NCBI GenBank assembly: GCA_944358115.1
Contig: CALVQH010000009.1
Coordinates: 1-34,155, forward strand
Reading direction: 5' to 3'
Length of the DNA: 34,155 nt
Source of the DNA: an uncultured Bacilli bacterium
Lineage (GTDB): Bacteria > Bacillota_I > Bacilli_A > RF39 > UBA660
In this document: piece by piece, positions 1-34,155 of the stretch
Layout of the letters: every line of letters starts with the position of its first letter
Numbering within the stretch: the stretch's first letter is position 1
Notes under the pieces: generated by a model
Told to the model about the DNA's origin: nothing
Database searches by the model: none
Seen by the model: the letters and a program-made list of their open reading frames with translations, nothing else
Translations under genes and position numbers: made by a program

Positions 1-354
1 TTGTCAATTATGTTTGACGGAAGAATTTAGTTCTTTGAAAACTATAAAATATATGTTATTATGTAAATAACAAATGGCCCTTTAATTTTAAGTTCCATTA
101 TCAGAGAGAATTCTTATTTACACAGAATTCCTTACACACTCCTATATATTGACCGATCTTATTGGACTATAACTCCAGCTTATTTTTATAGTATAATGGG
201 ACGTCCTAGTGTGTTTACTGTGGATCAGACAGGTTTTCTTACTTATCCCGATGTGAGCTTATCATGTGGTGTGCGTCCAGTCATCAATCTTCGAGCAGAC
301 GTCACAATTTCTTCTGGAAATGGCACTATGAATAATCCATATGTAGTTTCTTAA
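1..354 (+). pseudogene. 3' remnant of a surface-protein gene
   Basis: The frame ending at the TAA at 352-354 encodes a tail with YWTITP, then GVRPVINLRAD and NPYVVS. This matches the end of the large surface protein at 22475-24559 (FWTMTP, GIRPVINLKAD, DPYVVVE). The frame is interrupted upstream by TAG at 28-30 and TAA at 64-66, and neither other frame continues cleanly, so only about 95 codons remain and the gene looks broken rather than simply cut by the window edge. The family resembles the FGE-sulfatase/DUF6273-like C-terminal domains of uncultured Firmicutes surface proteins; that name is from memory. Sequence left of the window would show whether the rest survives with a frameshift. Confidence 0.7.
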
Positions 355-384
355 AAAACAAGAAATTTTAATTCTTGTTTTTTG
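355..384 (+). terminator. Rho-independent terminator after the surface-protein remnant
   Basis: AACAAGAA (357-364) pairs with TTCTTGTT (372-379), followed by a T run. It starts directly after the remnant's stop codon and insulates spoIIGA from upstream transcription. Confidence 0.8.
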
Positions 385-385
385 T

Positions 386-418
386 TTGACATTTTTTTTA
401 AATCTTGTGTTTTATAAT
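386..418 (+). promoter_or_regulatory. spoIIG promoter with a 21-nt spacer (Spo0A type)
   Basis: A perfect TTGACA (386-391) and a perfect TATAAT (413-418) are separated by 21 nt, not the usual 17. The B. subtilis spoIIG and spoIIE promoters are known for 21-22 nt spacers and need Spo0A for activation. TTTGACA at 385-391 is one base from an inverted 0A box (TTCGACA). Sigma-A plus Spo0A control is inferred from this architecture. The predicted start near 425 would leave a leader of only about 10 nt. Confidence 0.6.
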
Positions 419-434
419 CATAATGGTGAAGCAA

Positions 435-1187
435 ATGATTATATATATTGATTTATTAATAATTATTAATTTCTTATTCGACTTTTTACTATTATTAACC
501 ATAAATATTGCCCTAAAAAGATATAGTAAAATTTATAGATTAATACTAGCATCTATCTTTGGAGAATTAACACTTCTAAGTTTATGGATTCCATTTTCTA
601 GTATTGTATTTACGATATTAAAAATCATCATGGGCATAATCATGGTCCTAATAGCGTTCGGTTATAAAAATATAAAGTATACATGTTATAATGTCATTTA
701 TTTATATATGACAAGTGTAATTTTAGGTGGCTTTGTTTATTACTTAAATATAGAATTTACAAGTCTAAATTATCTTATCATTCTTTTAATCGCCCCGATC
801 ATTCTTTATGTTTTTATTAAAAGTATGAAGGTATTAAAAGAAATCAAAAACTATTATTACAAAGTAAAAATTGTTTTTCGTGATACTTATGAATTAAATA
901 TGACAGGCTTTTTAGATACAGGTAATAAATTATTCGATCCCATTACCAAAAAACCAATTATTTTAATTAACAAAAAGAAAATGAAGGGATGTATTCAGAT
1001 TCGTAGTCCTATGTATGTACCATACAATGCTCTAAATCATCATGGATTACTAGAATGTATAAAACCAGAGTATATTATGATAAATAATAAAAAATTAACA
1101 AACTATCTAATTGGTTTAAGTGAAGAATCATTTAAATTAAATGGCATAGACTGTTTATTAAATTATAAGATATGGGAGGATATATGA
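435..1187 (+). CDS. spoIIGA: Sporulation sigma-E factor-processing peptidase SpoIIGA
   Basis: Membrane-embedded aspartic protease that cleaves the pro-sequence from pro-sigma-E in the mother cell. The N-terminal half (about residues 1-130) is several hydrophobic helices, as in the family. The C-terminal half has the catalytic aspartate in DTGNKLFDP (D161). At 250 aa it is shorter than the B. subtilis protein (about 309 aa). I chose ATG 435 because GGTGA sits 5 nt upstream and MIIYIDLLIIINF matches the usual SpoIIGA start; TTG 405 and ATG 423 are in frame but have no good ribosome binding site. Its TGA overlaps the ATG of sigE (ATGA), so the protease and its substrate are translationally coupled. 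Confidence 0.93.
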   Translation: MIIYIDLLIIINFLFDFLLLLTINIALKRYSKIYRLILASIFGELTLLSLWIPFSSIVFTILKIIMGIIMVLIAFGYKNIKYTCYNVIYLYMTSVILGGFVYYLNIEFTSLNYLIILLIAPIILYVFIKSMKVLKEIKNYYYKVKIVFRDTYELNMTGFLDTGNKLFDPITKKPIILINKKKMKGCIQIRSPMYVPYNALNHHGLLECIKPEYIMINNKKLTNYLIGLSEESFKLNGIDCLLNYKIWEDI

Positions 1188-1867
1188 TAAATAAATTACT
1201 TTTATGGTTAAAAGAAAAATATAATGAATGTTTCTTTATTGGTTCAACCGATAAATTACCACCACCACTAGAAGAAAGTGTTGAAAGAGATTGTATTATT
1301 AAAGCGGGAAAAGGAGATATTGATGCCAAAAATAAATTAATTGAGCACAACTTAAGATTAGTTGTTTTTCTAGCTAAAAAATATGAAAATACAGGTTATG
1401 ATGTTGAAGATTTAGTAAGTATTGGTTCCATTGGTTTAATTAAAGGAATTAATACTTATAAGTTGGATAAAAACATTAAATTAGCTACGTATGCATCTCG
1501 GTGTATTTCTAATGAAATCTTGATGTTTCTAAGAAAAAATAAGAAAAGAAGAGGGGAGATTAGTTTTGAAGATGCCCTAAATTATGATTCAGAAGGAAAT
1601 GAATTACACTTAGAAGATATTTTAGGAACAGAAATAGATTATGTTCCTAATGAATATGAAAAAGCGTTAAATAAAGAGATACTAGAAAAAGAAATAAGTT
1701 CTTTAGATAAAAGAGAAAAAGAGATTATGACATTAAGATATGGACTTAATAATACAGAAGAATATACCCAAAAAGAAGTCGCTGAAAAATTAGGCATTTC
1801 TCAAAGTTATATTTCCAGGATTGAAAAGAAGGTAATAAAGAAATTAAAGCAAACGATGAAACTATAA
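1184..1867 (+). CDS. sigE: RNA polymerase sporulation sigma factor sigma-E (pro-form)
   Basis: Mother-cell sigma factor of the sigma-70 family. Region 2 is recognisable (NLRLVVFLAKKYENTG, DLVSIGSIGLIKGINTY, KLATYASRCISNEILMFLR) and region 4 ends with the helix-turn-helix GISQSYISRIEKK. FFIGSTDKLPPPL matches the B. subtilis pro-sigma-E processing area, but only about 16 residues precede it, so the pro-sequence is roughly ten residues shorter than in B. subtilis. ATG 1184 has GGGAGG at 1174-1179; ATG 1172 lacks one. The sigG gene that follows sigE in many Bacilli is absent here; a terminator follows instead. Confidence 0.95.
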   Translation: MINKLLLWLKEKYNECFFIGSTDKLPPPLEESVERDCIIKAGKGDIDAKNKLIEHNLRLVVFLAKKYENTGYDVEDLVSIGSIGLIKGINTYKLDKNIKLATYASRCISNEILMFLRKNKKRRGEISFEDALNYDSEGNELHLEDILGTEIDYVPNEYEKALNKEILEKEISSLDKREKEIMTLRYGLNNTEEYTQKEVAEKLGISQSYISRIEKKVIKKLKQTMKL

Positions 1868-1885
1868 CTAAATTATATTTATATA

Positions 1886-1919
1886 ATTGCAAAACAATAT
1901 CCTTGGTTTGCAATTTTTA
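1886..1919 (+). terminator. Terminator of the spoIIG operon
   Basis: ATTGCAAA (1886-1893) pairs perfectly with TTTGCAAT (1907-1914) and runs into a short T tract. It closes the two-gene operon. Confidence 0.8.
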
Positions 1920-1929
1920 ATTTCCTATA

Positions 1930-1958
1930 TTGGCGATTATCTGTTTATGTAGTATAAT
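1930..1958 (+). promoter_or_regulatory. Sigma-A type promoter for the queuosine-salvage gene
   Basis: TTGGCG (1930-1935), a 17-nt spacer and TATAAT (1953-1958), just after the spoIIG terminator and about 20 nt before the start codon. Confidence 0.6.
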
Positions 1959-1979
1959 GCTTTTATTAGGAGATGAATG

Positions 1980-2909
1980 ATGAGAGAACAATTACAATTT
2001 GTTGTAGAAAATAGTGATTATGTAAAAATAAATAATACTAAATTAGAGCATTTTATAGATGAATTAGAAAATCCAAACTATCAACATTGGTACAAGTCTA
2101 TAGATTTAAATTTAAATGAAAAGGAAAAAATTATATTAGCTTTTATCATAGAAAGTATTAATTTTTGCTTTTGGCAAAAGCCAAAATTTCAAATTGAGTA
2201 TAAAGGAAATCATTTAAAAGGTTCTGAAGCATTATTTTACGCAATAATAAAAGAAGTAGAATCAAATAAAGACTTTTTAAATATAAATATTTTACAACAA
2301 TTAACAAAAGAGAATTTTAAAAAAATATTTTATTCACCAAATAGTGAAATATCCTTATTTGATTTAAGATATAAACTTTTTAAAGATACAGTTAATATAA
2401 TTTATAAAAAAGGTCAAAATTTTTTTGTTGAATTGTTTAATAAAAAAACAGATATGGATTTACTAAATTATATAGTATCAGAATTCAAGTATTTTGATGA
2501 TAGTAGTGTTTATAAAGGTAAAAAAATAAAATTTTATAAGCGTGCTACCTTACTTGTAAATGACCTATATTACATGTCAGCCACCATTCATAATAATTTA
2601 AAAAACGTTGATAATTTAATGGGATGTGCTGATTATGGTATCCCTAGAACATTAAGGACTTATGGAGTTTTGGAATATAACGGGGAATTGTCATACATCG
2701 TCGATAATGAAATAGAATTAAACCATGATAGTAATATGGAAATTGAAATTAGGGCTAATATGCTTTATGTATTAGAATTAATTAAAGAGAAATTAAATAA
2801 TAAAGGAATCAAAATCAATTCAGTAGAATTAGATAATATTATTTGGCAAATGGGAACAAAAAGGAACCACCAAAATCCTTATCATCACACCATTACTATA
2901 TTTTATTAA
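1980..2909 (+). CDS. Queuosine 5'-phosphate N-glycosylase (queuosine salvage, DUF2419/Qng1)
   Basis: Recognised as the queuosine-salvage family (human C9orf64/QNG1, DUF2419), which releases queuine from queuosine 5'-phosphate so that tRNA-guanine transglycosylase can reuse the base. Visible family motifs are NFCFWQKPKF with GSEALFYAI, the central DYGIPRTLRTYGVLEY (the family has DY-hydrophobic-P in this position) and the terminal NPYHHTITIFY, the bacterial version of the PYHRT end. The 309-residue length is close to the family norm and no signal peptide is seen, so it is cytoplasmic. AGGAGA (1968-1973) favours ATG 1980; ATG 1977 is also possible. It has its own promoter. No other queuosine gene is visible nearby. 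Family call strong; exact substrate inferred from the family. Confidence 0.82.
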   Translation: MREQLQFVVENSDYVKINNTKLEHFIDELENPNYQHWYKSIDLNLNEKEKIILAFIIESINFCFWQKPKFQIEYKGNHLKGSEALFYAIIKEVESNKDFLNINILQQLTKENFKKIFYSPNSEISLFDLRYKLFKDTVNIIYKKGQNFFVELFNKKTDMDLLNYIVSEFKYFDDSSVYKGKKIKFYKRATLLVNDLYYMSATIHNNLKNVDNLMGCADYGIPRTLRTYGVLEYNGELSYIVDNEIELNHDSNMEIEIRANMLYVLELIKEKLNNKGIKINSVELDNIIWQMGTKRNHQNPYHHTITIFY

Positions 2910-2973
2910 TTTAATAACAAACTATATTGCTTTTTCTTATTAGTTCCTTTAAAATAGGATATTGTGATGCAAC

Positions 2974-3855
2974 ATGGAAGAAAAAATAAATAACAAAATA
3001 ACCGAAATAAAATCAATTGTCAAAGAAATTACGCAACATTTTGCTTACACAAGTGAACAAATAAACATGATTACCCTAGCTTATCTAAGTATGATTATGT
3101 TAGATGATGAAATAGAAGATTTAATCATGGAAGCACTATCCAAAGTAAAAATAATTTTTACGGAATACGAAGTAAATGTTGCTTATCAAAATCTCGTAAC
3201 TCATCGTTGTAATCAAAAAATACTTAATGATTTATCTAAGGATCAAGCTTGTTATTTAAATTATTTAGTTGATCAAAATGGCCTTTATGGAATACCAATC
3301 ATTATTTTACCGCTAAAAGAAGAACTATTTGAAACAATGGATAGTTTAACTCATGAATTAAAACATGCGGTAAATGAAGTAATACCCAATTTTTTTACTT
3401 ATAACAATCAAGGCTTTTATTATTCAGGTCTTGCCTTAGAAGGAGAAGGCGTTTTGTGGTTAGGGGAAATTGATGAAGCTTTTAATTGTTATTTAACAAA
3501 AATTTATTTAGATAATATTGCTTATTTAAAAAGATTTGCAATCCATGATTTAGAAATACAAGCCTTATTAAATAAAATAAAAATCCCTTCAAAATATATA
3601 TACAGTTCAGAAGAATATGTTCGAACATATAAAAAACTATTTGACTCTAAATATTTATTTCGCTTGTTTTATTATACATGCTTATATAAAGATTTTGATG
3701 AGTTAGATAAAGCGATTGAAACTTTATTTAAAGGAAGGTTAGATGCTCTTGAATTCTTCGATGAAGAAAAGAGTAAAAAAAGAAAGCACATAAAAAAATA
3801 TATGAATCATTCTTTAATAAGAAAACGCCAGCAAATCATTCCTTTTATCAAATAA
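2974..3855 (+). CDS. Uncharacterised protein with HELKH zincin motif
   Basis: I do not recognise the family. Residues 124-131 read SLTHELKH, an HExxH zinc-peptidase signature (H127, E128, H131), and GEIDEAF at 164-170 supplies acidic residues (E165, E168) about 35 residues downstream, as expected for a third zinc ligand in a gluzincin-like fold. The rest is mostly helical, with a basic C-terminus. No signal peptide or membrane helix is seen, so any activity is probably cytoplasmic. The start has only a weak GTGATG upstream. It lies 64 nt after the queuosine gene, on the same strand and without an obvious terminator between them, so co-transcription is possible. The peptidase activity is a motif-based guess. 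Confidence 0.55.
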   Translation: MEEKINNKITEIKSIVKEITQHFAYTSEQINMITLAYLSMIMLDDEIEDLIMEALSKVKIIFTEYEVNVAYQNLVTHRCNQKILNDLSKDQACYLNYLVDQNGLYGIPIIILPLKEELFETMDSLTHELKHAVNEVIPNFFTYNNQGFYYSGLALEGEGVLWLGEIDEAFNCYLTKIYLDNIAYLKRFAIHDLEIQALLNKIKIPSKYIYSSEEYVRTYKKLFDSKYLFRLFYYTCLYKDFDELDKAIETLFKGRLDALEFFDEEKSKKRKHIKKYMNHSLIRKRQQIIPFIK

Positions 3856-3856
3856 A

Positions 3857-3886
3857 AATCCCGATTTTAAATCGAGATTTTTTCTA
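3857..3886. terminator. Bidirectional terminator between convergent genes
   Basis: AATCCCGAT (3857-3865) pairs, with one mismatch, with ATCGAGATT. A T run follows on the plus strand and an A run precedes it, so it can stop both the HELKH gene and ponA. Confidence 0.7.
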
Positions 3887-3888
3887 TA

Positions 3889-6483
3889 TTATTCAAGCCC
3901 GGTATCGGTTGGTGGAGTAGTAGTTCCTTCATCATCTGAAGTATCAGGATCTACCATATCACCAATATTACTATCCATATTTGTTTGGGCCGTAATAGTA
4001 AGACCGCTACTCATATTATCCTTAAAGATACTATAAGCTGATTTTACCACAAAGGTATAATTAGTACCCGGTGTTGCGGTATAAGTAAAGTAAGTATTTG
4101 TTGTATAACCAAGACTAATTAATTGGTCCCCACTTTGTAAATAAACCTGATAGCCAACCGTACCAATATTGGAATTATTATATGAAATTCTAGATTCATA
4201 ATATTCTTTAGCATACTCACTACCATACAACTGTTTAAAGTATCCATTAAAGTAATCTTCTAGATAATTAGGATCAATGGCATCTGGTGTTGCAATTGCA
4301 TCCCAACTAATACGAATAGTAGATCCATCATAAGTAGCTTTACCATTCGTTGGGTTTTCTAACGTATCAAAACGACTTGATACTTCTGTTGGCTCATAAC
4401 CAGCTTTAAATAATTCTGTTGATTTTAAACTACTTGGCGTATGTTCACTAGCAAGTTGTAATGGATAAGTTCCAAGTTCAATTGTCGCAGATACAACTCC
4501 ACTCGGTTGTTCAAATCTTGAACCAGTCTTATAAATCTTTTTCGCTACTGCTGCCATAATTTGACGACGAGGATTATATCCAGTACCACTTGTTAAATAA
4601 CCTTGTCTTAAATCATCATAACCAAGCCATAAAGCAATAGAGTAGTCTGGTGAATAAGTAATATTCCAATGGTTTGGTGTTGCATTACTAGGAATACCTA
4701 ATTTTTTAGCTGACTCACTATCAATAGTAGAAGTACCACCTTTCGCCGCAATATCGGTACCACTAATAGAGAAGTTACCACCAACACCGCTTTTTCCAGC
4801 ATCTACTAAAATATCCGTAATCATGTAAGCGGTCTCTTCACTCATGACTCTGGTTTGTTCAACTGGATGAGTATATTCTTCTTCTGTTTCCGTATAAATA
4901 ATTTTTGTAAAACTATAAGGTTCAATATAAATACCGCCACGTCCAAATGCCGCATAAGCAGCTGACATGGTAAGAGGATCAGATCCACCAGAACCACCTA
5001 GACCAGCAGCTTCATATAATTCAGCACCATAATCAATTCCTAAACTACTAGCAAATTTAGCAATTTGATCCATTCCTACTTCACTTGCTACTTGTTGCAT
5101 TGCTTGAATTGCTGGAATATTTCTTGAATTAACTAGAGCACGTCTCATCGTAATTTCACCCCAATAATCACGACTAGAATTAACAACTGAACCACCAACT
5201 GTATAACTCCATGGTCTATCCAAGAAGAGGGTACCAGTCGAACCATTTAAATATTCAATATAAGGTCCATAATCAAAGATAATTTTTGCTGTACTACCAA
5301 GTTGATTTTTAATACCACGATATTTAGTACCAACAGAACGATTAAGTCCCTGAGCTTGATAATTTCTACCACCAGATAGGGCTAGAACAGCACCATTTTT
5401 AGTACTAGTAACTGCCATACCAAATTGAACAATATCATTATTAAAGGTATAAATTTCTTCGGTCTCAAGTAAATACAACACTTCTTGTATACTAGGATCA
5501 ATCGTAGTATAAATTTGCATTGGTATTTTATATGGATTATCTCCCGTTTCTTCTTCTACTTTTAATAAAGTATAATCAATAAATGCTTGATACATACTTG
5601 TATTTTCATCTTTACTGTGATCGGCAAGTAAACTTTCAACCGGAATTGCTTCTGCAAACTCTTTTTCTTCTTCCGTAATATATCCATGTCTAACCATTAA
5701 ACTAAGAACAGTAGAACGTCTATTACTTGCTCCTTCAGGATTTGTATATGGATTATATAAAGAAGGGTTATTAAACATACCAACAAGTAAACTTGCTTCA
5801 GCAAGTGTAAGATCGGATACAGACTTACCAAAGAAATATTGACTACCTTGTTCTACACCATTGATTGAAGCATAATTAGTAGAACCACCACCAAGCCACT
5901 GACTATTTAAATAAAACTCAATGATTTCTTCTTTGGCATAACTAGCTTCAAGTTTAAATACAGCCATATAAATATCAGTAAACTTTCTGACAATTCCTTT
6001 AATACCACTCGTTAGTGAACCATCGGTATAAGTATTTTTAATAACTTGCATCGACAAAGTAGAAGCACCACCAGCATCTTGACCAGCAAGTTGTCCAAGA
6101 CTAGCTCGAATAAATCTAGCAGCATCAAAACCATTATGTTGGAAGAATCTAGAGTCTTCAGTAGCAATTAAAGCATCTACTAGTACTTGTGGCAAATCAC
6201 TATAAGTAACAAGCTCTACATTCTCACTACCAATTCTAGCTAATTCCTCACCATTGATATCATATAAAACGGTAGGTTCTTTCGTATAAAGCTCTTCTAC
6301 CACAAAATCCGGCGAAGTAATAATAATATATAAAGCAAACGCTAAAACAGCCGAAGCTACAACAATTCCTAAACTAATTAGAATAATTAAAATCGCATTC
6401 TTCTTTGATCCACTCTTACTTCGCTTCTTTGGTTTCTTTTCTTCTTTATTTTTCTTCTTTATTTTTATCTTTGGTATCTTCAA
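3889..6483 (-). CDS. ponA: Class A penicillin-binding protein PBP1 (glycosyltransferase/transpeptidase)
   Basis: Bifunctional peptidoglycan synthase. In order: a lysine-rich cytoplasmic tail, one membrane helix (about 30-57), a GT51 glycosyltransferase domain with ATEDSRFFQHNGFD (catalytic Glu about 109) and GGASTLSMQ, then a transpeptidase with GSTAK (S397, K400), SRN (453-455) and KGGT (581-584), and an Fn3-like extension ending in an acidic/Thr tail. The third motif has Gly where KTG or KSG is usual. I chose TTG 6483 because AAGGAG lies 9 nt upstream; TTG 6513 and ATG 6510 are in-frame alternatives. It overlaps the end of recU by 38 nt; the recU-ponA pairing is the B. subtilis arrangement and supports the gene name. 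Confidence 0.93.
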   Translation of the reverse strand: MKIPKIKIKKKNKEEKKPKKRSKSGSKKNAILIILISLGIVVASAVLAFALYIIITSPDFVVEELYTKEPTVLYDINGEELARIGSENVELVTYSDLPQVLVDALIATEDSRFFQHNGFDAARFIRASLGQLAGQDAGGASTLSMQVIKNTYTDGSLTSGIKGIVRKFTDIYMAVFKLEASYAKEEIIEFYLNSQWLGGGSTNYASINGVEQGSQYFFGKSVSDLTLAEASLLVGMFNNPSLYNPYTNPEGASNRRSTVLSLMVRHGYITEEEKEFAEAIPVESLLADHSKDENTSMYQAFIDYTLLKVEEETGDNPYKIPMQIYTTIDPSIQEVLYLLETEEIYTFNNDIVQFGMAVTSTKNGAVLALSGGRNYQAQGLNRSVGTKYRGIKNQLGSTAKIIFDYGPYIEYLNGSTGTLFLDRPWSYTVGGSVVNSSRDYWGEITMRRALVNSRNIPAIQAMQQVASEVGMDQIAKFASSLGIDYGAELYEAAGLGGSGGSDPLTMSAAYAAFGRGGIYIEPYSFTKIIYTETEEEYTHPVEQTRVMSEETAYMITDILVDAGKSGVGGNFSISGTDIAAKGGTSTIDSESAKKLGIPSNATPNHWNITYSPDYSIALWLGYDDLRQGYLTSGTGYNPRRQIMAAVAKKIYKTGSRFEQPSGVVSATIELGTYPLQLASEHTPSSLKSTELFKAGYEPTEVSSRFDTLENPTNGKATYDGSTIRISWDAIATPDAIDPNYLEDYFNGYFKQLYGSEYAKEYYESRISYNNSNIGTVGYQVYLQSGDQLISLGYTTNTYFTYTATPGTNYTFVVKSAYSIFKDNMSSGLTITAQTNMDSNIGDMVDPDTSDDEGTTTPPTDTGLE

Positions 6484-7042
6484 AATAACCAACTCCTTTA
6501 TAAGCTTCATCAATACCTTTTAAATAATCAATTCCCTTAAGATAATTAAACTGAAGGGGATAACCCAATTTTTCAATGACAGAATAAGGAATACTTTTTC
6601 TTGCGTTTTGATGAACAAAATCGAGTAAATCACTCCCTTTAAATAAATAATACTTTCCATTCATCTGAATAACTAAAAAAGCAATTCCACCGTGTCTTAA
6701 AATGTTTTCAATATGTTTAAATTGGTGCTCATGAATATTACTTAAAGGAAAACTTGTTTTAGAAGCACATTCTTTAGCATCAAATTCAATATATTTTCCT
6801 TTATATATCCCATTATAATCGAGAGTAGAGGGCTCTTTAAAATAAGCTTTATGAATCATCGCACCATTTTTATAATCGACATCAACTACCCCAATAGGAG
6901 TAGGTTTCTTATAAATAACAGCTAGATTTTGTTCTAAATAATATTTACAAGCTTCATTAATAAGGGCTTCTAATTCCATACCTCGATTCTTATAATTAAT
7001 TTCTTTTTTGTAATTCTTTTTGATGTTGTTGGGATACTTCAT
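6446..7042 (-). CDS. recU: Holliday junction resolvase RecU
   Basis: Resolves four-way junctions in recombination and chromosome segregation. Family motifs are NRGMELE near the N-terminus, the nuclease core STLDYNGIYKG...YIEFDAKEC (Asp, Glu and Lys of a PD-(D/E)xK site) and TSFPLSNIHEHQ. The 198-residue length is normal. ATG 7042 is preceded by AAGGTG at suitable spacing; GTG 7051 is the longer alternative. The C-terminus carries a small duplication (YLKGID twice). It is the upstream gene of the recU-ponA operon. A TATAAT-like -10 lies about 20 nt upstream on the minus strand, without a convincing -35. Confidence 0.92.
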   Translation of the reverse strand: MKYPNNIKKNYKKEINYKNRGMELEALINEACKYYLEQNLAVIYKKPTPIGVVDVDYKNGAMIHKAYFKEPSTLDYNGIYKGKYIEFDAKECASKTSFPLSNIHEHQFKHIENILRHGGIAFLVIQMNGKYYLFKGSDLLDFVHQNARKSIPYSVIEKLGYPLQFNYLKGIDYLKGIDEAYKGVGYFEDTKDKNKEEK

Positions 7043-7217
7043 GTCCTTCACCTTACTTAATTATACTATAAATACTAAAAAATATCTACTTAGGTAGCCA
7101 TTTTTGACTATCTGTTTACAGCAATTTTTTACACCATCAAAAAGGAAGAAGAAAACAGGGAAAAAGGGCAATCTTGACACTTTAAATTTACAAAATTTTA
7201 CAATTAGTCTAAATAGA

Positions 7218-7247
7218 TTGACAAAATGCGCCGAAAAAGTTTATAAT
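7218..7247 (+). promoter_or_regulatory. Sigma-A promoter of gpsB-rnpB
   Basis: TTGACA (7218-7223), an 18-nt spacer and TATAAT (7242-7247), 25 nt before the gpsB start. A second TTGACA further upstream has no matching -10. The rest of the recU-gpsB divergent gap shows nothing else I can name. Confidence 0.75.
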
Positions 7248-7271
7248 TAATTTGTGTAAGGATGTGATAAA

Positions 7272-7601
7272 GTGTATAGTGATAAGATTTACTTAACTCC
7301 TCAAGAAATATTAGATAAAGAGTTTAAGATTGATGCAAGAGGTTATCGCCCTCAAGAAGTCGATAAATACCTTGATATGGTAATTCGTGACTATACAGAG
7401 TTTATCAACATTATCAAAAGGAATGAAAAGGAAATTAGAGATTTAACAGAAGATAATACCAAATTAAAAGCTGAAATTCGCTCTTTAAGAGAGCAATTAG
7501 TAGCAAGTGAATCTTCTAATAATGGAAGTGGTACTAGTAATGTTGATTTACTAAGAAGAATTAGTCAATTAGAAAAAGTTGTTTTTGGAAAATATGAATA
7601 A
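7272..7601 (+). CDS. gpsB: Cell division protein GpsB (DivIVA family)
   Basis: Coordinates septal and lateral wall synthesis by binding class A PBPs at the membrane. The DivIVA-like N-terminal domain is clear (LTPQEILDKEFKIDARGYRP, then VDKYLDMVIRDY), followed by a coiled coil (about 45-75), a Ser/Asn/Gly linker and the C-terminal trimerisation motif LLRRISQLEKVVFG. 109 aa is typical. The start is GTG 7272 with AAGGA upstream. Its position next to recU-ponA fits its role as a PBP1 partner, and gpsB followed by rnpB is the B. subtilis order. Confidence 0.93.
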   Translation: MYSDKIYLTPQEILDKEFKIDARGYRPQEVDKYLDMVIRDYTEFINIIKRNEKEIRDLTEDNTKLKAEIRSLREQLVASESSNNGSGTSNVDLLRRISQLEKVVFGKYE

Positions 7602-7963
7602 TCATGTTCGGACAAATGCTGCATAAGTTTGTTATGTAGAGGAAAGTCCATGCTCACACAGACCTGTGATGGCTGTAGTGTTTGTGCTTAGGGAAAAAAT
7701 AACCTAAGGTAGATTCGTCTAACGGCAAGAGAAATTCCTAAAAGCTTGTCTCATGGAAAAGTATCTTATAAAGTGCCATAGTAACGTACAAACCGGAAAC
7801 GGTGGAAATGGAACGCGGTAAACCCCACAAGTGAGAAATCCAAAATTTGGTAGGAGAGCTCTTACAAAAGAATCAAATGGCGTAAGGGTCTAGTTTAACT
7901 AGAAGATAAATATTTGTCGCCCTTTTTGGGAACAGAACATGGCTTATGAAGATGATTATTTTT
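7597..7963 (+). ncRNA. rnpB: RNase P RNA (class B)
   Basis: Catalytic RNA for tRNA 5' maturation. The 5' conserved region GAGGAAAGTCCATGCTC starts at 7639, GGAACGCGGTAAACCCC lies in the middle and the 3' conserved ACAGAACATGGCTTA ends near 7946. The two ends close as helix P1: AATAATCAT (7597-7605) pairs perfectly with ATGATTATT (7952-7960), which then runs into TTTT. P1 includes the gpsB stop codon, so mRNA and RNase P RNA overlap by a few bases and processing is implied if they are co-transcribed. P1 plus the T run may also serve as terminator. Confidence 0.95.
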
Positions 7964-7987
7964 GAAAAAAGAAGGAGTGAAGATACC

Positions 7988-8458
7988 TTGGATAGTATTG
8001 GAAGTGCCTTGAAAGAAGCACGAGTAGAATCGGGGGTAAGCATTGAAGAAGCAAGCGAAGACTTAAATATTAATGCTGGTTTTCTTCTGAATATTGAAGA
8101 AGGCAAAATTGGTTGTTTTAAAGATATATTTGAATTAAAAGAATATATTAGTAGCTATGCTAAATATTTAGGTTTGGATAGTGATAAATTAATTGATGAA
8201 TTTAATGAATATATGTTTGAATATACCTCTAAAATACCAGTAAAAGAAATTGAGAAAATTGCTAAGAAAGAAGCAAAAGAAGAGACTAGTAAAATTTCTA
8301 GTCCCTATACGAGAAAACCAAGAAAACACAACAATGCTTATTATATTGGTATTTATATTGTCATATTTTTATTAGTAATTTTAGCCATAGTTTGGAGTGT
8401 AAAACAAATTACCATTGATAATCATACGACAAATGTAGTAGGATATGTAAAGATTTAG
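7988..8458 (+). CDS. RodZ-like helix-turn-helix membrane protein
   Basis: The N-terminal helix-turn-helix fold (about 1-70; SIGSALKEARVESGVSIEEA) belongs to the RodZ/YmfM HTH_25 type, which binds MreB in RodZ. A Lys-rich linker and one membrane helix (about 118-138, IYIVIFLLVILAIVW) follow, and the protein ends about 18 residues later, so the periplasmic domain of full RodZ is missing. I chose TTG 7988 because GAAGGAG (7971-7977) lies 10 nt upstream; the longer ATG 7946 frame would begin inside rnpB. rodZ/ymfM before pgsA is the Bacillus order, which supports the assignment. Role: probably cell shape. Confidence 0.72.
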   Translation: MDSIGSALKEARVESGVSIEEASEDLNINAGFLLNIEEGKIGCFKDIFELKEYISSYAKYLGLDSDKLIDEFNEYMFEYTSKIPVKEIEKIAKKEAKEETSKISSPYTRKPRKHNNAYYIGIYIVIFLLVILAIVWSVKQITIDNHTTNVVGYVKI

Positions 8459-8466
8459 GAGGAGTT

Positions 8467-9060
8467 ATGAATTTACCAAACAAATTAACAATAGGAAGAA
8501 TTATTACAGCGATCATTATTTTAATCATGTTAATGATTCCCTGGTATAACTTAGGAATCAGCTTTCCAACCTTTCAAGTTGCTGGCAAAATTGTCATTGA
8601 TTTAAAATATATTATTGCTGGTATCTTATTTATTCTAGCAGCTTTAACTGACTTTTTAGATGGTCATATTGCCAGAAGTAGAAACTTAGTAACAGATTTT
8701 GGTAAAGTAATGGATGCTATTGCCGATAAAGTCTTAGTCAATGGTTTACTTATTATTCTAGCTTATGACGGCTTTATTAGTATTGCAATTCCAGTTATTA
8801 TTATCACTCGTGATATCTTTGTTGATTCATTTAAAATGGCAAGTGGTAAAAAGGGAAAAGTAGTTGCTGCCTCTTTTACTGGCAAAGCAAAAACCATGTG
8901 CATGATGATCGGAATTGCTCTAACCATGTTTTACAATTTACCATTTGAATTAATTGGCATTAATGTTGGTTATGCCCTAATTATTATTGCAACGATTTTA
9001 TCTGTTATTAGTGCTTGCCAGTATTATTACAATACCAAAGATACATTTAAAGCCAAATAA
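8467..9060 (+). CDS. pgsA: CDP-diacylglycerol--glycerol-3-phosphate 3-phosphatidyltransferase
   Basis: Integral membrane enzyme making phosphatidylglycerol phosphate from CDP-diacylglycerol and glycerol-3-phosphate. The CDP-alcohol phosphotransferase signature is complete: DFLDGHIARSR...DFGKVMDAIADK, with all four aspartates. Several hydrophobic helices; 197 aa is typical. The start has GGAG 5 nt upstream and lies 8 nt after the RodZ-like gene, so the two are co-transcribed. The cinA-recA genes that follow in Bacillus are not present here. Confidence 0.93.
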   Translation: MNLPNKLTIGRIITAIIILIMLMIPWYNLGISFPTFQVAGKIVIDLKYIIAGILFILAALTDFLDGHIARSRNLVTDFGKVMDAIADKVLVNGLLIILAYDGFISIAIPVIIITRDIFVDSFKMASGKKGKVVAASFTGKAKTMCMMIGIALTMFYNLPFELIGINVGYALIIIATILSVISACQYYYNTKDTFKAK

Positions 9061-9081
9061 AAAGCTGTAAAAAGCTTTTTT
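9059..9081 (+). terminator. Terminator after pgsA
   Basis: AAAAAGCT (9059-9066) pairs with AGCTTTTT (9073-9080) around a 6-nt loop and ends in T residues. Confidence 0.75.
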
Positions 9082-9109
9082 ATTTTCAAGAAAAAAGAAG
9101 GAGGGTTTT

Positions 9110-10273
9110 ATGAATTTAAAATTAAGAATAAAATTATGCTTTTTAAAGCATGATTACGAACAACTAAAAGAAATTATTGTATGGAATGAAAATGGAGTAA
9201 ATTACTTAAATATAAAAGAATTAAAGATACTTTTAGAATATGCCAAGGCCAATCAAGAACTGATTCTATTAAATACGCTTTTAAATTGTTTAATAAAAAG
9301 CCCATTAGATAAAGAATATGAGGATTTAATAGAGAGTTATTTAAATGATTTTTTGCAAGTGGCTTTAGAAAATCCTGTTTTCTTATATAGTGTTGCAAGT
9401 ATGATGAGTAAGAAAAAAGACATATTTAAAAAGCAAATAGAGGAAATCAAAAAATACATCTTAAATGTTCCTTTATCTGAAATAACGGTATGCATTCACA
9501 CTTTAGATGGCTTTTATGAAAAAGAAATGGAAGAAAAAATCATAAAAGAAAGCATACCTCGTTTTATCTTCTGCCTTTTAGAGAATGTAGATATTGAAAA
9601 TACCAGACGAATTTTAATTGAGTATCTATTGACGCAACCATCCAATGCTAAAATTTATCGTCTAGCCGAAGCTCTTAGCTCCTCAGATACAAAGCTAGAA
9701 GAGTTACTATCAGTAATACTAGGCCTTGATTTACCAAACAAAGTAAAAAGTGGTTATTTATTATCTGTCTTTGAGGGAACACATTATTTAACCGCTACTC
9801 ATTACATGAAAAAAGAACTAATAAAATTAAATGATTTGGTTAGTATTGATAAATTAATGCAAAAAGAAACAGAAGAAAAGCAAACGGATTGGATCTTAGA
9901 ATATCAAGAAGAAGGGAAAAAAGAGATTTTGTTTACTTTAGCCTGTACGACCGACACTCCAGAAACCAAAAATTTAATCAATACTTTTCTAGACCATGGT
10001 AGTGATCGTGAAATTCTTATTTTAGCAGCTTTTGTAAAAGAAAAATTTTTACCAGATTTATTTGCTAAACTAATCACTAAAAGTCCAGAAAAATTATTAA
10101 AAGTATTAGATAATCTATATTTATTTGGTTCTAATAGATGGTGTGATTTAATAGATTTTATTGTTGTTAGACATGAGGAAACCAAGTTTCCACGTGAAAT
10201 ACAAGAACGTTTAATAAGATGGCATCAAAATAAGCAAAAAGGAAAGGAAAGAAAAAGAACCTTGACAGAGTAG
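9110..10273 (+). CDS. Helical protein of unknown function
   Basis: I do not recognise a family. The 387-residue product is predicted almost entirely helical, Leu/Lys/Glu rich, with no signal peptide or membrane helix, and its spaced helix pairs suggest an alpha-solenoid-like scaffold. The C-terminus is strongly basic. The start has AAGGAGGG a few bases upstream. It follows the pgsA terminator and is 43 nt from the HD gene on the same strand, so these two probably share a transcript. The protein at 26966-28288 has a similar composition, but I cannot show homology by eye. Confidence 0.6.
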   Translation: MNLKLRIKLCFLKHDYEQLKEIIVWNENGVNYLNIKELKILLEYAKANQELILLNTLLNCLIKSPLDKEYEDLIESYLNDFLQVALENPVFLYSVASMMSKKKDIFKKQIEEIKKYILNVPLSEITVCIHTLDGFYEKEMEEKIIKESIPRFIFCLLENVDIENTRRILIEYLLTQPSNAKIYRLAEALSSSDTKLEELLSVILGLDLPNKVKSGYLLSVFEGTHYLTATHYMKKELIKLNDLVSIDKLMQKETEEKQTDWILEYQEEGKKEILFTLACTTDTPETKNLINTFLDHGSDREILILAAFVKEKFLPDLFAKLITKSPEKLLKVLDNLYLFGSNRWCDLIDFIVVRHEETKFPREIQERLIRWHQNKQKGKERKRTLTE

Positions 10274-10316
10274 TAATTTTATATTAATCTAGTAATAGAA
10301 ATGTTTAGGAGAAATC

Positions 10317-10868
10317 ATGAAAATAAAAAATAGAGTAGTAGAAGACTTAGTGTTTAAAAGTTATTTAGAAGAAATTATGAGTAAGAAAAAATATTTAAAA
10401 ATGAATCGCTATATCCAACATGGAAATACGACTTGTTTGTTACATAGTATTGCCGTTGCATATTTTTCTTACCGCCTATGTAAATTATTAAAATTAAAAG
10501 TTCATGAAAAGGAATTAATTCGTGGAGCTTTGCTTCATGATTATTTTCTCTATGATTGGCATGCCAAATATAAACCAACCAAAGATGTTGGATTACATGG
10601 TCGCATTCATCCTACCATTGCTTTATTTAATGCCAGACGTGATTTTAATGTTAATCGAATTGAAGCTGATATCATATCGAAGCATATGTTTCCTCTAACA
10701 TTTAATCCACCAAAGTATAAAGAAAGTGTAATTGTTTGTATTGTAGATAAAGTTTGTAGTATCTATGAAGTGTTTAGTAAAAAAGCATATGTGGAAATCG
10801 CTCAGACACTCGCTGATACCAAGAAAAATAGAAGAGTCATATCCAGAAGAATAAACCTATATAATTAG
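10317..10868 (+). CDS. HD-domain phosphohydrolase, uncharacterised
   Basis: The HD superfamily metal-site pattern is visible: H43 (LLHSIAVA), H74-D75 (GALLHDYFLYDWH), H95 and H99 in the GLHGRIHP stretch, H123 (SKHMFPLT) and D144 (IVDKVCS). It is soluble, 183 aa. Similar short HD proteins are common in gut Firmicutes, but I know of no assigned substrate. TTTAGGAG precedes ATG 10317. The stop codon lies within the left side of the downstream terminator hairpin. Confidence 0.75.
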   Translation: MKIKNRVVEDLVFKSYLEEIMSKKKYLKMNRYIQHGNTTCLLHSIAVAYFSYRLCKLLKLKVHEKELIRGALLHDYFLYDWHAKYKPTKDVGLHGRIHPTIALFNARRDFNVNRIEADIISKHMFPLTFNPPKYKESVIVCIVDKVCSIYEVFSKKAYVEIAQTLADTKKNRRVISRRINLYN

Positions 10869-10878
10869 GTTTTTTTTC
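10854..10878 (+). terminator. Terminator of the HD-hydrolase gene
   Basis: AACCTA (10854-10859) pairs with TAGGTT (10866-10871), followed by eight Ts. The stem includes the last codons and stop of the HD gene. Confidence 0.8.
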
Positions 10879-10913
10879 ATGGCCAAAAACATAAAATGAT
10901 AGGGGTGAGGTTT

Positions 10914-11156
10914 ATGCGTATCATCAAAAATTTACAAAACTTCTTATATGACCAAGATTATTATATTGATATTTATAATAATTGCCTTCATGTTTATTAT
11001 TATGAAGACTTACAAAATCTAAGTAGTACATTAATAGAATTAAAATTAAAAGAATTTATTTTAAAAATTGAAGGAAAAGACTTAATTGTAAGCGAAATGG
11101 ATAAACATGAAATATTAATTAAAGGTAAGATTGATGCAGTGAGGTTTCTAAGATGA
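10914..11156 (+). CDS. yqfC: Sporulation protein YqfC
   Basis: Small all-beta sporulation protein, partner of YqfD; in B. subtilis both belong to the sigma-E regulon and are needed around engulfment/forespore maturation. The conserved core is seen as IDIYNNCLHVYYYEDLQ, LIVSEMDKHEILIKGKI and the RFLR end. AGGGGTG (10901-10907) six nt upstream favours ATG 10914 (80 aa); ATG 10896 would add six residues. It overlaps yqfD by 4 nt (ATGA). No clear sigma-E promoter could be read upstream. Confidence 0.88.
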   Translation: MRIIKNLQNFLYDQDYYIDIYNNCLHVYYYEDLQNLSSTLIELKLKEFILKIEGKDLIVSEMDKHEILIKGKIDAVRFLR

Positions 11157-12280
11157 AACATTATGTATTAGTACGCATCAAAACTCCTAAAAAAACAAGT
11201 CTTTTATTAAAATTAAATCGCTTAAATGTGGACATAAAAGAAATTGTATATGAAAAAGATTCCTTAACCTTCAAAATTGATAAACAAGATTTAAAAAAAG
11301 TAAAAAAATATTTAGTAAGCTATCAAGTAGAAATATTAGATGAAACGGGTGTCTATAAACTAAAAAAAGAACTAAAAAAAAATAATTTAATCATCACAGG
11401 TATCTTCTTCGCTGTTATTATATTTATGATTCTATCCAATATTATTGTGAAAATCAATATTATCCACGAAGATTCTACCTTACGTGAATTAATTTTAGAA
11501 TCCTTAAAAGAAGAAGGAGTAACAACTCTTAGTTTTAAGAAAAGTTATGATGAATATGAACGAATTATCGAGCATATTAAGGATGAATACCCCAATCAAA
11601 TAGAGTGGCTAGAAATTGATGTTGAAGGTATGGTACTAAATGTTCGCGTAGAAGAACGTATCATAAAAGAATATGAACAAAGTGATAGCTCTTGTCATAT
11701 TGTCGCAAGTAAATCAGGAATTATTGAAAGTATTACAACCCAAAAGGGTGTTGCCGAAGTAAGTATTCATGATTATGTTAAAAAAGGGGATATTTTAATT
11801 AATGGTAATATTAAATTAAATGAAGAAATTAAAGAAAGTGTTTGTGCAAGTGGTTCTGTTTATGCCGAAGTGTGGTACCATGTAAATGCGGGGTTACCGC
11901 TAACGGAAATAAAAGAAACGGATACTGGTAAAATGCGTTATAATTTAATGATCAAAAAGGGAAGCGAAGAAACCGTTTTACTAAAAAGTCGGGTTGGTGA
12001 AGAAAAAAGAGTAGAAAATGTATTATTATTTCGTATTTTTGGCTTTGAGTTTTATTTACAAAAAGAATATGAAATAGAAACGTCGACAATCACCTATACC
12101 GAAGAAGAAGCTTTAGAAAAAGGGATTTCTCTAATCAATGAAAAATTGGAATTAAAACTAGACAATTTTGAAGAGATAATTGAAGAAAAAGTCTTGCAAA
12201 AAGAGTTAAAAAATAATAATATATATATAGACATGTTCGTCGCTGTGAAAGAACAAATAGGAATAAAAGAGTACTTTTAA
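11153..12280 (+). CDS. yqfD: Sporulation protein YqfD
   Basis: Sporulation stage IV membrane protein. An N-terminal cytoplasmic domain (about 1-78) is followed by a membrane helix (about 79-100, IITGIFFAVIIFMIL), then a large extracytoplasmic region with the family features WLEIDVEGMVLNVRVEER, a GIIESITTQKGVAEV hammerhead-like stretch and DYVKKGDILINGNI. 375 aa is close to B. subtilis YqfD. Overlaps yqfC by 4 nt and precedes the vanZ-like gene by a few bases. In B. subtilis phoH and pgpH come next; both are missing here. Confidence 0.9.
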   Translation: MKHYVLVRIKTPKKTSLLLKLNRLNVDIKEIVYEKDSLTFKIDKQDLKKVKKYLVSYQVEILDETGVYKLKKELKKNNLIITGIFFAVIIFMILSNIIVKINIIHEDSTLRELILESLKEEGVTTLSFKKSYDEYERIIEHIKDEYPNQIEWLEIDVEGMVLNVRVEERIIKEYEQSDSSCHIVASKSGIIESITTQKGVAEVSIHDYVKKGDILINGNIKLNEEIKESVCASGSVYAEVWYHVNAGLPLTEIKETDTGKMRYNLMIKKGSEETVLLKSRVGEEKRVENVLLFRIFGFEFYLQKEYEIETSTITYTEEEALEKGISLINEKLELKLDNFEEIIEEKVLQKELKNNNIYIDMFVAVKEQIGIKEYF

Positions 12281-12300
12281 GTATGCTAGGAGTGATGCCT

Positions 12301-12927
12301 TTGATGAAGAGTATAATGAGCATATTAACAGAATCGATTGACAATATGTGGCCTATGCTTACCATATTTTTAGTAGTAATCGCTGTAGTAAGAATCGCTG
12401 CAATTAAAAATAATAATGAAAAGCTTGTTTTTTATAAAGAATTTTCTAATTTATTATTTATTATATATATTTTACTATTATATGAATTATTAACAAGAGC
12501 AGAAATGAATACAGTAAGAGGATATAATTTAGTTCCTTTTACGGAAATATTCCGTTATGAAATTGGCTCCCAAGCCTTTTTTATGAATGTAATTGGTAAT
12601 ATTGTGATATTTATTCCTTTTGGTTATTTAATATCTACTTATATTAAACCGAAAAAAATTCTTCCTATCTTAATTGTAAGTGTCATATCTAGTGCAACGG
12701 TAGAATTTGTTCAATTATGTATTGGGCGAAGCTTTGATGTTGATGATATTATTTTAAACTCTTTGGGTGCCATTATTGGTTTCTTAATTTATGTTGCTTT
12801 AAATGCAATCAAGAAACATTTACCAGGAATTTTTAAAAGAGATCTAATTTACAATATTTTATGTTTAATTATTCTCATAATTATGGTATTATATTTACTT
12901 AGTCGAATGGGAGTCAATATTCTATGA
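12301..12927 (+). CDS. VanZ-like membrane protein
   Basis: VanZ family (DUF/Pfam VanZ), multi-helix membrane protein. Family hallmarks: YNLVPFTEI, NVIGNIVIFIPFGYL, then TVEFVQL...R.FDVDDIILNSLGAIIGF. VanZ homologues have been linked to low-level teicoplanin resistance, but most are of unknown role. The start is uncertain: AGGAG (12288-12292) is 8 nt from TTG 12301 and 11 nt from ATG 12304; ATG 12283 and 12295 also lie in frame. It overlaps ybeY by 4 nt (ATGA) and occupies the position of phoH/pgpH in the Bacillus cluster. Confidence 0.85.
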   Translation: MMKSIMSILTESIDNMWPMLTIFLVVIAVVRIAAIKNNNEKLVFYKEFSNLLFIIYILLLYELLTRAEMNTVRGYNLVPFTEIFRYEIGSQAFFMNVIGNIVIFIPFGYLISTYIKPKKILPILIVSVISSATVEFVQLCIGRSFDVDDIILNSLGAIIGFLIYVALNAIKKHLPGIFKRDLIYNILCLIILIIMVLYLLSRMGVNIL

Positions 12928-13370
12928 AAAATACATACGAAATAACGGATTTAGTTGGTGTTGATTTTAATTATGACTATTTAAATGATGTCATAAAAAG
13001 AGTGTTAAAACATGAACAGGTAAAGCATGCTTATTTTGGTATTATTTTTGTCGATTTAAGAGAGATACAAAGATTAAACCGAGAATATAGGGGAATTGAT
13101 CGCGTAACCGATGTAATTTCGTTTGCTTTAGAAGACAATAAAGATCAGATTGACACTAAAATGCGTGTGCTAGGTGATATTTATATTTGTATCCCGAAAA
13201 TGATAGAACAAGCAAGTAGTTACGGTCATAGTATCAAAAGAGAATTAAGCTTTTTAACCGTTCATGGCATGCTCCATCTACTCGGATATGATCATCGAAC
13301 CGAAGAAGAAGAAAAAATAATGTTTGGATTACAGGAGTTGATATTAAATGAAGCAGGAATTACAAAATAA
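12924..13370 (+). CDS. ybeY: rRNA maturation endoribonuclease YbeY
   Basis: Zinc-dependent RNase for 16S rRNA 3' processing and ribosome quality control. The signature HGMLHLLGYDH (H114, H118, H124) is intact, preceded by REYRGIDRVTDVISFAL and GDIYI. 148 aa is typical. The ATG overlaps the stop of the vanZ-like gene (ATGA), and the 3' end overlaps dgkA by 23 nt, so the operon is tightly coupled. Confidence 0.95.
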   Translation: MKNTYEITDLVGVDFNYDYLNDVIKRVLKHEQVKHAYFGIIFVDLREIQRLNREYRGIDRVTDVISFALEDNKDQIDTKMRVLGDIYICIPKMIEQASSYGHSIKRELSFLTVHGMLHLLGYDHRTEEEEKIMFGLQELILNEAGITK

Positions 13371-13779
13371 AAATGAAAAATTTGAAAGAGAAAAAGTAAA
13401 AGTATATGGACCAATGCGTTTTATTAAAAGTATTAAATATTCTCTAGATGGCTTATTTTATGCTTACCGTTATGAACAAAGTTTATGGATTCATGGCTTT
13501 GCTGTTTTACTAGCAGTGATATTAGGAATTATTTTTCAAATTAAATTATCAGAATGGGCCATTATCTTTATTGCTTTAGGAATCATACTAGCCTTAGAAT
13601 TAATTAATACAGCAATTGAAGCAGCCGTTGATTTAACAACAACAGAAATTCATCCTCTTGCGAAAGTAGCGAAAGATTGTGGTTCGGCAGCAAGTTTTGT
13701 GATGTCGATTGTATCCATTGTAATTAGTTTATTTGTTTTTGGACCATATTTTTTAGAAGTCATCGATAAAATATTTTAG
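13348..13779 (+). CDS. dgkA: Diacylglycerol/undecaprenol kinase (DgkA family)
   Basis: Small integral membrane kinase with three helices. The family signature ELINTAIEAAVDL followed by HPLAKVAKDCGSAAS is complete. In Gram-positive bacteria this family mainly phosphorylates undecaprenol, feeding lipid carrier to wall synthesis; the substrate here is inferred from that. The 143-residue length is slightly longer than usual because of a charged N-terminal tail. ATG 13348 lies inside ybeY after GGAG; ATG 13411 (MRFIKSIKYS) is a shorter in-frame possibility. era follows after 11 nt. Confidence 0.92.
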   Translation: MKQELQNKNEKFEREKVKVYGPMRFIKSIKYSLDGLFYAYRYEQSLWIHGFAVLLAVILGIIFQIKLSEWAIIFIALGIILALELINTAIEAAVDLTTTEIHPLAKVAKDCGSAASFVMSIVSIVISLFVFGPYFLEVIDKIF

Positions 13780-13790
13780 GAGGTGGAATC

Positions 13791-14672
13791 ATGCGGAGTG
13801 GTTTTGTAAGTTTAATTGGTCGACCTAATGTTGGAAAATCAACTCTTTTAAATACACTTATTAACGAGAAAGTTGCGATCACTAGTAAAGTAGCAGGGAC
13901 AACCCGTAATATTATTCAAGGTATTTATAATGAACCAGATTATCAAATTGTCTTCATGGATACACCGGGAATTATAAGACCCATGAATAAACTGGGCAAA
14001 ATTACAAATAAACAAGCACTATCATTAGTAAAAGATATTGATTGCCTTTTATTTGTGGTGGATGCGAGTGCTGGCCTTGGTAAAGGAGACAAGTTTATCA
14101 TGGATGTCCTAAAAAAGACCGATTCTCCCGTTATTCTTGTTTTAAATAAAATTGATAAAATTAGCGATGAAGATATTTTATATAATATTAATGAATATAA
14201 AGATTTATATCCCTTTGCAGAAATTGTACCAGTATCAGCTTTAACGAAAGATAATACCTCTCGTTTAATTGAAGTAATCAAAAAATATTTAAAAGATGAT
14301 GTAAAATATTTTCCTGAAGGAGTGAAAACAAGTAATAGTAAGTATTTTATGATTAGTGAAATTGTAAGAGAAAAACTATTTGATGTCACTCTAGAAGAAA
14401 TTCCTCATAGTCTAACTTGCCATACGTCCTTTTACGAAGAGAAAAAAGATTTAATTGAAATTCATGTTGATATCATTGTTGATCGTGATACGATTAAAAA
14501 AATTATCATTGGCAAAAAAGGGGAAAGACTAAAAGAGGTTGGAACCCGTGCTAGAGTCGAATTAGAGAGTATGCTAGGAAAAAAAGTATATTTAGAACTA
14601 TTTGTAAAAACAATTAAAAACTGGAAAGATAAAGAGCGCTACATTAAAGAATTAGGATTTTTAGATTTTTAG
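13791..14672 (+). CDS. era: Ribosome assembly GTPase Era
   Basis: Essential GTPase that binds 16S rRNA in 30S maturation. G1 GRPNVGKST, switch TSKVAGTTRN, G3 DTPG, G4 NKID and G5 VSAL are all present, and the KH domain follows (IIIGKKGERLKEVGTRARVELE core, written here in part: GKKGERLKEVG). 293 aa is normal. AGGAGGTGG precedes ATG 13791. Classical ybeY-dgkA-era order; cdd, often between dgkA and era, is absent. Confidence 0.96.
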   Translation: MRSGFVSLIGRPNVGKSTLLNTLINEKVAITSKVAGTTRNIIQGIYNEPDYQIVFMDTPGIIRPMNKLGKITNKQALSLVKDIDCLLFVVDASAGLGKGDKFIMDVLKKTDSPVILVLNKIDKISDEDILYNINEYKDLYPFAEIVPVSALTKDNTSRLIEVIKKYLKDDVKYFPEGVKTSNSKYFMISEIVREKLFDVTLEEIPHSLTCHTSFYEEKKDLIEIHVDIIVDRDTIKKIIIGKKGERLKEVGTRARVELESMLGKKVYLELFVKTIKNWKDKERYIKELGFLDF

Positions 14673-14725
14673 TGAATAAAAATATTCATGATAGAACATA
14701 ATGATAATAGAAAGGTTGAAATATC

Positions 14726-14818
14726 ATGAATAAAAAAGAAGCTTGGAAAAAGTTCCAAAAATCCGGAAAAATAGAAGATTATTTAGCTTATAAAGAAATT
14801 GAAAGAAATGAAAAATAA
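14726..14818 (+). CDS. yqzL: YqzL family small protein
   Basis: A 30-codon ORF starting MNKKEAWKKFQKSGKIEDYL and continuing with AYKEIERN. B. subtilis YqzL (about 47 aa), also between era and recO, has the same W..F...G....YL.FKE pattern. Function unknown. AAAGGTT lies upstream, and a strong terminator begins at the stop codon, which supports a real gene that ends the era operon in this genome. Confidence 0.75.
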   Translation: MNKKEAWKKFQKSGKIEDYLAYKEIERNEK

Positions 14819-14846
14819 ACTCATACATACAAAATATGAGTTTTTT
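14818..14846 (+). terminator. Terminator after yqzL
   Basis: AACTCATA (14818-14825) pairs perfectly with TATGAGTT (14835-14842), followed by a T run. It separates era-yqzL from the accessory insert. Confidence 0.85.
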
Positions 14847-14873
14847 CGTGAGAAAATAAACGGTTTTCCACGG

Positions 14874-14907
14874 TTCGACAATTTTCGACAAACTCCCGTG
14901 CTATAAT
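14874..14907 (+). promoter_or_regulatory. Candidate Spo0A-activated promoter with tandem 0A boxes
   Basis: TTCGACA occurs at 14874-14880 and again at 14884-14890, exactly 10 bp apart; both are perfect inverted 0A boxes (TGTCGAA). A TATAAT lies at 14902-14907. Taking TCGACA 14875-14880 as the -35, the spacer is 21 nt, as at spoIIG in this window. An AAAGGAGG follows at 14918-14925 but no obvious gene. Confidence 0.5.
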
Positions 14908-15072
14908 AACTTGCAAGAAAGGAGGAATGCCAGAAAATTAACATAAATAACGACAAAAGTGATACTAGATTTTTACTACAGATTTTAAGATAATATCTTA
15001 AAATAATTTCAAATATGATTGTTTTTTAAAATTCAAAAACCTCCAATCCTTTTTAAATATAAAAAACAAAGA
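14908..15072 (+). other. Transcribed-looking stretch without a recognisable gene
   Basis: After the tandem-box promoter there is a strong AAAGGAGG (14918-14925), but ATG 14927 opens only four codons (MPEN). An ATT at 14937, 11 nt from the ribosome site, opens a frame of about 19 codons (INNDKSDTRFLLQILR) that I do not recognise. A perfect AT-rich inverted repeat, ATTTTAAGATA/TATCTTAAAAT, occupies 14982-15004. This could be a decayed gene, a very short peptide or a small RNA. Confidence 0.3.
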
Positions 15073-15102
15073 AAAATAGAAAGCTCTTCCACTTTCTATT
15101 TT
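15073..15102 (-). terminator. Terminator at the end of the XRE remnant
   Basis: CTTTCTATTTT (15092-15102) and AAAATAGAAAG (15073-15083) form a perfect 11-bp stem. On the minus strand it is followed by a T-rich tract and it covers the remnant's stop codon, as expected for that gene's terminator. Confidence 0.65.
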
Positions 15103-15257
15103 CTTTTGCCATATAGAAAATCTAAAGATACATGATATTTTTTACATATCGCATATCCATAAGTAAGTGATACTAATTTTTTACCACTTTCATACTTACT
15201 AATCAAAGAATGATTCCGCTGACTATTAGAATTGATTTTAATAGTCTTTTTTAAATT
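15096..15257 (-). pseudogene. Remnant of an XRE-family regulator
   Basis: A minus-strand frame with no start codon, opened by a stop at 15258-15260, encodes about 53 residues. The segments LISKYESGKK and YAICKKYHVSLDFLYGK align with VIVDYEHGKN and YTICKKYHVSADYLLGK in the second helix-turn-helix domain of the intact regulator at 21830-22282; the DNA is also similar (about 18 of 20 bases around TGTAAAAAATA). The N-terminal domain and start are missing. It is a decayed copy of the regulator half of the regulator/surface-protein module. Confidence 0.7.
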
Positions 15258-15272
15258 TTATAAAATTAACTC

Positions 15273-15301
15273 TTTACAATATAAAATAAGTGTGATATAA
15301 G
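15273..15301 (+). promoter_or_regulatory. Sigma-A type promoter for the DUF1016 gene
   Basis: TTTACA (15273-15278), a 17-nt spacer and TATAAG (15296-15301), 50 nt before the start codon. Confidence 0.6.
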
Positions 15302-15350
15302 TAATTTAAATCTTGTTTATAGGGAGTGGTAGGGCTAGAAAGGAAAGTCC

Positions 15351-16274
15351 ATGAAAGAACAAGAATATTACCAGGAAATAGAACATTTAATTAAGAAAAA
15401 TGAAATAGGAAAAAGAACAAGAAGAATAGAAGAAAATAATAGCTTAGTAGAAACTTACTGGCACATCGGCAAAATTATTGTTGAAGCCCAAGGTGGAAGT
15501 TCTAGGGCAAAGTATGGGAATGAATTGATAAAAAAATGGTCAATTCGATTAACTAAAGCTTATGGCAAGGGATATAATTATACGAATTTATCCAGATTTA
15601 GACAATTTTATTTATATTTTCCAATACTTGCCACAGCGTGGCAAGTATCTTGGAGTCATTATCGAAGGCTACTATCTATTAAAGATGAAAATAAGAGAAA
15701 TTTTTATTTAAATCTTTGTATTAAGAAGCATTTATCAGAACGAGAACTTACAAAAGAAATAAAATCGAATTCCTACGAAAGATTGCTGAATAAACCCGCA
15801 AAAATTGAAATAGAAATGCCTAAAACATACTCTATTACTACAGATATGAAAAATCCAATTATCATTCCTATTCAAAACAAAGTAAATAATGAACACGATT
15901 TAGAAGTAAGTATTTTAGCTAATCTTGATTACTTCTTCAAACAATTAGGGCAAGGTTTTGCTTATATCGCTCATCAGTATAAATTAGTTCAAAATAACCA
16001 CAATTATTTTATTGATATTTTGCTTTTCAATTATGAATTTAATGCTTTTGTAATCATCGAGTTAAAACTACGAAGTTTAAGAAAAGAAGATAAAGCTCAG
16101 ATGGAATTTTATATGAAGTTAGTTGATGAACAAGTTAAGAAACCATTTCATAATAGAACAATAGGCATTATCATTTCCAAAGAAAGTGATGAATTTATTA
16201 TTAACTTTGTTAGAGAAGATGATATCATTCCCCTATATTATGAATTAGAGCAAGAAATATTGAAAAAACGCTAA
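15351..16274 (+). CDS. DUF1016/YhcG-family PD-(D/E)xK nuclease
   Basis: The N-terminal domain (about 5-150) matches DUF1016_N: NSLVETYWHIGKIIVEAQ, YGNELIKKWS, GYNYTNLSRFRQFY and WSHYRRLLSI. The C-terminal domain is the YhcG-type nuclease, with the PD-(D/E)xK core FIDILLFNYEFNAFVIIELK (Asp, then E-L-K) and a following QMEFYMKLVDEQ helix. 307 aa is somewhat shorter than many members. DUF1016 proteins are often found in defence or restriction islands and lack a settled role. RBS GGAAAG precedes ATG 15351. It interrupts the era-yqzL-recO order and has its own promoter, so it is probably an acquired accessory gene. Confidence 0.88.
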   Translation: MKEQEYYQEIEHLIKKNEIGKRTRRIEENNSLVETYWHIGKIIVEAQGGSSRAKYGNELIKKWSIRLTKAYGKGYNYTNLSRFRQFYLYFPILATAWQVSWSHYRRLLSIKDENKRNFYLNLCIKKHLSERELTKEIKSNSYERLLNKPAKIEIEMPKTYSITTDMKNPIIIPIQNKVNNEHDLEVSILANLDYFFKQLGQGFAYIAHQYKLVQNNHNYFIDILLFNYEFNAFVIIELKLRSLRKEDKAQMEFYMKLVDEQVKKPFHNRTIGIIISKESDEFIINFVREDDIIPLYYELEQEILKKR

Positions 16275-16327
16275 TATTAAGCTAAAATAAAAAAGTATTA
16301 AATATATTCAAGTTAGGATTGATTCGT

Positions 16328-17047
16328 ATGATAAAAGAAATAGAAGGAATGATTATAAGAGAAATACCATATGGTGAAACATCAAAAATTATTCATGTTT
16401 ATACAATTGATGGTGTCATCTCTATTATGTGTAAAGGAGCTAAACAATTAAAAAGCCCGTTTCGAGCAACAACCCTTAAATTCACATATGGTCGTTTTAA
16501 TATTTATTATAAAGAAAATAAATTATCTACCTTAAGTAGTGTCGATGTGATAAACCCTTTAAGTAAAATAAAAAATGACATTATATTACTTAGTTATGTC
16601 AATTATATAACAGAACTTACAACCCAAGTAATAAAGCAAACAACAGATAATATTTATGAAGATTACATAAATGCTATCTTAAAAATAGAAGACGGCTTAG
16701 ACCCATTAATACTAGCTAATATTCTAGAAATAAAATATTTAGATCATTTAGGTGTTGGATTAAATTTAGATTCTTGTGTATCTTGTGGATCAAAAGTAGG
16801 AATAATTACAATTGATGGTGATAGAGGAGGTTATATTTGTAATAAGTGCTACCAAAATGAAATCATCGTCGATAAAAAAACAATTGAACTACTTAGAATG
16901 TATTATTATGTTGATATTAAAAGTATAAGTAAACTAAAAATAAGTGATAAAGTAAAAAATGAAATTAATCATTTTTTAAATACATACTATGATAGATATA
17001 CAGGCTTGTATTTAAAAAGTAAAGATTTTCTAAAAAAATTGTTATAA
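16328..17047 (+). CDS. recO: DNA repair protein RecO
   Basis: RecFOR-pathway mediator that loads RecA on SSB-coated DNA. An OB-fold N-terminus (EGMIIREIPYGETSKIIHVY, then MCKGAK and TYGRFNIYY) leads to a helical domain with a zinc finger: CVSCG and CNKC, the usual CxxC...CxxC arrangement. 239 aa is typical. AGGAT upstream favours ATG 16328; the TTG at 16319 adds three residues. No terminator of its own is seen; the hairpin at 17133-17154 may stop read-through. Confidence 0.93.
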   Translation: MIKEIEGMIIREIPYGETSKIIHVYTIDGVISIMCKGAKQLKSPFRATTLKFTYGRFNIYYKENKLSTLSSVDVINPLSKIKNDIILLSYVNYITELTTQVIKQTTDNIYEDYINAILKIEDGLDPLILANILEIKYLDHLGVGLNLDSCVSCGSKVGIITIDGDRGGYICNKCYQNEIIVDKKTIELLRMYYYVDIKSISKLKISDKVKNEINHFLNTYYDRYTGLYLKSKDFLKKLL

Positions 17048-17053
17048 AAAAGA

Positions 17054-17083
17054 TTGCTAAAATAAAAAAAGATATCATATAAT
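17054..17083 (+). promoter_or_regulatory. Promoter of the candidate antisense RNA
   Basis: TTGCTA (17054-17059), an 18-nt spacer and TATAAT (17078-17083), just after recO. It points at the small structured RNA that converges on the short peptide gene. Confidence 0.5.
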
Positions 17084-17089
17084 AAACAT

Positions 17090-17155
17090 GTAAGTGTTAC
17101 CCAGTTTGGATAACGTCTGCACTTTTGGTTTAGGCGCTACTTAGCGCCTTTTTTG
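17090..17155 (+). ncRNA. Candidate type I antitoxin RNA, about 65 nt
   Basis: The predicted transcript holds nested stems: AAGTG (17092-17096) with CACTT (17120-17124), enclosing GTTACCCAGTTTGGATAAC (17096-17114), where GTTA pairs with TAAC and CC with GG. It ends in a strong terminator, GGCGCTA/TAGCGCC plus six Ts. There is no ORF. The terminator overlaps the last codons of the minus-strand peptide gene at 17141-17224, so the RNA is antisense to the 3' end of that mRNA, as RatA is to txpA. An alternative is a trans-acting small RNA or a recO 3' UTR. Confidence 0.5.
17133..17154 (+). terminator. Strong GC-rich terminator of the small RNA
   Basis: GGCGCTA (17133-17139) pairs perfectly with TAGCGCC (17142-17148), followed by TTTTTT. 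It also stops transcription from recO. The complementary strand encodes the stop and C-terminal Arg codons of the peptide. Confidence 0.85.
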
Positions 17156-17224
17156 GTGCTCGTCTCTAATAGTAGAGATGAGCATCATTATTATAATAAA
17201 CAAATACTTTATTTCTTCGCTCAT
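17141..17224 (-). CDS. Candidate type I toxin, 27-residue membrane peptide
   Basis: The ORF encodes a short acidic N-terminus (MSEEIK), a hydrophobic helix YLFIIIMMLISTI and a charged tail RDEHQKRR. This layout is typical of type I toxins (Fst, TxpA, BsrG type), but the sequence is not one I recognise. GTAGGAGG lies 6 nt before ATG 17224; ATG 17230 is in frame but abuts the ribosome site. The ATG overlaps the stop of a seven-residue leader ORF. A 13-bp hairpin (17156-17188 region) lies within the coding sequence. No confident minus-strand promoter could be read. It may be non-coding; the strong ribosome site and the convergent RNA argue otherwise. Confidence 0.45.
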   Translation of the reverse strand: MSEEIKYLFIIIMMLISTIRDEHQKRR

Positions 17225-17244
17225 TTCCATCCTCCTACTTTCAT
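17221..17244 (-). CDS. Leader ORF coupled to the candidate toxin
   Basis: Seven residues, MKVGGWK, with CAGGGGG 5 nt upstream of ATG 17244. Its TGA overlaps the toxin ATG (ATGA), and it contains the toxin's AGGAGG. The arrangement recalls mok-hok coupling. It could be fortuitous. Confidence 0.35.
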   Translation of the reverse strand: MKVGGWK

Positions 17245-17368
17245 AAAAACCCCCTGAGATACTATGAAAAAAAGCAAGAATGATGCGGAAGGCAAAATTC
17301 GACACTATTAATAAGTTTTCATTTTCAATTTAACCTTTTATCGTATATAATAGAAATAGAGGTTTATT

Positions 17369-19174
17369 ATGAAGTTAGTCAAAATAGCATTTATATTATT
17401 TTTATTTTTTCCAATGAGTGTACTCGCTAGTACAAAAGCTGTTGTCGATATTACATCTATGAGTATAACTGAATTAGCCGATGCGCTAGATAAAGGATAT
17501 TTAACAAGTGAATTATTAGTAACGCTATATTTAGAGCGAATAGAAGCTTATGATAATGAGTTTAATGCGATTCATACAATAAATGAAAATGCTTTAGAAG
17601 AGGCAAGAGCACTTGACGAAGAACGAGAAAACGGCCAAGTACGAAGCTTACTTCATGGAATTCCCATTGTCGTAAAAACGAATATTGATGTAACAGGTTT
17701 GCCAACGACTGCTGGTGCCAAAGCCTTAAGTGATAATATGCCCCTAGAAGATGCAACCGTAATTCAAAAATTAAAAGAAGCAGGCGCTATTATTTTAGCA
17801 AGTACTAATATGAGTGAATTTGCTTTTTCAGCCGGAAACTCAAATAGCAGTTATGGAACAGTAAAAAATGCTTTTAATACCAGTTACACTCCGTATGGCT
17901 CAAGTGGCGGATCGGCTGTTGCCGTTGCAACTTCTTTTGCAGCTGCCTCCTTAGGAACCGATACCAATTCATCAGTTAGACTTCCAGCTGCGGCTGCCGG
18001 TCTAGTTGGCATGCGACCTAGTTTAGGACTAGTAAGTACAAACGGCGTTATTCCTTATGATGTCACTAGAGATACCGTTGGCGTAATATCCAAAACCGTA
18101 GAAGATAATGCTATTATTTTAAGTACCATTAACGAAGAAGAAAAAGAATATACGCCAAATTTAGATTCGTTAGAAGGTATAAAAATTGGTGTAATCAATA
18201 GTTATTTAGAAGGTAATGATAGCTCTCTGCGAATTAATGGCAAAACCGATGAAGATATTTACAAACTTGCAAGTGAGAAAGTTGCATTACTAGAAGAAGC
18301 AGGTGCCGAAATCATTCATATTGATGAGCTACTAAATAGCTATTACTATTCTCTAGCAACAAGTACAATGAGTGGTGATTCTTTTTGTGACGGTTTTAAT
18401 GAGTATATAAAAGGAACCGTAGGATCGATTCGTAGTTTTCGCTCTTTATCTCAAGCAAATGGAAAAATTTATAGTTTGAGTGGCTATTTGTCTGGATGTA
18501 ATGATGCCTGGACTTATGATGCGAGTACAGTTGCCAGTAAAAAAGAAATATTTGAAAATCATATTTTAGAAATATTTCAAGAATATGATCTAGATTTAAT
18601 TGTTTATCCAACAACTAAAAACAAAGTATTTACCTTAAATAGTGGAGGAAGTGTGAATGGACCAGGAAGTTTCTTAGGAAGTGTAATTGGTTATCCTTCC
18701 CTTACTGTACCCATGGGCTATATTGACGAATTCTCTTATGGTTTAGAATTTTTTAGTAAAAAGGGTGAAGAAAACTTATTATATTCGGTGGCAAATATAT
18801 TTGAAAAAGTAAATGATTTAGAAGTAACAAATAGTTCTCTTACTCCTTCTTTATATGAAATTCCTGAATACATAAATATATTAAAAACTTACTATGAAAA
18901 AGAAGAAAATGAATTAACCGCCAAAACAAAAACTTTCTTCTTAAATTATAGTATAAAATCAGATGAAGAAAACGAAAAACAAGCGCAAAGCCTAATAGAG
19001 GAGTATCAAATATTAGAACAAGAAGCATTAAAACAAGAAAATAGCAATTCCTTATTAAACGTATTTCTTGTTATCCTTTTCCTATTGATAACCATAAGTA
19101 CAATGTTATTTATTTTAATTTATCGCTTACTTTCTCAAAAAATAAAAAGCCTTTACATTAAAATTAAAAAATAA
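17369..19174 (+). CDS. Exported amidase-signature hydrolase
   Basis: Amidase signature family (GatA-like fold). A signal peptide (1-20, ending LAS) precedes the catalytic domain: Lys103 in PIVVKTNID, the Gly/Ser stretch YGSSGGSAVAVA (cis-Ser about 179) and the nucleophile S202 in GTDTNSSVRLPA. The common TGGS before the nucleophile is TNSS here, but the Ser-Ser-Lys triad is intact. A C-terminal membrane helix (about 568-592) ends in a lysine-rich tail, so it is a membrane-anchored cell-surface enzyme. 601 aa is longer than GatA because of the anchor region. There is no gatC or gatB nearby, so tRNA amidation is unlikely. The substrate is unknown. Confidence 0.85.
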   Translation: MKLVKIAFILFLFFPMSVLASTKAVVDITSMSITELADALDKGYLTSELLVTLYLERIEAYDNEFNAIHTINENALEEARALDEERENGQVRSLLHGIPIVVKTNIDVTGLPTTAGAKALSDNMPLEDATVIQKLKEAGAIILASTNMSEFAFSAGNSNSSYGTVKNAFNTSYTPYGSSGGSAVAVATSFAAASLGTDTNSSVRLPAAAAGLVGMRPSLGLVSTNGVIPYDVTRDTVGVISKTVEDNAIILSTINEEEKEYTPNLDSLEGIKIGVINSYLEGNDSSLRINGKTDEDIYKLASEKVALLEEAGAEIIHIDELLNSYYYSLATSTMSGDSFCDGFNEYIKGTVGSIRSFRSLSQANGKIYSLSGYLSGCNDAWTYDASTVASKKEIFENHILEIFQEYDLDLIVYPTTKNKVFTLNSGGSVNGPGSFLGSVIGYPSLTVPMGYIDEFSYGLEFFSKKGEENLLYSVANIFEKVNDLEVTNSSLTPSLYEIPEYINILKTYYEKEENELTAKTKTFFLNYSIKSDEENEKQAQSLIEEYQILEQEALKQENSNSLLNVFLVILFLLITISTMLFILIYRLLSQKIKSLYIKIKK

Positions 19175-19240
19175 GGGTAGGCAATTAAGTAAAATTTTGT
19201 TACAATAAAAATAGAATATTAGAAAAGGTGTGTGTTGTTT

Positions 19241-20644
19241 ATGAATGAAGAACAAGAAAAAATAAAAGTGGAAGAAACAAAAGAAGAGGGAAAGAAAATA
19301 CCCAAAGAACATAAAAAAAGAGGTAAAGGAATCATTATTATCATTCTTCTGATTATTGCTATTGCAGTAGGTCTTTATGTTGGCTTTGAAAAATTAAATT
19401 CTAATCCCTTAAGTATCTATAAAAGAGCTATTAATGATACAGTTCAATTATTAGATAACTTTTTAGAAGAAAATACTAATCATACTTTCAGTCTAGATCC
19501 AACCAAAGAAGCATTTTTAGTCGATACTAATTTTACAATAGATGTAGATAATGAAGATTTAAGCATTTTAAATAATTATAATTATGATTTATCCCTTGGA
19601 ATTGATTATCCAAATAATCAAATGAATGTAGCTTTTGGTCTCAATGATGAGGAAGAAGAAATCTTAAATTTATTAGTATCTTTTATGAATGATCATGCTT
19701 ACTTACAAAGCAAAGAATTATATGATCAAATTCTGGATTTAGGAAGTGCTGATTTAGAGCTTGACTTGAGCGCTTTATCAAGTGAAGAAATGCCAAATTT
19801 AGATTATCAAAATATTCGTGTTATTCTTTTAGAAATGAAAGATATTATTATTAATTCTCTAGATCCAGATAAATTTAGTATGACAGAAGAGACAATTGAA
19901 ATAGATGGTAGTAAAGTAGAAAGCAAAAAAATAACATATTTACTAGATCAAGAAAACATGGAACGAACTATTTCTTATATAACGAAAGAAATGATCGAAA
20001 ACGAAAAGCTAATGGCTGCTCTAGTAAATATTACTGGCCAAACCAAAGAAGAAATCACTCACATCTTAGAAGAAGAAGTAGATTTTACGAATTATGAAGA
20101 TATCGAAATTGCTTTATATGTCAAAGGCCTTCATAATGTAATCGCTGGTACTTTAACCGAAGGAAAGGAAAATCTTATTCGTTTTACTTATCAAGAAGAA
20201 GTATTAAATATGTTGATTGGTGATGAATATAGCAATGCAACCATCAATGTTGAAGATAACATAATCACTTTATCTTATAGTGAATATGGTGAAGAAATAT
20301 TAAATGGAGTTTTAAATTTTGGAAAAGAAGAAAAACAAATTGAATTAACAACCAATGATTATGGGGATACGATAACACTTCGACTTACCTTAAGTAATTT
20401 AGAAGAAAAGAAAGACAGCTTCCAATCTGATATAACCATTGATTTAGATGTAAATACGATTGATGCCGCAATCCAAATATCTGCTTCTGGATCTCTTAAA
20501 GTAGAAAAAGGTAAACTACCAACCCTTGATGTAGAAAATAGCATTGATATTAATTCTCTAAGTACAGAAGAACAAAATAAAATAAGCGAAAATCTTTTAA
20601 AGGTATTAGAAAAATTAAATTTAAATGATTACTTTGTAATATAA
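19241..20644 (+). CDS. Membrane-anchored extracytoplasmic protein of unknown function
   Basis: A Lys/Glu-rich cytoplasmic N-terminus (about 1-28) is followed by one helix (GIIIIILLIIAIAVGLYVGF) and about 420 residues outside. The exterior part is acidic, with alternating beta-rich segments (TFSLDPTKEAFLVDTNFTID, DLSLGIDYPNNQMNVAFGL) that recall lipoprotein-like sheets. I do not recognise a family with confidence. ATG 19241 is preceded by AAAAGGTG at 10 nt; GTG 19232 is in frame. It lies 66 nt after the amidase on the same strand and is closed by a terminator. Confidence 0.65.
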   Translation: MNEEQEKIKVEETKEEGKKIPKEHKKRGKGIIIIILLIIAIAVGLYVGFEKLNSNPLSIYKRAINDTVQLLDNFLEENTNHTFSLDPTKEAFLVDTNFTIDVDNEDLSILNNYNYDLSLGIDYPNNQMNVAFGLNDEEEEILNLLVSFMNDHAYLQSKELYDQILDLGSADLELDLSALSSEEMPNLDYQNIRVILLEMKDIIINSLDPDKFSMTEETIEIDGSKVESKKITYLLDQENMERTISYITKEMIENEKLMAALVNITGQTKEEITHILEEEVDFTNYEDIEIALYVKGLHNVIAGTLTEGKENLIRFTYQEEVLNMLIGDEYSNATINVEDNIITLSYSEYGEEILNGVLNFGKEEKQIELTTNDYGDTITLRLTLSNLEEKKDSFQSDITIDLDVNTIDAAIQISASGSLKVEKGKLPTLDVENSIDINSLSTEEQNKISENLLKVLEKLNLNDYFVI

Positions 20645-20674
20645 TAAATCCTAAATTTGGGATTTATTTTTTTC
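20643..20674 (+). terminator. Terminator before the dGTPase-like gene
   Basis: AATAAATCC (20643-20651) pairs with GGATTTATT (20660-20668), followed by Ts. The stem begins at the stop codon of the preceding gene. Confidence 0.8.
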
Positions 20675-20706
20675 TATATTTTTGATATAGTTAAAAGGGT
20701 GTTAAT

Positions 20707-21837
20707 ATGAAAGAAGAAATATATTTAAAAATGAATAGTCACAATGAATATTTAAGCAAATATGCATGTCTGGATAAAGATGCTATTTACTTAAAACCAA
20801 ATCATGCCGACATTAGAACGCCTTTTTTTAGGGATATTGATCGCATTATTTATTCTCTAGCCTTTATTCGCTATCAAGATAAAACACAAGTATTTTCTAA
20901 TACTTATCATGATCATGTTTCAAAAAGAATGATTCATGTTCAGTTAGTAAGTAAAATTGCGCGCACGATTGGAAGAGCTCTAGGATTAAATGAAGATTTA
21001 ATTGAAGCAGCTGCTTTAGGGCATGATTTAGGTCATACTCCTTTTGGCCATCAAGGAGAATATATTTTAAATGAATTAAGCTTAAAACACAAAGAAGGGT
21101 ACTTTAATCATAATATTGAAAGTGTTAGAAACTTGATGGTACTAGAGAATTATGGAAAAGGGCTAAATATTACGGTTCAAGTATTAGATGCCATTATGTG
21201 CCATAACGGAGAATTTGCTTTAGGAGAGTATAAACCGAAAAAGAAAACTGTAGAGGAGTTTTTAAAGGAATATGAAACAAGCTATCAAGATAAAAATGTG
21301 TTAGCTCGCATGCGTCCAATGACTCTGGAAGGTTGTGTTGTAAGAGTAAGTGATTTAATCGCTTATTTAGGAAGAGATATTGATGATGCAGTACGCCTAA
21401 ATGTATTAAAAAGAGATGAACTTCCCAAAGAAATTACCGATATACTTGGAAGTACTACTAAAGAGATCGTCAATACTTGTATTATGGATATCATTAATAA
21501 TAGTGTAAATAAAAATTATATTAAACTAAGTCCCGAAGTATATAAAGCCATTGTTGATCTAAAAAAATTTAATTATGAGCATATATATAATAAAGCTCTG
21601 ACAAAAGAAGCAAAAGAACACTTGCAAGATATGTTTGAAACACTATTTGATACCTACATTTCTGATTTAAAAGAAAAGAATGAAAAATCGCCAATCGTAA
21701 ATTCTTATTTGAAAAATATGAACGAAGAATATATAAAAAATAATAGTTTAAATAGAATAGTAATCGATTATATCGCTGGAATGACGGATGATTATTTAGT
21801 AAAAGAATATAAAAGAATAACAAAAGAGTCTAATTAA
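20707..21837 (+). CDS. dGTP triphosphohydrolase-like HD protein
   Basis: Deoxynucleotide triphosphohydrolase (Dgt/SAMHD1-like) branch of the HD superfamily. RTPFFRDIDRIIYSLAFIRYQDKTQVF matches the family N-terminus in part (RDIDRIIYSLAFIR). The metal site is H77, H106-D107 in GHDLGHTPFGHQGE, and a later Asp in RVSDLIAYLGRDIDDA. 376 aa, cytoplasmic. Expected role: hydrolysis of dNTPs to nucleoside and triphosphate, lowering dNTP pools; the preferred nucleotide is not readable. Its stop codon overlaps the convergent regulator's stop by 8 nt. Confidence 0.85.
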   Translation: MKEEIYLKMNSHNEYLSKYACLDKDAIYLKPNHADIRTPFFRDIDRIIYSLAFIRYQDKTQVFSNTYHDHVSKRMIHVQLVSKIARTIGRALGLNEDLIEAAALGHDLGHTPFGHQGEYILNELSLKHKEGYFNHNIESVRNLMVLENYGKGLNITVQVLDAIMCHNGEFALGEYKPKKKTVEEFLKEYETSYQDKNVLARMRPMTLEGCVVRVSDLIAYLGRDIDDAVRLNVLKRDELPKEITDILGSTTKEIVNTCIMDIINNSVNKNYIKLSPEVYKAIVDLKKFNYEHIYNKALTKEAKEHLQDMFETLFDTYISDLKEKNEKSPIVNSYLKNMNEEYIKNNSLNRIVIDYIAGMTDDYLVKEYKRITKESN

Positions 21838-21854
21838 TTTCAGACTCTTTTGTT
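21822..21854. terminator. Bidirectional terminator shared by dGTPase and regulator genes
   Basis: AAAAGAGTCT (21822-21831) pairs perfectly with AGACTCTTTT (21842-21851). T runs occur on both strands. The hairpin covers both stop codons. Confidence 0.85.
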
Positions 21855-22282
21855 TTGCCTAAAAGATAATCGGCCGAAACATGGTATTTTTTACAGATTG
21901 TATATAAAAAAGGAGTAGCAATTAAATTTTTACCATGTTCATAATCAACAATTACAGTATGAAAAGTATTTAAAGCATTAGCAAGTTTAACTTGTGTTAA
22001 TTTCTGCTTTTTGCGCCAATCTTTCAATCGTTCTCCAGCCAAATTTAAATCTATATCTAAAACATAATTGTTAACATTTTTATTTTCAGTTAATCCAAAA
22101 AGGTAATTAATAGAAACATGATAATAATTTGCTAAAGTATTTAGATATTTAAGAGGAATAATACTTTCTTGAATTTCATAATGATTATAAGTTTGTCTTG
22201 CGATTCCTAAAATATCTGCAACTTCTTTTTGCGTTAAATTATTTTCTATGCGTAACTTCTTTAAAATTATGCCATATTCCAT
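21830..22282 (-). CDS. Tandem XRE-family transcriptional regulator
   Basis: Two helix-turn-helix XRE domains in one 150-residue chain. The first is LKKLRIENNLTQKEVADILG with IARQTYNHYE; the second is LKDWRKKQKLTQVKLANALN with VIVDYEHGK. Each is followed by the NYYHVS.NYLFG / KYHVSADYLLG tail common in phage-like repressors. ATG 22282 is chosen because GGTGAT precedes it and the fold begins there; the longer frame to 22339 runs into the operator region. Divergent from the surface protein at 22475, with repeated GCTCAAA motifs between them, so it probably represses that gene and itself. A decayed relative lies at 15096-15257. Confidence 0.88.
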   Translation of the reverse strand: MEYGIILKKLRIENNLTQKEVADILGIARQTYNHYEIQESIIPLKYLNTLANYYHVSINYLFGLTENKNVNNYVLDIDLNLAGERLKDWRKKQKLTQVKLANALNTFHTVIVDYEHGKNLIATPFLYTICKKYHVSADYLLGKTKESEIN

Positions 22283-22314
22283 TGTTATCACCAAATGCAT
22301 TTTCTCATGTAACA

Positions 22315-22378
22315 AGCTCAAATAAAAGAAAGTGCTCAAAATAGGTACATTTTTCTTGACTTTCAGTCTAGCTCAAAT
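22315..22378. promoter_or_regulatory. Operator-like GCTCAAA repeats between regulator and surface gene
   Basis: AGCTCAAAT occurs at 22315-22323 and 22370-22378, and TGCTCAAAATAGGTAC at 22333-22348. The third copy lies within the -35/-10 spacer of the surface-gene promoter. AAAATAGGT also occurs in the second module at 33349-33357. Confidence 0.5.
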
Positions 22379-22384
22379 TATAAT
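22356..22384 (+). promoter_or_regulatory. Promoter of the surface-protein gene
   Basis: TTGACT (22356-22361), a 17-nt spacer and TATAAT (22379-22384). Near-consensus sigma-A promoter with an operator-like repeat in the spacer. Confidence 0.75.
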
Positions 22385-22390
22385 TTAACT

Positions 22391-22469
22391 ATAAGCTAGG
22401 AAACTCATCATCATTATGATAATTACTTTTGATGAGTTTGAAAATGAAGTACAGCTTATGGTGGAGGAG
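22391..22469 (+). promoter_or_regulatory. Structured 5' leader of the surface-protein mRNA
   Basis: ATAAGCT (22391-22397) pairs with AGCTTAT (22453-22459), and inside it AAACTCATC (22401-22409) pairs with GATGAGTTT (22431-22439). The ribosome site GGTGGAGGAG starts directly after the outer stem. Likely a stability or translation-control hairpin; no known riboswitch is recognised. Confidence 0.5.
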
Positions 22470-22474
22470 TTATC

Positions 22475-24559
22475 ATGGCCAAGGTATTAGAGAAATTTCA
22501 AAATAAAAAAGTATTTGCTTTATATTTAATAGGAGTACTTGTATTATCTATGGGTGTATCTTTTGCTTACTTTAGTGCAAGTAGTAGTGTTACGGGTGAA
22601 GGAAGTGTTGCAACAAATACAACAGCAACGATTGAATCAAAAGGAATTACAGCAAATGGTAATATTGAATTTAATAATGTAGATATGTATCCAGGACATA
22701 CTGCTATTGCCAGTATAGAAGTAACAGGAACTGGTGAAAATGAACCACTAATCTATAATGTCATCTTTAATGGTACGAATACTTTTAATACTCCATTAAA
22801 CTATACTGTATATAAAAGCGAAAGTAATATCGAAGTAGGTTATACATGTACCAATAAAAATGATTATATTAGTGGTGGAAAAACTTACTATGAAGAATGT
22901 GTAGGTAATAACATTGAGAGTTTAGGATCACCAATCAGTAGTGGAACACTCAATAATGGTGAAGGTAAAACAATCTTAAAAAATGATGAAATTATGCTTA
23001 CAGCTCCAGAAGGAGAGGTAGTTTATTATTATATTGTCATCGAATATCCAAATTTAGATACCAATCAAAATGATGATATAGGAAGTAGTATTAATGGAAA
23101 TATTACGATAGAAGAAGGTAGCGAATATCAAAAACCAGTAATCAGTATGCTAGGTTCAACTGTAAGTGGAAGTAATAATTGGTATACAAGCGCAAGCATT
23201 ATCACCAATATTACAACACAAACAGGAAATTATGAAGCATATTACTGTACAACAACAGATAATTCATGTACACCAGATACACAAGCAAATGTAAGGGATA
23301 ATAGTTTTACAACAACACTATCATCAAATACATCACCTCAAAAAGTATGTGCCAGAATAATAGATGAATATGGATTAACAACAGAAGGGTGTAGTGATGA
23401 ATATAGTGTAGATACAGTAAATCCAACCGTTTCAATCGCAAGTACGAGTGCAACCGAAAATAGTATTACAGTAACTGTAAATGGAACAGATGCCCATAGT
23501 GGAATATACCAATATCGGTTCAGCAGTAATGGAGGAAGTAGTTATATAACTGTATCATCAACAAGTAGTAGCTATACTTATACATTTACAGGATTAAATG
23601 GTGGAACAAGTTATAATATAGCAGTACAATCTATAGATAGATCTGGAAGAGTATCTACTGCGGTAACAAGAAGTGTGGAAACAGATAAATTTGGAAATAC
23701 TATGGCTGAGTTAATTGCAGAATATAATATTGGAAATAGAGTTGGGTTTGTTTCCACTTATACTACCACTACAACTAATACTGTATTTTCAACGTTAGAT
23801 TGGACGGGTAATAATAGTTATTATTTTGCTGGAAATCCAACAGACAATTGGGTTTATTTTGCCGGATACTATTGGCGAATTGTTAGAATCAACGGAGATA
23901 AAACAACAAGACTAATTTATAATGGCTTGAGCACAGCTAAAATCGGTGAAAGTACAATTGTTGGATATAGTGCCTTCAATGATGAGTATAATCGTAATGA
24001 ATATGTGGGATTTAAACTTGCACTTTGGCAGCAACATGGTCAATTGGCAAATAGTAGAATATTAAATAAATTGTTAGAATGGTATAATGGTAGTGAATTA
24101 TCTAATAATGAATACTCAAAGTATATAAGTACAGAGGCAGGATTTTGTGGAGATAGAACAACAAACAATAACTGGAGTTCTACTGCTGCTATAAATTATG
24201 CAGCATATGAAAGATTGGTAACAGGAAAAATGCCCTCTCTTCAATGCGAAGAGTCAAGTGATTTATACAATACTGAAGTGGGATTAATTACAGCGGATGA
24301 AGTAGCTTTTGCTGGCGGTGTTTATGGAACATCAAATGACAGCTATTATTTATATAATAATATTGATTTTTGGACTATGACACCGTACTCTTTAAATTCT
24401 CTTGGTTATGCCGGCGTTTTTTCAATAAGCGGTGGGCATCAATTAACTAACAGTACGGTAAGCGGTTCGCTTGGTATCAGACCAGTCATTAATTTGAAGG
24501 CAGATACTTTATTTACTGGAACAGGTACCTCTACTGATCCTTATGTAGTAGTTGAATAA
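22475..24559 (+). CDS. Large membrane-anchored surface protein
   Basis: A 694-residue modular protein. The N-terminal signal/anchor (about 14-33, ALYLIGVLVLSMGVSFAYFS) leads to a TasA/camelysin-like beta region (about 34-205, by its FAYFSASSSVTGEGSV start). Next come Ig-like repeats with spaced cysteines (about 215-310), a fibronectin III-like module (about 315-400, TFTGLNGGTSYNIAVQSID) and a C-terminal domain beginning FAGYYWRIVRINGD and ending GIRPVINLKAD...DPYVVVE. The last domain recurs at 1-354 and 33425-34155. It resembles FGE-sulfatase/DUF6273-like domains; no catalytic claim is made. Exported; probably adhesive or protective. Thr, Ser and Asn rich. Own promoter, structured leader and terminator. 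Confidence 0.8.
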   Translation: MAKVLEKFQNKKVFALYLIGVLVLSMGVSFAYFSASSSVTGEGSVATNTTATIESKGITANGNIEFNNVDMYPGHTAIASIEVTGTGENEPLIYNVIFNGTNTFNTPLNYTVYKSESNIEVGYTCTNKNDYISGGKTYYEECVGNNIESLGSPISSGTLNNGEGKTILKNDEIMLTAPEGEVVYYYIVIEYPNLDTNQNDDIGSSINGNITIEEGSEYQKPVISMLGSTVSGSNNWYTSASIITNITTQTGNYEAYYCTTTDNSCTPDTQANVRDNSFTTTLSSNTSPQKVCARIIDEYGLTTEGCSDEYSVDTVNPTVSIASTSATENSITVTVNGTDAHSGIYQYRFSSNGGSSYITVSSTSSSYTYTFTGLNGGTSYNIAVQSIDRSGRVSTAVTRSVETDKFGNTMAELIAEYNIGNRVGFVSTYTTTTTNTVFSTLDWTGNNSYYFAGNPTDNWVYFAGYYWRIVRINGDKTTRLIYNGLSTAKIGESTIVGYSAFNDEYNRNEYVGFKLALWQQHGQLANSRILNKLLEWYNGSELSNNEYSKYISTEAGFCGDRTTNNNWSSTAAINYAAYERLVTGKMPSLQCEESSDLYNTEVGLITADEVAFAGGVYGTSNDSYYLYNNIDFWTMTPYSLNSLGYAGVFSISGGHQLTNSTVSGSLGIRPVINLKADTLFTGTGTSTDPYVVVE

Positions 24560-24567
24560 CAAAAATG

Positions 24568-24596
24568 GATAAGATAATTTCATCTTATCTATTTTT
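24568..24596 (+). terminator. Terminator of the surface-protein gene
   Basis: GATAAGAT (24568-24575) pairs with ATCTTATC (24582-24589), followed by ATTTTT. Confidence 0.8.
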
Positions 24597-24601
24597 AAAT
24601 A

Positions 24602-24631
24602 TTGAACAAACATATGTTTATATGATATAAT
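24602..24631 (+). promoter_or_regulatory. Promoter of recX
   Basis: TTGAAC (24602-24607), an 18-nt spacer and TATAAT (24626-24631), about 20 nt before the start codon. Confidence 0.6.
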
Positions 24632-24650
24632 AAATATATAAGGAGATAAC

Positions 24651-25418
24651 ATGAAAATATTAAAATATAAAAAAGGAAAAAAGAATGAATATAAAATTCT
24701 AACCGATGAAAAAGAATATACATTATATGATGATATCATTATTAAACACGAATTATTATTAAAAAAAGAGATTACGAAAAAAGAATGGGAAAATATTTTA
24801 AAAGAAAATAACTTACTGAAAGCTTACTATGAAGGATTAAAAGCCATAAGTACTCGTCTTCGTACCGAAAAAGAATTAAATACAATTTTAAAGAAGAAAG
24901 ATTATACTTCCCAAGAAATTGATTATGCTCTAAAAAGATTAGAAAAAGAAGGGTACTTAAATCACCAAATATATATTGAATCCTTTATTCATGATGCCCT
25001 AACACTAAATATAGTAGGGGAAAATAAAATATTAAAAGACTTAGAAAAATTAGGCTTCACCGAAGAAGAAATAAAAAAAGAATTAAAAAAAATAGATCAA
25101 AATATCTATTTAGAAAAAATAAAAAAATATATTGATAAAAAGTTAAAAGTAAATAAGAAAAGTGCAAATGAATTCAAACAAAAAATAACAATGGATTTAA
25201 TAAATAAAGGCTTTCATAAAGAAGATATTACAAATTATATAAATACCCTTACCATTAAAGATAACGCTCAAGAAATAGAAAAAATAATCAATAAACTATA
25301 TCATAAATACATAAACAAATATGATTTATATACAACTAAAATGAAAATAAAAGGGTACTTATATTCTAAAGGATATACAAACATAGATATTGATGAGTAT
25401 TTAAAAAGAGCTTCTTAA
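24651..25418 (+). CDS. recX: Regulatory protein RecX
   Basis: Three-helix-repeat protein that modulates RecA filaments. Typical motifs: RLRTEKELNTILKKKDY, IDYALKRLEKEGYLNHQIY and LEKLGFTEEEIKKEL; later repeats are KITMDLINKGFHKEDI and KIKGYLYSKGYTNIDI. 255 aa falls within the long Gram-positive type. AAGGAG precedes ATG 24651. No recA lies within the window. It converges on prsA across a shared terminator. Confidence 0.85.
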   Translation: MKILKYKKGKKNEYKILTDEKEYTLYDDIIIKHELLLKKEITKKEWENILKENNLLKAYYEGLKAISTRLRTEKELNTILKKKDYTSQEIDYALKRLEKEGYLNHQIYIESFIHDALTLNIVGENKILKDLEKLGFTEEEIKKELKKIDQNIYLEKIKKYIDKKLKVNKKSANEFKQKITMDLINKGFHKEDITNYINTLTIKDNAQEIEKIINKLYHKYINKYDLYTTKMKIKGYLYSKGYTNIDIDEYLKRAS

Positions 25419-25432
25419 AAAGCTCCTTTTTT
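25405..25432. terminator. Bidirectional terminator between recX and prsA
   Basis: AAAGAGCTT (25405-25413) pairs, with one mismatch, with AAGCTCCTTT (25420-25429). T runs occur on both strands. The recX stop lies in the loop. Confidence 0.75.
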
Positions 25433-26456
25433 AATTGCTACTTGAATTATTATAAGTATTAATTAAGTTGTTCATATAAATACTATATTGACTATCAAGT
25501 TCACTATCTACAATATCGAGTTCATATAGATCACGGTAATAACGAAGAGCATCTACATTTAAAGATTCATCTTCACTCAATTTCTCAGTTGTAATCGCTT
25601 CCTTCATAGAATCAACAGAATCATCATAACTAGCTTTTTCACCAGTAGCAGTTTTTAATATAACATGATATCCAAGTTCTGTTGTAATGACTTCGGTTGA
25701 GTATTCACCATCTTTAAGCTTATTAGCAGCTTTAATTAATTCATCATAGCTACTATCTAAATCACCAATATTAATTTCTCCAAGATTTCCACCATCATCT
25801 TTGGTATTATCATCTTCAGAATATTCTTTAGCAAGATCAGCAAAAACTTTTTCTACATCTTCACCATTTTCTTTTGCTTCATTAAGTTGATCGATAATAT
25901 CTTGAATCGTTTTTTTGGCTGCATCCTCAGCTTCTTCTTTTTCTTCATCGCTCATATCATCAGTAACATCTGGTGTAATTAAAATATGAGAAATAGTCAT
26001 ATCTGGATAGACATCATTATCATAATATTCTTGAAGTTCTTCATCTGTAATTTGATCACTAACATATTGTTTAATTGCTATATTTTGTAAATAACCATTG
26101 TAAACATAGCTTTGATAAGCTTCAATTGTTTGGAATCCAGAATATTGTAAAGCACTTAATAAATCTTCTTCAGAACCATAATTAGTAATAAGTTGATCAA
26201 TAACAGCCTTTGCATAAGTATTAGCGTTCTCAATTTCATCTGGGAACTCTGTCTCAAAAATATACTTGTCAATCATATTAAGCAAAGTATCTAATCCAAA
26301 TGAATTTTTAATTTCCTCATAAAAATCATTGACACTAATCATCTCTCCATCTTTAAATGTTACAACTGCTTCATCTCCATTAGATAATGTTGGTATTTTA
26401 CCACAACCACAAAGAAGTAAAGAACATACTCCTAAAATGAACACTTTTTTCTTCAT
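25431..26456 (-). CDS. prsA: PrsA-like foldase lipoprotein (peptidyl-prolyl isomerase)
   Basis: Extracytoplasmic folding factor for secreted proteins and PBPs. A lipoprotein signal ends in the lipobox LCGC (Cys18 acylated). A SurA/PrsA N-terminal helical region is followed by a parvulin-type domain (about 145-265) with ISHILI near its start, FADLAKEYSEDDNTKDDGG, LGEINIGDL and LGYHVILK near its end. 341 aa. GGGAGG lies 9 nt before ATG 26456; the longer frame to 26510 has no ribosome site. Very acidic between residues 165 and 230. A natural helper for the abundant exported proteins encoded nearby. Confidence 0.9.
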   Translation of the reverse strand: MKKKVFILGVCSLLLCGCGKIPTLSNGDEAVVTFKDGEMISVNDFYEEIKNSFGLDTLLNMIDKYIFETEFPDEIENANTYAKAVIDQLITNYGSEEDLLSALQYSGFQTIEAYQSYVYNGYLQNIAIKQYVSDQITDEELQEYYDNDVYPDMTISHILITPDVTDDMSDEEKEEAEDAAKKTIQDIIDQLNEAKENGEDVEKVFADLAKEYSEDDNTKDDGGNLGEINIGDLDSSYDELIKAANKLKDGEYSTEVITTELGYHVILKTATGEKASYDDSVDSMKEAITTEKLSEDESLNVDALRYYRDLYELDIVDSELDSQYSIYMNNLINTYNNSSSN

Positions 26457-26589
26457 GAATCTTTTCCTCCCTAACAAAACAATTATAGCAACTAAAAGTG
26501 AAAAATACAAGAAAAAAGCACCATCTACGATCGATTTTCTTAAAAATTAGAAAATAGAAAAGAAAAATACTTCTGGGTTTTTATCCCGC

Positions 26590-26616
26590 ACCAATTTAGC
26601 CATTAACCATAATATA
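26590..26616 (+). promoter_or_regulatory. Candidate sigma-K/sigma-E promoter for YjcZ-like genes
   Basis: CATAATATA (26608-26616) fits the mother-cell sigma-K -10 pattern CATAnnnTA, and an AC lies at 26590-26591 with a 16-nt spacer. Gene type and spacing support sporulation control; the motif is short, so it is tentative. Confidence 0.45.
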
Positions 26617-26649
26617 TAAGTGAAAAGACAAATAAAGGAGGAATGATTT

Positions 26650-26742
26650 ATGAATAACTGCGGATGCGGCACAGGTTTAAGTGCTGCCATGATCTTAGTA
26701 TTGTTTATCCTATTAGTCATCATAGTAGGAGCATTCATTTAG
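26650..26742 (+). CDS. YjcZ-like sporulation peptide 1
   Basis: 30 residues: a Cys/Gly-rich start MNNCGCGTGLSAAM, then one hydrophobic helix (ILVLFILLVIIVGAFI). This fits the YjcZ/sporulation small-peptide family (Gly-rich, then VLFILLVIIG). AAGGAGGAATGATTT precedes ATG 26650. Probably membrane or spore-coat associated. Confidence 0.75.
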   Translation: MNNCGCGTGLSAAMILVLFILLVIIVGAFI

Positions 26743-26770
26743 TCTTTTTCGAGTCTTAAGGAGGTGTCCC

Positions 26771-26896
26771 ATGGGATGTTGTAAAGATAAGTGTTCTTCT
26801 AATAATGGAGGATGCGGACTTCAAAGTAGTGCATTCTTAATAATTGTTTTATTTATTCTACTTGCAATTATCTTTGGCGGATTTTTATATTATTAA
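26771..26896 (+). CDS. YjcZ-like sporulation peptide 2
   Basis: 41 residues: MGCCKDKCSSNNGGCGLQSS, then the helix AFLIIVLFILLAIIFGGFLYY (in two parts: AFLIIVLFILLA and IIFGGFLYY). It shares the VLFILL..I.G core with the preceding peptide, so the two are tandem paralogues, 28 nt apart. AAGGAGGTG precedes ATG 26771. Four cysteines in the first 15 residues are unusual. Confidence 0.75.
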   Translation: MGCCKDKCSSNNGGCGLQSSAFLIIVLFILLAIIFGGFLYY

Positions 26897-26917
26897 AGAG
26901 GCTTCACCTCTTTTTTC
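26895..26917 (+). terminator. Terminator of the YjcZ-like pair
   Basis: AAAGAGG (26895-26901) pairs with CCTCTTT (26907-26913), followed by Ts. The stem begins in the stop codon of peptide 2. Confidence 0.85.
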
Positions 26918-26920
26918 TTT

Positions 26921-26949
26921 TTGACAAATAAAAAAGAGTATAGTAAGAT
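26921..26949 (+). promoter_or_regulatory. Promoter of the 440-residue gene
   Basis: TTGACA (26921-26926), a 17-nt spacer and TAAGAT (26944-26949), about 17 nt before ATG 26966. Confidence 0.6.
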
Positions 26950-26965
26950 TTAATTAGGTGATGAT

Positions 26966-28288
26966 ATGACGAATCAAGAATTACTAGAAATCATTAAATT
27001 AGCTAAAGAAAACCATGTAAATGTAAATACCTTAAGAAGGATTTTAAGACTAATGGAACAAGATGGTGAAATTAAAGAAAATAGAATATCTCAAATTAAA
27101 ATTCTTTTACAAGAGAGTCAAATTAATAATAGTATTCTTCTTACCATATTAGAAAAATCTTATCAAAAAAGAACTTTGAACTGGGATCTTATCTGTACCT
27201 TAAATAAACATATAAAAATACGCAATTATGTAATGAATCAAGATTATGAAAAAGAAAAATGGAAAATCATTTTAAAAACAGTATCTCTTTTTCCTGAAGA
27301 AGAAACACTTGATAACATCTATATAAAGTGGCTAAAAAAAGTAGATGAAAATCATGCCAATTTAGAAGAATTTACTTTCTTTCATAAACTATTTACTTCT
27401 GCTCTTGGTACTGATTTTATCTTTACCGATTGGTATTTTTCTTCCTTTTTAGATAAAGAAGAACCTTTAGAAAATCGCCTTGCTGCCTTTTCTTTAATTA
27501 ATCAAAATATATTAAATATGCTAAAAAGTGGTACCAAAATAGAGGATAGTATAAAAAAAGCTCAAAAAATATTAGAAGCTTACGAAAAACTAGACTTACC
27601 AATTGCAAACTTATATGCAACCATTATCACTTGTATCATTGATATGGATATTCCTCTTGTGTCTCAAAAAGAACAAGAACTCTACGAAGTACTACTAAAA
27701 AATATGTGTCTAACATGTTCTAATGCTTCTTCTGGTATGCGCTTTTTAAATAGTAAGTACTATGCTTTAGCTACCAAAAAAGAAATAAGTCCAAAATGGC
27801 GTTTACTATTTATTAAAAACATCTTTGAAAAAGAAATTATTTTTGAGGATGCTTGGTTAGAAAAACTATGGGAGTTAGGTGAAATAGAAGGGCTTGCCTC
27901 CATGCTCGCTCTCAAACAGGTTTTATTAAAAGTAGAAGAATCCGACCTATCTTTATGGGAACCTTTCCTTTTTCATGAGACAAACCCTGAAGTATTAAAT
28001 GCTGCCAGTTTAGTTCTAAGAAAAAGAGGGGTACGCCGAGATAAAGAAAGCGTGCTTCACTTAATTCATTTAAAAACATCGAAAGAAAAATTGGCTTTCT
28101 TGCATAAGCTAGATGAATTATATCCTGAAGATAAGGAAAAGTTAACATCAAACATCAATGAAACCTACGATGCCTTTTTAAATAGCAAAATTGGCCTAAC
28201 CAAATTACAAGCACTTTTAGAAGAAAGTATAGAAATGAAGACAGACATAGTAAGAGTAAGGAGCAAAGAAAATGGATCAAAAATATAA
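26966..28288 (+). CDS. Helical protein of unknown function, 440 aa
   Basis: I do not recognise a family. The product is almost entirely helical, with repeated Leu/Lys/Glu amphipathic segments, no signal peptide and no membrane helix; a HEAT/solenoid-like fold is plausible. Aromatic residues cluster around 150-165 (FIFTDWYFSSFLDK). GGTGATG precedes ATG 26966. It overlaps the next gene by 17 nt, so the two form a translationally coupled pair. The similar gene at 9110-10273 may be a distant paralogue; only profile comparison could tell. Confidence 0.6.
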   Translation: MTNQELLEIIKLAKENHVNVNTLRRILRLMEQDGEIKENRISQIKILLQESQINNSILLTILEKSYQKRTLNWDLICTLNKHIKIRNYVMNQDYEKEKWKIILKTVSLFPEEETLDNIYIKWLKKVDENHANLEEFTFFHKLFTSALGTDFIFTDWYFSSFLDKEEPLENRLAAFSLINQNILNMLKSGTKIEDSIKKAQKILEAYEKLDLPIANLYATIITCIIDMDIPLVSQKEQELYEVLLKNMCLTCSNASSGMRFLNSKYYALATKKEISPKWRLLFIKNIFEKEIIFEDAWLEKLWELGEIEGLASMLALKQVLLKVEESDLSLWEPFLFHETNPEVLNAASLVLRKRGVRRDKESVLHLIHLKTSKEKLAFLHKLDELYPEDKEKLTSNINETYDAFLNSKIGLTKLQALLEESIEMKTDIVRVRSKENGSKI

Positions 28289-28688
28289 ATTAAACATATT
28301 AAAAGATATCTTAAAATTTAGTCGAAGAACTTTAACCGAAGAAGAAAGAGATGCTCTATTATCATCTGCCTTATTCCAAAATAAAAATTATTTTACGAGC
28401 GCTGCCCTTTTAATAAAAAGGGGACGAATTAATATGGATGAATTTTTAAGCTTATGTAAGTTAAAAGAAGAGGAACTAGGTGAATTTTTAGAACCAATTG
28501 ATGATTCCTTTGATTATTTTGGGAAGGTATCCCCAGAAGAAATAAGAAAGGCATTTCAAGAAATGGAAGATTTTTTAAAGAACAATCCTGAAAAAGCTTT
28601 AGAAAATCGTCGGATAAACAAAGAAAGAGAAGCAAAAATCAAAGAATTACATCAAAAGGGAGTAGAAGAGATAAATCGAGGAGCTTAA
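28272..28688 (+). CDS. Small helical protein of unknown function, 138 aa
   Basis: Soluble and charged, with no recognised domain. The N-terminal half is basic (LKDILKFSRRTLTEEERDAL), the middle acidic (EELGEFLEPIDDSFDYFG) and the C-terminus a long Lys/Glu helix. AAGGAG precedes ATG 28272 inside the end of the 440-residue gene, in another frame; the coupling suggests that the two products act together. It ends 123 nt before the mraZ start region. Confidence 0.55.
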   Translation: MDQKYKLNILKDILKFSRRTLTEEERDALLSSALFQNKNYFTSAALLIKRGRINMDEFLSLCKLKEEELGEFLEPIDDSFDYFGKVSPEEIRKAFQEMEDFLKNNPEKALENRRINKEREAKIKELHQKGVEEINRGA

Positions 28689-28703
28689 AAAGCTTCTTTT
28701 TTT
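28680..28703 (+). terminator. Terminator before the dcw cluster
   Basis: AGCTT (28682-28686) pairs with AAGCT (28690-28694), with weaker flanking pairs, followed by a T run. Confidence 0.55.
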
Positions 28704-28761
28704 AATTTCGTAAAATTTACGTAAAGGAAGAAAAAAAGAATAACAAGCGAACACTTTCATC

Positions 28762-28790
28762 TTTACAAAAAAGCTTTGTTTTGGTAAGAT
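28762..28790 (+). promoter_or_regulatory. Promoter of the dcw cluster (mraZ)
   Basis: TTTACA (28762-28767), a 17-nt spacer and TAAGAT (28785-28790). MraZ repeats begin inside the -10 and continue downstream. Confidence 0.65.
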
Positions 28791-28827
28791 TATGGTAAGC
28801 AGTGGTACATTGTGGTAGAAAGTGGGG
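28782..28827. promoter_or_regulatory. MraZ operator, tandem TGGTA/GTGGTA repeats
   Basis: TGGTA occurs at 28782, 28793, 28803 and 28813, with TGGGG at 28823: 11, 10, 10 and 10 bp apart. GTGG(T/G) every 10 bp matches the known MraZ box (short G-rich repeats with helical spacing). It overlaps the -10 and start of the mraZ promoter, so MraZ autorepression is expected. Confidence 0.8.
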
Positions 28828-28835
28828 GACCGAAA

Positions 28836-29264
28836 ATGTTCATGGGCGAGTATCATCATAATATTGATGATAAACAAAGACTAGTAATTCCCTCAAATTA
28901 TCGTAGTAGTTTGGGTGAGTTTTTTATTGTTACACGTGGCCTAGAAAAATGCTTATACATCTACACACAAGCGGAATGGCAAAAAATCGTCGATAAATTA
29001 GCAAATTTACCATTTACAAAAAAAGATGCCCGTGTCTTTGTCAGATCTTTCTTTTCTGCCGCTGCTAATTGCAATCTTGATCGCCAAGGTCGCATAAATA
29101 TTACTTCCCAGCAGGTCAATTACGCCGGTTTAGAAAAAGAATGTGTCATAATCGGCGCAAATGACCGCATTGAAATTTGGTCAAAAGAAAACTGGGACAA
29201 ATTTAATTTAGAATACGCTGAATCACTTGAAAGCGTTGCAGAAAACTTATTTAATGGAGAGTAA
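28836..29264 (+). CDS. mraZ: Transcriptional regulator MraZ
   Basis: AbrB/SpoVT-like DNA-binding protein, first gene and regulator of the division and cell wall cluster. MFMGEYHHNIDDKQRLVIPS is the classic start, and the second half-repeat shows NCNLDRQGRINITSQQV. 142 aa from ATG 28836; the longer frame to 28812 lies in the operator and does not fit the family. Its TAA is directly followed by the rsmH ATG region. Confidence 0.95.
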   Translation: MFMGEYHHNIDDKQRLVIPSNYRSSLGEFFIVTRGLEKCLYIYTQAEWQKIVDKLANLPFTKKDARVFVRSFFSAAANCNLDRQGRINITSQQVNYAGLEKECVIIGANDRIEIWSKENWDKFNLEYAESLESVAENLFNGE

Positions 29265-29265
29265 T

Positions 29266-30189
29266 ATGAAACATTATAGTGTTATGCTTCCTGAGGTAAT
29301 CGAAGGATTACAAATTAAAGATGACGGCGTATATGTAGATGCCACACTCGGATATGCTGGTCATAGTAGTGAAATTTTAAAAAGAATAAAAAAGGGGCGC
29401 CTTTTCGCCTTTGATGCGGATAGGGAAGCAATTCGTTATTCGCATCAAACCTTAAGTGGTATTTCTTCTAATTTCAAAATTATTCATTCTAATTTCATGT
29501 ATTTAGATGAATTATTAGAAGAAGAAAATGTCTCTTTAGTAGACGGCTTTCTATTTGATTTAGGCTTATCTAGTCCAGAAATCGATGATGCGAGGAGAGG
29601 CTTTAGTTTTATGCAAGATGGATTATTAGATATGCGTATGGATAAAGAAAGTAAGTTTTCAGCTAAAACAATTATTGATACTTACTCCATGCAAGAACTA
29701 GTAAATCTGTTTTTCAAATACGCAGAAGAACCAAAAAGTAAAGAGATAGCAAGACAAATCGCAAATGAGCGAAAAGCAAAAGAAATTAAAACAACTCTAG
29801 AATTAGTAGAAGTAATTAAAAAAGCTGTTGGTGCTAATTATTTTTACAAACATCACCCTGAAAGAACCATTTTTCAAGCTTTAAGAATAGAAGTAAATGG
29901 CGAATTAAAAGCGATTGAAAAAGCCCTACCAGCGGCAATTAAAAGATTAAAAAAAGGAGGAAGAATATGTGTTATCACATTTCACTCCTTAGAAGATAGA
30001 ATCGTAAAAAGAATTTTCAAAGAATATTCTGAGGTAAATGAAATGGTAAAAGGTCTTCCTGATATTCCAAAAGAATATCAACCATTAATTAAATTAGTAA
30101 ATAAAAAACCAATTACCCCAAGTACCAAAGAATTAAGTGAAAATTCTCGTAGTAAAAGTGCAAAATTAAGAATAGTAGAAAGGATATAA
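29266..30189 (+). CDS. rsmH: 16S rRNA (cytosine-1402-N4) methyltransferase RsmH
   Basis: SAM-dependent methyltransferase (MraW). SAM-binding DATLGYAGHSSEIL and FAFDADREAI, then FDLGLSSPEID, DARRGFSFMQDGLLDMRMD (in part: RRGFSFMQDG), ERTIFQALRIEVNGEL and ITFHSLEDRIVKR. 307 aa, normal. GGAGAG precedes ATG 29266; the longer frame from 29227 lies inside mraZ. Conserved dcw position. Confidence 0.96.
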   Translation: MKHYSVMLPEVIEGLQIKDDGVYVDATLGYAGHSSEILKRIKKGRLFAFDADREAIRYSHQTLSGISSNFKIIHSNFMYLDELLEEENVSLVDGFLFDLGLSSPEIDDARRGFSFMQDGLLDMRMDKESKFSAKTIIDTYSMQELVNLFFKYAEEPKSKEIARQIANERKAKEIKTTLELVEVIKKAVGANYFYKHHPERTIFQALRIEVNGELKAIEKALPAAIKRLKKGGRICVITFHSLEDRIVKRIFKEYSEVNEMVKGLPDIPKEYQPLIKLVNKKPITPSTKELSENSRSKSAKLRIVERI

Positions 30190-30191
30190 AT

Positions 30192-30491
30192 ATGAGAACA
30201 AAAAGAGTAAAAAGGATCAAATTATTAAAAGGAGAAAAGCTAATGATGTTTTTAGTTATTTTCTTTGGCTTTGTTGTTGTACCAACCTCTTTTGTTTACA
30301 CCAAAGCACTCCTTTCTGAAACAAATATTGAACTTGAAAAAATTGAAAGTAAAATTGATTCTCAAAATAATACCAATGAAGCCCTAAGTATGCAAATTGA
30401 TGAACTAGCTTCCATTGAAAATATTCAAAGTATTGCAAGTGCAAGTGGTTTGTCGTATAATAATAGTAATATTAAAACGATAGATGAATAA
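30192..30491 (+). CDS. ftsL: Cell division protein FtsL-like
   Basis: Short bitopic protein: basic N-terminus (MRTKRVKRIKLLKGEK), one membrane helix (about 18-38), then a coiled-coil exterior (ALLSETNIELEKIESKID to ELASIENIQSIAS). Sequence is poorly conserved in this family; the position between rsmH and ftsI and the topology make the call. In FtsQLB-type complexes it activates septal PBP2B. 2 nt after rsmH. Confidence 0.82.
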   Translation: MRTKRVKRIKLLKGEKLMMFLVIFFGFVVVPTSFVYTKALLSETNIELEKIESKIDSQNNTNEALSMQIDELASIENIQSIASASGLSYNNSNIKTIDE

Positions 30492-30502
30492 GGAAGTGAA
30501 AT

Positions 30503-32605
30503 ATGAAAAAAAAGAAATCTCGAGTAAAAGTAAATAGATTTTTTGTCGGAATCTTTTTTTTCGCCTTTTTATGTGCCATCATAAAACTTTCTTATGTTGC
30601 TCTAAGTCCCAATGTAGATGGGATGAATTTAACAGAATTTGCCGATAGTAGAAATACAACCAAAGAAACATTATATGCATCCCGAGGCAATATTTATGAT
30701 ATTAATGGCGAAGTATTAGCTAAAAATGTAAATTCTTATACTTTAGTTGCTTATTTAAGTGAATCAAGAACAACGGATCCCGATAATCCTCAACATGTTG
30801 TCGATAAAGAAGGTACGGCTAAAGCTTTATCAGAAGTATTAGACATGGACTATGAATATGCTTTATCAAGATTAAATGTGGAAGGTGCTTATCAAGTAGA
30901 ATTTGGTACTGCAGGAAGAGATCTAAGTGAAAATAAAAAAGCTGAAATAGAAGCGCTAGATTTAGATGGAATAGGTTTTATTAGTGGCGTAAAAAGATAT
31001 TATAAGCAAGGTTCTGCTGCTTCTTATATTATTGGTTATGCAAGAGCAAATCAAATTGGTGAAATCGTTGGTGAAATGGGAATCGAGTCTTATTACAATG
31101 ATGAATTAAAAGGTACTGATGGCGAAACAATGTATCAAAAAGATGCGTATGGTTATCAAATGGGAGACGCACTTTACACGATTGATCCTGTAAGTGGAAG
31201 TGATATTTATTTAACTCTAGATTCGCAAATTCAACTGATATTAGAAGATGTAATGAACACGCTAGAAGAAAACTATGAATTTTCATGGGCAACGTTTACA
31301 GTCATGGATGCGAAAACCGGAGCAATTGTTGGAAGTGCATCGAGCCCTGATTTTAATCCAAACACCTTAGAAGGTTTAACTAATTATGTAAATCCCTTAG
31401 TAGGATACACCTATGAACCAGGATCCACGATGAAAATATTTTCTTGGCTAGCTGCCATGGAAAATGGCGTTTATGATGGGGAAGAAACCTATATGTCTGG
31501 ATCAGTACAAGTAGCAGGAGCAACCATTTATGACTTTAATAATGCTGGTTGGGGTGAAATCAACTATGATACTGGTTTTGCATATTCTTCCAATGTTGGT
31601 GCTACTTACTTAGCATTAAAATTAGGTAGTGAAAAACTAAGAACTTTCTATGAATCTCTTGGCTTTGGCTCTAAAACTGGAATTGAACTTCCCGGAGAAG
31701 AAAGTGGTGTCTTAAGGCTTACTTACGAATCTGAATTAGCAAGTGCCTCTTTTGGTCAAGGAATTACAACAACCCCCATTCAAACATTACAAGCCCTAAG
31801 TATTTTAACAAATGACGGCGTAATGCTAAAACCATATATTGTCGATAAAATAGTAGATGAAAATGGGAATGTAACTTATGAAGGGGAAAGAACAGAATTA
31901 GGTAAGAAAGTATCAAGCGAATCAATCAAGAAAATGAATGAATTAATGTATGATGTTGTATATAATGGTTTATCTACGATTTGGCAACCCGATAATGTAA
32001 CTTTAGCCGGAAAAACCGGAACAGCCCAAATTGCTAGCTCTACAGGTGGATATTTAACTGGAAATACAAATTATATTCGTTCTTTTGCCGGGGTGTTCCC
32101 TTATGAAGATCCTGAATATATCATTTACGTTTCTGTAAAGCAAATAGATGGTGGTTCAAGTGCGGTAGCAAGCGCTGTCACAAGTGCTGTTGAAAGTATT
32201 GCAAATTATGCTAATATTACCAATACGGACTCTGATTTAGACTTATCAAAAATAATTGATTTAAGCAATTACATGAGTAGCAACATTGAAACAACGACGG
32301 AAGAATTAGAAAAATTAAACTTAAAAGTAATAAAAATTGGAAATGGTAATACAATCATTAATCAATATCCTCTAAAAAATACCAAGGTTTTAGTAGGAAG
32401 CAAAATCTTCTTATTAACAGATGGCACAGAATTTACGATGCCAGATATGACTGGCTGGAGTAGTAGTGAAGTAATGAGCTTTTGTAATTTAATTGGTCTA
32501 AAATTTAGCTTTACTGGTTATGGAGTTGTAAAGGAATTTAATTTACCAGTAGGAGAAGTAATTGATCTTACCAAAACTTTAGAAATTACCCTTGCAACCG
32601 TATAA
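30503..32605 (+). CDS. Class B penicillin-binding protein (FtsI/PBP2B/SpoVD type)
   Basis: Septal or sporulation transpeptidase. N-terminal membrane helix (about 12-34), PBP dimerisation domain (SRGNIYDINGEVLAKN), transpeptidase motifs STMK (S308, K311), SSN (362-364) and KTGTA (504-508), and two C-terminal PASTA-like domains (about 595-640 and 645-698: PDMTGWSSSEVMSF). The PASTA pair is shared by PBP2B and SpoVD, so cell-division pbpB and sporulation spoVD cannot be separated here. Its dcw position after ftsL favours a division role. Its own ribosome site is GGAAGTG. Confidence 0.92.
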   Translation: MKKKKSRVKVNRFFVGIFFFAFLCAIIKLSYVALSPNVDGMNLTEFADSRNTTKETLYASRGNIYDINGEVLAKNVNSYTLVAYLSESRTTDPDNPQHVVDKEGTAKALSEVLDMDYEYALSRLNVEGAYQVEFGTAGRDLSENKKAEIEALDLDGIGFISGVKRYYKQGSAASYIIGYARANQIGEIVGEMGIESYYNDELKGTDGETMYQKDAYGYQMGDALYTIDPVSGSDIYLTLDSQIQLILEDVMNTLEENYEFSWATFTVMDAKTGAIVGSASSPDFNPNTLEGLTNYVNPLVGYTYEPGSTMKIFSWLAAMENGVYDGEETYMSGSVQVAGATIYDFNNAGWGEINYDTGFAYSSNVGATYLALKLGSEKLRTFYESLGFGSKTGIELPGEESGVLRLTYESELASASFGQGITTTPIQTLQALSILTNDGVMLKPYIVDKIVDENGNVTYEGERTELGKKVSSESIKKMNELMYDVVYNGLSTIWQPDNVTLAGKTGTAQIASSTGGYLTGNTNYIRSFAGVFPYEDPEYIIYVSVKQIDGGSSAVASAVTSAVESIANYANITNTDSDLDLSKIIDLSNYMSSNIETTTEELEKLNLKVIKIGNGNTIINQYPLKNTKVLVGSKIFLLTDGTEFTMPDMTGWSSSEVMSFCNLIGLKFSFTGYGVVKEFNLPVGEVIDLTKTLEITLATV

Positions 32606-32618
32606 TGTGACAAAAATA

Positions 32619-32637
32619 ACCCATAATAAAAATGGGT
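32619..32637 (+). promoter_or_regulatory. Hairpin masking the ribosome site of the small ORF
   Basis: ACCCAT (32619-32624) pairs with ATGGGT (32632-32637), part of the GGGTGAAG ribosome site for ATG 32645. It could dampen translation or simply follow the PBP gene; it lacks a T run. Confidence 0.35.
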
Positions 32638-32644
32638 GAAGCGT

Positions 32645-32821
32645 ATGCAAAAGGAAAACGGGTATCAAAAAGGATATACAGAAACAGGAAATAGAATAGA
32701 TTATTTAAAATATGGCTTAATGAATGATTATGGTATTAATCTTGATCGAATGAATAAATGTTATAAAGAAGAAGATATCATCAAAAAGAAATGTAACATA
32801 AAAAAGAGTAGTGGTAAATAA
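32645..32821 (+). CDS. Small protein of unknown function, 58 aa
   Basis: Basic, Lys/Tyr/Asn-rich soluble product (QKGYTETGNRIDYLKYGLMND, shortened here to GYTETGNRIDYLKYG) with two cysteines near the C-terminus. No family recognised. GGGTGAAG precedes ATG 32645; a GTG at 32636 is in frame. A terminator overlaps its last codons, supporting a real gene. It occupies the dcw position where mraY often lies. Confidence 0.5.
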   Translation: MQKENGYQKGYTETGNRIDYLKYGLMNDYGINLDRMNKCYKEEDIIKKKCNIKKSSGK

Positions 32822-32834
32822 AACCACTATTTTT
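32809..32834 (+). terminator. Terminator of the small ORF and dcw segment
   Basis: TAGTGGT (32809-32815) pairs with ACCACTA (32823-32829), followed by TTTTT. Confidence 0.8.
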
Positions 32835-32921
32835 AAATGCAATTCTCTAAGTTAGCGAAAAAATTAACTAAATTTATGGAAAGGGCTTTGATAGCAGTAA
32901 CTTATATAGTTTTTTTCCTCA

Positions 32922-32948
32922 GATTGTCGACGCAATGCGTCGACAATC
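32922..32948. repeat. Perfect 27-bp palindrome
   Basis: GATTGTCGACGCA and its reverse complement are separated by a single base. It is far richer in GC than its surroundings. Neither side has a T run, so it is not a normal terminator. It is in a 200-bp gap that otherwise shows no gene. Confidence 0.8.
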
Positions 32949-32982
32949 CAAAACTTCTGCATTTTAAATGTTTAATATATTT

Positions 32983-33013
32983 ATAAAATAAATTTTCCAC
33001 ACAGTGTGTGGAA
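32983..33013 (-). terminator. Terminator of the second XRE regulator
   Basis: TTCCACACA (32995-33003) and TGTGTGGAA (33005-33013) form a perfect stem with a single central base. On the minus strand it is followed by AATTTATTTT. Confidence 0.55.
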
Positions 33014-33023
33014 TTTCTAATTC

Positions 33024-33257
33024 TTACTTTTTATCATTTAAAATGCTTTTTGGATAGGGCTTGCGCTCATCAGTTAAACAAAGCAAATAATCAATACTTG
33101 TATCATAATAAGATGCAAGTTTTTTTAATATTTCTGTTGGAATATCATTAGTTTCGACTTCATATTTTGAATAACCAGTTTGTGACATATTTAAAATTTT
33201 TGCGATATCTTTTTGAAGTAGATCTTTGTCCTCTCTTAAATCTCTTAATCTATTCAT
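33024..33257 (-). CDS. XRE-family regulator (single domain)
   Basis: A single helix-turn-helix XRE domain of 77 residues: RLRDLREDKDLLQKDIAKIL, MSQTGYSKYE, then TSIDYLLCLTDERK. AAGGA lies 9 nt before ATG 33257; ATG 33266 abuts the ribosome site. It is divergent from the second surface protein, with direct repeats in between, repeating the layout at 21830-24559. It is expected to repress the surface gene. It is too short for a ligand or dimerisation domain beyond the XRE fold. Confidence 0.88.
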   Translation of the reverse strand: MNRLRDLREDKDLLQKDIAKILNMSQTGYSKYEVETNDIPTEILKKLASYYDTSIDYLLCLTDERKPYPKSILNDKK

Positions 33258-33306
33258 ATTTATCATTCCTTATAAAATAAACTTTATCATAATCTAATTT
33301 AGAGTA

Positions 33307-33335
33307 TTGACATTTAGCCTAAAATGGGTTAAATT
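33307..33335 (+). promoter_or_regulatory. Promoter of the second surface-protein gene
   Basis: TTGACA (33307-33312), a 17-nt spacer and TAAATT (33330-33335). The spacer contains the first operator-like repeat. Confidence 0.6.
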
Positions 33336-33359
33336 ATTAATATAAGCTAAAATAGGTTA
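33316..33359. promoter_or_regulatory. Operator-like direct repeats of the second module
   Basis: AGCCTAAAATGGGTTA (33316-33331) and AGCTAAAATAGGTTA (33345-33359) are near-identical direct repeats 29 bp apart. The first lies across the promoter spacer and -10. The shared AAAATAGGT also occurs at 22338-22346. Confidence 0.55.
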
Positions 33360-33424
33360 CAAAAATTATAACTTTATTATTAGCAAAAATAAATGAAGTT
33401 CTACTTCACGAAAGGATGTTAGAT

Positions 33425-34155
33425 ATGAAGTTTGAGGTATTAAAACAAAGCCATTTAAAAAGAAATATTATCATAGGAGTAGTAGTTTTAATTATTAGTG
33501 CGGTTATACTTAATTTTACGAGAGCACAATATAAAGTAGCAGAAAGTATCCCACTAGTAAACGGAACAATCAACTATGACTTAGCAGATTTAAATGCTGT
33601 AGCAATCTATATCCAGGAAGGAGATGATTACTCTAAAAGTGATACCATTCCTTCAAGTGGATATACATTCAATGAAGAGAAAAGTTACTGTACAGTTAAT
33701 GGTGAAGAAAATGCTAGTATTACAGTTAGCTATGATGCAAACACTCAAAGCTTAAGTGTATCACCATTAACAACAAAAGGCACCAAATGTTATTTGTATT
33801 TTGACCAAGTAAAAACGTTAAACAATGCAATCTTAACAAACAACGAAGTAAACGAAGGAACGCCAAACTTTGCAAGTACAGCAACAACGGATGAAGGGGT
33901 GTATAAAACAGAAGATAACTTAGGAACAAGTTACTACTTTAGAGGAGCAGTCACCAATAACTATGTTCAATTTGCAGGATACTACTGGCGAATTATTCGA
34001 ATTAATGGAGATGGTTCAATTAGAATTATCTATGATGGAACCAGTGCTCATGCAAATGTCGCATCATCAAGTGATAGGCAAACAGGAACAAGTGCTTACA
34101 ATAGTTCGTATAATCAAAGTTACTACGTAGGATATACGTATCAAACAGGTGCCCA
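33425..34155 (+). CDS. Surface protein, 3' end beyond the window
   Basis: Open from ATG 33425 (AAAGGATG upstream) to the window edge, 243 codons read. A signal/anchor helix (about 14-29, IIIGVVVLIISAVILN) is followed by a beta-rich region and then FAGYYWRIIRINGDGSIRIIY at about 188 (given in part: FAGYYWRIIRINGD), the start of the domain shared with 22475-24559, where it reads FAGYYWRIVRINGD. The DNA is also similar. It lacks the Ig and fibronectin modules of the larger paralogue, so the shared domain is placed much nearer the anchor. Function unknown; exported. Confidence 0.82.
   Translation, partial: MKFEVLKQSHLKRNIIIGVVVLIISAVILNFTRAQYKVAESIPLVNGTINYDLADLNAVAIYIQEGDDYSKSDTIPSSGYTFNEEKSYCTVNGEENASITVSYDANTQSLSVSPLTTKGTKCYLYFDQVKTLNNAILTNNEVNEGTPNFASTATTDEGVYKTEDNLGTSYYFRGAVTNNYVQFAGYYWRIIRINGDGSIRIIYDGTSAHANVASSSDRQTGTSAYNSSYNQSYYVGYTYQTGA

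Follow-up and report, generated by a model that had tools for sequence, protein, structure and literature searches.

Divergent tandem-HTH regulators with putative private operators beside surface protein genes in a genus of uncultured Bacilli

Introduction

The closest described system is that of the XRE-cupin local repressors of Pseudomonas, several paralogues of which occur per genome, each repressing its neighbor gene or genes, with little overlap between regulons (PMC7901475). These repressors carry a cupin sensor, bind palindromes as dimers, number at most 10 per genome, and serve metabolic control (PMC7901475). The system described here, from an uncultured Bacilli genus, shares the local logic of a regulator encoded beside its target, repression being predicted in our case from the operators. 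It differs in its tandem helix-turn-helix (HTH) domains without a sensor, in its asymmetric predicted operators, in the number of regulator matches (up to 53 in one genome), and in the neighboring genes, which encode surface proteins. A profile search gave no hit to a cupin domain in the regulator studied, P0001.

In Bacillus, the XRE repressor SinR controls tasA, the gene of a secreted surface or matrix protein; SinR is a single regulator with several targets and has an antagonist, SinI. The theme of an XRE protein and a surface protein recurs here, and one surface protein paralogue, on contig C11, has a weakly camelysin-like N terminus that scored below the cutoff for TasA/camelysin (Peptidase_M73; 17.3 versus 22.5). 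In contrast to SinR-tasA, there is one regulator per gene, and no SinI-like partner was seen.

Phage regulators are likewise of the XRE type. P0001 scored 84.6 with the RstR family model (NF041951; cutoff, 80), a score helped by the presence of two HTH domains, while the second XRE protein of the window, P0003, scored 47.7, below the cutoff. The PHROG family phrog_8 aligns across both HTH domains of P0001. The RstR model, however, describes a single HTH, and the context of prophage immunity is absent here, P0001 being flanked in the window by cellular genes and by its divergent surface gene. In the MerR family, specificity residues covary with operator bases (PMC5045206). Covariation of the same kind is reported below, but for many paralogues in one genome and for two half-sites that appear to be read by two HTH domains of one chain. 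No description of such a regulator array was found in the open-access literature.

Results and Discussion

The regulator gene and the surface protein gene

The window (the whole stretch of DNA analyzed, 34,155 nucleotides) is the entire contig C9 of a 1.31-Mb genome in 69 contigs, and its features are listed in Table 1. A preliminary description of this DNA had placed an XRE repressor gene and a large surface protein gene back to back, and its coordinates for this divergent pair proved exact. P0001 consists of two complete HTH_3 domains and nothing more (78.1 bits over two stretches; cutoff, 23), a sensor domain being absent in the profile search. An AlphaFold model made from its single sequence had a pLDDT of 39 and was set aside.

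The surface protein, P0002, begins with a hydrophobic membrane or signal helix, which is followed by a beta-sandwich, Ig/Fn3-like region and a C-terminal DUF6273-like domain (approximately 23732 to 24556). With the DUF6273 model (PF19789), paralogues scored 14.2 to 20.2 bits, below the cutoff of 23.5, and P0002 itself gave no hit. DUF6273 domains resemble C-type lectins according to a study of diversity-generating retroelements (DGRs) (PMC10743442). Only the Ig/Fn3 part of the AlphaFold model of P0002 was usable, with moderate confidence (residues 405 to 694 were below a pLDDT of 50), and Foldseek searches with it returned generic FnIII/Ig proteins at low TM-scores.

Table 1. Features of the two modules in the window
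Feature	Position	Strand	Evidence or remark
Tandem-HTH XRE regulator P0001, 150 aa	21830..22282	-	ATG at 22282; HTH_3 5e-22, two stretches
HTH1 recognition helix codons, residues 28-36 (ARQTYNHYE)	22175..22201	-	Covariation with left half-site
HTH2 recognition helix codons, residues 107-115 (FHTVIVDYE)	21938..21964	-	Covariation with right half-site
Terminator-like hairpin, 3' end of regulator gene	21819..21854	-	15-pair stem and T-rich tail
Constant element TGAGAAAAT	22299..22307	-	Conserved in nearly all tandem modules
First GCTCAAA copy	22316..22322	+	Carries just the left half-site; not kept in orthologous modules
Putative private operator TGCTCAAAATAGGTACA	22333..22349	+	Unique in genome; kept in congeners with closest regulators
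Surface gene promoter TTGACT-17-TATAAT	22356..22384	+	11/12 match, predicted
Third GCTCAAA copy	22371..22377	+	In 17-bp spacer of surface gene promoter
Conserved 5' leader ATAAGCTAGGAAACTCATCAT...	22391..22474	+	Sequence kept in 18 modules
Surface protein P0002, 694 aa	22475..24559	+	ORF call, domain searches, AlphaFold
Second-module XRE protein P0003, single HTH, 80 aa	33024..33266	-	HTH_3 1.4e-12, 47.8 bits (cutoff, 23)
Second-module surface gene P0004, short subfamily	33416..34153	+	Cut by contig end; likely start 33425

A putative operator in a constant promoter frame

Most tandem-HTH modules share a common frame in the gap between the two genes. Toward the regulator gene, it contains ATGAGAAAAT as well as a ribosome-binding site, and toward the surface gene, TTTTTC-TTGACT-17-TATAAT; the distance from TTTTCTCAT to TTTTTCTTGAC is approximately 40 to 41 nt. 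Across 96 modules, the -35 and -10 elements of the surface promoter are nearly invariant, and the 17-bp spacing is kept in nearly all. The constant element TGAGAAAAT is a candidate for the extended -10 element of the regulator gene's promoter. Within this frame, the 17 bp adjoining TTTTTC differ from module to module.

In the window module, the predicted operator is one asymmetric 17-mer, TGCTCAAAATAGGTACA, laid out as a left half-site (22333 to 22339), an A/T core, and a right half-site (22343 to 22349). It encloses the middle one of three GCTCAAA copies and lies just upstream of the -35 element, not over it, with its center approximately at -50 from the predicted surface start. TGCTCAAAATAGGTACA is unique in its own genome with up to 2 mismatches allowed. 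It recurs exactly in the orthologous modules L132, L133, and L134, whose regulators are 67 to 75% identical, has two changes in L136, and is replaced by TGCTCAGAATAGGGACA in L135; by genome, it is identical in G028, G010, and G014 and has 2 mismatches in G012. Joined to the -35 element, it was found once each in only 5 of the 36 genus genomes (up to 2 mismatches), and these five are the ones that hold the closest regulators.

Downstream of the promoter, the 5' leader had no Rfam match, and RNAalifold gave no pairs despite the conserved sequence. A small leader ORF (ATG at 22416, overlapping the surface gene start) was rejected, its peptide not being conserved in other modules. No long inverted repeats were found within the gap itself, to which the check for promoter inversion was confined.

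The second module, at 33024 to 34155, had been described as the same plan with another XRE type; it is real, and its regulator is a single-HTH XRE protein. P0004 is 63 to 84% identical to approximately 14 paralogues, and GCTCAAA does not occur in this module. Among the single-HTH modules, those on C49 and C28 have significant paired dyads that overlap promoter elements, while paired dyads are modest in C12 and not significant at C9:33266 or C27.

Pairing across the genome and the genus

The surface protein family has more than 40 matches in its own genome. Of the 39 surface family ORFs with an intact 5' end, 27 lie within 700 bp of a divergently oriented HTH_3 gene. In the congeners, the flanking sequence sufficed for 81 tandem-HTH regulators, and 74 of these stand opposite a surface family ORF. 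A count of XRE neighbors among the surface paralogues, suggested as a check in the preliminary description, did not refute its reading of the module. Among the 12 unpaired ORFs, two match in the N-terminal region only, two lie in a tandem array on C68, and little sequence is available upstream of three (C29, C39:11053, and C56). The remaining five have enough upstream sequence and a different promoter type (C4:31484, C15:99, C22:94, C39:124, and C61). We counted these five genes against the model proposed below; the type II leaders of the regulator-less surface genes had no Rfam match. The start or end of many contigs falls within a surface gene or shortly beyond one, which indicates that the assembly breaks at these genes.

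With the thresholds applied, each of the 36 sampled genus genomes contained both the regulator and the surface family, and 24 genomes from outside the genus contained neither; the divergent regulator/surface layout is a genus-wide system. One class of regulator and operator stands beside different surface types in different species (P0002 type here, STGG type in L132, and MxFE type in L133), and close P0002 paralogues on C15, C22, and C39 of the same genome have no regulator. From these two observations, control cassette and surface gene appear to be exchanged.

Recognition helices and half-sites

Regulator residues and operator positions were compared by mutual information in 97 modules, and the signal was concentrated in the two recognition helices; module L073, mis-anchored in the operator set, was flagged. 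Residues 28 to 37, in HTH1, had a mean Z of 3.2 with the left half-site and 0.3 with the right, and residues 107 to 114, in HTH2, had a mean Z of 6.1 with the right half-site and 1.2 with the left; other variable residues had a mean Z of approximately 1. Residue 29 paired with operator position 5 (Z = 21.9), Arg29 occurring with G in 54 of 55 modules, and residue 108 paired with position 19 (Z = 19.7), where His108 goes with C (23 of 25 modules) and Gln108 with T (22 of 23). On the reading strand, the residue-base rules are Arg29 to G and Gln to A.

Removal of sequences more than 70% identical left 78 regulators, for which Mantel correlations were 0.425 (HTH1-left), 0.004 (HTH1-right), 0.418 (HTH2-right), and 0.048 (HTH2-left); with this filter, resemblance in the remaining parts of the protein explained little of operator similarity. 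In a leave-one-genome-out test, in which the true operator competed with the other operators of its genome, helix-based prediction gave it the top rank in 60 of 74 cases versus 10 expected, and the operator of the window module was ranked first of 16. Non-helix residues also performed above chance (top rank in 34 of 74), so part of the covariation signal reflects shared ancestry.

The two halves vary separately. Module pairs sharing only the HTH1 helix had identities of 0.85 in the left half and 0.51 in the right, and pairs sharing only the HTH2 helix had identities of 0.49 and 0.91, respectively. A natural chimera, L143, combines the HTH1 helix of P0001 with DQPTWSIY as HTH2 helix. Its operator is composed of TGCTCA and ATCTATA, the latter being the right half in the four modules with DQPTWSIY. 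By the same logic, TGCTCAAAATATCTATA is the site expected for HTH1 of P0001 joined to HTH2 of the C5 module. A code trained on HTH1 transferred to HTH2 with the half-site mirrored (z = 8.1); the direct-orientation control gave z = 5.1 at one offset, with few positions used. Because the code carries over in mirror image, the regulator looks like a fused pseudo-dimer that reads two different half-sites, one address per surface gene. Pairing, operator, operator privacy, and the assignment of helices to half-sites were thus shown computationally, from sequence comparison, and evidence of this kind is strong for the recognition of each gap by its own regulator. The earlier idea that one surface gene has a regulator dedicated to it gains from both the pairing counts and the helix/operator covariation.

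Proposed mechanism and alternatives

We propose that each module is a self-contained control cassette, in which a sensor-less XRE protein with two HTH domains would bind an asymmetric 17-bp operator midway in its own divergent promoter region. HTH1 would read the left half-site and HTH2, mirrored, the right one, in the manner of a covalently fused pseudo-dimer. With variable helices and half-sites set in a constant promoter, each regulator would address its own surface gene only, and dozens of regulator/operator pairs could coexist in a genome without cross talk. The bound regulator most likely holds down two promoters, its own and the near-consensus one of the surface gene, until its level falls, so that surface proteins would be controlled independently of one another. 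We consider this model as a whole (pairing, private bipartite operator, one HTH per half, probable repression) to be quite probable. What we infer is that the regulator represses, that it controls its own gene, and that the system has a role in surface display; on/off surface display, raised in the preliminary description, is a hypothesis.

Repression of the surface promoter by P0001-type regulators is likely, since a near-consensus promoter should need no activator and since the dyads of the single-HTH cousins on C49 and C28 lie over promoter elements, as expected of repressors. The position of the P0001 operator, upstream of the -35 element without overlap, would also suit activation or a dual role. 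The regulator might then be a dedicated activator, or a dual regulator similar to lambda CI that turns one promoter up and the other down, with each module bistable and heritably on or off; the operator does lie between both promoters at near-equal, tightly kept distances (40 to 41 nt between the constant elements in most modules), its center being at about -49/-50 from both predicted starts. Given the promoter and the cousins, we regard this reading as unlikely. It is very unlikely that the three GCTCAAA copies are three P0001 operators that jointly switch the promoters. The preliminary description was right about the three copies (at 22316, 22334, and 22371), one of them in the promoter spacer, and three copies of any heptamer with at least 3 G/C in the 192-nt gap arose in only 2 of 2,000 dinucleotide shuffles; GCTCAAA is not enriched across the whole window (4 found versus 5.5 expected). 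As operator sites, however, the three do not hold: both half-sites are present at the middle copy only, the one copy conserved across species, and the orthologous modules L132 to L134 and L136 lack both the first copy and the third. The stretch with the third copy is identical in modules on C5, C12, C15, C19, C20, C23, and C55, and this copy is, by sequence, part of a promoter common to modules with other regulators.

That surface diversity is generated by a DGR acting on the DUF6273-like, C-type-lectin-like domains is highly improbable. In phages, DGRs do target DUF6273 proteins (PMC10743442), and a cluster of MutS_I-like, bAvd-like, and RT genes lies on C6, but no adenine-biased template/variable pair was found with any surface gene in the fetched surface loci, and the region beside the RT gene had no second copy. 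Hardly credible is the view of the regulators as phage-type repressors or antitoxins that just lie beside surface genes, surface regulation being incidental: the RstR score just above its cutoff and the similar two-HTH span of a phage PHROG family speak for it, and the lack of phage genes or a toxin partner in the modules examined, the genus-wide pairing with surface genes, and the constant promoter geometry speak against it.

To return to the cassette model, the locus described here showed neither a recombinase gene nor an invertible element, so switching, if any, is more likely to be epigenetic. As a tentative extension, which we think possible but would not bet on, up to approximately 50 orthogonal sensor-less repressors could act as independent epigenetic switches, such that cells would show random, heritable combinations of C-type-lectin-like surface proteins with no DNA rearrangement, and new addresses could arise as one HTH and its half-site are exchanged or mutated at a time.

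Implications

The array is a natural data set for an HTH-DNA recognition code, with dozens of paralogues, assigned operators, and two independently varying half-sites. It predicts specificities that are open to a simple binding assay and could yield many orthogonal repressor-operator pairs for laboratory use. With most surface genes, dozens per genome, having their own small regulator with a predicted private site, separate control of each protein would be possible. If the model is true, this uncultured Bacilli genus has its own way to control a large surface repertoire, through one dedicated, non-cross-reacting repressor per gene and not through recombination or shared regulators.

Conserved leaders and stacked regulator modules

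The 5' leader at positions 22391 to 22474 of the window, directly before the surface gene at 22475 to 24559 (+), was found to be under strong conservation and is common to modules with differing regulators. A consensus fold of this leader was without support despite the short inverted pieces within it (GCTAGG/CCTAGC and CATCA/TGATG). A second conserved promoter/leader type, GAAGTTTTGACAAGTTTTGTCGAAT, which has no match in Rfam, lies 5' of surface genes at five loci (L082, L087, L072, L074, and L076), and the genes that carry it are mostly without the constant-frame tandem-HTH module. At loci L081, L086, L180, L181, L183, and L184 (e.g., on contigs C7 and C13), at least two tandem-HTH regulators are consecutive and have related operators, which suggests that these stacked modules arose by duplication of regulator and operator followed by divergence.

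Genomic context of the surface family

Both ends of the window fall inside surface-family genes, and contigs C13, C15, C16, C18, C22, C30, C37, C39, C43, C61, and C68, among others, likewise start or stop within a gene of this family or shortly beyond one. Therefore, the assembly is broken by near-identical stretches.

Features located in the window and on other contigs of genome G000
Feature	Location
Surface-family genes at both window ends	142-348 and 33416-34155
Gene in the window for bacterial class B RNase P RNA	7604-7950
Consecutive MutS_I-like, bAvd-like, and reverse transcriptase genes	L129:4615-6242 (G000:C6)
Second reverse transcriptase	L128:4278-5240 (G000:C10)

The gene row on C6 is like that of diversity-generating retroelements; no template/variable repeat was detected for this cluster, and its reverse transcriptase reading frame looks shortened. 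The C10 enzyme is presumably retron-like, judging from its motif.

The 4-kb contig C68 (L079) consists of surface genes arranged head to tail, with 2 nt between genes and no regulators. This array is possibly an operon or a cassette store.
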